From Candidatus Eisenbacteria bacterium (GTDB lineage Bacteria > Orphanbacterota > Orphanbacteria > Orphanbacterales > Orphanbacteraceae): a stretch of DNA of 40,000 nt. The position numbers and the translations under genes were made by a program. The stretch spans positions 1-40,000 of the forward strand of contig VGIW01000021.1 in NCBI GenBank assembly GCA_016867715.1, given 5' to 3'. Shown here in pieces: positions 1-40,000 of the stretch. A model generated the notes under the pieces. The model was not told where the DNA came from, did no database searches, and saw only the letters and a list, made by a program, of their open reading frames with translations. How positions within the stretch are numbered: the first letter of the stretch is position 1; the number at the start of each line of letters is the position of its first letter.

Positions 1-530
1 GGCTTCGGCAGCCGGAACCCATCGCGAAGCACCAGGGCGCGCAGCTCGTGACGCGACCCGAAGGAACTGCGATCCTCACCGCTCTGACGGATGGAGCGGA
101 CGAAGTCCTGCTGGAGCGTTGCGGCCTCCTCCGTCTGGTCAACCGGATGCCGGGCGAGGAAATCGGTAGACGCGAAATAGACAAAGACGTCCTTGCGCGG
201 CCCGCGCCTTCCGTGGAGGCGCTCGCCCAGGGCAAACCAATACTCCCACTGGGTGTAGGAGCGACGCGGCGCCCCGGCCTTCGGTACGCCGGGTTCGGGT
301 TCGGCACCATAGGCATCACCGATGAGGACGATAACGCGATCGCACTCGGCGATGTAGGCTTCGAGCTTCTCGAGCAGCGTGCGGCCGTGCTGTTGGAAAT
401 CTTCCTGTACCTTGACGTCGGCGCCAACGGCGCGAAGATCGCTCGCGAGCGCGTCGCGACAATCCTTGAACTGGCCTGAGACGGCGGAGAGGAAGATCCG
501 CGTGAAGATCCGCATGGAATCGGCACCCAT
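1..530 (-). CDS. DUF4062 (TIR-like) domain protein, N-terminal part
   Basis: This frame stays open on the minus strand from an ATG at 530 to the window edge, giving 176 residues with the C-terminus missing. The N-terminus reads MRIFTRIFLSAVSGQFKDC. It is followed by RDALASDLRAVGADVKVQED, a DCD-type segment ECDRVIVLIGDAYG near residues 60-75, and SYTQWEYWFALGERLHG. This is the layout of DUF4062: a beta strand, an Arg-bearing helix, an 'IGDxYG' turn and an 'EYxxA' helix. DUF4062 is a TIR/nucleotide-hydrolase-like fold that usually heads large multidomain signalling or STAND-type proteins. What follows the domain is out of view, so a defence role is only a possibility. A second in-frame ATG lies at 515. 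Neither ATG has a strong ribosome-binding site, and a promoter-like sequence ends about 6 nt before the first, so the message may be leaderless. Confidence 0.75.
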   Translation of the reverse strand, partial: MGADSMRIFTRIFLSAVSGQFKDCRDALASDLRAVGADVKVQEDFQQHGRTLLEKLEAYIAECDRVIVLIGDAYGAEPEPGVPKAGAPRRSYTQWEYWFALGERLHGRRGPRKDVFVYFASTDFLARHPVDQTEEAATLQQDFVRSIRQSGEDRSSFGSRHELRALVLRDGFRLPK

Positions 531-847
531 TGCCTAGCTTAGTCAACCGGCCCAATCGCCGTCAAGCGTTGGATGTTCTCGTGGCCACGCTCGGATGGCC
601 GGCTGTTGCGGCGCTGAGCGGTTCCCCGCGGACACTCGAGCTCGCGGGCGGCACCAGGCGCTGGCGCCGGGCGGTCTTCTCTTGGAAGACGCGGATCGTC
701 TGCGAATCGAACGCCGCCTCTTCGCGCATGCCGCGGCGGAGGTTAAAGGCTTGAAGCCGCAAGCGATCCCGCGCGCAGGAAGCGGCAACGAGTTCGATCT
801 CTCCATGCACCGCATGTCGACCACTCGAATGGCGCCGTCCGAACTCC
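531..847. other. 317-bp stretch with no confident gene
   Basis: This lies between the porin-like gene and the DUF4062 gene, both read leftwards. On the minus strand, 810-562 is an 82-codon frame starting with GTG and having fairly gene-like codon choice, but it resembles no family I know and lacks a clear ribosome-binding site. It could be a small gene or a remnant. No terminator hairpin was found for the porin-like gene. The stretch marks a junction between conserved housekeeping genes and accessory sequence. Confidence 0.5.
536..565 (-). promoter_or_regulatory. Possible promoter of the DUF4062 gene
   Basis: Read on the minus strand, TTGACG (565-560) is followed after 18 nt by TAAGCT (541-536). 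The -35 box matches 5 of 6 consensus bases and the -10 box 3 of 6. Transcription would begin at or next to the ATG at 530, implying a leaderless message or use of the ATG at 515. Confidence 0.35.
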
Positions 848-1864
848 TCACCGAACGAGAAGCGCTTCGGCGAAGAAGCTTCCCTCGCGATCCCCTTCTC
901 GGTCGGCGGAGCGGTACTCCGCCTTGAGGACGATCCAGGAACGGGGCGAGACGAGGATCCCGCCGAGAATGTCGACCCTTCTCTCCCCCGACGGGTTCTC
1001 CGATGGATCGATGAGGTCCGCCCCACCCAGGATCTCGATCGCGTCGAAACGCTCGGAGTACTCGACGATGCGATACGCGAGCCTCCCGTACGCCAGGTCG
1101 ATCGCCGCCTCTTCTTCCCCATCCCTCCGAAGCCTCCCCCACTCCGCCGCGAGGAAGAGAGGTCCGCCGCTCACGGAGAAGTCGAGGCCGAGGATCCGCG
1201 CACGCGCGGCGCCGTCCTCCTCGGCGTACGATCCCCCGATCTCGACGCCGGGCGTTGGGGAGAGCCCGACGCGCCCTCCGACCGCCTCGCCGCTCGTCCC
1301 CCCGAGCGGGCCGAGAAGCGTGTCCGCGAGCGCCGCGGGGAAGCCCTCGAGGATCCCCGCGGCGACGTTGAGCGCCCCGCCCACGAGATCGCCGAAGAGA
1401 GCGATCCCCTCGTTCGGGCCGCTCCGAAGGGGCGGGCGGAGGACGAACCGGTTCACGCGATGCGGCGCCCCGCGCGCCTCGATCCCGAACGGAAAGAGAA
1501 AACGTCCCGCGCGGAGGGAGAGCGCCCGCGGATGAACGCGAAGGTCCGCGCGCGCCTGCCCGAGGGCGAGCTTCGCCGGATCGTAGAAAGCGAGCCCTTC
1601 GGCGAAGTACGCGAGCCGATCGAAGAGGGTGCCCGCGGCCCAGATCCCCGAGGCGGCGCGCTCGGTGAAGCGCGTTCTCCACCCGCTCCCCTCTCCCTCC
1701 GGCTTCCGTTCGAGGACCCCGCTCGCCCCCGCGAACCCGTAGAGCCGAAGGCGATCTCTCTCCTCTTCGGGGAAGAAAACCTCGTGGCGATAGTTCCAGA
1801 CGCCGGACGCGAGGGCGGGGAACGCGCCGACGAGGAGAAGCACGAAAACCGCGGGGAGCCGCAC
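848..1864 (-). CDS. Porin-like outer-membrane beta-barrel protein
   Basis: A 338-residue protein with a Sec signal peptide (hydrophobic residues 5-19, then ALAS). The mature part alternates short amphipathic strands with Gly-rich turns. It contains LRAGRFLFPFGIE near residue 115, a motif typical of porins with a 'GRxxxPFG' strand, and later strands such as LFLAAEWGRLRR and WIVLKAEYRS. Export to the outer membrane is therefore inferred. It ends in LLVR rather than the usual aromatic residue. The start is GTG at 1864, preceded by GGAGG six bases upstream. It lies 12 bp downstream of yraN and is probably the last gene of the rplS-rnhB-yraN transcript. Substrate and exact family are unknown. Confidence 0.6.
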   Translation of the reverse strand: MRLPAVFVLLLVGAFPALASGVWNYRHEVFFPEEERDRLRLYGFAGASGVLERKPEGEGSGWRTRFTERAASGIWAAGTLFDRLAYFAEGLAFYDPAKLALGQARADLRVHPRALSLRAGRFLFPFGIEARGAPHRVNRFVLRPPLRSGPNEGIALFGDLVGGALNVAAGILEGFPAALADTLLGPLGGTSGEAVGGRVGLSPTPGVEIGGSYAEEDGAARARILGLDFSVSGGPLFLAAEWGRLRRDGEEEAAIDLAYGRLAYRIVEYSERFDAIEILGGADLIDPSENPSGERRVDILGGILVSPRSWIVLKAEYRSADREGDREGSFFAEALLVR

Positions 1865-1876
1865 GCCGCCCCTCCT

Positions 1877-2272
1877 CTAGTCGCCGGACCAGCAGCCGGT
1901 CGGCCGCCCGTCCCGATCGAATGCGTTTTCGATGTGAAGGATCTCCTCCGGACCGCCGGCAGGATCGGAGAGAGCGATGATGTCGAAGCGGCACGGCCGT
2001 TCGGCGAGGCCGTGCTCGACAAGGAATGCGGCGGCGGCGGAAGCGAGCCGGCGGCGCTTCCTCGGGCCGACCGTCTCCGCCGGAGAGCCGAACGCCTCGC
2101 TCCTCCGGAGACGGACCTCGACGAACACGATCCACCGGCCGCGCTCCGCGACGAGATCGATCTCCCCGCGGCGGGTCTGGTAATTCCGCGCGCGGATCCG
2201 AAAGCCGCGCCCCTCGAGGTGCCGCGCGGCGATCTCCTCCCCGCGCGCGCCCATCCGGCGGCGGCCGTTCAT
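1877..2272 (-). CDS. yraN: YraN family (UPF0102) nuclease-fold protein
   Basis: At 131 residues this is the normal size for UPF0102. The family's restriction-endonuclease-like core is visible: MGARGEEIAARHLEGRGF, then RNYQTRRGEIDLVAE (GEID at 36-39), then IVFVEVRLR near 48-56. In most members the last motif is VEVKxR, so the ExK lysine is replaced by arginine here. The start is the ATG at 2272, overlapping the end of rnhB by 4 nt; a second in-frame ATG lies six codons later. The rnhB-yraN pairing is common in bacteria. The biochemical role of the family is not well defined; it is often called a putative endonuclease. Confidence 0.9.
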   Translation of the reverse strand: MNGRRRMGARGEEIAARHLEGRGFRIRARNYQTRRGEIDLVAERGRWIVFVEVRLRRSEAFGSPAETVGPRKRRRLASAAAAFLVEHGLAERPCRFDIIALSDPAGGPEEILHIENAFDRDGRPTGCWSGD

Positions 2273-3003
2273 CGGGCCGCCCCCTCCGCCCCCCGCGTCT
2301 CCGCGAGGAACGGAACATGAAAGGTTCGACGATGAACCAACGACGGCCCGTGGGCGGCGATCGCCCGCGCGTGCTCCTCGGTCGGGTACCCTTTGTGGCG
2401 GTCGAACCCGTAGACCGGGAAGATCCGGTGGAAGCACTCCATCAGGCGGTCCCGGACGACCTTCGCCACGATCGACGCGGCGGCGATCGAGGGGACGAGG
2501 CGATCGCCGCCGGTCACGGCGATCTGGCGGAAGGGGAAGGGCTCGAGACGGACCCCGTCCACGAGGACATAGTCGGGCGGGAAGCCCAAGGCGCGCACCG
2601 CGCGGATCATCGCCTCGCGGGACGCCTCGCGGATGTTCCGGCGATCGATCTCCTCCTCGGAGGCGAGGCCGACGCCGATCCCGTCCGCGGAGTGGAGGAT
2701 CGAGGCGAAGAGAGCCGCCCGCCCCTCGGGAGAGAGGCGCTTCGAGTCGTCGAGACCGGAGGGGACGCGGTCCGGATGCAGACAAACGGCGGCGGCCGCG
2801 ACCGGGCCGGCGAGGGGTCCGCGGCCCGCCTCGTCCACCCCGACGATCCTCTTCCCTTCGCGCCAGCCGAGGGCGTTCTCGAGGTCGGGGGCCGTTCGCT
2901 CGCGGCGCGGGCGCCGGGCGGGAGACAGGAAGGCCGTCTCCGCGCGCGTCGCTTCGAGGAGACGGCCTGCGATTTCGGAGGAAAAGGCGCCCTCGGGGGC
3001 CAC
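2269..3003 (-). CDS. rnhB: Ribonuclease HII
   Basis: A 244-residue cytoplasmic enzyme that cuts the RNA strand of RNA-DNA hybrids, including single ribonucleotides left in DNA. The type 2 RNase H signature VGVDEAGRGPLAGP lies near residues 54-67 and supplies the first Asp-Glu pair of the active site. It is followed by DDSKRLSPEGR, then ASIVAKVVRDRLM, then GFDRHKGYPTEEH; these carry the other conserved family residues. The chosen start is GTG at 3003. It overlaps the rplS stop by one base (TAGTG) and has AAGGAGG ten bases upstream, so translation is coupled to rplS. About 50 residues precede the catalytic domain, somewhat more than in short family members. It overlaps yraN by 4 nt. Confidence 0.93.
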   Translation of the reverse strand: MAPEGAFSSEIAGRLLEATRAETAFLSPARRPRRERTAPDLENALGWREGKRIVGVDEAGRGPLAGPVAAAAVCLHPDRVPSGLDDSKRLSPEGRAALFASILHSADGIGVGLASEEEIDRRNIREASREAMIRAVRALGFPPDYVLVDGVRLEPFPFRQIAVTGGDRLVPSIAAASIVAKVVRDRLMECFHRIFPVYGFDRHKGYPTEEHARAIAAHGPSLVHRRTFHVPFLAETRGAEGAAR

Positions 3004-3347
3004 TACCCCCGGTCCTCCTTGAGGCGGGCGGAACGTCCGGTCCTTTCGCGCAGGAAGTAGAGGCGCGCGCGCCGCACCTTCCCCTTGCGGAGAACCTCCA
3101 GGGAGGCCACCGAAGGGGACTGGATCGGGAACACACGCTCCACGCCGATCCCGCCGCTTACCTTGCGGACCGTGAACGTCTCGGAGTGGCCGGAACCCTT
3201 CCTCTGGACCACCACTCCCTGAAAGACCTGGATGCGCTCTTTGTCCCCCTCGCGCACGAGGACGGACACGGCGACCGTGTCCCCCGAGGAGAACTCGGGG
3301 ATGTCCGTGCGGAGCTTGTCGGACTCGAGCCTGCGGATCGTATCCAT
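3003..3347 (-). CDS. rplS: Large-subunit ribosomal protein L19
   Basis: A 114-residue protein at the interface of the two ribosomal subunits. It is recognised by [49 protein letters not shown] and the C-terminal [16 protein letters not shown], all standard L19 blocks. ATG at 3347 gives MDTIRRLES, matching the usual L19 beginning, and AAGGA lies about 11 bases upstream. An in-frame ATG four codons earlier (3359) has that sequence pressed against it and is less likely. A strong promoter lies at 3396-3423. Normally L19 directly follows trmD in one transcript; here a plus-strand gene of about 1.6 kb separates them. Confidence 0.96.
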
Positions 3348-3676
3348 TGGCGTCACCATCCTTCGAAGGGGCCCCGGGACCCCGACAGACGCTTGAATGT
3401 ACCATAGATCCCCGCCCTGTCAACCCCGGAAAACGAGGGACAGAACCTGTTTCCGGCCCCTTTCCTTACGTCGCCAGGGCGATGGACACCTTTCTCCAGG
3501 GTGTCCGTCACCCGAGCGAACAAGGCGCGGCGGGAAGGGGCTCCCCGCCGAGCGGTCGCGTGTGTTATCCTGAACCACAATAATCGGAACGCCCCGCGGA
3601 GCGCGCGGCCAGAAACGGCTCCGCCGTGGAAGGCGTTGTCTTCCGTTTCGCGGGTCGGCGACCCAAGGAGGTGCTC
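3348..3676. other. Divergent regulatory stretch between rplS and the plus-strand secreted-protein gene
   Basis: This stretch has no gene. It contains the rplS promoter (3396-3423) and, on the plus strand, a possible extended -10 (TGTTATCCT, 3563-3571) with no good -35. A strong AAGGAGG ribosome-binding site precedes the ATG at 3677. A 13-base sequence at 3431-3443 (AAACGAGGGACAG) recurs at 24457-24469 upstream of the EF-G-like gene. Confidence 0.55.
3396..3423 (-). promoter_or_regulatory. Promoter of rplS-rnhB-yraN
   Basis: Minus strand: TTGACA (3423-3418, perfect -35), a 16-nt spacer, then TACATT (3401-3396), preceded by TGG, which gives an extended -10. It lies about 50 nt before the L19 start and explains how rplS is expressed apart from the trmD transcript. 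Confidence 0.7.
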
Positions 3677-5245
3677 ATGAAACGCAGGGCGATCGCGGCG
3701 GCGCTCCTTCTCTTGGCGGGGGCGAGCGCCGGAGAGGCCCAGATTGTCTTTGTCTTCGAGACCGTTCTTCAGAAAGGGGACGTGATCCCCGGGGTCGGCG
3801 CGGTGACCACCATCGACAACCTCGCGGTGAACGATCACGGCGCCTGGCTCGTCGAGGCGGACACGGACCACTCGAACACCAACGCGGACGCGGTGATCAT
3901 CCAAAACGGCGCGCTCTACCTTCGCGAGGATCAGCCCCTTCCGCGGCCCCCGGGATCGAGGCTCGACACGTTCGACTCGGTCCGCCTGAACAACCACGGG
4001 CACAGCGGCTGGAACTTCTTCCTCTCGGGGACGAGCGGAAGCCTCGACGACTCCGGGATCTATTACGACACGACGCTCGTCATCCAGGAGAGCGACATCT
4101 CGACCGCGCCCGGGTTCACTCCGGGAACCCCGTACATCGGGTTCTTCGAGACGCACATCAACGACGCGCGCGAGATTCTCATCGTGGCGAGCGTCGACGA
4201 CCCTGCGATCGCGACGAGCGTGGACCGCGCGCTCGTGATCGCGATGGTCGATTCGGTCGGGGACCTTCTCTCCGAGACGCTCCTCGCGATGGAGGGTGAC
4301 ACGCTTCCGGGCCAAAGCGAGGGGATCACCGACTTCGGAACCGGCCCCCACGAGAGCGCGTTCAACGATAGCGGAGACGTGCTCTTCTTCGCAGACCTCA
4401 CGGGAGCGACGACGACCGACGGCGTGATCTATCGGAACCTCACGCTCCTCGCGCAAGAAGGAAGCCCGTCCCCGCTTCCGGGACGGAACTACGAGACCCT
4501 CTCCTCGCGCGGGCTCGACCTGAACAATCAGGGTGGATACGTCTTCAAGGCGAACCTCGACGGGAGCACCGCGGACGATGAGGCGATCGTGAAGAACAAC
4601 ACGATCCTCGCCCGCGAGGGCGGAACGATGCCGGGCATCGCGCCGTACCTGCTCACGTCGTTCGGAACCGGGAGCGGCCCCGTGCAAATCGGCGACAACG
4701 GAAAGGTCGTCTGGTTCGGCGATTGGGACGATCCGAACACGAACATCGACACCGGGCTCTTCCTGGACAGCGTGCTGATCGTTCAGGAAGGGGTGACGAT
4801 GGTCGGGGACGATCTCATCGACGAGATCGCGAGCGGGCAGGACGCGTTCGACCTCTCGTCGAGCGGCCGGTGGCTCCTCTTCGAGGTGACCTTCACGAAC
4901 GGGAACAACGCGGCGGTTCTTCTCGACCTCACCGATCCGACCTCGGTGACGGAAGCGTCCGACCTCGTGTCTCCGGCAGTCCTCCAGGCGGCGCCGAACC
5001 CCTTCGCGAGCGGGACGACGATCCGCTTCGGTCTCACGGAACGGGAAACCGTGAGCCTTCGCGTGTACGATGTCCGCGGAAGGCTCGTCTCGGTTCTCGC
5101 GGACGGCGCGTTTTCGGCAGGCGAGCATGTCGTCTCCTGGAACGGGCGGGACGATCGGGGGCGGACCGCGTCGGCGGGCACCTACTTCGTCCGACTCCGG
5201 ACCGCGGACGAGAGCCGCTCGTTCCGGCTCGTGCGCGTGCGGTAG
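3677..5245 (+). CDS. Secreted repeat protein with C-terminal FlgD-like sorting domain
   Basis: A 522-residue exported protein. MKRRAIAAALLLLAGASAGEAQ is a Sec signal peptide; the ATG at 3677 follows AAGGAGG by six bases, so a further-upstream in-frame ATG at 3626 was rejected. Residues 25 to about 430 hold roughly six degenerate repeats of about 60 residues. Their pattern is 'N-D-G-x-V-x-F-x-A... L-A-x-E-G-x-x-x-P-G', clear in LTLLAQEGSPSPLPG and NTILAREGGTMPG, and it suggests a beta-propeller-like surface module. The last 80 residues (NPFASGTTIRFGL, VYDVRGRLV, SWNGRDDRGR, ASAGTYFVRL) form a FlgD Ig-like domain of the kind used as a C-terminal sorting or anchoring domain in FCB-type bacteria. 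The gene is transcribed against its neighbours and splits trmD from rplS. Its function is unknown. Confidence 0.85.
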   Translation: MKRRAIAAALLLLAGASAGEAQIVFVFETVLQKGDVIPGVGAVTTIDNLAVNDHGAWLVEADTDHSNTNADAVIIQNGALYLREDQPLPRPPGSRLDTFDSVRLNNHGHSGWNFFLSGTSGSLDDSGIYYDTTLVIQESDISTAPGFTPGTPYIGFFETHINDAREILIVASVDDPAIATSVDRALVIAMVDSVGDLLSETLLAMEGDTLPGQSEGITDFGTGPHESAFNDSGDVLFFADLTGATTTDGVIYRNLTLLAQEGSPSPLPGRNYETLSSRGLDLNNQGGYVFKANLDGSTADDEAIVKNNTILAREGGTMPGIAPYLLTSFGTGSGPVQIGDNGKVVWFGDWDDPNTNIDTGLFLDSVLIVQEGVTMVGDDLIDEIASGQDAFDLSSSGRWLLFEVTFTNGNNAAVLLDLTDPTSVTEASDLVSPAVLQAAPNPFASGTTIRFGLTERETVSLRVYDVRGRLVSVLADGAFSAGEHVVSWNGRDDRGRTASAGTYFVRLRTADESRSFRLVRVR

Positions 5246-5263
5246 GCGGAGACCGCGCCACTC

Positions 5264-5299
5264 CGAACGGCCGTCTTCCGCGAGGAGGGCGGCCGTTCG
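5264..5299. terminator. Bidirectional hairpin terminator
   Basis: CGAACGGCCG (5264-5273) and CGGCCGTTCG (5290-5299) form a perfect 10-bp stem between the convergent ends of the secreted-protein gene and trmD. There is no long T-run on either side, so its strength is uncertain. Confidence 0.6.
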
Positions 5300-5345
5300 T
5301 TCGTGGGGCTCTCCGGCGCCGAAACTGCGGCGCCGTAACTCTGCC

Positions 5346-6026
5346 TTACTTCTCCAGGAGATCCGGCCTTCTGCGGCGGGTGATCTCGAGAGCGCGGTCT
5401 CTTCGCCACGCGGCGATCTTCGCGTGGTCGCCGGAGAGAAGAACGTCCGGAACCTTCATGCCTCGATATTCAGGAGGCTTGGTGTAGTCGGGCGCGCCGA
5501 GAAGCCCGTTCGCGAAGGAGTCGGCGTCGGCGGAATCCTCGTTCCCGAGAACGCCCGGGACGAGGCGAATCGCGGCGTCCATGAGCGCGAGCGCAGGGAT
5601 CTCGCCCCCGGACAACACGAAATCGCCGATCGAGAGCTCAATGTCGACGAGCGCCTCGCGGAAACGCTCGTCCACGCCGCGGTAGCGCCCAGAGACGAGG
5701 ATCCACGCCTCCCCGGAGGCGATCTCCCGCACGCGCTCCTGCCGGAGCGGCTCCCCCTTCGGCGTGAGGAGAATGACCGGCACGCGGCTTCCTTCCGTCT
5801 CGCGCACCCACTCGACCGCTCGGAAGAGAGGCTCGGGCTTCATCACCATTCCCGGGCCCCCGCCGTAGGGGGTGTCGTCGGTCGTCTGATGTCGGTCCTC
5901 GGCGAAGTCGCGGAGGTTCACCGGGACGATCTCCGCCTTCCCCGCCGCGAGCGCCTTTCCGGTCACCCCCTCGGCGAGCGGCCCCGGGAAGAGGCCGGGG
6001 AAGATCGTGACGACGTAGAAGCGCAT
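5346..6026 (-). CDS. trmD: tRNA (guanine-37-N1)-methyltransferase
   Basis: At 226 residues this is a typical TrmD of the SPOUT (knotted) class. It methylates G37 next to the anticodon and prevents +1 frameshifting. Motifs in order: DDTPYGGGPGMVMKPEP near residue 50, LLTPKGEPL, SGRYRGVDERF, then the knot signature LSIGDFVLSGGEIPAL, and PDYTKPPEYRGMKVPDVLLS in the C-terminal domain. The ATG at 6026 has AAAGGA upstream. It lies 13 bp after rimM, the usual order, but is not followed by rplS. Confidence 0.96.
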   Translation of the reverse strand: MRFYVVTIFPGLFPGPLAEGVTGKALAAGKAEIVPVNLRDFAEDRHQTTDDTPYGGGPGMVMKPEPLFRAVEWVRETEGSRVPVILLTPKGEPLRQERVREIASGEAWILVSGRYRGVDERFREALVDIELSIGDFVLSGGEIPALALMDAAIRLVPGVLGNEDSADADSFANGLLGAPDYTKPPEYRGMKVPDVLLSGDHAKIAAWRRDRALEITRRRRPDLLEK

Positions 6027-6039
6027 CGATTTCCTTTGT

Positions 6040-6567
6040 CTATGGACGATTGATCTCCAAAAGACCGGCAGGAGGATCGACGATCATCCGGCCGCTTTCG
6101 AGATCGATCAAGACGACGATGCCGGGCGCCGCGGGGATGAGATGCTCTTCCTCCGCGCCCCGCACGCGGTAGAGATCCCCCGCCGGATACTCGAGGACCT
6201 CCTCGATCGTGCCGATCGCGCGTCCTTCCCTCGTCCAGACGGCGAGACCGACGAGCTCCTCGCGGAAAGGCCCCTTCGCGCCGGCCGCCTCGAGATCCCT
6301 GCGGTCAGCCCACGCCTCCGCCCCGCGGAGCCCCTCGGCCTCGGTCCGGTCGTCGATCCCTTCAAGCTTCAAGAGAAACACATCGCCGTGCGGGCGGACC
6401 GACTCGACGAGAAACGCGCGGATTTCCTCCTCCTCGTCGGCGAGAAAGACACGCCGGAGAGCGGGGAGGGCCGGATCGAGCAGGCGCGAGACCTTGAGGC
6501 GGACCTCGCCCCCGAGCCCGTGGACCCGTCCGATCGTCCCGAGATGAATGCGCGCCGCCTTGGGCAT
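6040..6567 (-). CDS. rimM: Ribosome maturation factor for the 30S subunit
   Basis: A 175-residue protein that binds S19 and helps mature the head of the small subunit. The N-terminal barrel begins IHLGTIGRVHGLGGEVRLK (residues 7-25) and includes DRTEAEGLRGAEAW. The C-terminal PRC-barrel carries IGTIEEVLEYPAGDLYRV and HLIPAAPGIVVLID, both standard. It sits 19 bp after khpA and 13 bp before trmD, the canonical order rpsP-khpA-rimM-trmD. Confidence 0.95.
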   Translation of the reverse strand: MPKAARIHLGTIGRVHGLGGEVRLKVSRLLDPALPALRRVFLADEEEEIRAFLVESVRPHGDVFLLKLEGIDDRTEAEGLRGAEAWADRRDLEAAGAKGPFREELVGLAVWTREGRAIGTIEEVLEYPAGDLYRVRGAEEEHLIPAAPGIVVLIDLESGRMIVDPPAGLLEINRP

Positions 6568-6586
6568 GGAGGACCCGCCGTCCCGG

Positions 6587-6817
6587 CTACTCGACGATCT
6601 CGAGGATCGCCTTCCGCCCCTCCTTCGCCGAGAGCACGCCGAGGAGAGAGCGGATCGAGCGGGCGGTGCGGCCGTTCTTTCCGATCACCTTGCCGAGGTC
6701 CTCCTTTGCGACGCGGAGCTGGAAGACCGTCGTGTCGTCCCTTCGCGTCTCCTCGACGCGGACTTGGTCCGGGCTTTCGACGAGGAGGCGCGCGATGTAC
6801 TCGATCAGATCCTTCAT
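6587..6817 (-). CDS. khpA: KH-domain RNA-binding protein KhpA
   Basis: A 76-residue protein made of a single KH domain. The nucleic-acid-binding GxxG loop is seen in KVIGKNGRTARSIRSLL (GKNG). The start region MKDLIEYIARLLVESPDQV matches the family. KhpA is a small RNA chaperone that in several bacteria pairs with KhpB to influence division and RNA stability. The ATG overlaps the rpsP stop by four bases (ATGA), so translation is coupled. Confidence 0.93.
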   Translation of the reverse strand: MKDLIEYIARLLVESPDQVRVEETRRDDTTVFQLRVAKEDLGKVIGKNGRTARSIRSLLGVLSAKEGRKAILEIVE

Positions 6818-7305
6818 TCCTTGGTTTCCTCGGGAGCCGCGCTCGCCTCGGGCGGGGCGGGAGCTTCCTCGACCGGCTTCTCATCCGCATGCGGAGCGCT
6901 CGCCTCGGGGGCCTTCACCTCGGCGACCGCCGCGGCCGCGCCGCGCCGCCTCTTCCCCTTCCCCTTCGATCCATGCTTGTCGAGCGGGTGCTCGAAGATC
7001 CGCACGGACCTCTTCTTTTCTTCATCGCGAAGCGCTTCCCCGCTCCGGTGGGTTTGGAACCGGGTGAGCACGCCGGTCTTCTCGAAGATCCTCTCGACGG
7101 TTTCGCTGAGCTGGACGCCCTCGCCGAGCCAGCGGAATGTCCTCTCCTGGTTCACTTGCACCTCCGCCGGGTTCACGAGCGGATTGTACGTACCGAGAAG
7201 ATCGATGTATCGTCCGTCGCGCGCCATCCGCATGTCGGCGACGACGATCCGGTAGAACGGCCCTTTCTTCCTTCCGTGTCTCGCGAGACGAATCTTGACT
7301 GCCAC
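6814..7305 (-). CDS. rpsP: Small-subunit ribosomal protein S16 with long acidic tail
   Basis: The first ~85 residues are a standard S16: MAVKIRLARHGRKKGPFYRI, VVADMRMARDGRYIDLLGTY, then NQERTFRWLGEGVQLSETV. Beyond the core there are about 75 extra residues: a basic stretch (KHGSKGKGKRRR) followed by an Ala/Pro/Glu-rich tail ending APEETKE. This makes 163 residues instead of the usual 80-95. The start is GTG at 7305, with AAAGGAG eight bases upstream; no ATG fits. The tail is probably disordered and may reach the solvent side of the ribosome. The gene lies 68 bp after ffh. Confidence 0.95.
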   Translation of the reverse strand: MAVKIRLARHGRKKGPFYRIVVADMRMARDGRYIDLLGTYNPLVNPAEVQVNQERTFRWLGEGVQLSETVERIFEKTGVLTRFQTHRSGEALRDEEKKRSVRIFEHPLDKHGSKGKGKRRRGAAAAVAEVKAPEASAPHADEKPVEEAPAPPEASAAPEETKE

Positions 7306-7373
7306 TTCTTCGACTCCTTTTCGAACCGATCGCGCGGTCCGACTCTCCTTTCTTCGGGCCAGGCGGCCCTCCG

Positions 7374-8690
7374 TCACATCCCCCAGGGGATTCCGGAGCG
7401 GCGGCCCTTCCCGGCGCGCCGCATCATCTTCCGCAGCATGTCGTACTGCCGGAGGAGCTGGTTCACCTCCTGCACGCTCGTTCCGCTTCCGCGGGCGATC
7501 CGGCGGCGGCGGCTCCCGTTCAGGACGACCGGCTCGCGGCGTTCCGCCGGTGTCATCGAGGAGAGGATCGCCTCGACCCGGGAGAGCGCCTTCTCGTCCA
7601 CGTCGAGCCCCTTCGGAAGGCGCGAGGCGCCGGGGAGCATCCCGAGGATCTGGTCGAGAGGCCCCATCTTCCGCACGCTCCGAAGCTGCTCGGCGAAGTC
7701 CTCGAGCGTGAAGGAGCGCTCGCGGAGCTTCCTGGCCAGATCGCGCGCCTTCTCCTCGTCGACGGCCGCCTCGGCCTTCTCGACGAGCGTGAGGACATCC
7801 CCCATCCCGAGAATGCGCTGCGCCATCCTCTCCGGATGGAAGTCCTCGAGCGCGTCGATCCCCTCGCCGGTCCCGATCAGCTTGACCGGCTTCCCGGTCA
7901 CCCTCCGGATCGAGAGGGCCGCCCCTCCTCGAGCGTCGCCGTCCATCTTCGTCAGGATGAACCCGTCGAGCCCGAGCGCCTCCTCGAACGCCGACGCCGC
8001 CCGCACCGCGTCCTGGCCGGTCATGCCGTCCACGACGAGAAGGATCTCGTGGGGCGAGGCGGCCGCGCGCACGCGGGCGACCTCGTCCATCATCTCCTCG
8101 TCGACGTGGAGGCGGCCTGCCGTGTCGACGATCACGACATCGAGGAGCTTCCCGCGCGCGAGGCGCACCCCCTCGGCCGCGATCGCCTCCGCCTTCGCGC
8201 CGGCCGCGCCTCGATAGACCTCGCACCCGGCGGCGCGCCCGAGCTGCTCGAGCTGCTCCGCGGCGGCCGGGCGGTGGACGTCGGCGGCGACGAGAAGCGG
8301 CTTCTTCCCCTTCCGCCGGAAGCGCACGGCGAGCTTCGCGGCGGCGGTCGTCTTCCCCGAGCCCTGGAGTCCCACAAGAAGAAGGACCGTCGGCGGCTGC
8401 GAGGCGAGAGGGATCGACGCGGCGCTCCCCCCGAGGAGGCGCACCATCTCGTCGTGAACGACCTTCACCACCTGCTGGCCCGGGCGAAGGCTTCCGAGCA
8501 CATCCGCCCCGACCGCTCGCTCGCGCACGGCGGCGAGGAAGTCCTTGACCACTCTATAGTGAACGTCCGCCTCGAGAAGGGCAAGCCGGATCTCGCGGAG
8601 CGCCGCCTCGACGTCCTTGTCCGAAAGCTTCCCCTTCCCCCGGAGCTTTCGAAACGCGGTCTCCAGCTTGGCGGTCAGATCCTGGAACAA
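7374..8690 (-). CDS. ffh: Signal recognition particle GTPase Ffh (SRP54)
   Basis: A 438-residue protein that binds SRP RNA and signal peptides at the ribosome and hands nascent membrane proteins to FtsY. The helical N domain covers residues 1-90. The G domain shows GLQGSGKTT (107-115), DTAGRLH (189-195), DGMTGQDA and TKMDGDARGG (247-256). The C-terminal M domain begins near 330, with MGPLDQILGMLPG and the SRP-RNA-binding segment around NGSRRRRIARGSGTS. Methionines cluster at the end (MLRKMM). It is the first gene of the ffh-rpsP-khpA-rimM-trmD block and has a promoter 43-71 bp upstream. Confidence 0.97.
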   Translation of the reverse strand: MFQDLTAKLETAFRKLRGKGKLSDKDVEAALREIRLALLEADVHYRVVKDFLAAVRERAVGADVLGSLRPGQQVVKVVHDEMVRLLGGSAASIPLASQPPTVLLLVGLQGSGKTTAAAKLAVRFRRKGKKPLLVAADVHRPAAAEQLEQLGRAAGCEVYRGAAGAKAEAIAAEGVRLARGKLLDVVIVDTAGRLHVDEEMMDEVARVRAAASPHEILLVVDGMTGQDAVRAASAFEEALGLDGFILTKMDGDARGGAALSIRRVTGKPVKLIGTGEGIDALEDFHPERMAQRILGMGDVLTLVEKAEAAVDEEKARDLARKLRERSFTLEDFAEQLRSVRKMGPLDQILGMLPGASRLPKGLDVDEKALSRVEAILSSMTPAERREPVVLNGSRRRRIARGSGTSVQEVNQLLRQYDMLRKMMRRAGKGRRSGIPWGM

Positions 8691-8732
8691 ACCGAACCCC
8701 CCGCCCCGGGGGATTCCCGGCGCAAGGGTTTG

Positions 8733-8761
8733 AATCTAGCACGCTTCCCGCGCCGGAACAA
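8733..8761 (-). promoter_or_regulatory. Promoter of the ffh operon
   Basis: Minus strand: TTGTTC (8761-8756), a 17-nt spacer ending in TGC, then TAGATT (8738-8733). The same TTGTTC-17-TAnnnT layout with TGC before the -10 is found at the yebC promoter (22057-22085). Confidence 0.55.
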
Positions 8762-8768
8762 CGGAAAA

Positions 8769-8805
8769 CACTGCCAGGGACACGGTAAGTGGCCCAGGTA
8801 CAGTG
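8769..8805 (-). terminator. Terminator of the yajC-fmt-rsmB-rpe operon
   Basis: This is an imperfect hairpin on the minus strand directly after the stop codon at 8808. CACTG pairs with CAGTG, and CCTGGGCCAC pairs with GTGTCCCTGG with mismatches. TTTTCC follows, giving a rho-independent layout. Confidence 0.55.
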
Positions 8806-8807
8806 AG

Positions 8808-10073
8808 CTACCCCTTCCAATTCCCCTTCGCGTCGAAGCGGTCGGTCAGGTCGAGAAGGGCTCGGAAGGCCCCGTAGCGCTGGAGAACGTGGTAGGACCC
8901 TTGCCAAGAGGTCGGCTGCTCGCGGTACCCGCGCGCGGCGAGCCTTCGGAAGGCCTCCTCGGGGGAAGAATCGACGGGAAGAATCGGCCGCCACTCCCGC
9001 CCCTTCTTCGTCGCGTTCGCTTCTGAGAGCTCGGAGAGACGGCGGATCGCGCGGAAGTCCCGGATCGACTCGACCCATTCGCGAGAGAAGAGGATCCCCG
9101 TGTTGAAGACGAGAGAGGTTGCGATGAACTGCTCGGCGAGAGGAAGAGCCATGAGATCGGCCGATGGCCATCCGTCGAGGTCGCCGCTCTTCTTCTTGCG
9201 CGCGAGCTTCTCGGCGGCGATCTCTTTTTCGTATAGGTACATGAGCCCCGAGGCGACGACCGACTCGCGGAAACCGACGCGCCGCGCGATCCCCACCGCC
9301 CGGTCGCCGGTTTCTCCGCGCCGCTCCTTTCGCGCGCTTCGCTCGAGCGCGGTCCCGAAGCTCCGGTCGAGCCGCCGGGCGAGATCTCCGTGGCGCTCGA
9401 TCGCAGCTCCCATGTTGTCGCACCCAAGATGATACCCGAGGTCGATCCGCTCCGATCCCTCCTCGAGAAGGTGCTTCTCCTCGAGGAAGAGAAGCGCGCC
9501 CCCCTCCGCGATGTAGGTCGCGACGATCTCGAGGTCCGAGAGGCGCACCGAGCGGTTCTTCTCCATCTGGTGCGCGTTGATCGTCCGGGCGACGTCCCGC
9601 ACGAGCGCGAGGAAGACGCTTTCCCGCTCCGCCGTGTCCCACTTCCGGTCGACGAATCCGAAGTAGCGTTTCGGGAAGACCCCCGAGGAGAGATACGACC
9701 GCATCTTGAAGACCTCGTACCCGACGACGGTCGTGAGGATCTCTTGAGGGCTCAAGGGAAGGACGCCGAGACCTTCCCCCTTGAGATCGATCTTCTCCTT
9801 GAGGTTCGCGAGGATCTCGCGCCGGAGGGTCTCCGCGACCTTGGCGGAATCCGCGCCGGCGAGAAGGGAGATCTCCGCCGCGCCGCGCCCGATCCTTTTC
9901 TCCGCGCTTTGACGAAGGGACTCGCGATCGGACCGGTCCTCCACGAAGCGCGAGAGCGCGACATCGAGATCATTCGGGGGGTTCGCGTCCCCTTCGCCCG
10001 CAGAGACGGAGAGCGCGAAAGAGGCGAGCCCGAGGAGGGCGGAAACCGCAGCGAGGGCGCGGCGGGGCCTCAT
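8808..10073 (-). CDS. Exported protein of unknown function
   Basis: A 421-residue protein with a Sec signal peptide (ALAAVSALLGLASFALSVSA, cleavage after AxA near residue 25). The rest is mainly helical and charged, with no membrane span. Landmarks are RYFGFVDRKWDTAERES, ATYIAEGGALLFLEEKH, GYHLGCDNMGAAIERHGD and QFIATSLVFNTGILFSREW. It contains single, spaced His, Glu and Cys residues but no metal-binding motif I can name. Its ATG overlaps the rpe stop by four bases, so it is translated with rpe as the last gene of the yajC operon. I do not recognise the family; it could be an envelope-associated helical protein. Confidence 0.75.
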   Translation of the reverse strand: MRPRRALAAVSALLGLASFALSVSAGEGDANPPNDLDVALSRFVEDRSDRESLRQSAEKRIGRGAAEISLLAGADSAKVAETLRREILANLKEKIDLKGEGLGVLPLSPQEILTTVVGYEVFKMRSYLSSGVFPKRYFGFVDRKWDTAERESVFLALVRDVARTINAHQMEKNRSVRLSDLEIVATYIAEGGALLFLEEKHLLEEGSERIDLGYHLGCDNMGAAIERHGDLARRLDRSFGTALERSARKERRGETGDRAVGIARRVGFRESVVASGLMYLYEKEIAAEKLARKKKSGDLDGWPSADLMALPLAEQFIATSLVFNTGILFSREWVESIRDFRAIRRLSELSEANATKKGREWRPILPVDSSPEEAFRRLAARGYREQPTSWQGSYHVLQRYGAFRALLDLTDRFDAKGNWKG

Positions 10074-10732
10074 CCCGCGCCGCCTTCGAGCATCGCGCGG
10101 ATCTCCCGCGCGCGGTCGGGGGCCCGAAAGATCACCGACCCGGCCACGAGAAGATCCGCGCCCGCTCGGAGGACGCGCGGCGCCGTCCGCGAGCCGATCC
10201 CGCCGTCCACCGAGATCAGGTACGAGAGACCGTTCGCGTCGCGGAAGCGCGCGGCCTCCTCGATCTTCGCGAGGACCTCCTCGCGAAAGCCCTGGCCTCC
10301 GAAACCGGGGGAGACGCTCATGAGAAGGAGATGGTTGAGACCTTCAAGATAAGGGCATACCGCATCGAACGGGGTTTCGGGATTCAGCGCGAGGCCGGGG
10401 AGAGCGCCGCTCCTTCGGATCGTCTCGAGGGTCCCCGGAACATCCGCGGACGCCTCGACATGAAACGAGATCCAGTGCGAGCCGGCCTCTCGGAAAGCGG
10501 GGACGAGATGCGCGGGCTCGACGACCATGAGGTGCGTGTCGAGAACGCAGGTAGTGAGCTTCGCGATCGCCCGCACGATGAGCGGGCCGAAGGTGAGGTT
10601 CGGGACGAAGCGGCCGTCCATCACGTCGAGATGGAGGATGCGCGCCCCCGCTTCCTCCACGCTCCGGATCTCCGCCTCGAGACGGGAGAAGTCGGCGGCG
10701 AGAAGCGAGGGGAGAACCTGCGGGGTGCTCAT
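10070..10732 (-). CDS. rpe: Ribulose-phosphate 3-epimerase
   Basis: A 220-residue TIM-barrel enzyme of the pentose phosphate pathway, interconverting ribulose 5-phosphate and xylulose 5-phosphate. The metal and catalytic motifs are visible: PSLLAADFSRL at the start, HLDVMDGRFVPNLTFGP (34-50), DTHLMV (65-70), MSVSPGFGGQGF (138-149, the phosphate loop and catalytic Met/Ser region) and VDGGIG (175-180). The ATG at 10732 overlaps the stop of the PASTA gene by four bases (ATGA). Neighbours fmt, rsmB and a PASTA protein form a cluster seen with rpe in many bacteria. Confidence 0.96.
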   Translation of the reverse strand: MSTPQVLPSLLAADFSRLEAEIRSVEEAGARILHLDVMDGRFVPNLTFGPLIVRAIAKLTTCVLDTHLMVVEPAHLVPAFREAGSHWISFHVEASADVPGTLETIRRSGALPGLALNPETPFDAVCPYLEGLNHLLLMSVSPGFGGQGFREEVLAKIEEAARFRDANGLSYLISVDGGIGSRTAPRVLRAGADLLVAGSVIFRAPDRAREIRAMLEGGAG

Positions 10733-11454
10733 GGCGAGGACACCGTGAGCTCGATCGCGGTCTCGCGGTCGACCCGCTCCCCGGGGAGCGGCGTTTGCTC
10801 CAGGACCACTCCCGGCGGCGATTCGGGATCGGCGCGGTAGGTGACGCGCGCGAGAGGAAGCTGAAAGAGGCGGAAGTGGCGGTTCACCGCCTCGATCGCC
10901 TTTCCGTTCAGGTCGGGCATCAGGAAGCCGGTCGGCGGGGGGCCGAGGCTCACCAGCACGCGGACCGGTTCGCCGGAGGCGGCGGGAGTCCCCGCGATCG
11001 GCGAGGTCGCGATCACGAGGTCCCTTTCGATCGCTTCGTGGGGAACGTAGCCGTCCCCCTCGACCCGGAGCCCGGCGCGAGAGAGAAGGATGCGCGCCTG
11101 CCGCACCCGCTCCCCCGCGACCTCCGGAACCGTCGCCCACCTCGGACCCCGCGAGATCGTGACCGAGATCTTCCTCCCCTGCTTCACGCGGCCGCCCGGG
11201 CTCGGGATCTGGTGGACGATCACCCCGGAATCGGCTTCCGCATCGAACACTTCTTTCTCGATGACGAGATCGAGGTCCGCCTCGGCGAGGGCCCGCGCCG
11301 CTTCCGGCTGGAGGAGGCCGATCACGTCCGGAACGACCGTCGAGCCGCCCTTCCGGACGACGAAGCTCATCGCGAGGTCCATCACGATCATGCCCCCCGC
11401 GAAGGCGGCCGCGGCGAGGAGAAGGCCGATCAGTGCGAAACGGAGCGCGCGCAT
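10729..11454 (-). CDS. Membrane-anchored protein with three PASTA domains
   Basis: A 241-residue protein. Residues 4-31 form one N-terminal membrane segment (ALRFALIGLLLAAAAFAGGM), and the rest lies outside the membrane. Three PASTA domains of about 65 residues follow. Each starts with a 'VPDVxG'-type strand (VVPDVIGLLQPEAARALAEA; ATVPEVAGERVRQARILLS; FLMPDLNGKAIEAVNRHF) and ends with a Gln/Ser-P-x-x-G turn (HQIPSPGG, TSPIAGTPA, EQTPLPGERV). PASTA domains bind peptidoglycan fragments or serve as spacers, usually in penicillin-binding proteins or PknB kinases, but no kinase or transpeptidase domain is attached here. The gene overlaps rsmB by 25 nt and rpe by 4. Confidence 0.9.
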   Translation of the reverse strand: MRALRFALIGLLLAAAAFAGGMIVMDLAMSFVVRKGGSTVVPDVIGLLQPEAARALAEADLDLVIEKEVFDAEADSGVIVHQIPSPGGRVKQGRKISVTISRGPRWATVPEVAGERVRQARILLSRAGLRVEGDGYVPHEAIERDLVIATSPIAGTPAASGEPVRVLVSLGPPPTGFLMPDLNGKAIEAVNRHFRLFQLPLARVTYRADPESPPGVVLEQTPLPGERVDRETAIELTVSSP

Positions 11455-12797
11455 CCGTCGCGAACCCTCCTGAGCCGGGCGGCGAAGGCCCCCTCGCAGC
11501 CGTGGATCTCGGGAAGAACGCGGACCGTCCCGTCGGGCGCGAGCGCTCCGTCCGGGACCTGGACCTCGGGGGGCTCCATGCGGAAGCGGCCGTCCTCGCG
11601 GAGGAAGCGGGCGACCGTCTCCTCGTTCTCCTCCGGCTCGGTCGTGCAGGTACTATAAAGGAGGAGACCTCCCGGCTCAACGGCATCCGCGACGGCCCGA
11701 AGGAGCCGGAGCGCGAGCGCGGCGAGGCGCGCGATGTCCTCCTCGCGGACCCGCCACCGGAGGTCGGCGCGCCGCGCGAGCGTCCCGAGCCCGGTACACG
11801 GCACATCGACGAGAACGGCATCGAAGCGCGTCCCCTCGCGGAGCGGGAGGTTGAGCGCGTCGGCGACCGCCGTACGGACGTTGTCGAGACGGAGCCGCGC
11901 CAGGTTCTCCCGGAGCCTTCCCATCCGCCAGAGCGAGCAGTCGACCGCGACGAGAAGCCCTCCCGGCGCCGAGGCGGCGATCGGGAGCCCCTTCCCTCCG
12001 GGGGCGGCGCAGCAGTCGAGAACCCGCGCGCCGCGAGGAAGGGGTCCGGCGAGCGAACCGACGAGCGCCGCTCCCTCGTCCTGCACGAGAACCCGCCCCT
12101 CGCGAAACGAGCGAAGAACGGTCGGATCCCCCCCGTCGGGAAGGAGCAGAACAGACGGGGAGATCCGGCTCCGGCGCGTCTTCCGCCCCTCCTTCTCGAT
12201 CTCCCGCGCCACGCGGTCGAGATCCCCGTCCCGCACCACGCGAAGGGAGAGAGGGGGCGTTCGGTTGGCCGCCTCGAGACGGCTTGCCGTCGCCGGGACG
12301 CCGAGGCGGGAGACCCAGCGCGCCGCGAGCCACCGCGGGCACGACAGCGCCACGGAAAGATGCCCGGCCGGGTCCTCCTCGAGGGAGGGCGCCCCCTCGG
12401 GGACCCCCTCGCGGAGCACCCCCCGGAGGACCGCGTTCACGAGCCTCGACGCCGGCTCCCCCCCGGCTTCGCGCGCGGCCCGCACCGTCTCGTGCACGGC
12501 GGCGCGGCTCGGAACGCTCGAGAGATACAGAATCTGGTAAAGACCGATCCGTAGAAGGTTTCTTGTTCGAATATCAAGATCTTCGGGATTTCCCCGCTCG
12601 AGCACCCGTTCGAGGATCCAGTCGATCCTCCCGCGCATCTGGAGGGTGCCGCGCGCGATCCGCCGGGCGAGCGACCGTTCGCGCGCGTCCTTCCCCGCGA
12701 GGAAATCGCTCTTCCGGAGAGCGCGATCGAGATGCGCCCCTTCCTCGACAGCGACGAGAGCGGCGAGGGCGGCGCCTCGGGCGCGCGAGCGGGCCAC
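11430..12797 (-). CDS. rsmB: 16S rRNA (cytosine-967-C5)-methyltransferase
   Basis: A 455-residue protein with an N-terminal NusB-like helical RNA-binding domain (residues ~1-140: ARGAALAALVAVEEGAHLDR... LLRIGLYQILYLSSVPSRAA... VNAVLRGVLR) and a C-terminal SAM-dependent methyltransferase domain. The latter shows LDCCAAPGGKG (SAM motif I), VDVPCTGLGTLARRADLRWR (with PC) and LLYSTCTTEPEENE (with the TC catalytic cysteine). Two cysteines are expected for RNA m5C enzymes. GTG at 12797 is favoured as start because AAGGGG lies seven bases upstream. A TTG six bases earlier overlaps the fmt stop and is an alternative. Confidence 0.94.
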   Translation of the reverse strand: MARSRARGAALAALVAVEEGAHLDRALRKSDFLAGKDARERSLARRIARGTLQMRGRIDWILERVLERGNPEDLDIRTRNLLRIGLYQILYLSSVPSRAAVHETVRAAREAGGEPASRLVNAVLRGVLREGVPEGAPSLEEDPAGHLSVALSCPRWLAARWVSRLGVPATASRLEAANRTPPLSLRVVRDGDLDRVAREIEKEGRKTRRSRISPSVLLLPDGGDPTVLRSFREGRVLVQDEGAALVGSLAGPLPRGARVLDCCAAPGGKGLPIAASAPGGLLVAVDCSLWRMGRLRENLARLRLDNVRTAVADALNLPLREGTRFDAVLVDVPCTGLGTLARRADLRWRVREEDIARLAALALRLLRAVADAVEPGGLLLYSTCTTEPEENEETVARFLREDGRFRMEPPEVQVPDGALAPDGTVRVLPEIHGCEGAFAARLRRVRDGCARSVSH

Positions 12798-12799
12798 GG

Positions 12800-13738
12800 T
12801 CAAGCCCCTTCCGCGAGCGAACGCCCGGCGGCGAAGCGGACGCCCGAGAGGAGCGCGCGGTCCTCCATCCTCTTTCTTCCGGGGAGCTGCACCTCGGCGA
12901 GGCGGACCGCTCCTTCCCCCGCCGCGACGACGAGACCGCTCTTCGGATCGGCGGCGAGAACCGTCCCCGGCGGACCGGCGCCCGGGGCGCGAAGGACGCG
13001 GTAGACGCGGAGCATGCCGTGCGCGCTCTCGGTCTCGGCGATCGGCTTCGGGTTCATCGCGCGGACGAGGTTCTGGATCGATCCGGCGTCGCGGCTCCAG
13101 TCGATTCGCGCGTCCTCCTTCCGCACGGGAGAGGCATAGGTCGCCTTCTCGTGCTCTTGCGGCCGCCTCGGGCACTCTCCCCGCTCGATTCGGTCGAGCG
13201 TCTCGAGGAGGAGATCGGCGCCGGCCTCGGCGAGGCGCGCGGCAAGCTCCCCCGCCGTCTCCTCCGGGCCGATCGGGAGCGGCAGCGAGAGGAGGATATC
13301 CCCCGTGTCGAGGCCCTCTGCGATCTGCATCGTCGTGACGCCGGTCTCCGTTCTCCCGTCGAGGAGCGCGCGCTCGATCGGGGCGGCCCCGCGATACAAC
13401 GGAAGGAGCGAGGCGTGGAGGTTCACGCACCCGAAGCGGGGGAGGCGGAGGAACGCGGGCTTTAGGATGCGCCCGAAGGCGACGACCGCGACGACGTCCG
13501 GACCGAGGCGCGCGATCCCCTCGAGCGTCTCCGGGGCGGACGGCCGGGCCGGCTGCAGGATGGGGAGCCCGAGGGCGAGACCCCTCTCCTTCACGGGCGA
13601 CGGGAGGAGGCGCCTCCCCCTCGCCCGCGGGCGATCGGGCCGGGTGAGCACGCCGACGAGCGTGTGGCGGGAGGAGCCCGCGATTCGATCGAGGCTCGGG
13701 AGGGCAAAGACGGGGGTTCCCGCGAAGAGAACCTTCAC
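12800..13738 (-). CDS. fmt: Methionyl-tRNA formyltransferase
   Basis: A 312-residue protein that formylates initiator Met-tRNA. The N-terminus MKVLFAGTPVFALPSLDRI is canonical, and the formyl-transfer site is NLHASLLPLYRGAAPIERAL with the Asn-His pair. Aspartate follows in AEGLDTGDIL. The C-terminal OB-like domain begins near residue 210. The start is GTG at 13738, overlapping the yajC stop (GTGA) and so translationally coupled. AAGGAG lies immediately before it, closer than ideal. Confidence 0.96.
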   Translation of the reverse strand: MKVLFAGTPVFALPSLDRIAGSSRHTLVGVLTRPDRPRARGRRLLPSPVKERGLALGLPILQPARPSAPETLEGIARLGPDVVAVVAFGRILKPAFLRLPRFGCVNLHASLLPLYRGAAPIERALLDGRTETGVTTMQIAEGLDTGDILLSLPLPIGPEETAGELAARLAEAGADLLLETLDRIERGECPRRPQEHEKATYASPVRKEDARIDWSRDAGSIQNLVRAMNPKPIAETESAHGMLRVYRVLRAPGAGPPGTVLAADPKSGLVVAAGEGAVRLAEVQLPGRKRMEDRALLSGVRFAAGRSLAEGA

Positions 13739-14076
13739 TCCTTAACGACCTCTTCCGGCTGGAGGACCCCCTCGACCGCGCTTCGGACCACCTCGACCTT
13801 CACGTTCTCGGAAAGCCGGACCACGACGATCTGCTCCTTCTCCTTGACGCCGATGATCGTCCCGAGGAGCCCGCCCCTCGTGAGCACGCGGTCCCCCTTC
13901 TTGAGGGCGGCGAGCATCTTCTGCTTCTCTTTCTGTCTCTTGATCTGAGGTCCGAGAAAGAGAAACCACCAGATAACGAAGAGACCTCCGAACAGGATCA
14001 GCATCGACCATCCCGGGGCCCCCGACGAAGAGGAGCCTCCGGAGGCGCCGAGCGCGAGAAGCGGCCGTATGTCCAT
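13735..14076 (-). CDS. yajC: Preprotein translocase accessory subunit YajC
   Basis: A 113-residue protein with one membrane segment (MLILFGGLFVIWWFLFLGP, about residues 25-43) followed by the YajC cytoplasmic domain: QIKRQKEKQKMLAALKKGDR, VLTRGGLLGTIIGVKE, VVVRLSENVKVEVVRSAVEG. YajC associates with SecDF at the Sec translocon. The ATG at 14076 has AGGAGG five bases upstream. It is usually found beside tgt; here an FKBP gene on the other strand lies between them. It heads the fmt-rsmB-PASTA-rpe operon. Confidence 0.95.
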   Translation of the reverse strand: MDIRPLLALGASGGSSSSGAPGWSMLILFGGLFVIWWFLFLGPQIKRQKEKQKMLAALKKGDRVLTRGGLLGTIIGVKEKEQIVVVRLSENVKVEVVRSAVEGVLQPEEVVKE

Positions 14077-14323
14077 CGTGACCTCCTGGATCGGGGAATC
14101 GAGCCGCCCGCGGGGAAGGGATCCCGCCGGGGTTCCGGAGCGGTTCCGTCCCCGTGCGCGGCGAGGCCATCTTCGCGGATTCGCGGGCCCGGAGCAACAA
14201 GAAACCGGGCGAGCGGGCGGGACGCGTTTTCGGATTCGCCTCTCCGCCCGCTTCATGCGATCATGCGAGGGAGCATCCGACGTCGAACATCCGTTCCCGA
14301 AAGGGAGAGAGGACCCGACCGAA

Positions 14324-14881
14324 ATGAGACGAACCATCCGATCCGCCGTTCCCGTTCTTCTCCTCCCGCTTCTTCTCCTCTCGTGCGAGGGGGAGAAGAG
14401 CCGAACCGAGGAGAGAACCCCGCCACCCGCCGCCGAGCAGAGGACGCCCCCACGGCCGGAGACCGCCGAAACGCCGGCGATGCCCGCCGGAGAGAGAGGA
14501 GCGATCGCCTCAATGCTCGGCATCGATCTCGCCGATCTCGTTCGCGACCCGAGCGGGCTCGAGTACGTCGTGCGCCGTCCCGGGACGGGCGAGACGCCGA
14601 AGACGGGCGAGCGGATCCGCGCGCACTACACCGGCTATCTGCTCGACGGGAAGAAGTTCGACTCGAGCGTCGACCGGGGCGCCCCCTTCGAGACGGAGAT
14701 CGGGGTCGGCCGCGTGATTCCAGGATGGGACCTCGCCTTCACGAACATGCGCGTCGGCGAAAAGCGCGTTCTCTTCATCCCGGCCGATCTTGGCTACGGA
14801 GCGCGCGGCGCCGGCGGCGGCGTGATCCCGCCGAACGCGGATCTCGTCTTCGACGTGGAGCTCATCGACATCGTGAAGTAG
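14324..14881 (+). CDS. FKBP-type peptidyl-prolyl isomerase lipoprotein
   Basis: A 185-residue protein. Residues 1-21 are a lipoprotein signal ending in a lipobox (LLLLSC, Cys21), so it should be anchored in the envelope. A Pro/Glu/Thr-rich linker runs to about residue 60. The C-terminal FKBP domain contains GETPKTGERIRAHYTGYLLD, KKFDSSVDRGAPFETEIGVG, VIPGWDLAF, RVLFIPADLGYGARGAGG and VIPPNADLVFDVELIDI, matching the active-site layout of the family. It likely speeds proline isomerisation during folding of exported proteins. The start at 14324 follows GAGAGGA about ten bases upstream. It is transcribed against yajC and tgt and ends 11 bp from the tgt stop. Confidence 0.93.
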   Translation: MRRTIRSAVPVLLLPLLLLSCEGEKSRTEERTPPPAAEQRTPPRPETAETPAMPAGERGAIASMLGIDLADLVRDPSGLEYVVRRPGTGETPKTGERIRAHYTGYLLDGKKFDSSVDRGAPFETEIGVGRVIPGWDLAFTNMRVGEKRVLFIPADLGYGARGAGGGVIPPNADLVFDVELIDIVK

Positions 14882-14892
14882 AAGCGCCCGGA

Positions 14893-16059
14893 CTAGCGGC
14901 GCGGGTCCTCGAGCCCCTCCTCCGAGCGGTAGGTTTCGAGGAAGGCGGCCGACCAGGAGGGGAAGGCGTCCGCGCGAATCGCCTCTCGCGCGCCTTCCAT
15001 CAACCGGAAATAGAACCGGAGGTTGTGGAGCGTCGCGAGGCGAAGGGCCAAGATCTCGCCGACCGAGAAGAGATGCCGGATGTAGGCGCGGCTGAAGCGC
15101 CGGCACGCCGGGCAATCGCACGCCGGATCGGGCGGACGGTCGTCACTCGCGTAGGCCGCGTTCTTGACGACGAGCCGCCCGCGGCTCGTCAGCATCGTTC
15201 CGTTCCGCGCCATCCGCGTCGGAAGGACGCAATCGAAAAGATCGAACCCTGAAGCGATCGCGGCGAGGATGTCCTCGGGGAACCCGACCCCCATGAGATA
15301 GCGCGGCTTCTCCTCGGGGAGGAGAGGCGCGGTGAAGGCGACCGCCGCGAGGAACGCCTCCTTCGGCTCGCCGACCGAGAGACCGCCGGCGGCATAGCCG
15401 GGGAAGCCGATCCCCGCGATCTCCTCGGCGCTCCGCCTGCGAAGCCCCTCGTCCGCTCCCCCTTGCACGATGCCGAAAAGGAGCGGCCGCTTCCCCTCCG
15501 GAGTCTCCTCAGGCCCGGTCTCCTCGAGCGCGCGCTTCCCCCTCGACGCCCAGAGGGTCGTTCGGCGGACCGCCGTCTCGATCTCTCTTCTCTCGAACGG
15601 ATAGGGCGGGCAGACGTCGAGGCTCATCGCGATGTCGGTCCCGAGCGCCGCTTGGATCCGCACGGCGAGCTCCGGAGTCAGATCGTGAAAGGAACCGTCG
15701 ATGTGCGATTGGAATCGGACCCCCTCGTCCCTCACCTTGCGGAGCGCCGCCAGGGAGAAGACCTGGAAGCCCCCGCTGTCGGTCAAGATCGGCCGGGGCC
15801 ATCTCATGAATCGGTGGAGGCCTCCTCGCTCGCGGATGAGGGCGTGGCCGGGGCGGAGGTAGAGATGATACGTGTTCGCGAGGAGGATCGACGCGCCCGC
15901 TTGTTCCACCTCGAGCGGATCGAGCGTCCGCACGGCGCCCCTGGTCCCGACCGGCATGAAAGCGGGGGTCGGCACGGCTCCGTGGGCCGTGAGGAGCGTC
16001 CCCGCCCGCGCGGCCCCCTCCCCGTCGCGCGCCTCGATCGTGAAGATCGCCTCGCTCAT
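14893..16059 (-). CDS. tgt: Queuine tRNA-ribosyltransferase
   Basis: A 388-residue TIM-barrel enzyme that exchanges guanine 34 for the queuosine precursor in tRNAs with GUN anticodons. Visible: LTDSGGFQVFSL with the catalytic Asp94, FGIVQGG (195-201), GGLSVGEP, MGVGFPEDILAAIASGFD and FDCVLPTRMARNGTM with the nucleophile Asp near 276. The zinc site is C314-x-C316-x2-C319 and H345. The substrate-pocket motif reads SLDVCPPYP. Its queuosine partner queA lies upstream on the same strand, but a protease gene separates the two. Confidence 0.96.
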   Translation of the reverse strand: MSEAIFTIEARDGEGAARAGTLLTAHGAVPTPAFMPVGTRGAVRTLDPLEVEQAGASILLANTYHLYLRPGHALIRERGGLHRFMRWPRPILTDSGGFQVFSLAALRKVRDEGVRFQSHIDGSFHDLTPELAVRIQAALGTDIAMSLDVCPPYPFERREIETAVRRTTLWASRGKRALEETGPEETPEGKRPLLFGIVQGGADEGLRRRSAEEIAGIGFPGYAAGGLSVGEPKEAFLAAVAFTAPLLPEEKPRYLMGVGFPEDILAAIASGFDLFDCVLPTRMARNGTMLTSRGRLVVKNAAYASDDRPPDPACDCPACRRFSRAYIRHLFSVGEILALRLATLHNLRFYFRLMEGAREAIRADAFPSWSAAFLETYRSEEGLEDPRR

Positions 16060-16082
16060 GCGGCCTCCGGTCGATCAGGAAA

Positions 16083-16114
16083 CGCCCCTTCCGGCCGGTT
16101 CGCCGGAAGGGGCG
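16083..16114 (-). terminator. Terminator downstream of the metalloprotease gene
   Basis: CGCCCCTTCCGGC (16083-16095) and GCCGGAAGGGGCG (16102-16114) form a perfect 13-bp stem with a 6-nt loop. On the minus strand it is followed by TTTCCT. It lies between the protease stop and the tgt start. Confidence 0.75.
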
Positions 16115-16139
16115 CGCGGTTCCATGCGAGACGAGATCC

Positions 16140-17933
16140 TCACCGGACGAGAAGCATCTTCCTCGTCTCGGTCCTCTTCTCCGCCGCCAGGCGGTAGAGA
16201 TAGACGCCCGAGGCGACCTCGCGTCCCAGGTCGTCGCGCCCGTCCCACAGGACGGCGTGAGTCCCCGCCGCCTTCTCGCCGTCCCACAAGGTCCGGATCG
16301 CGCGCCCGGCGGAATTGTACACGAGAAGCGACGCGCGCGCGGCGCTCGGGAGCGAAAAGGCGATCGTCGTTTGAGGATTGAAGGGATTCGGCTCGTTCGG
16401 CCGAAGATCGAACGGGAAGGTCGTGGGGACCGGTCCCGCGACGGAGATCTGGATGTCCCCGTTCTCGAACGTGATCGAGTAGGCGGCCGCCGAGCCGGTT
16501 CTGGCTCCGTTCACGACGATCACCGCGATCTGCCTGAGGTCCGACCCGGGTCTCGAGACGATGTAGTCCGCCAGGTTCAGCGAGTCGAGTGGAACGTCCT
16601 CGCGGATGAACCCGCCGCCGAGAGTCCCCTTCAGGCGGAGAAGGGCGACCACCCGCTGCTTCGTCCCCGGAGTCCCCTCGAAGCGGATGCGCAGGCGATC
16701 GATCGTCGCCATTCCTTTGCACTGGAAGAAATTCGCGGCCATCCGCGCCACCGAGCCGGTGTGGGAATCCGGATACGCCTCGACGACCTTCAGGATGCCG
16801 GGCATCGGGTACGAGGCCGCTTCCTCGTAGCCGTCGCTCGTGGAATCCGCGAAGATTGAGCTCTTGTAGTTCCACGTCGCGTAGGTGGTGAAGGCGCTCG
16901 CGAAGTCCGACCCCTGATCGGTGATGATGGCCGCGTAAGAAGCGGTCGTCGTCTCGCCCGGGTACGCCTCGCGGCGCTGCATAAGGGCAAGGCCCATTCC
17001 GAGCCCCCACGTCTCGCAGAGATGATGCTGCCAGATGCAGTCCTCGTAACTTCCCGAGCCTCCGTAGTCGAGCGACTGATCGGGATGCGAGATGCCCGAC
17101 CCCGAACCAAGATAGTTATAGTAGTCGTTGGTTTCGTCGTAAACGACATCCTCCATCCAGGTCGCGTCGAGCTCGACCCAACCGCCCATCGCCATCGCGC
17201 CGGTCGTGTTCATTTGGCTCGCGTGCTTGAACTCGTGCGCGCACGTCACCTTCGCCGCGCCCTTCTGCGTCCCCTCCGGATCCTGGTTCGAGGGAAACCC
17301 GACGAAGTCGTTCTCGATCACGATGCGGCTCCGTCCGTGGCCCATGTCCATCGTGTAGCCGTAGGCCCCCATGTTCTGGAAGGAGATCGGGTAGAGCTCG
17401 CCCGGGGAGAGCGCGGGAGGGTTGAACCCGAGACCGTCGATCTCGCGGTGCCACGAGGAGTCGCAATAGGTCGCGACCCACTCGACGTAGTCGGGGACCC
17501 CGTTCGCTGGGTTGATGTCCGCTTGCGGAGGGGCATGCTGCCCGCTCGTCTCGTAGGTGAGGCGGAAGAGCCCCGCAGGGCTGTCGTAGGTCATTGCGGT
17601 CGTCTTTCCGACGAGCAGCGATCCGGAAAGATACCGGTCGATCTCCTCCGCCGCGGCCGGGCTCATCGTCGCCCGCATGCGATCGAACTCCAGAATCGCG
17701 GGGGTGAGGCACTTGAGAGGGATCGCGCGCTCGGGAAGAAGATCCGCGCGGACGGTCTCCGGAGAGAACGCGTAGCGGAAGGTCTGAAGAACGGCCTCTT
17801 CCTCTGTGAGCCGTCCCTCCCGGACCGCATCGCGGACGATCGCGGAGAAATCCTCGCCGGGCGCGGCGGCGAATCCCAAGGTCGCATGAAGAACCCCGAA
17901 GAGACAAAGGATCGAAACCAGAACGAAACGCAT
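16140..17933 (-). CDS. Secreted metalloprotease (MXAN_6640-like) with FlgD-like sorting domain
   Basis: A 597-residue exported protein with a Sec signal peptide at residues 1-23. A gluzincin-type zinc motif CAHEFKHASQ (HEFKH at 233-237) is followed by GGWVELDATWMEDVVYDE, whose Glu residues (254, 261) could supply the third ligand. Around it lie DINPANGVPDYVEWVA and GAYGYTMDMGHGRSRIVIEN, features of the MXAN_6640 group of predicted bacterial metalloproteases. Residues 510-597 are a FlgD Ig-like domain: NEPNPFNPQTTIAFSLP, LLVYNSAGRAIRTL, LWDGRDDLGREVASGVYLYR. The gene has its own strong promoter and a terminator, and sits between queA and tgt. Substrate unknown; protease activity is inferred from the motif. 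Confidence 0.85.
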   Translation of the reverse strand: MRFVLVSILCLFGVLHATLGFAAAPGEDFSAIVRDAVREGRLTEEEAVLQTFRYAFSPETVRADLLPERAIPLKCLTPAILEFDRMRATMSPAAAEEIDRYLSGSLLVGKTTAMTYDSPAGLFRLTYETSGQHAPPQADINPANGVPDYVEWVATYCDSSWHREIDGLGFNPPALSPGELYPISFQNMGAYGYTMDMGHGRSRIVIENDFVGFPSNQDPEGTQKGAAKVTCAHEFKHASQMNTTGAMAMGGWVELDATWMEDVVYDETNDYYNYLGSGSGISHPDQSLDYGGSGSYEDCIWQHHLCETWGLGMGLALMQRREAYPGETTTASYAAIITDQGSDFASAFTTYATWNYKSSIFADSTSDGYEEAASYPMPGILKVVEAYPDSHTGSVARMAANFFQCKGMATIDRLRIRFEGTPGTKQRVVALLRLKGTLGGGFIREDVPLDSLNLADYIVSRPGSDLRQIAVIVVNGARTGSAAAYSITFENGDIQISVAGPVPTTFPFDLRPNEPNPFNPQTTIAFSLPSAARASLLVYNSAGRAIRTLWDGEKAAGTHAVLWDGRDDLGREVASGVYLYRLAAEKRTETRKMLLVR

Positions 17934-17989
17934 CTTCTTCCTCCAAGGGAGCGGGAATCGGGAGAACCGGTCCTTTGCGATCTGTGGTT

Positions 17990-18018
17990 ATTCTAATGGA
18001 AAACGAAAGGCGCGTCAA
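17990..18018 (-). promoter_or_regulatory. Sigma-70-type promoter of the metalloprotease gene
   Basis: Minus strand: TTGACG (18018-18013), a 17-nt AT-richer spacer, then TAGAAT (17995-17990). Both boxes match 5 of 6 consensus bases, the best overall pair in the window. GGAGG lies six bases before the ATG at 17933. Confidence 0.8.
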
Positions 18019-18074
18019 TCGGTTCGGGGCGCGCCGCGCCGTGCGGCCTCCGCGCGATCCGGGCGAGGCACGCC

Positions 18075-19103
18075 TCAGACGATCAGCGTGCAATCCCCGT
18101 AGCTGTAGAACCGGTAGCCGGCTTCCACCGCGGCGCGGTACGCGGACTTCATCCGCTCGAGCCCGGCGAAAGCGGCGACGAGAACGAAGAGCGTCGATCG
18201 CGGAAGGTGGAAGTTCGTGAGGAGCGCGTCGACGACCTTCGGCTCATAGGGAGGGCGAATGAAGAGATCGGTCCATCCCGACCCGGCGCGGACTGTTCGT
18301 CCCTCCGCGGCGGCCCCCTCGAGCGTGCGGACGACCGTCGTCCCAACCGCGACGACGCGCCCTCCCTTCTCTCGCGCCCGCCGAATTGCGGCGGCCGTCT
18401 CCTCGGGGACTCGGTAGAACTCCGCCTCGAACCGATGGCTCTCGATCCGGTCGGCGCGAATCGGACGGAAGGTTCCGGGCCCGACGTGCAGCGTGAGGCG
18501 CGCGGCGGCGACCCCCCGCGCCCCGAGGTCGCGAAGAAGCGCCTCGGTGAAGTGGAGCCCCGCGGTCGGAGCGGCGATCGATCCCTTCTCGCGCGCGAAG
18601 ACCGTCTGGTAGCGCGTCCTGTCCTCTTCGACCGGTTTACGGCGGATGTACGGGGGAAGCGGAACCTCTCCCGCCCGTTCGAGCGCGCTCTCGATCGCTT
18701 CGCCTTCCGGGAACCGCACGATCCACTCCCCTTCCCCGGCGGGACGGACCGTCTCCCCTTCGAGGCCGGCCGATTCGAAGCGAACGAGGCTACCCCGCCG
18801 CACCCGGCGGGCGGGCTTGAGGAGAAGGACCCACTCCCCTTTTCCGAGCGGACGCACGAAGAGCGCCTCGAGCGGACGGCCGCCCACGGCTTCCCCTCGG
18901 AGACGCGCGGGAAAGACGCGCGAATCATTCAGAACGAGAAGATCGTCCTTAGAAAGTTCTTCGGGAAGACGCCGGGCGACGGAATGCCGGATCGTGTTCT
19001 TCGACCGATCGATCACCATCATGCGGGAGGCCGCGCGATCGGGAAGCGGGAACTGCGCGATCCGATCCGCAGGAAGGTCGAAGTCGAAGTCGGAGAGGTT
19101 CAC
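18075..19103 (-). CDS. queA: S-adenosylmethionine:tRNA ribosyltransferase-isomerase
   Basis: A 342-residue enzyme that makes epoxyqueuosine by transferring the ribose part of SAM to preQ1-modified tRNA. Conserved blocks: DFDFDLPADRIAQFPLPDRA at the N-terminus, LLVLNDSRVFPARLRG, GSIAAPTAGLHFTEALLRDL, LHVGPGTFRPIRADRI, VVAVGTTVVRTLE and NFHLPRSTLFVLVAAFAG. The start is GTG at 19103, six bases after the ruvB stop, with no clear ribosome-binding site, so coupling to ruvB is likely. It is the last gene of the yebC-ruvCAB-queA run. Confidence 0.95.
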   Translation of the reverse strand: MNLSDFDFDLPADRIAQFPLPDRAASRMMVIDRSKNTIRHSVARRLPEELSKDDLLVLNDSRVFPARLRGEAVGGRPLEALFVRPLGKGEWVLLLKPARRVRRGSLVRFESAGLEGETVRPAGEGEWIVRFPEGEAIESALERAGEVPLPPYIRRKPVEEDRTRYQTVFAREKGSIAAPTAGLHFTEALLRDLGARGVAAARLTLHVGPGTFRPIRADRIESHRFEAEFYRVPEETAAAIRRAREKGGRVVAVGTTVVRTLEGAAAEGRTVRAGSGWTDLFIRPPYEPKVVDALLTNFHLPRSTLFVLVAAFAGLERMKSAYRAAVEAGYRFYSYGDCTLIV

Positions 19104-19108
19104 CGCGG

Positions 19109-20158
19109 TCAGAGGAGCCGGTCCTGGCCCGGCCGGCGGGCGCCCGGAGGCAAGGCACCGAGATGGCGGAACGCCTCGAGCGTCGCGACCCTTCCCCGCG
19201 GCGTCCGCATGAGAAGCCCCTCGCGCACGAGAAACGGCTCGTGGACCTCCTCGATCGTGTCCGACTCCTCTCCCACCGAGATCGCGAGCGTGTCGAGGCC
19301 GACCGGACCTCCGTCGAAACGCCGCACGACCGCATCGAGGATGCGGAGGTCCATCCCGTTCAGGCCCCTTTCGTCCACGTCGAGCCGCTCGAGCGCGTGC
19401 CGGGCGAGCGGCCCGTCGATCACGCCCTTCCCCTCGACCTCTGCGAAGTCGCGCACCCGGCGGAGAAGGCGGTTCACGACGCGCGGCGTCCCCCGCGAGC
19501 GGCGGGCGATCTCCCCCGCTCCTTCCCGATCGAGCTCGATCCCGAGGATTCGGCTCGATCGGTGCGCGATCCGCTCGAGATCCCCCGGCTGATAGAAATC
19601 GAGATGGCACTCGACGCCGAAACGGCTTCTCAGGGGGCGCGTGAGGAGCCCGGAGCGGGTCGTCGCTCCGACGAGAGTGAACCGGTTGAGATGTAAACGG
19701 ACAGAACGCGCGTGCGGTCCTTTGTCGATGAGGATGTCGATCTCGAAGTCCTCCATCGCCGGATAGAGGTACTCCTCCACGTTGCTGGTCATCCGATGGA
19801 TCTCGTCGAGGAAGAGGATCGACCGTTCGGGAAGGCTCGTGAGGAGCCCGGCGAGATCCCCCGGCCGATCGAGAACGGGCCCCGAGGAGGCCCGGATCTC
19901 CACGCCGAGCTCCTCGGAGAGGATCCGCGCGAGCGTCGTCTTTCCGAGACCGGGGGGCCCGGAGAGAAGGACATGGTCGAGCGCCTCGCCCCGCTTCCTT
20001 GTCGCCTCAATGAAGACGCGGAGGTTCGCTTTCACCTTGTCTTGTCCGATGAAGTCCTCGAGCCGCGTGGGGCGGAGAGTCTCTTCGAGGCGGTCTTCGC
20101 CCGGAAGCGGGCTCCCCGCGACGAGCTCCGTCCCCTGCGGACGCTTCTCCTCAGACAT
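19109..20158 (-). CDS. ruvB: Holliday junction branch-migration ATPase RuvB
   Basis: A 349-residue AAA+ motor that drives branch migration with Ruv[19 protein letters not shown] is the standard opening. Walker A is [12 protein letters not shown] (66-77) and Walker [12 protein letters not shown] (113-123). [18 protein letters not shown] carries the sensor and arginine-finger region, and the C-terminal winged helix contains [20 protein letters not shown]. The ATG at 20158 is chosen over an in-frame ATG 40 codons upstream because the family starts here and the earlier region overlaps ruvA. It overlaps ruvA by 8 nt. Confidence 0.97.
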
Positions 20159-20738
20159 GCGCGAGCGCCTCCCGAACGAGCTCTTCCACCGACGGCTCCT
20201 TCCCCGCGCGGAGCGAAAGCGCGTGCGCGATCGCCTGCGAGGCGCGGTCCGGTTTGTAGCCGAGCGCCTCGAGGGCAAGGCGCGCCTCCATCGCCACGCC
20301 CCCCGCCGCCGCGAGCGCGGCTCCCTCGACGCCGCGCTCGGTGAAGCGGCTCCGGAGCTCCACCACGAGCCTCTCCGCGCTCTTCTTCCCGATCCCCGGA
20401 ATCCGCGAGAGCTCCGCCGTGTTCCCGTCGACCACGGCGCGCCGAAACGGATCCGGACGCATCGCGGAGAGAACGGAGAGGGCGATCTTCGGTCCGACGC
20501 CCGGAACGACGAGAAGAAGGCGGAAGAGATCGAGCTCGGCCTTCGTCGAGAAGCCGAAGAGCTGGATCGTCTCCTCCCGGAGATACGTGTGCGCGAAGAG
20601 CCGCACCCTGGTCCCCTCGCGCGGGAGATCCTCGAGGGTCGAGAGCGAGACGGTCAGCGCGAAGCCGACGCCTCCGACGTCGACGACCGCCCGCATCGCC
20701 CCCTTCTCCGCCAAGACGCCCTCGACGTAGGCGATCAC
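20151..20738 (-). CDS. ruvA: Holliday junction-binding protein RuvA
   Basis: A 195-residue protein that clamps four-way DNA junctions for RuvB. The N-terminal OB domain begins [20 protein letters not shown]. Two helix-hairpin-helix motifs follow: [17 protein letters not shown] and [19 protein letters not shown]. The C-terminal three-helix domain ([20 protein letters not shown]) contacts RuvB. GTG at 20738 overlaps the ruvC stop (GTGA), with GAGGG seven bases upstream. An earlier in-frame ATG would add ten residues not found in the family. Confidence 0.96.
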
Positions 20739-21220
20739 CGTGCCGCCCTCGAGTGCGCGCGATGGCAATGGCAGACGGCGACCGCGAGCGCGTCCGATTC
20801 GTCCGCCGACCGAACGCCCTCGCGGAGCGAGAGAATCTGTTGAACCATCAAGCGAACCTGTTCCTTCGATGCGAGGCCGTTTCCGACGACGGCCGACTTC
20901 ACCTCGTTCGGAGGATACTCGAAGACCGGGAGGCCCGCCTCCGCCGCCGCGAGCATCACGACCCCACGGACGTGTCCGATGCGCGAGGCGGTGCGGGGGT
21001 TCACCCCCTGGTAGACGTCCTCGACGGCGACCTCGTCGACAGTCCCCTCGGCGAGGATCCCGGCGACGCCCGCGTGGATCCGGAGGAGCTTCTCCGCGAG
21101 GCGGGCTTCCCTCTCCGTCCGGATCGTTCCGGAGCGAAGATGCTCGATGCGGCTTCCGTCGAGACGGAGAAGCGCGAAACCGGTGCCCCTGCCTCCCGGA
21201 TCGATCCCGAGGACGATCAT
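20735..21220 (-). CDS. ruvC: Holliday junction resolvase RuvC
   Basis: A 161-residue endonuclease that cuts four-way junctions symmetrically. The acidic active site is visible: Asp7 in VLGIDPGGRGTGFA, Glu in VAVEDVYQG near residue 67, and the paired acidic residues in SADESDALAVAVCH near 138-151. YPPNEVKSAVVGNGLASKEQ is the other conserved block. The ATG at 21220 has GGAG seven bases upstream and lies 19 bp after yebC. It overlaps ruvA by four bases. Confidence 0.96.
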   Translation of the reverse strand: MIVLGIDPGGRGTGFALLRLDGSRIEHLRSGTIRTEREARLAEKLLRIHAGVAGILAEGTVDEVAVEDVYQGVNPRTASRIGHVRGVVMLAAAEAGLPVFEYPPNEVKSAVVGNGLASKEQVRLMVQQILSLREGVRSADESDALAVAVCHCHRAHSRAAR

Positions 21221-21239
21221 GAGCTTCTCCCGAGGATGG

Positions 21240-21998
21240 CTACTCCTCGGAGGAGCCGAGCTCCTCGAGGACTTCGTCCGGGATGTCGAAGTTCGCGGAC
21301 ACCTGCTGGACGTCGTCGTGATCCTCGAGACTCTCGACGAGCCGAAGGACCTTCCCCGCGTGTTCCTTGCCGACGGGGACGGTCGATTTCGGGAGGCGCG
21401 TCAGGCTCGCGCTCGAGGGCGGAGCTCCCGCCGCGCGAAGGACCTCGGCGACCTTGGAGAGATCGGCCGGGGCGGTCGTGATCTCCCACGAGTCCCCCTC
21501 ATCCGACACGTCCTCGGCGCCCGCGTCGAGCGCCGAGAGCATCAGGTCCTCCTCGCTGAGCGATCCCTTCTGGACGACGACGAGCCCCTTCTGCGCGAAC
21601 AAGTAGGAGACCGAACCGACCTCGCCCATGCGGCCGCCGTACTTCGTGAGGAGATGCCGCACCTCCGACGCGGTGCGGTTCCGGTTGTCCGTCACGGTCT
21701 CGATGAGGAGGGCGACGCCCCCGGGCGCGTACGCCTCGTACGCGACCTCCTCGATCACCTGTCCCGGAAGATCGCCGGTTCCCTTCTTGATCGCGCGCTC
21801 GATGTTCGCCGCGGGCATGTTCGCCGCGCGCGCCGCATCGATCGCGGTTCGGAGACGCGGGTTGCCGTCGGGGTCTCCCCCGCCGTTCCGCGCGGAAACC
21901 GTGATCTCGCGGATGAGCCGCGTGAAGATTCGGCCGCGCTCCGCGTCGACCTTCCCCTTCTTCCGACGGATGGTCGCCCATTTCGAATGACCCGACAT
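21240..21998 (-). CDS. yebC: YebC/PmpR family regulator-translation factor
   Basis: A 252-residue protein of the YebC/TACO1 family, whose members have been described both as DNA-binding regulators and as translation factors for proline-rich stretches. The start MSGHSKWATIRRKKGKVDAE is the family signature, so an in-frame ATG 29 codons earlier was rejected. Further blocks: RIFTRLIREITVSARNGGGD, NMPAANIERAIKKGTGD, VAYEAYAPGGVALLIETVTD and the C-terminal VQQVSANFDIPDEVLE. GAGGT lies five bases before the ATG. It heads the ruvCAB-queA operon, a very common arrangement, with its promoter at 22057-22085. Confidence 0.96.
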   Translation of the reverse strand: MSGHSKWATIRRKKGKVDAERGRIFTRLIREITVSARNGGGDPDGNPRLRTAIDAARAANMPAANIERAIKKGTGDLPGQVIEEVAYEAYAPGGVALLIETVTDNRNRTASEVRHLLTKYGGRMGEVGSVSYLFAQKGLVVVQKGSLSEEDLMLSALDAGAEDVSDEGDSWEITTAPADLSKVAEVLRAAGAPPSSASLTRLPKSTVPVGKEHAGKVLRLVESLEDHDDVQQVSANFDIPDEVLEELGSSEE

Positions 21999-22056
21999 TG
22001 CGCACCTCGACCGGAACCCGGTCCGCGCGAGGCGCTTCCCGCGCCCGGCGCGCGCG

Positions 22057-22085
22057 ATTGTAGCACACGCCGCGCGGGCGAACAA
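22057..22085 (-). promoter_or_regulatory. Promoter of the yebC-ruvCAB-queA operon
   Basis: Minus strand: TTGTTC (22085-22080), 17 nt ending in TGC, then TACAAT (22062-22057, 5 of 6). The -35 box is identical to that of the ffh promoter, and TGC before the -10 makes it an extended type. Confidence 0.65.
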
Positions 22086-22112
22086 CGCGCCGCGCGGCTC
22101 GGTCCCTTCGGC

Positions 22113-22293
22113 AGCCTAGATCATGCCGCGCTTCCGTCGCGAGGGCGCGGAGCGCGCGCCGAGAGGCCGACCGGTACGAGCCGCTCCCGGAAACGTAGCC
22201 CCGGAGCTACGCTCTAGGAAGCGGCGATGGAAGGAAGGCCACTTGAGGCCGCGATCCGCGTCCGCAGTAGGAAGCGCGTGCATGATCTAGGCT
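22113..22293. repeat. 181-bp inverted-repeat element at the 3' end of the EF-G-like gene
   Basis: The left arm, AGCCTAGATCATGCCGCGCT plus TCC (22113-22135), recurs inverted at 22270-22293 with one extra base, so 23 of 24 positions match. Inside is a further hairpin: CGTAGC (22194-22199) and GCTACG (22206-22211). TAGGAAGCG occurs as a direct repeat at 22215 and 22268. The right arm runs into the stop codon of the EF-G-like gene. No target duplication is evident. It could be a miniature mobile element or an elaborate terminator. Confidence 0.6.
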
Positions 22294-24364
22294 ATGCCTC
22301 CTGCTTCGCCGCCTGCGCCTCCGTGACCACCTTCTCGGCGATCTCCTTCGGAACCTCCTCGTAGTGCGAGAACTCCCGCTCGACCCCGCCGCGCCCCTGC
22401 GTCAGCGATCGAAGATGAGTCGAGTACTTGTAGAGCTCCGAGAGGGGCACTTGCGCGCGGATCACCTGGAACGGTCCCTGCGAGTCCATCCCGAGGATCT
22501 TCCCTCGGCGCGACGAGAGGTCGCCCATCACGTCCCCCATGAACTCCTCCGGAACCGTCACCTTCACCACGTAGATCGGCTCGAGGAGCACCGGGTTCGC
22601 CTCGAGAAACCCCTTCTTGAACGCCATCGAGCCGGCGACCTTGAACGAGTTCTCCGACGAGTCGACGGCATGATAGGAGCCGTCGTAGATCGTCACGCGG
22701 AGGTCCACCACCTTGCATCCGGCGAGGACCCCCTCCTCCATCGCAGCGACGACCCCCTTCTCCACCGCGGGGATGAACTTCCCCGGAACCACCCCTCCCA
22801 CGACCTCGTCGACGAACTCGAAACCGCCCCCCCGCTCCTTCGGCTCCAGCTTGAGCCACACGTCGCCGAACTGCCCGCGGCCGCCGGTTTGTTTCTTGTA
22901 TCGACCTTGAACATCGGAACGACCCCGAATCGTCTCGCGATAGGGAATCCGCGGCTTCACGAGCTCGACTTCCACCCCAAAACGCTCCTTGAGGCGCCGA
23001 GCCTGAATATCGAGGTGCAGCTCGCCGAGCCCGCGGATGAGCGTCTGGCGGACATCCGGATCGTACCCGGCGTGGAAAGTCGGGTCCTCCTCCTGAAGCC
23101 GCGCGAGCCCGTTTGCGATCTTGTCCTCCTCGCCCTGGTTCTTGGCGACCACGGCGAACTCGATCACCGGCTTCGGGAAGGGGATCGGCGGAAGGAGAAA
23201 CGATCCGTTCGCTTCGCACACGGTGTCCCCCGCCTTCGTCTCGCGCAGCTTCACCGCCGCGCCGAGATCTCCCGCGCTGATCCGCGGCGTATCCACTCGC
23301 TCGCGCCCCTGAAGGAAGTAGAGCTGCCCCATCCGCTCCCCCTTCCCCTTGTTCGCGTTCGCGTAGTCGCGCCCCGGCTCCAGGGTCCCCGTGAACACGC
23401 GAAAGACCGTGAGCTCGCCCATGTGCGCCTCCGAAACGGTCTTGAAGGCGAGCGCCGCGGTCTTCCCGGAGTTCCCGACCTTGCGGGTCTCTCCTTCGGC
23501 GGAAACGACCTCGGGGCGATCGAGCGGCGAGGGACCCGCCTCCGCGACGGCGTCGAGAAGGAGATCGACGCCTACGAGCTTCGCGGCGGAGACCGCGAAG
23601 GCCGGACGGAGCGTGCCCCGGGCGATCCCCGCGCGGAAACCAGTGAGCAACTCCTCCTCGGTCAGCCCCCCTCCCTCGAGGTATTTCTCGACGAGAGCGT
23701 CGTCGGTTTCCGCGATCTGCTCGATCAGCTTCTCCCGCGCGGCGGCCGCCTCGGCCGCGTGAGACGCCGGGATCTCGATCTCCGCCGCCTTCCCCGACCC
23801 GTCGCCCGCGTAACGGAATGCCTTCATACGCAAAACATCGATTACCGAAGAGAACGACTCCCCCTCGTCGATCGGGAGCGTGACGGGGACGGTGCCGGGG
23901 ATGAGCGCCTCGCCGACCGATTCGACCGCTCGAGAGTAATCGGAGTGCTCCCGATCGGCTCGATTCACGACGATGAACGCCGGGAGGTTTCGCGCGCGCG
24001 CGAACTGGTAGCCTCTCTCGGTTCCGACCTCGACGCCCGACTGCGCGTCGAGGAGTAGGAGCACCGCGTCCGCGACCTGGGCAGCGGCGACGACGTCGCC
24101 GACGAAATCGGCGTACCCGGGAGTATCGATGAAGTTGATCTTGCGCTTCTTCCACTCCACGAAACCGAGGCTGCTTCGAATCGTGATCTTCCGCTTCTTC
24201 TCCTCGTCGTCGGAGTCGAAGTGGGAGGTTCCATCGTCGACCTTGCCGAGACGGCTCGCGGATTGGCCGACGAAGAGGAACGCCTCGGCGAGCGATGTCT
24301 TTCCAGAGCCCCCGTGGCCGATGAGGACCAGGTTGCGAAGGGCTTCCGTTCCGTACTCTTTCAC
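22292..24364 (-). CDS. EF-G-like translational GTPase (EF-G2 type)
   Basis: A 690-residue protein with the full five-domain EF-G layout. G1 is GHGGSGKTS (16-24), as in EF-G2-type paralogues, instead of the GHIDAGKTT of canonical EF-G. G3 is DTPGYADF (80-87). The G4 motif, normally NKxD, reads NRAD (134-137). Domain IV contains GRGQFGDVWLKLEP and GGVVPGKFIPAVEKG, and domain V GRRGKILGMDSQGP (as SSRRGKILGMDS). It probably acts on ribosomes, but whether it translocates, recycles or is specialised cannot be told from sequence. It is not in a str operon. The start is GTG at 24364, with AAAAGGAG seven bases upstream; an ATG seven bases earlier is out of frame. Confidence 0.92.
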   Translation of the reverse strand: MKEYGTEALRNLVLIGHGGSGKTSLAEAFLFVGQSASRLGKVDDGTSHFDSDDEEKKRKITIRSSLGFVEWKKRKINFIDTPGYADFVGDVVAAAQVADAVLLLLDAQSGVEVGTERGYQFARARNLPAFIVVNRADREHSDYSRAVESVGEALIPGTVPVTLPIDEGESFSSVIDVLRMKAFRYAGDGSGKAAEIEIPASHAAEAAAAREKLIEQIAETDDALVEKYLEGGGLTEEELLTGFRAGIARGTLRPAFAVSAAKLVGVDLLLDAVAEAGPSPLDRPEVVSAEGETRKVGNSGKTAALAFKTVSEAHMGELTVFRVFTGTLEPGRDYANANKGKGERMGQLYFLQGRERVDTPRISAGDLGAAVKLRETKAGDTVCEANGSFLLPPIPFPKPVIEFAVVAKNQGEEDKIANGLARLQEEDPTFHAGYDPDVRQTLIRGLGELHLDIQARRLKERFGVEVELVKPRIPYRETIRGRSDVQGRYKKQTGGRGQFGDVWLKLEPKERGGGFEFVDEVVGGVVPGKFIPAVEKGVVAAMEEGVLAGCKVVDLRVTIYDGSYHAVDSSENSFKVAGSMAFKKGFLEANPVLLEPIYVVKVTVPEEFMGDVMGDLSSRRGKILGMDSQGPFQVIRAQVPLSELYKYSTHLRSLTQGRGGVEREFSHYEEVPKEIAEKVVTEAQAAKQEA

Positions 24365-24406
24365 GGCGCATCTCCTTTTGCCTGTGGCAATTACCGCAGA
24401 AAGTGA

Positions 24407-24435
24407 AGGTTAGCATGCCCTTCCGCGGCTGTCAA
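24407..24435 (-). promoter_or_regulatory. Promoter of the EF-G-like gene
   Basis: Minus strand: TTGACA (24435-24430, perfect), a 17-nt spacer ending in TGC, then TAACCT (24412-24407). The -10 matches only 3 of 6 bases, but the TGC extension and the perfect -35 compensate. Confidence 0.6.
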
Positions 24436-24515
24436 CGGAAGGAGAAAAACGCGGGGAAACGAGGGACAGGGCCGTCTTCATTCGGGCGGGCGGGGGCGGG
24501 CAGGACCCGGTCGCT

Positions 24516-25298
24516 TCAGTCGCTCGTGACGGATTGTGAGGAGAGGCGTTTCGACATCTCCGCGGCTAGCTTTCTCGCCCCCTCCCGTTCGTCCTCTTGG
24601 AGGCGAGAGAGAAAGCGCGCCACCGCGGGACCTTGCTTTCTTCCGGCGGCCGCGAGAAGCGCGCCCACTTGGCGGCGGACCTCGGCGTCCGCGTCGTCCG
24701 CGAGACGGCGCGCGAGCCGAAGCCCCTCGAAGAGCTTCTCCGGCGCCTTCCCCCGGCCGAAGAGGGAAGCGAAGGCGGCCGGGCCGATCGCGCGAAGACG
24801 GGGATCCGGATCGGAGGACCAGGCGTCGAACGCCCGCGACCACGAGTCGACGGCCCCCTGCTCCATCGCCCGCGCGAGCGAATCCGCGGCGGCTTCCCGA
24901 ACCGCGAGGAGGGGCGAGGCCGCGACGAACGCGCGAACCGTCTCCCACGCGCGTCCTTCCTTCTCCTCGTCGTCGGTCGGGAGAAGGGGCGCGAGACAGA
25001 GAGCGGCCACGACCCGGGTCTCCGGGAGATCGGTCGCCGCGAGAGCCTCGACGAACGCGCGGAGCTTCTCCGGATTCTCGGCCGCCCGCTGCAACGCCTC
25101 GGCCGCCTCTTGAAGCGGCTCGCGCGTCGTGCGAAGCCCGCTCCGCGCCGGAGACGCGGCCGGATCGGGGACGAGGAGCGGAACGAGGCCGCGCGCGGCT
25201 TCCTCCGCTCCCTCCGGCCCGGCCTCCCGGACGATCGCGCGCACCGCCTCGCGAAGCCCGTCGCGTTCCTCGCGCGTCATCTTCTTCTTCTCTCTCAT
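24516..25298 (-). CDS. HEAT-like helical repeat protein, function unknown
   Basis: A 260-residue cytoplasmic protein rich in Ala, Arg, Glu and Leu. It is made of helical pairs resembling HEAT or armadillo repeats: RVVAALCLAPLLPTDDEEK, LAVREAAADSLARAMEQGA, DPDPRLRAIGPAAFASLFGR, DDADAEVRRQVGALLAAAGR. Spacing between units is 35-45 residues. Such proteins are binding scaffolds, and DNA-alkylation-repair-like proteins share the shape, but no catalytic residues can be assigned. The ATG at 25298 is preferred because GGAGGG lies six bases upstream; the frame extends 16 codons further. It lies 151 bp upstream of the EF-G-like gene on the same strand. Confidence 0.7.
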   Translation of the reverse strand: MREKKKMTREERDGLREAVRAIVREAGPEGAEEAARGLVPLLVPDPAASPARSGLRTTREPLQEAAEALQRAAENPEKLRAFVEALAATDLPETRVVAALCLAPLLPTDDEEKEGRAWETVRAFVAASPLLAVREAAADSLARAMEQGAVDSWSRAFDAWSSDPDPRLRAIGPAAFASLFGRGKAPEKLFEGLRLARRLADDADAEVRRQVGALLAAAGRKQGPAVARFLSRLQEDEREGARKLAAEMSKRLSSQSVTSD

Positions 25299-25367
25299 GC
25301 GGGGCCCTCCGGATCGAGGGTAGCGAAGGGGCGCGCGCAGGGTCAAGGTCGGGACGGAAGAAAAGGG

Positions 25368-25396
25368 TTGCCGGATCGGGGCGGTTCTCCTAACCT
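25368..25396 (+). promoter_or_regulatory. Possible promoter of the EIIA-like gene
   Basis: TTGCCG (25368-25373), 17 nt, then TAACCT (25391-25396). Each box matches about half of the consensus. The -10 is the same as at the EF-G-like gene. Confidence 0.35.
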
Positions 25397-25444
25397 CTCG
25401 GTGTCCAGTAGACGGATAAGGTCCCGGCCTCTTCAGGGGCGTGC

Positions 25445-25909
25445 ATGGAAGCCATCCATCTGTCCGATTATCTCGACCCGAACTCGCTCGAGCTTTCGCT
25501 CGAAGCCGCTACGAAGAACGAGGCTCTTACGGAGCTCGTCCGGCTCCTTCCCATCGACGCGGGATCGCGCAACATCGCCCTGCAGCTCGTGAAGTCGCGC
25601 GAGGAGCTCGGCTCGACCGGCATCGGCAAGGGGATCGCCATTCCCCATGTCCGCTCGACGATCTTCCCCAGCATCATGCTCGCCTACGGACGTTCGGAGA
25701 AGGGGATCGACTTCGGCGCCGTGGACGGCCAGCCGGTTCATCATCTCTTCCTCGTCGCCTCTCCCCCGATCGAGCCGTCCAACCTCTACCATCCGATCCT
25801 CGCGCAGATCGTGCGCCTCGTGCGGCTCGCGAAGAACCGGAAGAAGCTCGCCGAGAGCGAGACGAAGGCCGAGCTTCTCAACCTGATCGACGAGCTGACC
25901 GCGGGATGA
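25445..25909 (+). CDS. PTS EIIA type-2 (EIIA-Ntr-like) domain protein
   Basis: A 154-residue single-domain protein of the PTS_EIIA_2 family. The phosphorylatable histidine is His68 in GSTGIGKGIAIPHVRS, the family hallmark. Typical of the Ntr branch are the start MEAIHLSDYLDPNSLEL and the later VDGQPVHHLFLVASPP and HPILAQIVRLVRLAKN. No sugar permease or EI/HPr gene is nearby, so a regulatory role, as for PtsN in nitrogen and potassium control, is more likely than sugar transport. AGGGG lies six bases upstream of the ATG. Fourteen bp later the zinc-ribbon gene begins, suggesting co-transcription. Confidence 0.9.
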   Translation: MEAIHLSDYLDPNSLELSLEAATKNEALTELVRLLPIDAGSRNIALQLVKSREELGSTGIGKGIAIPHVRSTIFPSIMLAYGRSEKGIDFGAVDGQPVHHLFLVASPPIEPSNLYHPILAQIVRLVRLAKNRKKLAESETKAELLNLIDELTAG

Positions 25910-25922
25910 AGGAGAGAGAACG

Positions 25923-26267
25923 GTGAAGGAGGAACTCGAGTACCTGGTCATCCTGAACGACATTGAGCTCCTGATCGACGACCTCGGGAAGGGAACCGAC
26001 GCGATCGAACGACAGCTCGGATTCGACGTGAGCCGGAGAGAACAGCTCGACGAAGCCCGCCAGCGGACGCGCGAACAGTGCAACCCCGATCTTCTCAGGC
26101 GATACGACCGGATCCGGCAGAAGTACGGGAAGGTGATCGCGCCCGTCTTCGACGGGATCTGCTACGGCTGCTTCCAGCGGCTCCCCACCCAGCTCGCCCA
26201 GGTGAATCGGAACGAGGAGATCCTCGCCTGTCCTCACTGCGGGCGCTTTCTCTACTTCATGAGGTAA
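25923..26267 (+). CDS. C4-type zinc-ribbon protein
   Basis: A 114-residue protein. An N-terminal helical, probably coiled-coil region (residues 1-70) is followed by a zinc ribbon with C80-x2-C83 (ICYGCFQRLPTQ) and C103-x2-C106 (ILACPHCGRFLYF). This matches the C-terminal domain of the DUF164/C4-type zinc-ribbon family, whose members normally have a coiled coil of about 170 residues, so this is a short form. The family is widespread but poorly characterised; nucleic-acid binding is often suggested. The start is GTG at 25923, with AAGGAG six bases upstream. Confidence 0.82.
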   Translation: MKEELEYLVILNDIELLIDDLGKGTDAIERQLGFDVSRREQLDEARQRTREQCNPDLLRRYDRIRQKYGKVIAPVFDGICYGCFQRLPTQLAQVNRNEEILACPHCGRFLYFMR

Positions 26268-26361
26268 AGGCCCGCGCGCGCCGCCTTTTCGATCCCGCGC
26301 GGGGAGAGCGTGTTGTGATACGATCGCGTGCGAGCCTGCGGACGGCCGTGAACGAGGAACC

Positions 26362-27885
26362 ATGACCCGCCATCTCCCGCCCAGTCAGGTTGCGCTCCTT
26401 CGAACGCTCAAGGAAGCGGGCGGGCGCGCTCTCCTTGCGGAGATCGCCGCGCGCGCCGGCATCGACCAGTCGCAGATCGCGGCGGCCGCCGTCGATCTTC
26501 AGGCGGTTGGATGGGTGCGCGTCGAGGAGGAGCCGTACGAGGAGGTCGCGCTCCTGGACGCGGGCCGCGCGTTTCTCGATTCGGGGGAGAAGCTCCCCGA
26601 GCTTCGGATGGCGGAGACGCTTGCGCGGGAAGGTCCTCTCGTGCTCCCCGATCTGGCGGCGCGCATCGGGCTCGATCCGGCCGAGGCGGGGAAGGCTCTT
26701 CGATTCCTCTTCTCGAAGGGCCTCGCGCGAAAGCGCGGGGGCGCGCTCGAGGCGTCCGGCGAGGAGCGCGCGTCCGGGTTCGAGGATGCCGCTCTTCTCG
26801 AGAGCCTGCGCGGCGCGGAAGGGGGCGTCCTCGAGCTCGCGGCCGGCGATGCGGAGCGCCTCGAGGGCCCTCTCGCCGAGCTACGCGCGCGCGAGTTCGT
26901 CAAGGTCCGCTCCCGCGTGCGGCGTTTCGCGGAGCTGACCGAACAGGGGCGCGAGGCGGTCCAGGCGGGGATCGCGGCGAAGGAGGAGAGGAGCCTCCTC
27001 GATCCCGAGCTTCTTCGGACAGGCGCGTGGCGCGAGGCGGTCTTTCGCCCCTACGACGTGTCGCTCGACGCGGCCGAGGTCTTCCCCGCCAAGGAACATC
27101 CGATGCGGAGGATTCTCGAGGAAGCCCGCCGCGCGTTCCTCCACATGGGGTTCGAGGAGATCCGCGGCCCGCACGTCGAGAGCGCCTTCTGGGATTTCGA
27201 CGCGCTCTTCCAGCCGCAGGACCATCCGGCGCGAGAGATGCAGGATACTTTCTATGTCAATCGTCCCGCGCGCTTCGAGCTCCCCGAGCGGAGCGTCGTC
27301 GAGAGGGTCCGCGCGACGCACGAGAACGGCGGGGAGACCGGCTCGATCGGGTGGCGCTACCGATGGGACGAGGAGACCGCGCGCCGGGTCGTCCTCCGCA
27401 CCCATACCACCGCGGCGACCGTCGCGGCTCTCTACGAGAACCCGAAGCCCCCTCGGAAGGTCTTCCTCGTCGGGCGCGTCTTTCGGCGCGAGAAGATCGA
27501 CTACAAGCATCTTCCGGAGTTCCACCAAGTGGACGGCATCATCATCGACTCGAAGGCGACCCTCTCGGCGCTCCTCGGGACGCTCGCCGAGTTCTACCGC
27601 CAGATGGGATTCCGCGATGTGAAGTTCCGCCCCGACTTCTTCCCGTACACCGAGCCGAGCGTCGGCGCGTTCGTCCGGATGCCGGGACGGGAAGGATGGT
27701 TCGAGCTCGGCGGCGCGGGGATCTTCCGGCCGGAAGTGACCCGTCCCTTTGGATGTGAAGTTCCTGTCCTCGCGTGGGGGCTCGGCCTCGAGCGCCTCGC
27801 GATGATGCGCTACGGACTCACCGACATCCGGAAGCTCTTCTGGAGCGACGTCCGCTGGCTGGAGGAGACACCGCTGTGCCGGTAG
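26362..27885 (+). CDS. pheS: Phenylalanyl-tRNA synthetase alpha subunit, archaeal/eukaryotic type
   Basis: A 507-residue protein that is far longer than the usual bacterial PheS (~330-350). The N-terminal ~200 residues hold winged-helix-like units (ALLRTLKEAGGRALLAEIAA; LAREGPLVLPDLAARIGLDP) typical of archaeal and eukaryotic alpha subunits. The class II catalytic core follows: KEHPMRRILEEARRAFLHMG (244-263), QDHPAREMQDTFYV, RTHTTAATV, motif 2 FRREKIDYKHLPEFHQVDG (374-392), GGAGIFRPEVTRPFG and motif 3 AWGLGLERLAMMRYGLTDI. Together with PheT it charges tRNA-Phe. It overlaps pheT by ten nt. A weak extended -10 (TGATACGAT, 26316-26324) lies upstream. Confidence 0.95.
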   Translation: MTRHLPPSQVALLRTLKEAGGRALLAEIAARAGIDQSQIAAAAVDLQAVGWVRVEEEPYEEVALLDAGRAFLDSGEKLPELRMAETLAREGPLVLPDLAARIGLDPAEAGKALRFLFSKGLARKRGGALEASGEERASGFEDAALLESLRGAEGGVLELAAGDAERLEGPLAELRAREFVKVRSRVRRFAELTEQGREAVQAGIAAKEERSLLDPELLRTGAWREAVFRPYDVSLDAAEVFPAKEHPMRRILEEARRAFLHMGFEEIRGPHVESAFWDFDALFQPQDHPAREMQDTFYVNRPARFELPERSVVERVRATHENGGETGSIGWRYRWDEETARRVVLRTHTTAATVAALYENPKPPRKVFLVGRVFRREKIDYKHLPEFHQVDGIIIDSKATLSALLGTLAEFYRQMGFRDVKFRPDFFPYTEPSVGAFVRMPGREGWFELGGAGIFRPEVTRPFGCEVPVLAWGLGLERLAMMRYGLTDIRKLFWSDVRWLEETPLCR

Positions 27886-29675
27886 TCGCCGTCCCCACCG
27901 AACCGCTTCGCCGCCTCATCGGCGCCCCCGTGAGCGACGAGAGGCTTTGGGATCTTCTCGAACGCCTCGGGTGCGACGTGGAGGGCTTCGCGCCGATCCG
28001 CCGCTTCCGCTGCCCGGCGTGCGGGGCGGTCGTCGAGAGGGCCGAGAGGGACGAGCTTCTCGGCGCGTGCCCCCAATGCCTCACGGAGGCCGGCGGGAAA
28101 CCGGAGAGATTCTGGACCGATCTCGGGACGGAGAACGCGATCCGGATGGACCTCCTCCCGGTCCGCCCGGACCTCTTCGACGCGGGAGGGCTCGCGCGCG
28201 CCCTTCGAGGGCTCCTCGGAATCGAGAAGGGGCTCGCGCGCTACGATCTCGCCCCGGCCGCGATCGAGGTGCAAGTCGACCCCGCCCTCTCCGCGGCGGA
28301 GTCGTTCCGCCCAGAGATCGCCTGCGCGGTCGTTCGCGGCGTCCGTCTCGACGACTTCGCGATCCGCGCGGTCATGAAGCTCCAGGAGGACCTCCACTGG
28401 GCGCTCGGAAGGGACCGGAAGTTCGCGTCGATCGGCGTGTACGATCTCGACTCGATCGAACCTCCGATCCGCTACCGAACGTGCAGCCCGGAGGAGATCC
28501 GGTTCATCCCCCTCGGCTCGACCGACGGAAGACCCTTGACGCCGAAACAAATCCTGGACGAGCACCCGAAGGGGATCGCCTACCGGGCGCTCCTTTCCGC
28601 GCACCGCCGCTACCCGCTTCTCGAGGACCGGAAGGGTACGGTCCTCTCGATGCCGCCGATCATCAACAGCCGGGAAACCGCGATCGGCCCCGAGACGACC
28701 GGGTTCTTCATCGACGTGACCGGGATCGAGGCGCGCCCGGTCGACAAGGCGCTCGCGGTGGTCGTGACATCGCTCGCGGAGCTCTTCCCGGGAGCGCGCG
28801 CGGAGAAGACGGCGATCGCGCGCGAGGAGGGCCGGCGCGAGACGCCGGATCTCGCCCCCTCGACCTTTCGCTTCTCCCCCCGCGGCGCGGCGAGTCGGAT
28901 CGGAACGCCGATCGGCGCGGCCCGGGCGGCGCGCCTCCTCGCGAGCATGCGCCACGAAGCCGTCCGCGACGGGAACGACCTTCGCGTCTCGGTCGCCGCC
29001 TACCGAAACGACATCCTCCATGAGGTCGATCTCGTCGAGGACGTCGCGATCGCGATCGGATACGACGCGATCCCGCGCACGCTCATCCCGAGCTTCACGC
29101 TCGGCAGCGAACGCCCGGAGAGAGTGCTCGAGAGAAGAGCGCGCCGGGCGATGATCGGCCTCGGCTTCCGGGAGGCAATGAGCCTCCTCCTCACGAACGA
29201 GAAGGATCTCTACGAGAACATGCGCGAGGAGGATCCGGGCGATTCGGTCCGGACCGAGAACCCCGCATCGATCGAGCAGGCGATCGTACGGACCGCGCTC
29301 GGGCCGGGGCTCCTTCGTCTCCTCGGAAGGAACCGCGGCGCGGGGGTCGCGCACCGGCTCTTCGAGGCGGACATCGTCGTTCGCATCGAGGAAGGGAAGC
29401 CGGAACCGGTCGAGAAGCTCCACGTCGCCGCGGTGATCCAGGACCGGGCCGCCGGGTTCGCCGACATCAAGTCGGTCGCGGTCGCGCTCGGGAGGGAAAT
29501 GGGACGTTCCTTTGTGTTTCAACCTTCGAAGAACCGGTTCTTCCTCGAAGGGCGCGGCGCGAACCTCATCGAGGAGGGACGTGAAGTCGGCCGCGCGGGA
29601 GAGGTTCATCCGGAGGTTCTCGAGAACTTCTCGATCCACTTCCCCGTCGCGCTCCTCGAGATCGAGCTGGACTGA
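27876..29675 (+). CDS. pheT: Phenylalanyl-tRNA synthetase beta subunit, archaeal type with zinc-ribbon insert
   Basis: A 599-residue protein, matching archaeal PheT (~550) rather than bacterial PheT (~800); it lacks the tRNA-binding EMAP and anticodon-binding additions of the bacterial form. Archaeal landmarks: VRPDLFDAGGLARALRGLLG, ACAVVRGVRLDDFAIRA, MKLQEDLHWALGRDRKFASI, DEHPKGIAYRALL, VLSMPPIINSRETA, GFFIDVTGIEARPVDKALAV and RNDILHEVDLVEDVAIAIGY. An insertion near the N-terminus carries C46-x2-C49 and C65-x2-C68, a zinc-ribbon pattern I do not know from this subunit. The start is GTG at 27876, with GGAGGAG eight bases upstream, inside the pheS 3' end. Confidence 0.94.
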   Translation: MPVVAVPTEPLRRLIGAPVSDERLWDLLERLGCDVEGFAPIRRFRCPACGAVVERAERDELLGACPQCLTEAGGKPERFWTDLGTENAIRMDLLPVRPDLFDAGGLARALRGLLGIEKGLARYDLAPAAIEVQVDPALSAAESFRPEIACAVVRGVRLDDFAIRAVMKLQEDLHWALGRDRKFASIGVYDLDSIEPPIRYRTCSPEEIRFIPLGSTDGRPLTPKQILDEHPKGIAYRALLSAHRRYPLLEDRKGTVLSMPPIINSRETAIGPETTGFFIDVTGIEARPVDKALAVVVTSLAELFPGARAEKTAIAREEGRRETPDLAPSTFRFSPRGAASRIGTPIGAARAARLLASMRHEAVRDGNDLRVSVAAYRNDILHEVDLVEDVAIAIGYDAIPRTLIPSFTLGSERPERVLERRARRAMIGLGFREAMSLLLTNEKDLYENMREEDPGDSVRTENPASIEQAIVRTALGPGLLRLLGRNRGAGVAHRLFEADIVVRIEEGKPEPVEKLHVAAVIQDRAAGFADIKSVAVALGREMGRSFVFQPSKNRFFLEGRGANLIEEGREVGRAGEVHPEVLENFSIHFPVALLEIELD

Positions 29676-29712
29676 ACGGAGCCTTTCCCGGCGAGAAGGA
29701 CGGAGAATCGGG

Positions 29713-31044
29713 ATGGAACAACAGGCGAACGCTTCGGTCCCGTTCGACCGGGAGACGGTCGCGCGGATCGTCCGCGAGGCGGGGATCGACCTTTGCACCG
29801 CCTCGATTCGTGAGATGAACCGGATCGTGAACGAGATCGAGAAGGAGCTCGGCGTCCGGTTCATCCGGATGGAGTTCGGCATTCCGGGGCTTCCCCCCCA
29901 CCCAATCGCCGTCGAGGCGGAGATCGAGGCGCTCCGCGACAAGGGGCTCGCTCAGCACTACGCTCCCTTCGACGGGGTTCCGGCGCTCAAGGAAGAAGCG
30001 TCCCGATTCGCGAAGCTCTTCATGAACCTCGACTTTCCACCGGTCGCCTGCGTGCCGACCGTCGGGGCGATGCAAGGGTGCTTCGTGAGCCTCGCGGTCG
30101 CCGGGAACGTCGATCCGGCGAAGCGGACGATCCTCTTCCTCGATCCGGGCTTCCCCGTCAACAAGCAGCAATGCCGCTTCCTCGGCCTCGAGACCGACCG
30201 GATCGACCTGTACGACCACCGGGGGGAGACGCTCGTTCGCGCCCTCGACGAACGCCTCGCGAGAGGGGACGTCGCGGCGGTCCTCTGGTCGAGCCCGAAC
30301 AACCCGGCGTGGATCATCCTCTCCGAGGAGGAGCTCCGCGGGATGGCCGAGACGATGGAACGGCACCGCGCGATCGCGATCGAGGATCTCGCCTACTTCG
30401 GCATGGACTTCCGCAAGGACTACGGGAAACCGGGGAAGCCGCCCTACCAGCCGACCATCGCTCGCTACATGAATCGTTGCTTCGTGATTGTTTCAAGCTC
30501 AAAGGCGTTCAGCTACGCCGGACAACGAGTCGCCGTCACCTATATCTCCCCGAGCCTTCTCCGCGAGGAATCCCCGCATTTGGAGGCGCGCCACGGGACC
30601 CGAAAGATCGGCTACGCGTTCATTCACGGCGGGATCTACCCGATGACCGCCTGCATCGCCGAGGGGCCGCAGCACGGGCTTGCGGCGCTCTTCAAGGCGG
30701 TGAACGACGGGGCCGTCCCCTTTCTGGAAGACGTGAAGGAATACGCAAGGCGCGCCGCCGCGATGAAGAAGGCGTTTCTCTCGAACGGCTTCCGTCTCGT
30801 CTACGACAACGACCTCGGCGAGCCGCTCGCCGACGGATTCTACTTTACCCTGAGCCACCCGCGGTTCGACGAGGGATGGAAGCTCGTCGCCGAGCTCCTC
30901 CACTACGGCGTGAGCGCGATCACCCTCGCGACGGCGGGGAGCACGCGGACCGAGGGGCTCCGCGCGTGCACGTCCCTCACGACATTGGACAGGATCCCCG
31001 CGCTCGAGGAACGGCTCCGGAAGTTCCAAGAAGACCATCCGTAG
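29713..31044 (+). CDS. PLP-dependent aminotransferase, class I/II
   Basis: A 443-residue fold-type I enzyme. The PLP-binding lysine is Lys264 in VSSSKAFSYAGQRVAV. Other fold markers are VPTVGAMQGCFVS (cofactor phosphate region), LWSSPNNPAW (192-200), which equals the 'NPNNP' loop, and the cofactor-contacting Asp225 in AIEDLAYFGMDF. The C-terminal domain has DGFYFTLSHPRFDEGWKLV and ends with GSTRTEGLRACTSL, which may hold the substrate-carboxylate arginine. Substrate is unknown; the N-terminal MEFGIPGLPPHPIAVEAEI resembles aspartate-type aminotransferases. It lies 37 bp after pheT and may be co-transcribed. Confidence 0.9.
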   Translation: MEQQANASVPFDRETVARIVREAGIDLCTASIREMNRIVNEIEKELGVRFIRMEFGIPGLPPHPIAVEAEIEALRDKGLAQHYAPFDGVPALKEEASRFAKLFMNLDFPPVACVPTVGAMQGCFVSLAVAGNVDPAKRTILFLDPGFPVNKQQCRFLGLETDRIDLYDHRGETLVRALDERLARGDVAAVLWSSPNNPAWIILSEEELRGMAETMERHRAIAIEDLAYFGMDFRKDYGKPGKPPYQPTIARYMNRCFVIVSSSKAFSYAGQRVAVTYISPSLLREESPHLEARHGTRKIGYAFIHGGIYPMTACIAEGPQHGLAALFKAVNDGAVPFLEDVKEYARRAAAMKKAFLSNGFRLVYDNDLGEPLADGFYFTLSHPRFDEGWKLVAELLHYGVSAITLATAGSTRTEGLRACTSLTTLDRIPALEERLRKFQEDHP

Positions 31045-31045
31045 T

Positions 31046-31075
31046 CCCGCCGCCGCGCTCCCGCCGCGCGGCGGG
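31046..31075 (+). terminator. Possible terminator after the aminotransferase gene
   Basis: CCCGCCGC (31046-31053) and GCGGCGGG (31068-31075) form an 8-bp stem one base after the stop codon. There is no T-run, so termination is uncertain. Confidence 0.35.
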
Positions 31076-31154
31076 GGACGCTTGGACCGCCGTACCTGGT
31101 ACGCGGTTCACCGAGGCGCTTTTCCCCGCCGAGAGGCCGTCCTTCGCTAACGCG

Positions 31155-31183
31155 TTGACAGGAAAGCAGATCTCATCTCCGAT
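31155..31183 (+). promoter_or_regulatory. Promoter of the small secreted-protein gene
   Basis: TTGACA (31155-31160, perfect), 17 nt, then TCCGAT (31178-31183, 3 of 6). It lies about 125 nt before the ATG at 31310. The intervening leader shows no riboswitch or attenuator I recognise. Confidence 0.5.
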
Positions 31184-31309
31184 CCCCCCCGATGAGGCAC
31201 TCCACCGAACGGCCTCCCCTGCCGATACGTGGAGCGGAAAGAAACGGCCGGGCGCCGCGACCGCAGAACCGCGAGCGGGCGCCGGCCGAGCGAGAGGAGG
31301 GATCCTTCG

Positions 31310-32032
31310 ATGCTTCGTCTCTCAACGATCGTGACGTGCGTGTCGCTCGCGCTCCTCGCCTCGAGCGCCTCCGGCGTCCTTCAGGACTTCGAGGGGCCGC
31401 CGGCCGGAACCGTGGTCGCGGGCCAGGCACCGGGCGGCGGCACTGCGCCGGGGACCTTGTTCGCCGGCATCACGCTCGGCGTCGTCAACAACGGGGGCGG
31501 GCCGCACTCGCTCATCATCTTCAACTCGTCCGCGCCGACCGGAGGTGATTCCGACCTCGGCACCCCGAACGTCGACTTCGGCGGACCTGGGATCGGCGCG
31601 GGAGGCGGCGCCGGAATGCCGGGCGAGAACCGCGTCCCCTACGGGAACCTCCTCATTATCGCCGAGGACATCGTGGATGTCGCACCGGCGGACGGTCTCG
31701 TCGACGATCCCGACGACGAGATGGGCGGCGGGATCATCACGATCGACTTCCACGGACCGGTGCTCGCCGAGCGGATCGTCCTTGTCGACATCGACGAACA
31801 AGAGTCGGTGGCGATTCGGCTCTTCGACGGGGTCAACCTGGTCGCCGAGGCGAACGCGCTTCCGCTCGGGGACAACTCGGTCCAGGTGATCTCCGCTCCG
31901 GAACCAACCCGCTGCACCCGCGTGGAGATCGTCACCGACGGGAGCTTGGGGATCGGGGAAATCGAGTACCGCGAAGTGACGACCGCGACCGAGCACCGGT
32001 CGTGGGGAGATTTGAAGAAGTCGTTCCGCTAG
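31310..32032 (+). CDS. Secreted protein, function unknown
   Basis: A 240-residue exported protein. The signal peptide is MLRLSTIVTCVSLALLASSASG. The start at 31310 follows AGGAGG by nine bases, so a longer frame opening at 31229 was rejected. The mature part is Gly/Asp-rich and probably a beta-sandwich: GDSDLGTPNVDFGGPGIGAG, NLLIIAEDIVDVAPADGLVD, IITIDFHGPVLAERIVLVDI and VAIRLFDGVNLVAEANALP. The pattern 'DSDLGTP... GNLLIIAED... DDPDDExGGGxIxIDF' recurs in secreted proteins of many environmental bacteria, but I cannot name the family. There is no FlgD domain or other C-terminal anchor. Confidence 0.75.
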   Translation: MLRLSTIVTCVSLALLASSASGVLQDFEGPPAGTVVAGQAPGGGTAPGTLFAGITLGVVNNGGGPHSLIIFNSSAPTGGDSDLGTPNVDFGGPGIGAGGGAGMPGENRVPYGNLLIIAEDIVDVAPADGLVDDPDDEMGGGIITIDFHGPVLAERIVLVDIDEQESVAIRLFDGVNLVAEANALPLGDNSVQVISAPEPTRCTRVEIVTDGSLGIGEIEYREVTTATEHRSWGDLKKSFR

Positions 32033-32033
32033 A

Positions 32034-33266
32034 CTAGACGCCGCGATACGAGGGGCCGATCCCGCGCGGGGAATCGGCCCCTTCTTCTTTCCCGCCCGCA
32101 ACCGACCCGTGAACCGCAGCGACCGACGACACGCCGAGGGCGACGACCGCCCAGAGAAGCGTGACCACCTCGACGTCCCCGAGATTCCACTCGAAGAGGC
32201 CGTTCACGAGAAAGCCGATCCAGACCGCTAGCGCGCCGAAGAGGAGAGCGCGCGCGATCGGGGGTCCCCGCTTCGCCACGGGAAGAGCGCGGACCATCCA
32301 CGCGAGAAACGCCCCAACGAGAAAGAGCCACGCGGCGAAACCGAGGATCCCCATGCTCGCGAGGATGTGGATCGGCACGCTGTGGAGGTGCGGAGGCCGT
32401 TCATCGGAACGGGGATCCCGGTATTCCTCGTAGACGCGCTCCATCCCGGCGAGCCCGACCCCGGTCCAGACATGATCGCGAAGGATCGCGAGGCCCGCCT
32501 TCCACATGAAGAGCCTCTCGCGATTCCGCGGATGGCGGAGATCGAACGAAGAGAGGGCCGTCTCCCTCGGCTTTCCGGGAACCGCGACGAAGAAGATCGC
32601 GAGAAGGACGGGGACGGCGGCGAGCCTACGGCCCGCGAAGAGGAGGAGCGTGAAGAGCCCGGCGAAGAGACCGATCCATGCCCCGCGCGTGTCGGTAAGG
32701 ACGAGCGCCGCGAGAAGAACGGGGAGCGCGATCCGGGCGATCCAGGCGAGCCTCCCGCCGATCCCACGCGTGAAGAGGATCGCGGTCCCAAGGAGCCCGA
32801 TCTGGAGGAGAACGCCCGCGGTCGTCATGTAGAAGCCGATGAAGCCGCCGAGACGGGTCGAGGGATCGTTGAGGTAGTAAATGATTCCGTACGCCGACGT
32901 CATGAACCCGCCGACGAGAAGCGCTCCCGCCGCATGGCGGAGCCTGGCGGGAGTTCGGAGGATCTCGGGAAGGAGAAAGACGAGCCCGATCGGAAGAAGC
33001 TTGAGGAGCTTCCAGGCGCTCGCCGCCGGTTCGCGCGCGAAGAGAACCGAAAGGACCGAGGCGATCGCCCAACAGGCGGCGGCCGCGACGAGGATCGAGC
33101 GCCGCGGCATGCGCGCACGAGGCTCTCCCCTTCGAAGCGCGAGGCGGACGAACCAGAGGAGAACGACCGCCGCGAGGGCGATCTCGGAGTACGCGACGGA
33201 CGAGGGAGCGGCGAGAAAGAAGACGAGGAGAAAGAAGAAGAGGACGTTCTCGACGATTCTTCTCAT
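32034..33266 (-). CDS. O-antigen ligase/polymerase-like membrane protein
   Basis: A 410-residue protein with about ten hydrophobic segments, among them VLFFFLLVFFLAAP, LPVLLAALVLTDTRGAWIGL and the closing WAVVALGVSSVAAVHG. A long external loop at roughly residues 220-310 includes HPRNRERLFMWKAGLAILRD, WTGVGLAGMERVYEEYRDP and HLHSVPIHILASMGILG, the Wzy_C/WaaL signature with loop histidines. Such proteins join or polymerise surface polysaccharides using undecaprenyl-linked substrates. It lies 18 bp after the SpmAB gene on the same strand. Its 3' end carries a terminator for the convergent secreted-protein gene. Whether it is a ligase or polymerase cannot be settled. Confidence 0.85.
   Translation of the reverse strand: MRRIVENVLFFFLLVFFLAAPSSVAYSEIALAAVVLLWFVRLALRRGEPRARMPRRSILVAAAACWAIASVLSVLFAREPAASAWKLLKLLPIGLVFLLPEILRTPARLRHAAGALLVGGFMTSAYGIIYYLNDPSTRLGGFIGFYMTTAGVLLQIGLLGTAILFTRGIGGRLAWIARIALPVLLAALVLTDTRGAWIGLFAGLFTLLLFAGRRLAAVPVLLAIFFVAVPGKPRETALSSFDLRHPRNRERLFMWKAGLAILRDHVWTGVGLAGMERVYEEYRDPRSDERPPHLHSVPIHILASMGILGFAAWLFLVGAFLAWMVRALPVAKRGPPIARALLFGALAVWIGFLVNGLFEWNLGDVEVVTLLWAVVALGVSSVAAVHGSVAGGKEEGADSPRGIGPSYRGV
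32052..32090 (+). terminator. Terminator of the secreted-protein gene, inside the convergent gene's 3' end
   Basis: GGGGCCGAT (32052-32060) and ATCGGCCCC (32073-32081) form a 9-bp stem, with CCCGCGCGGG pairing inside the loop. TTCTTCTTT follows on the plus strand. It overlaps the last codons of the ligase-like gene. Confidence 0.75.
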
Positions 33267-33284
33267 CGGATCCTCTCCGCGCGT

Positions 33285-34514
33285 CTATCCGAAGAACACG
33301 TAGCTCACGAGGATCGCTCCAACGATCCCCGCGAGGTCGGCCGCGAGCCCGCATGCCAGGGCGTGGCGCGTCTTCCGGATCCCGACCGCCCCGAAGTAAA
33401 CGGCGAGCACGTAGAAGGTCGTCTCCGTGCTCCCCTGAAGGACGCTCGAGAGCCGGCCGGCGAAGGAATCGGCCCCGTGGACTTTCATCGTCTCGATGAG
33501 CATGCCGCGCGCCCCGCTCCCCGAAAGGGGCTTCATGAGCGCCGTCGGGAGCCCGTCGACCCACCGCGTGTCGATGCGAAGAGCGGCGGAACCGGCGCGC
33601 ACCGCGTCGAGAAGAAGATCGAGCGCCCCGCTCGCCCGGAGGACCCCGATCGCGACGAGCATCGCGACGAGATAGGGAATGATGCGCACCGCTACGCGAA
33701 AGCCCTCCTTGGCGCCGTCGACGAAGACCTCGTAGACCGGCACGCGCTTCCGGACCGCGGCCGCGAGGAAGACGACGATGAGCGAGAGGATCGTGCCGTT
33801 CGCGAGAAGGGCGGAGCGCGACGCGAGCATCTCCTCGTCGAGCCGCGCGAAGTAGAGGACGAGCGCGGCCACGAGCGCGGTCATCCCCCCGAGATACGCC
33901 GCGACGACGCCGCTGAGGAGGTTCCGTCTTTGGACGGCGGCGACGGCGAGAAGTCCGGTCATCGTGCTCGCGAAGGTCGCGATCAGGATCGGCACGAAGA
34001 CGTCGGTCGGGTCCGCGGCGCCCATCTGCGCGCGGTAGGTGAAGATCGTCACCGGGAGGAGCGTGACCGACGAGGAGTTGATCACGAGAAAGAGGATCTG
34101 GTCGTCGCTCGCCGTGTCCTTCGCCGGGTTCAGCGCGTGCATCTCGTTCATCGCCTTGAGGCCGATCGGCGTCGCGGCGTTGTCGAGGCCGAGCACGTTC
34201 GCCGCCATGTTCATCACGATCGACCCTTCCGCCGGGTGCCCCGCCGGGATCGACGGGAAGAGCCGCCGAAAGAGAGGGCGGAAGAGACGGGCGAGCGCGT
34301 CCACCGATCCGCCCGCCTCTCCCAGGCGGAGAATCCCGAGCCAAAGACACAGGATGCCGGTGAGCCCGAGCGCGATCTCGAACGCGGTCTTTGCCATGTC
34401 GAAGGTTGATGCAACAACGTCCTGAAAGACCGCGGTGTTGCCGAAGACGAGCGCCTGCGCGAGACACGCCGCGAACCCGACGAAGAAGAATGCGGCCCAG
34501 ATCCGGTTCAGCAT
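33285..34514 (-). CDS. SpmA-SpmB fusion membrane protein (nucleoside-recognition/Gate domains)
   Basis: A 409-residue protein with two related halves, each a nucleoside_recognition (Gate) domain. The SpmA half shows MLNRIWAAFFFVGFAACL and MNMAANVLGLDNAATPIGLK, followed by AMNEMHALNPAKDTASDDQI. The SpmB half ends with SGSGARGMLIETMKVHGADS and GSTETTFYVLAVYFGAVGIR. In sporulating Firmicutes SpmA and SpmB are separate genes needed for spore core dehydration, and fused versions occur in non-sporulating bacteria, where the role is unclear; transport of a small solute is plausible. It has a good promoter at 34532-34560 and leads into the ligase-like gene. Confidence 0.9.
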   Translation of the reverse strand: MLNRIWAAFFFVGFAACLAQALVFGNTAVFQDVVASTFDMAKTAFEIALGLTGILCLWLGILRLGEAGGSVDALARLFRPLFRRLFPSIPAGHPAEGSIVMNMAANVLGLDNAATPIGLKAMNEMHALNPAKDTASDDQILFLVINSSSVTLLPVTIFTYRAQMGAADPTDVFVPILIATFASTMTGLLAVAAVQRRNLLSGVVAAYLGGMTALVAALVLYFARLDEEMLASRSALLANGTILSLIVVFLAAAVRKRVPVYEVFVDGAKEGFRVAVRIIPYLVAMLVAIGVLRASGALDLLLDAVRAGSAALRIDTRWVDGLPTALMKPLSGSGARGMLIETMKVHGADSFAGRLSSVLQGSTETTFYVLAVYFGAVGIRKTRHALACGLAADLAGIVGAILVSYVFFG

Positions 34515-34531
34515 CGAGGCCTCCGGGGGGA

Positions 34532-34560
34532 AGGATAGGGAACGGTCCGGCGAATGTCAC
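34532..34560 (-). promoter_or_regulatory. Promoter of the SpmAB gene
   Basis: Minus strand: GTGACA (34560-34555, 5 of 6), a 17-nt spacer, then TATCCT (34537-34532, 4 of 6). It ends 18 nt before the ATG, leaving a short leader. Confidence 0.6.
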
Positions 34561-34591
34561 CGGAGAATGCGGGGCGCCCGCCGCGGAGTCG

Positions 34592-34620
34592 TGGCGGCTC
34601 GAACCGGGAAGTGCTAGCCT
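34592..34620 (+). promoter_or_regulatory. Possible promoter of the cyclophilin gene
   Basis: TGGCGG (34592-34597), 17 nt ending in TGC, then TAGCCT (34615-34620). The -35 is poor; the call rests on the TGC extension shared with the ffh, yebC and EF-G-like promoters. Confidence 0.35.
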
Positions 34621-34668
34621 GCGGAGACGGGAAGCGGCCGCACGATTCGGAAGGGAGCCGGAGGAACG

Positions 34669-35271
34669 ATGAGAAGGGCGCTCCGGGCCACGGCGATCCT
34701 CCTCGCCGCCTGCGCGTTCGCCTGCGCGGGGCTGGACGGACGGCCCGAGACGAGACTCCCGCGCGCGGCGATCGAGACGGAGCTCGGGCGGCTCGTGGTC
34801 GAGATCGACGCGGGGCGCGCACCGGTGACCGCGGGGAACTTCCTCCGCTACGTCGACGAGGGGCGCTTCGAGAGCGCTTCGTTCTACCGGACCGTCACGT
34901 CGTCGAACCAGCCGAAGAACGAGGTCAAGATCGAGGTGATACAGGGGGGGATCGGGTGGGTGGAGAGCGAGCGGCGCCTCCCGCCGATCCCGCACGAGAC
35001 GACCGAGGCTACCGGCCTCCGGCACCTCGACGGCGTCCTTTCGATGGCCCGCTCCGAGCCGGGGAGCGCGACCTCCGAGTTCTTCATCTGCGTCGGAGAC
35101 CAGCCGGAGCTCGACCTCGGGGGGCGCCGGAACCCAGACGGGCAGGGGTTCGCCGCGTTCGGCCGCGTCGTCGAGGGGATGGACGTCGTTCGCGCGATCC
35201 ACGCCCTCCCCGAGAAGGACCAGATGCTCGACCCCCCAGTCCCGATCCCCTCGATCGCGAGGGTTCGCTAG
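34669..35271 (+). CDS. Cyclophilin-type peptidyl-prolyl isomerase lipoprotein
   Basis: A 200-residue protein. The N-terminus is a lipoprotein signal (ATAILLAACAFAC; lipobox LAAC with Cys15, or Cys19), so an envelope location is expected. The cyclophilin domain follows: AIETELGRLVVEIDAGRAPV, TAGNFLRYVDEGRFESASFY, HLDGVLSMARSEPGSATSEF, FFICVGDQPELD and FAAFGRVVEGMDVVRAIH. The usual 'F-H-R' strand reads SFYRTVTS, with Tyr in place of His and the catalytic Arg kept. It is the second envelope isomerase in the window besides the FKBP. GGAGG lies four bases before the ATG. The next gene starts 67 bp later on the same strand. Confidence 0.92.
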   Translation: MRRALRATAILLAACAFACAGLDGRPETRLPRAAIETELGRLVVEIDAGRAPVTAGNFLRYVDEGRFESASFYRTVTSSNQPKNEVKIEVIQGGIGWVESERRLPPIPHETTEATGLRHLDGVLSMARSEPGSATSEFFICVGDQPELDLGGRRNPDGQGFAAFGRVVEGMDVVRAIHALPEKDQMLDPPVPIPSIARVR

Positions 35272-35338
35272 CCCCATCCTCCGGGCTCGCGATCCGCGTT
35301 ATCCCGGTGACGATCCGCCGAGGGCTCAGGAGGTCCGC

Positions 35339-36814
35339 ATGCGCGCACTCAATCAGGGGAAGATCCCCATACTCCTCGTCTTCATCCTCGCGCAGGCGTT
35401 CTACATCTGCACTCTGGCTCCTACGGTCCTCTGGGGGGACGACGCGATGTACCAGCGCCGAGCGGCCGAGTTCGACGTTCGCAACGACAATCCTTGGGAT
35501 CACCCTGTGTGGGTTCTCCCGGCAGCTCTTTTCGCGCGGATACCCGTGGGCGATCCCGCCTTTCGCACCAATCTCTTCACGTCCGTTTGCGCCGCTCTCG
35601 CCGTCGCGTTCACGTTCGGTCTTGTCAGGCGTCACACTTCCTCCGTCGGGGCGGGAATCCTCGGAGCGGGCGCCCTCGGAGTGAGTCACTGTTTCTGGAC
35701 TCACGCGGTAAGGACCGAGGTCTACTCCCTGAACCTCTTCGCTCTCGCACTCGGTCTTTTCCTGATCACGCATCCGGACTGGGGGGGGGGAGTAGCCGCC
35801 GCGGGCCTCGCGTTGGGAGCCGCCGTGGCGAACCACGTGATGATGCTGATCGTCTTGCCCGCGTTCTTGATCATCGGGATCGACCGGGTCGTCCGAAGGG
35901 AGATCCGGTTCACGGAGGGAATCGGGGGACTCCTCGTGTTCGCCCTTTCCCTCTCCGCCGCTCGCCTGCTGCTTCCGCCGACCTACTCCCTCGACGTTCG
36001 CGCAATTCACTTCCTGCCGAAACCCGAGGCGATCCCCGGCGCCATCAAGACATTCCTCGTCTACCTCCTTCTCCAGTTCCCGACCCCCCTCCTGCTCCTT
36101 GCGCCTCTCGGAATGGGCGCAGATCGAGGCAGCCGGTCCCTCGGGGTCGCACTCCTCACGGTGTTCGTGTTCAATCTCCTCATCGCCCTCGGGCATGACG
36201 TTCCCGACAAGTACGTGTTCTACAATCTGAGCTACTACGTCGCGGCGGTCTGGATCGGCATGGGAAGCATGCGCGCGGTCCGCTGGGTGGGTAACCGGCG
36301 CCGCACGCGCGCCGGGCGCCTATGGATCCTCGTCGCCAGTTGCGCCTTGCTCCTCCCGATCGGCACCTACTACGCGGCGCCGAGACTATTGACGACCCTG
36401 GGAGTATCCGGCCGACGCCTCGGGATCCGCGAGATTCCGTATCGACCGGCGCTCACGTTCTTTCTCTGGCCGTCCAAGAGCGGCTACCGCGGCGCGCGGA
36501 CGTTTGCCGAAGAGTGGCTCGCCCAGATGCCGAGGGGAGCGGTCTTAATCGCCGATCACACGGTGGCGCAGCCGCTCGGGTACCTCCAGAGAGTGGAGAA
36601 GACCCGGGAGGATGTCGAGGTCGTGGAGCTCCGGGTTGACGAGCAGGTCGAGTATGCGCTCCGGACCGCTCCGGTGCGGCGCGTGTTTCTCGCGCTCACG
36701 GAGCCGTACTACGACATCCACGGGTTGGAGGAGCATTTCGACATCGTCCGCCACGGCCCGGCATACGAGCTCGTACCGCGCGCGAAAGGCGCAGGTCAGA
36801 CGGATCCCGAGTAG
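35339..36814 (+). CDS. DUF2723-type (GT-C-like) integral membrane protein
   Basis: A 491-residue protein with about ten membrane segments (KIPILLVFILAQAFYICTLA; GVAAAGLALGAAVANHVMML; EGIGGLLVFALSLSAARLLL) and a soluble C-terminal part from about residue 370. The first outside loop reads LAPTVLWGDDAMYQRRAAEF and then NPWDHPVWVLPAALFARIPV. It holds the acidic 'GD' and 'HP' motifs of DUF2723/TMEM260-type glycosyltransferases of the GT-C superfamily. NLFTSVCAALAVAFTF and WTHAVRTEVYSLNLF also fit. A role in glycosylating exported proteins or surface polymers is inferred. AGGAGG lies five bases before the ATG. Codon choice is slightly less GC-biased than in neighbours. Confidence 0.82.
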   Translation: MRALNQGKIPILLVFILAQAFYICTLAPTVLWGDDAMYQRRAAEFDVRNDNPWDHPVWVLPAALFARIPVGDPAFRTNLFTSVCAALAVAFTFGLVRRHTSSVGAGILGAGALGVSHCFWTHAVRTEVYSLNLFALALGLFLITHPDWGGGVAAAGLALGAAVANHVMMLIVLPAFLIIGIDRVVRREIRFTEGIGGLLVFALSLSAARLLLPPTYSLDVRAIHFLPKPEAIPGAIKTFLVYLLLQFPTPLLLLAPLGMGADRGSRSLGVALLTVFVFNLLIALGHDVPDKYVFYNLSYYVAAVWIGMGSMRAVRWVGNRRRTRAGRLWILVASCALLLPIGTYYAAPRLLTTLGVSGRRLGIREIPYRPALTFFLWPSKSGYRGARTFAEEWLAQMPRGAVLIADHTVAQPLGYLQRVEKTREDVEVVELRVDEQVEYALRTAPVRRVFLALTEPYYDIHGLEEHFDIVRHGPAYELVPRAKGAGQTDPE

Positions 36815-36859
36815 GTGCCCGGGTCAGGAGAGGGAGCCCCGAGCATCTCGGGAGAAGAA

Positions 36860-36889
36860 GCGGGGGCCCTTCTTTCGAAGAACCCCCGC
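36860..36889 (-). terminator. rRNA operon terminator
   Basis: GCGGGGG (36860-36866) pairs with CCCCCGC (36883-36889), and TTCTT with AAGAA inside the loop. On the minus strand it is followed by TTCTTCTCCC, about 10 nt after the 5S 3' end. It could also stop transcription from the plus-strand gene ending at 36814. Confidence 0.8.
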
Positions 36890-36900
36890 AGGATGAATTC

Positions 36901-37015
36901 CCGGCGGCGTCCTACTCTTCCGCAAAGTTACCGAAGCAGTACCATCGGCGCTGGAGGGCTTAACTACCGTGTTCGGAATGGGAACGGGTGTGACCCCTCC
37001 GCTATTGCCGCCGAG
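36901..37015 (-). rRNA. rrf: 5S ribosomal RNA
   Basis: This is 115 nt on the minus strand. CTCGGCGGC at the 5' end pairs with GCCGCCGGG at the 3' end to form helix I (nine pairs, one G.U). Inside are the universal segments CACACCCGTTCCCATTCCGA, ACACGGTAGTTAAGCCCTCC and GGTACTGC, in the order expected of bacterial 5S. The spacer to 23S is about 75 nt and contains no tRNA. Confidence 0.95.
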
Positions 37016-37224
37016 AAATTCTTTCAAAGATCAACCGATAGCGATCGATGATAAGGCGCCTTCTCCCGAAGGATACAGTTCGATAATTTAAGGATCAAGC
37101 CTCACGGCCGATTAGTACCAGTCGGCTGAACGACTTACATCGCTTACACCTCTGGCCTATCAACCTCGTAGTCTACGAGGGGCCTTTAGGTACCTTACGG
37201 TACGGGATATCTCATCTTGGGGTG

Positions 37225-37257
<33 letters not shown>

Positions 37258-37374
37258 CTTCCGAACATAGCTACCCAGCTATGCCGCTGGCGCGACAACT
37301 GGTGCACTAGAGGTTCGTCCAACAGGGTCCTCTCGTACTGGAGTCAGCTCCCCTCAGATATCCTGCGCCCACGA

Positions 37375-37406
<32 letters not shown>

Positions 37407-37446
37407 AAACCCAGCTCGCGTACCGCTTTAATTGGCGAACAGCCAA

Positions 37447-37574
<128 letters not shown>

Positions 37575-38008
37575 CGGCCCTTCCATACGGAACCGCCGGA
37601 TCACTAAGTCCTGGTTTCCCACCTGTTCGACTTGTAGGTCTCGCAGTCAAGCTCCCTTATGCCTTTACACTCGACGCGCGATTGCCGACCGCGCTGAGGG
37701 AACCTTTGAGCGCCTCCGTTACATTTTGGGAGGCGACCGCCCCAGTCAAACCGCCCGCCTGACAATGTCCCTGCGCCGGATAACGGCGCGAGGTTAGGAT
37801 TTCAACCAAGCAAGGGTGGTATTTCAAGGTTGGCTCCACCGAGACTAGCGTCCCGGTTTCAACGCCTCCCACCTATCCTACACATGATTAGCCAAAACCC
37901 AATGCCAGGGTACAGTAAAGGTGCACGGGGTCTTTCCGTCCTGTCGCGGGTAGACGGTATCTTCACCGCCACTGCAATTTCACCGAGTCCCTTGTTGAGA
38001 CAGCGCCC

Positions 38009-38041
<33 letters not shown>

Positions 38042-38736
38042 CACGTTTATCCACGGTTTCCCGTGGCGCAGACTATACCTTCACCTGGTTGTCAGGGAGT
38101 TGAGAATCTCCCTACCGGAATACTTCCGCTTGCCGGAGGAGTTCATTCGCATCGCCAGATCGACGATCACTTCGAATCCTTCTCGTGTCTTGTGTTTCTT
38201 CTCATGGATGAGAAGGCACACTCGCTCGAAGCACCGAACGTCGTCCTGCTTGCGGGACAACAACGGGAACATCCGAAAACGCGGCAGCACTTTGTCCACC
38301 AAGTCACGAATGTTCCGAACTTCGAACTTGAGAGTACGATCCGAACGATCCGGCCGAATGAAGCCGCATTCCCATCTTTGCTGAATGACATAGAGGAGTT
38401 CCGCTCGATCGCCGTTCTGGCTGATCGAGAAGCTTGGTCTCACTTCCCAGCCGAGCCTGTGTCTCAAGCTCGGTTGGAAGGAAACGCAGAAGCATCCTTC
38501 TCCATCTACGAATCCAGAAATGTAGGAATCGACATCCATCGTACAAGAACCAGGGCCGGCGTGTTATGGAGCCCGAACGCCCCATCCAGGCTTCTCACAC
38601 CTGAGTCGTTACGGGGATCACCACCGGTGATCTTACCCTCGGTATTGCCCGCGGCACCCTGCTGTGCCGGGAGGGTTCTACCGATTTGAGCCGGTTTTCT
38701 CGAGCAGGATCGCTCCTGCTTCGGGCAATGCTACTT
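38042..38736 (-). mobile_element. Group I intron at 23S position 1951, with endonuclease gene
   Basis: A 695-nt insertion between TCGGGT and AAGTTCC of 23S. It fits group I rules. The 5' exon ends in U, and the guide sequence GCCCGA (complement of 38721-38726) pairs with UCGGGU, leaving U.G at the splice site. The last intron base is G. The P7 3' strand AAGGTATAGTC (38071-38081) can pair with GACT in AACGACTCAGG about 530 nt upstream. The endonuclease frame occupies the P8-side loop between the two P7 strands. Site L1951 is a known intron site in bacterial and organellar 23S (for example Coxiella). Confidence 0.9.
38081..38539 (-). CDS. LAGLIDADG homing endonuclease of the L1951 intron
   Basis: A 152-residue protein on the same strand as the rRNA. 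A single LAGLIDADG motif occurs near the start, YISGFVDGEGCFCVSF (residues 6-21), with Glu at the catalytic acidic position. SFSISQNGDRAELLYVIQQR, then KFEVRNIRDLVDKVLPRFRM, and KHKTREGFEVIVDLAMRM fit the LAGLIDADG_1 fold. One motif per chain implies action as a homodimer, as in I-CreI. The expected target is the intron-free 23S sequence around position 1951. The stop codon TGA overlaps the P7 strand of the intron. Start ATG 38539 has no obvious ribosome-binding site, as is usual for intron genes. Confidence 0.93.
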   Translation of the reverse strand: MDVDSYISGFVDGEGCFCVSFQPSLRHRLGWEVRPSFSISQNGDRAELLYVIQQRWECGFIRPDRSDRTLKFEVRNIRDLVDKVLPRFRMFPLLSRKQDDVRCFERVCLLIHEKKHKTREGFEVIVDLAMRMNSSGKRKYSGREILNSLTTR

Positions 38737-38756
38737 ACCCGACAAGGAATTTCGCT

Positions 38757-39382
38757 CGGTCACTCCTCTCCGTTTCTGAAGAGGCCGGACTTTATCTTGA
38801 CGATCCACGATTCATCTGCGCGGCGATTCGCCGGATCTCCTCGATCCCTTTCGCCGTCAGGTGATCCCCATCCGCCATCCTGAGCAGGATTCGGCGGAAC
38901 TTCATGAAGTCCACCCGTTTCCTGGTCTTGAGCGGATGCCTTTCGAAGAACGGGATCACACGCTCCACGAGATGCGTTCGGCTTCTAACGCGAAAGGCCA
39001 TTCGGTCTCCGTGGTTCGTGCGAACCACGCCACAACCGAAAAACGCCTTGAGCGCGTGAAGAACCTGCACATCGCGCTTGTGTTGGACCACGGTGAATTC
39101 GGGAAGAACTTGGAAGCCCGCCGTCATCTCCGGATGGCGATTGACGGCGACGTGAAAGCATCCTTCCCCGTCCACGAAGCCCACGATCCACTGAGCATCT
39201 AGATTCATCGGAACCGTCCCGAACGTGAAGTCTCTGAGGGTTCCCTGAACATCAGGGCCTTCCCTGCGGATTGTCCCCATGTCCGTCGGATTGTGACTGC
39301 CGGCTTGCTGCCGGCGAGTACCGAGCGGCTGTCGAGGAGTTTCCCGCATATGGTTCGGTTTTACTAAGGCTCGCGAAAGTCA
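38757..39382 (-). mobile_element. Group I intron at 23S position 1931, with endonuclease gene
   Basis: A 626-nt insertion between CCTAAGGT and AGCGAAATTCC of 23S. The guide sequence GCCTTAG (complement of 39364-39370) pairs over seven positions with CUAAGGU of the 5' exon, placing the required U.G at the splice site, and the last base is G. Core elements visible are GCGGGAAACTCC (P4 region), TCAGAGACTTCACG (P7 5' strand) and AAGATAAAGTCC (P7 3' strand), with GACTT/AAGTC pairing. The endonuclease gene lies between the P7 strands. L1931 is a known intron site, for example in Thermotoga and Simkania, and lies within the I-CeuI recognition region. Confidence 0.92.
38792..39208 (-). CDS. LAGLIDADG homing endonuclease of the L1931 intron
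   Basis: A 138-residue protein. The single motif is WIVGFVDGEGCFHVAV (residues 7-22). It is followed by EFTVVQHKRDVQVLHALKAF, FRVRSRTHLVERVIPFFERH and RILLRMADGDHLTAKGIEEI, matching LAGLIDADG_1 and aligning over its length with the endonuclease of the neighbouring intron. One motif per chain suggests a homodimer. ATG 39208 (MNLDAQ) is preferred because the frame further upstream, open to 39349, runs through conserved intron-core sequence. The stop TAA lies inside AAGATAAAGTCC of P7. It probably cuts intronless 23S genes at the 1931 site. Confidence 0.93.
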   Translation of the reverse strand: MNLDAQWIVGFVDGEGCFHVAVNRHPEMTAGFQVLPEFTVVQHKRDVQVLHALKAFFGCGVVRTNHGDRMAFRVRSRTHLVERVIPFFERHPLKTRKRVDFMKFRRILLRMADGDHLTAKGIEEIRRIAAQMNRGSSR

Positions 39383-39417
<35 letters not shown>

Positions 39418-40000
39418 TGGGGCTTCGATTCAGAGCTTCGCCTTGCGGCTAACCCCTCCTCTTAACCTTCCAGCACCGGGCAGGTGTCAGCCCCTATACG
39501 TCGTCTGTACGACTTGGCAGAGACCTGTGTTTTTAGTAAACAGTCGCCCAGGCCGTTTCACTGCGACCCCAGCCAGCTTTGCGGAGCAAGTCCGCTGACC
39601 AGCCGAGGCACTCCTTCTCCCGAAGTTACGGAGTCATTTTGCCTAGTTCCTTAACAAGGGTTCTCTCGAGCACCTGAGGATACTCTCCTCACCCACCTGT
39701 GTCGGTTTCCGGTACGGTCGACAACATTGCTCCCTTAGAGGTTTTTCTCGGCAGTCAGCTTACGACCAGTTTGTGTCCCTAAGGGACTCCCCATCACCTC
39801 TCGGAGTTGCCCTCCCGGATTTTCCTAGGAGGACCTCCTACGGGCTTAGACCGGGACATCCGACACCCGGCTGGCCTTCACTCCTGCGTCACCCCATCGG
39901 TCGAACGCTCTGTCATCGGTACGGGGATCTTAACCCGTTTCCCATCGCCTACGCCTTTCGGCCTCGGCTTAGGGGCCGACTTCCCCTGAGCGGATTAACC

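What the first reader, a model, noticed from the sequence alone, without database searches (positions are those of the whole stretch)
1..565. Truncated DUF4062 (TIR-like) gene at the left edge, possibly leaderless
A clear 176-residue DUF4062 N-terminus is read off the window edge. DUF4062 usually heads large signalling or STAND-like proteins, some in anti-phage contexts. Its promoter-like boxes sit so close to the ATG that the message may lack a leader. The gene lies next to a 317-bp stretch with no clear gene, at the end of the conserved block.
Basis: partly seen in the sequence, partly recalled or inferred. Interest (0 to 1): 0.5.

Follow-up and report, generated by a model that had tools for sequence, protein, structure and literature searches.

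The report
Immune-type sensor with broken mutation cassette
The cut-off gene is the front of a large immune-receptor-like bacterial protein whose sensor tip carries the marks of a targeted mutation machine, and the remains of that machine sit right behind the gene with a piece missing, so the sensor looks frozen.

Summary
The truncated DUF4062 frame is real. It continues in a second contig of the same assembly (C17), joined by a 126-nt exact overlap and supported by synteny. The whole gene (about 1107 codons) encodes DUF4062, a NACHT ATPase with hydrophobic segments between Walker A and B, and a C-terminal FGE/C-type-lectin domain. It lies on a ~4.7-kb insertion absent from three relatives. 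Directly behind it is a wrecked diversity-generating retroelement (DGR): about 17 codons of avd run into a DGR-type reverse transcriptase lacking its start; about 0.8 kb, which holds the template repeat in 21 of 29 comparable relatives, is gone. The FGE tip still bears a DGR signature: ten of ten hot codons are NNC, nine not Asn. The predicted catalytic Glu of DUF4062 is present. Two other genomes carry DUF4062-NACHT-FGE proteins with template-matched variable repeats, so the architecture is a real but rare DGR target (2 of 60 NACHT-FGE frames).

Best reading: a membrane-anchored, NADase-type STAND sensor once diversified by a DGR and now fixed. NADase activity, membrane insertion, sensing and freezing are inferred, not shown. 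The leaderless idea is not supported.

The parts
3..530 (-). 5' part of the DUF4062-NACHT-FGE gene (ATG at 530, alternative ATG at 515); continues on contig C17:1-2925 of the same assembly
   Evidence: open frame; DUF4062; overlap with C17; synteny
243..245 (-). codon of Glu96, aligned with a position that is Ala in the deposited KpSwz chain (the paper's structures used the E97A mutant) and Glu in human TEP1
6..131 (.). 126-nt exact overlap with the start of contig C17 (C17:1-126, reverse complement), where the assembly breaks
531..847 (.). left, gene-free part of the inserted segment, single copy in the genome; starts near one copy of an imperfect direct repeat that recurs near the other end of the insert
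848..1864 (-). host gene (beta-barrel/porin-like by eye) that flanks the insertion; its 83% identical orthologue in the same genus lies 741 nt from the orthologue of the large gene that flanks the insert on C17

Best explanation
The gene encodes a STAND-type sensor of about 1107 residues: N-terminal TIR-like DUF4062 (predicted NADase), a NACHT ATPase carrying hydrophobic helices inside the ATPase domain (predicted membrane anchor), a poorly predicted helical linker and a C-terminal FGE/C-type-lectin domain. The last 32 codons up to GFR form a DGR variable region: a reverse transcriptase once rewrote them from a template repeat, changing template adenines. A later deletion removed most of avd, the template repeat and the start of the reverse transcriptase, so the sensor is fixed at its last sequence. 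Likely action: ligand binding by the FGE tip releases the NACHT domain, which oligomerises and clusters DUF4062, which destroys NAD and stops the infected cell. SHOWN by sequence: domain order, insertion site, truncated retroelement, codon signature, Glu. INFERRED: NADase activity, membrane insertion, ligand sensing, loss of diversification.
For: Contig join: 126-nt exact overlap in frame. In G006 the two flanking genes lie 741 nt apart with one small gene between, and the empty site aligns to window 848 and C17 4019 with 10 nt between; in G005 and G002 the flanks lie 987 and 877 nt apart, too close for a 4.7-kb insert. Domains: FGE E 1.1e-51, NACHT E 5.6e-14; DUF4062 E 1.4e-13. A 4-sequence DUF4062 profile finds KpSwz (E 3.1e-9) and TEP1 (E 1.6e-7) in the PDB, with Glu96 in the catalytic column; the DUF4062 model aligns with nucleoside hydrolases and TIR domains at Z 10.7-13.2. 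Retroelement: an RT profile of 56 relatives matches from position 68 of 373; an avd profile matches residues 2-17 in another frame directly before it. In 29 relatives with avd upstream of RT on the same strand the same interval is 440-1098 nt, median 833, with the TR inside in 21 of 29. No TR found. Variable region: same length as 41 of 49 TRs, 10 of 10 hot codons NNC, p 1.0e-4; two true VRs give 10 of 10. Two relatives have DUF4062-NACHT-FGE proteins with A-directed VRs. Walker A-B distance is 217 residues here.
Against: No template is left, so adenine-directed change in this gene is read only from codon pattern and comparison, and the codon test has few negative controls. The assembly is a draft of 172 contigs: the deletion could be one variant in a population, as Dore et al. 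found for two broken loci (PMC10907252). avd was not searched genome-wide. The avd remnant rests on 16 residues (domain E 0.001 among 3 sequences). Membrane insertion rests on hydropathy and a low-confidence part of the model. G+C of the insert is close to the host's. Single-sequence phmmer of the window frame finds no PDB chain, and Foldseek's first hit for the DUF4062 model is a flavin-binding protein, with TM-scores to the query of 0.34-0.54 among the 50 rows shown. DUF4062 beside NACHT need not be active: of TEP1, NWD1, NWD2 and NPHP3 the preprint calls TEP1 alone the second active human TIR domain. Nothing here tests NADase activity or phage defence.
Confidence: 0.6

Rival explanations
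1. The DGR is alive in the population: the deletion is one structural variant that the draft assembly happened to represent, and other cells keep avd, template and RT and still diversify the sensor.
For: Dore et al. report from long reads an intact RT and TR variant of one broken locus and an intact RT variant of another (passage seen). The contig break in the DUF4062 gene, with two mismatches in the last five bases of C21, suggests some local heterogeneity.
Against: The break is about 3 kb from the deletion. No template match and no further RT of this lineage was found in the assembly: the other RTs that match it are on C8 (41% identical) and C69 (48%), outside its group in the tree. avd itself was not searched for genome-wide.
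Confidence: 0.2
2. The sensor is diversified in trans by another retroelement of the cell (complete DGR on C8, or the RT at the end of C69) using a template missing from the assembly.
For: Trans activity is proposed for some Thiohalocapsa targets. The genome has a complete DGR with 19 of 19 core mismatches at template adenines and a further DGR-type RT fragment at a contig end.
Against: The C8 template shares only a 32-nt stretch with this variable region, and BLAST of the last 366 nt of the gene found nothing but itself and short weak matches in the assembly.
Confidence: 0.12
3. The whole cassette is decaying and the DUF4062-NACHT-FGE protein is no longer made or used.
For: The retroelement is already broken and the RT frame has no ATG, GTG or TTG between those at 2828 and 3113 of L004, the stretch in which RT homology begins; the gene was not found in the other six of seven genomes of the family; no promoter match.
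Against: The sensor frame is open over about 1107 codons with Walker A, Walker B and the predicted catalytic Glu kept. No test of selection was possible for lack of close homologues.
Confidence: 0.2

Closest known systems
DGR-diversified NACHT/STAND targets with C-terminal CLec/FGE domain (Dore et al. 2024, PMC10907252; section 12 and passages seen)
   Same: Central STAND ATPase, C-terminal FGE/CLec with variable repeat, sometimes an N-terminal effector (TIR named there); degenerate loci beside complete ones in one genome
   Different: N-terminal DUF4062; hydrophobic segments inside the NACHT domain; template, most of avd and RT start deleted. DUF4062 does not occur in that paper's main text
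Swarozyc and TEP1, DUF4062 TIR-like NADases (preprint PMC13174449; abstract, figure legends and passages seen)
   Same: DUF4062 with Glu at the catalytic position; DUF4062 next to NACHT also in TEP1, NWD1, NWD2, NPHP3
   Different: KpSwz consists of DUF4062 and a portal-binding AUX domain; here a NACHT and a DGR-type FGE domain follow. No activity shown here
Acidobacteria (L131, 4183-6984) and Anaerolineae (L098, 8996-12790 minus) DUF4062-NACHT-FGE proteins found here
   Same: Same domain set; L098 has a kinase domain between DUF4062 and NACHT
   Different: Template and variable repeats present (13 A-type and 1 other mismatch in L131; 16 and 0 in L098) and avd present; no hydropathy peak between Walker A and B
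KAP P-loop NTPases (recalled, no call)
   Same: Transmembrane helices inserted in the P-loop domain
   Different: Here the ATPase matches NACHT, and no KAP family was among the Pfam matches up to E 0.1

Membership tests
Diversity-generating retroelement | DGR-type reverse transcriptase | tested here: inconclusive
   RVT_1 59.1 bits against a cut-off of 29.6; up to 74% identity to RTs of which 59 of 80 sit in loci with A-directed TR/VR pairs; YVDD kept; but the first 67 of 373 profile positions are missing
Diversity-generating retroelement | Template repeat | tested here: not met
   none in C17:1-12000; BLAST of the variable end against the assembly gave only itself and short weak matches
Diversity-generating retroelement | Accessory protein Avd | tested here: not met
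   only residues 2-17 remain at this locus; intact bAvd in the C8 and G004 loci
Diversity-generating retroelement | Variable repeat with adenine-directed substitutions | tested here: inconclusive
   10 of 10 hot codons NNC, p 1.0e-4, length equal to 41 of 49 TRs; no own template to compare with
DUF4062 TIR-like NADase family | DUF4062 domain | tested here: met
   profile match to KpSwz and TEP1; alignment to TIR and nucleoside hydrolase folds
DUF4062 TIR-like NADase family | catalytic Glu (KpSwz E97, TEP1 E1008) | tested here: met
   Glu96 invariant in 4 of 4 aligned members and aligned to an Ala of the KpSwz chain and a Glu of TEP1; that these are residues 97 and 1008 is inferred, the chain numbering was not checked
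DUF4062 TIR-like NADase family | NAD hydrolysis | not testable with these tools
   biochemistry
Swarozyc | portal-binding AUX domain | not tested
   no search with the AUX domain was run
STAND/NACHT sensors diversified by DGRs | NACHT with Walker A and B between N-terminal effector and C-terminal FGE/CLec | tested here: met
   the FGE part also matches Treponema denticola variable protein 1 in the PDB at E 3.1e-11
STAND/NACHT sensors diversified by DGRs | RT in clade 5D of Dore et al. | not tested
   their tree was not rebuilt
KAP NTPases | match to the KAP family profile | tested here: not met
   not among the 17 Pfam matches up to E 0.1

The most novel reading that the evidence does not exclude
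A horizontally acquired, membrane-anchored NADase receptor that a retroelement tuned by hypermutation and that was then locked by deletion of the template: a bacterial immune-type receptor passing from diversified to fixed specificity, with helices spliced into the ATPase domain coupling ATPase state to the membrane.
Probability: 0.3. Interest if true: 0.78.

Novelty: new variant of a known kind. Interest (0 to 1): 0.55.

Why it matters
It links two recent findings that I did not find joined in print: DUF4062 as an NAD-destroying domain, and retroelement-diversified STAND sensors. In the held library no paper contains both 'diversity-generating retroelement' and 'DUF4062' (open-licence PMC papers only). 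If the reading holds, bacteria have attached a hypermutated antigen-type sensor to an NADase trigger in at least three lineages (this one, an Acidobacteria MAG, an Anaerolineae MAG), and this locus shows how such a sensor can become fixed. The two relatives that still have a template (L131, L098) make the idea directly testable.

Tried and rejected
Searches for the sensor itself gave little: no relative of its NACHT part in genome contigs or viral contigs, where exact peptide patterns seed the search. A search of 39 whole genomes behind 40 of my 80 loci gave 8 matches in 7 of 39 genomes at E 1e-30 or better, 28-35% identical over about 300 residues. Five of those eight loci (L142, L144, L145, L148, L149) could be parsed by my script; their Walker A-B distance is 73-82 with no hydrophobic segment between. 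In the plasmid collection 88 records match; the 15 listed, all cyanobacterial, align only from behind the inserted segments, and the three I read (H1, H5, H12) lack them.

Template search by own scripts: a first strict scan of L004 printed nothing; a scored scan and a wider one found the templates of the C8 and G004 loci but none in C17:1-12000. One search, unlike 56, used a speed filter. Of 80 relatives 59 have a pair and 21 do not; many of the latter are short contigs. The repeat finder showed no template among the 20 largest of its 39 direct-repeat families.

The SFxNL-type motif count for RT starts (20 of 80) was too strict to be useful and is not used. The codon test has few negative controls: of six other FGE genes (five of this genome and that of G004) the true VRs of C8 and G004 gave 10 of 10, C80 7 of 10 (p 0.096), C42 10 of 10 without a template found or an RT on its contig, and C133 and C48 had no 32-codon motif to score.

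Insertion mechanism: no convincing terminal inverted repeat; no transposase was noticed, but none was searched for. A direct repeat of 9 nt (about 14 with one mismatch by eye) begins 7 nt inside the left end and ends 4 nt inside the right end; suggestive only. Foreign origin by composition: not supported. RT tree: C17 RT groups with one row each of Planctomycetota, Calditrichota, Nitrospirota and Verrucomicrobiota (85/93, below the starred level), away from C8, C69 and G004; C8 is a long branch. In the alignment for folding (A5) I used 50 of the 60 targets, leaving out L064, L069:2100, L079, L082, L095:8988, L106, L113, L119, L131:197 and L132:145, by no fixed rule.

Corrections made on re-check: the flanking genes of the relatives are near neighbours, not immediate ones; six, not five, other FGE genes were looked at; confidence lowered from 0.62 to 0.60 because avd was not searched genome-wide.

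Full report
What was reported. The window's left edge holds 176 codons of a DUF4062 gene on the minus strand (Pfam E 1.4e-13). The window is the start of contig C21 of a 3.5-Mb assembly in 172 contigs.

Where the gene goes. A search of the own genome with the window's first 1500 nt gave one other strong match: the first 129 nt of contig C17, in reverse (a third, 40-nt match at E 6.9e-4 also lies on C17). The first 126 nt of C17 are identical to window 131..6, and the DUF4062 frame continues in C17 without a stop to 2925. The join does not rest on the overlap alone. The gene flanking on the window side (848-1864, minus) and the large gene on the C17 side (4737-8471) lie 741, 987 and 877 nt apart in G006, G005 and G002 (in G006 one small gene stands between). 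The G006 sequence aligns to the window down to 848 and to C17 from 4019, with 10 nt between. So the gene sits on an insertion of 4734 nt (716 from the window plus 4018 of C17). The sensor was not found at E 1e-10 in the other 6 of 7 genomes of the family; the phylum search returned the same 7.

What it encodes. 133 codons from the window plus 974 from C17 give about 1107 residues. Pfam on the C17 part: NACHT in two stretches (best 303-429, E 5.6e-14), FGE-sulfatase 757-963 (E 1.1e-51) and a weak HEAT match. Walker A is at residue 137 and Walker B at 354 of the C17 part. Of 60 NACHT-FGE frames in relatives, 55 show both motifs to my pattern, 71-120 residues apart (one counted at 235 because of an earlier P-loop-like match), and 1 has a hydropathy peak between them. 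Here three to four hydrophobic segments lie between residues 187 and 283, depending on the threshold, and the model draws helices there with low confidence. Most of the rest of the NACHT and FGE domains is predicted with pLDDT above 80; Foldseek's best PDB matches are FGE-fold proteins and, further down, NLRC4 and NLRP7.

The effector end. The preprint PMC13174449 (abstract, legends, passages) reports that DUF4062 is a TIR-like NADase, that KpSwz needs E97 for phage defence and NAD loss, and that human TEP1 has DUF4062 beside NACHT and is active; NWD1, NWD2 and NPHP3 share the layout but are not claimed as active in the passages I saw. A profile of four members (window, C22, L131, L098) finds KpSwz and TEP1 chains. 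In the alignment Glu96 of the window protein stands where the KpSwz chain has Ala; the paper's KpSwz structures were made with E97A, and TEP1 has Glu there. That the Ala is residue 97 is my inference. The window protein alone found no PDB chain, and Foldseek ranks a flavin-binding protein first for the model of this domain, with TIR-containing proteins next and flavodoxins among the top rows. A second look by VIA-align gives Z 10.7-13.2 in the 50 rows shown, nucleoside hydrolases first, then TIR domains. A fold shows no activity.

The sensor end. The last part of the FGE domain has the form of a DGR variable region. 59 of 80 have template/variable pairs whose mismatches fall at least four to one on template adenines. 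Of 61 loci with a pair (the C8 and G004 loci included), 49 templates could be read from an RGG-type start to GFR, 41 of them 32 codons long, the length found here. Ten positions are AAY in at least half of those 41. At all ten the C17 gene has NNC codons, nine of them not Asn, against 40% C at third positions of the gene (p 1.0e-4). The true variable repeats of C8 and G004 give 10 of 10 as well; C80 gives 7 of 10, C42 10 of 10.

The broken retroelement. Behind the stop codon an ATG (L004 2997) preceded by GGAGGT (by eye) opens about 17 codons that match the start of avd, and then, in another frame, the RT profile begins at position 68 of 373. RVT_1 is over its cut-off and the YVDD box is kept. 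In 29 relatives with avd upstream of RT on the same strand, the same two points are 440-1098 nt apart, median 833, with the template between them in 21. Here they touch. The RT frame has no ATG, GTG or TTG between those at 2828 and 3113 of L004. No template was found in C17:1-12000 or, by BLAST, in the assembly. The most economical history is one deletion of about 0.8 kb.

Context. Of 60 NACHT-FGE frames in the 80 loci, scanned over their first 350 residues, 2 have DUF4062: L131 and L098. Both carry variable repeats matched to a template in the same locus, 13 adenine and 1 other mismatch in 114 nt and 16 and 0 in 124 nt, and both loci have avd. Among the 25 of 37 families listed, other possible effectors are calcineurin-like phosphatase (3), PNP_UDP_1 (2), EAD8 (2), SIR2_2, TIR_2 and kinase (1 each). 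So DUF4062-NACHT-FGE is a rare but real DGR target form. The C17 RT is 69% identical to its best relative by E-value and up to 74% over a shorter match; 53 of the 80 are Chloroflexota. It is only 51, 41 and 48% identical to the RTs of G004, C8 and C69, and in the tree it groups with rows of four other phyla at moderate support. Acquisition from outside is likely, the donor unclear.

What is known. Dore et al. 2024 (PMC10907252) describe DGR-diversified NACHT and nSTAND1 sensors with CLec domains, TIR among N-terminal effectors, degenerate loci, trans activity and, from long reads, intact variants of broken loci (section 12 and passages). Kaur et al. 2020 (PMC7159879; passages) describe FGS domains joined to conflict systems. 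DUF4062 occurs in neither main text, and no paper of the held library has both terms. This bounds what I searched, not the literature.

Judgement. Domain order, insertion and broken retroelement: about 0.9 sure. Frozen NADase sensor as a working unit: about 0.6. It is a new variant of a known kind, not a new kind. The leaderless reading is left without support.

Noticed in passing
L023 (G000:C8:50000-59474): VP 4325-6712 minus, VR 4338-4471, avd 3336-3656 minus, RT 2206-3624 minus, TR 2033-2166: Complete DGR in the same genome; its target is a protein kinase-FGE protein, all 19 core mismatches at template adenines.
   Followed up: partly
L030 (G000:C69, end of contig), 3185-3613 minus: C-terminal piece of a further DGR-type RT, cut by the contig end; groups with the RT of G004.
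   Followed up: partly
G000:C66:10111-10725 (L011, L029): The strongest RVT_1 match of the genome, in an open frame of 1037 codons; its kind was not examined.
   Followed up: no
L028 (G000:C42), VR-like codons from 3114: FGE gene with 10 of 10 NNC hot codons but no RT on its contig and no template found in the assembly: possible orphan variable repeat.
   Followed up: partly
L025 (G000:C22:1-2838 minus) and L027 (C133 end): A second DUF4062-NACHT-FGE gene with no RT match on these contigs; the two contigs overlap by 369 nt at 95% identity inside the FGE domain, so the assembly is heterogeneous there.
   Followed up: partly
L035 (G004:C36): VP end 1-489, avd 666-1046, TR 1057-1187, RT 1405-2472: Complete DGR in another genus of the family, 21 of 21 mismatches at template adenines.
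   Followed up: yes
window 22105-22300: Palindromic MITE-like repeat of about 190 nt with 47 matched places in the genome, some of them two pieces of one copy; folds far better than shuffles, z -7.0. One copy lies just upstream of the C22 DUF4062 gene.
   Followed up: partly
L026 (G000:C48) 3373-3959; L029 (G000:C66) 6496-7433: Two 290-nt direct copies 96% identical beside an FGE gene; and a tandem array with a unit of about 73 nt.
   Followed up: no

Follow-up and report, generated by a model that had tools for sequence, protein, structure and literature searches.

The 23S rRNA gene on the minus strand of the window (the whole stretch of DNA analysed here, 40,000 nucleotides long and from a bacterium of the Candidatus Eisenbacteria group) is interrupted twice around a very short exon. 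Its covariance alignment to RF02541 spans 37091-40000 and is continuous but for two large inserts, and a 5S gene lies downstream at 36899-37015. Taking E. coli U1939, within the conserved GCGAAAUUCC, as the reference for counting, we place the breaks after U1931 and U1951. An earlier note on this DNA had claimed group I introns of 626 and 695 nt at L1931 and L1951, with a 20-nt exon between them. The alignment breaks exactly at the coordinates and sites that it named, and alignment and sequence together bear out the three sizes. In the order of transcription, the parts of the gene are:

39383..40000, minus strand: the 23S 5' exon as far as the window holds it, ending in ...CCTAAGGT at U1931 (39383); from the RF02541 alignment and the sequence
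38757..39382, minus strand: intron 1, a group I intron at L1931, 626 nt, beginning TGACTTT and ending ...GACCG; from RF00028 and the empty site in the relative G001 (locus L121)
38737..38756, minus strand: the middle exon, AGCGAAATTCCTTGTCGGGT, 20 nt, E. coli 1932-1951; from the sequence and the RF02541 alignment
38042..38736, minus strand: intron 2, a group I intron at L1951, 695 nt, beginning AAGTAGC and ending ...AAACGTG
37091..38041, minus strand: the 23S 3' exon, beginning AAGTTCCGACC; from RF02541

At both introns the 5' splice site follows a U, and the last intron nucleotide is a G. AAGT starts intron 2 and also the exon that follows it, which allows the junction to be drawn at more than one position; L1951 was chosen because the U at the 5' site, the terminal G and the P1 pairing select it. 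The assembly holds a single 23S match, although in 172 contigs the 23S copy number could be collapsed. Thus, as far as the assembly shows, all ribosomes of this bacterium need both introns removed.

A close relative provides the uninterrupted form of the gene. The host family is represented here by seven genomes, and in one of them, G001 from the same genus as the window, both L1931 and L1951 are empty and the three pieces of exon are connected just as the predicted borders require. Over the 951 positions of the 3' exon the two genes show 3 differences, the 49 upstream positions that could be compared show none, and the exon stretches adjoining the introns are identical. The intron borders are confirmed by this gene because its exons are exactly joined at both sites. 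Within the same family, G002 carries the L1931 intron alone, and G003 and G005 carry neither.

The ribozymes were located from the following elements:

39373..39378, minus strand: TTTCGC of intron 1, which forms a 6-bp P10 with GCGAAA, nt 2-7 of the middle exon; from the duplex energy and a P10 survey
39364..39370, minus strand: GCCTTAG, the guide sequence of intron 1, for a 7-bp P1 with CTAAGGT of the exon, including the splice-site U.G pair
38721..38726, minus strand: GCCCGA, the guide sequence of intron 2, for a 6-bp P1 with TCGGGT, which occupies nt 15-20 of the middle exon
38554..38695, minus strand: catalytic core of intron 2 from P3 to P3', comprising P4, P5, P6, the 5' strand of P7, P7.1 and P7.2; model R1, 75.8 bits, E 2.8e-20
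38069..38074, minus strand: the 3' side of P7 in intron 2, AGTCTG within ...GAAGGTATAGTCTGCG; of the five base pairs of this helix, four are formed in each of the 14 sequences

Intron 1 has the conserved catalytic core of a group I intron. It matches RF00028 over the full length of the model (1-253) at 49.8 bits and E 1.3e-10, just under the gathering score of 50. Its guide and exon (CUAAGGU with GCCUUAG) form a P1 duplex of -8.6 kcal/mol, with the U.G pair at the 5' splice site and pair probabilities of 0.96-1.00 in the precursor, and the 6-bp P10 duplex has -7.6 kcal/mol; the intron ends in G.

Intron 2 is harder to recognise, and the same RF00028 search gave no match to it even at E 10. The Rfam check proposed in the earlier note therefore succeeds for intron 1 and misses intron 2, which is found by a site-specific model. 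We aligned 14 L1951 introns, that of the window and others from loci with the same twin arrangement, after removing the endonuclease genes. Helices P1, P2, P3, P4, P5, P6, P7, P7.1, P7.2, P8 and P9 all pair in the window's intron; P3, P4 and P6 are paired in all 14 introns, and P3, P4, P5 and P8 show compensatory changes. Across the whole structure the alignment holds 117 double-change cells, whereas shuffling gives 50 on average and none of 500 shuffles reaches this value; the structure was drawn from the window's row, so that paired percentages lean towards the window, and the shuffles ignore relatedness. A stronger test is R1, a covariance model built from the 13 other L1951 introns with the window excluded. 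R1 finds the core given above, with a roughly calibrated E-value, and matches nothing else in the 40-kb window. The call of intron 2 rests on this model, on the helix and covariation counts and on the empty site in G001.

The P1 of intron 2 (UCGGGU with GCCCGA) has a duplex energy of -9.6 kcal/mol and pair probabilities of 0.85-1.00 in the full precursor; like that of intron 1 it carries a U.G pair, and with the core from P3 to P8 and the terminal G it completes the group I anatomy. The U at the 5' splice site, the matching guide and the terminal G that the earlier note had ascribed to each intron are thus all present in the sequence and its P1 duplexes. The P7.1 and P7.2 of intron 2 would fit a group IA-like subgroup. 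Almost no P10 pairing is found in this intron or in its nearest relatives. Among L1951 introns, a P10 strand of 5-6 nt (AACTT or GAACTT) occurs in L019, L030, L059, L060, L042 and L102 and is almost absent in the window, L118, L076 and L021, suggesting two subtypes at this site.

Both inserts are real group I introns at L1931 and L1951, with cores found by RF00028 (intron 1) and R1 (intron 2); the E-values of 1.3e-10 and, for the window-free model, 2.8e-20 exclude chance. Surveys made with RF00028 may undercount L1951 introns, as the model missed one that 13 sequences from the same site detect at E 2.8e-20. These cores also bear on another kind of 23S insert, the ordinary intervening sequence, which is cut by RNase III without religation and leaves the rRNA fragmented. 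Such sequences do occur in bacterial 23S genes (PMC11270868), but the window's inserts combine group I cores with guide pairings, a terminal G, LAGLIDADG genes and known group I sites, and a cut without joining would break the subunit interface in the sole 23S copy found. An intervening sequence should lack a ribozyme core and both inserts have one; we reject this identity for the pair as extremely improbable.

Each intron also holds its own homing endonuclease gene, as the earlier note had claimed:

38792..39208, minus strand: LAGLIDADG gene of intron 1, 138 aa from the ATG of MNLDAQ; PF00961 E 5.7e-24, PDB 5gkk E 2.7e-53
38081..38539, minus strand: LAGLIDADG gene of intron 2, 152 aa; PF00961 E 1.2e-18 and PDB matches; in the P8 loop, overlapping the 3' strand of P8

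Both are single-motif LAGLIDADG genes (LAGLIDADG_1, PF00961) with GFVDGEG as the motif, intact and with its acidic catalytic residue. The open frame of intron 1 reaches upstream to 39349. Its likely start is Met 48 of the frame, because the match to 5gkk begins there and covers the whole 138-aa protein. PDB 5gkk, itself a putative homing endonuclease but from another organism than the window's putative enzyme, is the closest solved relative of the L1931 protein. The 3' ends of both genes enter the ribozyme core, and in intron 1 the stop codon falls within the conserved J8/7 sequence; overlaps of this type between reading frame and core have been published for cyanobacterial introns (PMC1995217). 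Compared with the enzyme of another Eisenbacteria L1931 intron (L096), the L1931 protein is 80% identical, with pN 0.13 and pS 0.78, which indicates purifying selection on the gene. The relatives of the intron 2 enzyme are too divergent, or frameshifted (L118), for a useful rate comparison.

We are highly confident that the locus holds two group I introns, mobile and independent of each other, that belong to known site-specific families and were acquired separately; each would be self-splicing and homing. Judging from the sequence, both introns would splice, encode active endonucleases and home as follows. Each ribozyme would pair its own guide with the exon just upstream and cut after the U.G pair using a bound guanosine. 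The exons would then be joined, and the mature rRNA would regain CCTAAGGT-AGCGAAATTCCTTGTCGGGT-AAGTTCC. At the DNA level, each LAGLIDADG endonuclease would cut an intron-less 23S gene at its own site, and repair would copy the intron in.

Could two ribozymes so close together disturb each other? The earlier note had raised interference over the shared 20 nt, a claim that our models weaken. The two ribozymes appear to use different parts of the middle exon: its 20 nt are uncontested because the P10 of intron 1 takes nt 2-7 and the P1 of intron 2 takes nt 15-20. The guides barely recognise each other's site, the crossed pairings being worth -2.2 and -3.4 kcal/mol against -8.6 and -9.6 for their own. 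In a partition-function fold of the 1541-nt precursor the two P1 helices coexist, with pair probabilities of about 0.96 or more and 0.85 for the outermost pair of the second P1; as such a fold leaves tertiary structure out, it is a weak guide to kinetics. Interference is therefore not supported in silico, and the fold would predict that the introns can splice in either order. It would take the form of exon skipping, with U1931 joined to A1952, or of a fixed splicing order that affects ribosome yield. RT-PCR is reported to show skipping in Coxiella, at its 34-nt exon, and in phage Twort, at an exon of 23 nt (PMC10136302), and the P10 strand of intron 1 has a second possible partner at the beginning of exon 3 (-5.6 kcal/mol); nothing in the present analysis predicts it strongly, and many lineages carry the L1931+L1951 pair. 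On balance we think interference improbable.

Closely packed introns in this region have precedents. Three introns, L1917, L1931 and L2593, interrupt the 23S gene of Synechococcus sp. C9, and all of them contain a LAGLIDADG gene (Haugen et al. 2007, PMC1995217). The window resembles it in having several group I introns in one 23S gene, single-motif LAGLIDADG genes and an intron at L1931, but the partner of L1931 is L1917 in C9, at a spacing of 14 nt, and L1951 in the window. In Coxiella burnetii, as described in papers that cite the original work (PMC10136302, PMC11270868), introns at L1917 and L1951 surround a 34-nt exon; this confirms the parallel drawn in the earlier note. Coxiella resembles the window in having two group I introns of different subgroups around a short exon and an L1951 intron with a LAGLIDADG gene. 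The exons differ in length, and the title of a cited work describes one Coxiella element without a terminal G, whereas both introns of the window end in G and both have endonuclease genes. For CPR bacteria, PMC11270868 describes 23S genes that often hold several group I insertions each, at positions that include 1917, 1931 and 1952, and an endonuclease, I-ShaI (site group 23IS7), a dimer-forming enzyme whose cleavage of its target was demonstrated. The window shares these sites and the LAGLIDADG_1 family but belongs to another host lineage, and the text consulted does not draw attention to pairs at 1931 and 1951.

How common, then, is the pair? We scanned GTDB species genomes for the last G of the L1931 intron followed by the exact exon and obtained at least 117 loci. 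Among the 117 listed, 23 (about 20%) also have an insert at L1951, two of them cut by a contig or record end. These loci belong to Chloroflexota, Planctomycetota, Omnitrophota, Actinomycetota, Pseudomonadota, Nitrospirota and several CPR lineages, hence to at least six phyla outside CPR as well as to CPR, and at least 10 of the pair loci among the matches listed have an endonuclease motif in both introns. The twin loci L102, L060, L084, L105 and L118, for example, have the same two sites and the same 20-nt exon in other hosts; among twin loci some endonuclease genes are degenerate or absent, and some have a third intron at L1917. In L108 (Peregrinibacteria) an 864-nt insert occupies the L1951 position, in which we found no LAGLIDADG motif and recognised no group I 3' core. 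In an across-bacteria sample of 386 genomes, 5 had L1931 introns and 2 had L1951 introns, the host's own family supplying two of the former and one of the latter.

About 17 of the 117 listed loci also appear to have an insert at L1917, which leaves an exon of 14 nt. At least four (L031, L059, L063 and L105) are full L1917+L1931+L1951 triplets with middle exons of 14 and 20 nt, an arrangement of which we found no description in the cited literature on bacterial 23S introns. The triplet inserts measure 796, 632 and 765 nt in L059 and 309, 624 and 732 nt in L105. The latter locus (4250-6733, the 3' part of the 23S gene in a gammaproteobacterial MAG) spends 2484 nt on 867 model positions, and therefore has further inserts downstream of the triplet.

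The origin of the pair can be approached through the enzymes. The window's two endonucleases are 34% identical to each other, and a tree of 79 endonucleases has a branch, with moderate support (82), that separates the L1951 enzymes from the rest. Grouping by site and this low identity rule out local duplication of one intron into two; the pair would instead have arisen by separate gain of an L1931 and an L1951 intron. The L1931 enzymes of twins are scattered among those of single introns (11 changes for 14 twin rows in the tree). Therefore, with enzymes grouped by site, pairs were assembled many times.

That both introns are present in the window and absent from the near-identical G001 would fit a joint transfer, two gains or a precise double loss in G001. 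A joint transfer would mean that the twin arrived as one unit: lying 20 bp apart, both introns would be co-converted when one double-strand break at either site is repaired from a twin donor. The two introns may then act as one mobile unit that either endonuclease co-converts, gained in one event after the split from G001. We put forward both ideas tentatively and doubt them somewhat. In their favour, the congeneric gene lacks both introns at 3 differences in 951 nt with identical adjoining exon stretches, and the family relative G002 has L1931 alone, but a precise double loss in G001 is equally possible. Moreover, the window's enzymes are nearest to those of different loci, the L1931 enzyme to L096, a single-intron relative, and the L1951 enzyme to L118, whose L1931 intron has no endonuclease gene, and the scatter of twin L1931 enzymes among singles also argues against arrival as a unit. 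In L118 the L1951 endonuclease is frameshifted, a state that, with the lack of an endonuclease gene in the neighbouring intron, looks like decay after fixation.

Joint arrival would also be favoured by co-occurrence of the two sites. Among 396 Anaerolineae genomes, L1931 introns occur in 25 and L1951 introns in 19, with both in 13 and one alone in 12 and 6, respectively; the intact sequence was found in 79 of 376 genomes. The plain table gives a Fisher p of 2e-5 without the two genomes chosen as centres; it joins slightly different draws (396 and 376 genomes), and its intact pattern is exact, so that variant or missing 23S genes are uncounted. In phylogenetically independent pairs on the Anaerolineae 23S tree, a comparison of low power, no association was seen (about 1.9 pairs in agreement and 1.5 in opposition, p near 1). 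We accordingly dropped a direct association of L1931 and L1951; the excess can be accounted for equally well by linkage and by lineages that carry many introns.

The earlier note had called a pair with so short an exon unusual. With 23 of the 117 listed L1931 loci having it and an even shorter exon of 14 nt in Synechococcus C9, this does not hold: the L1931+L1951 arrangement recurs in many unrelated bacteria, and the window adds to a known kind of system. It also extends the range of hosts with closely packed rRNA introns by one bacterial phylum, with a natural control in the near-identical intron-less G001. Splicing around rRNA exons of 14 and 20 nt is thus a recurrent task for bacteria and no freak case.
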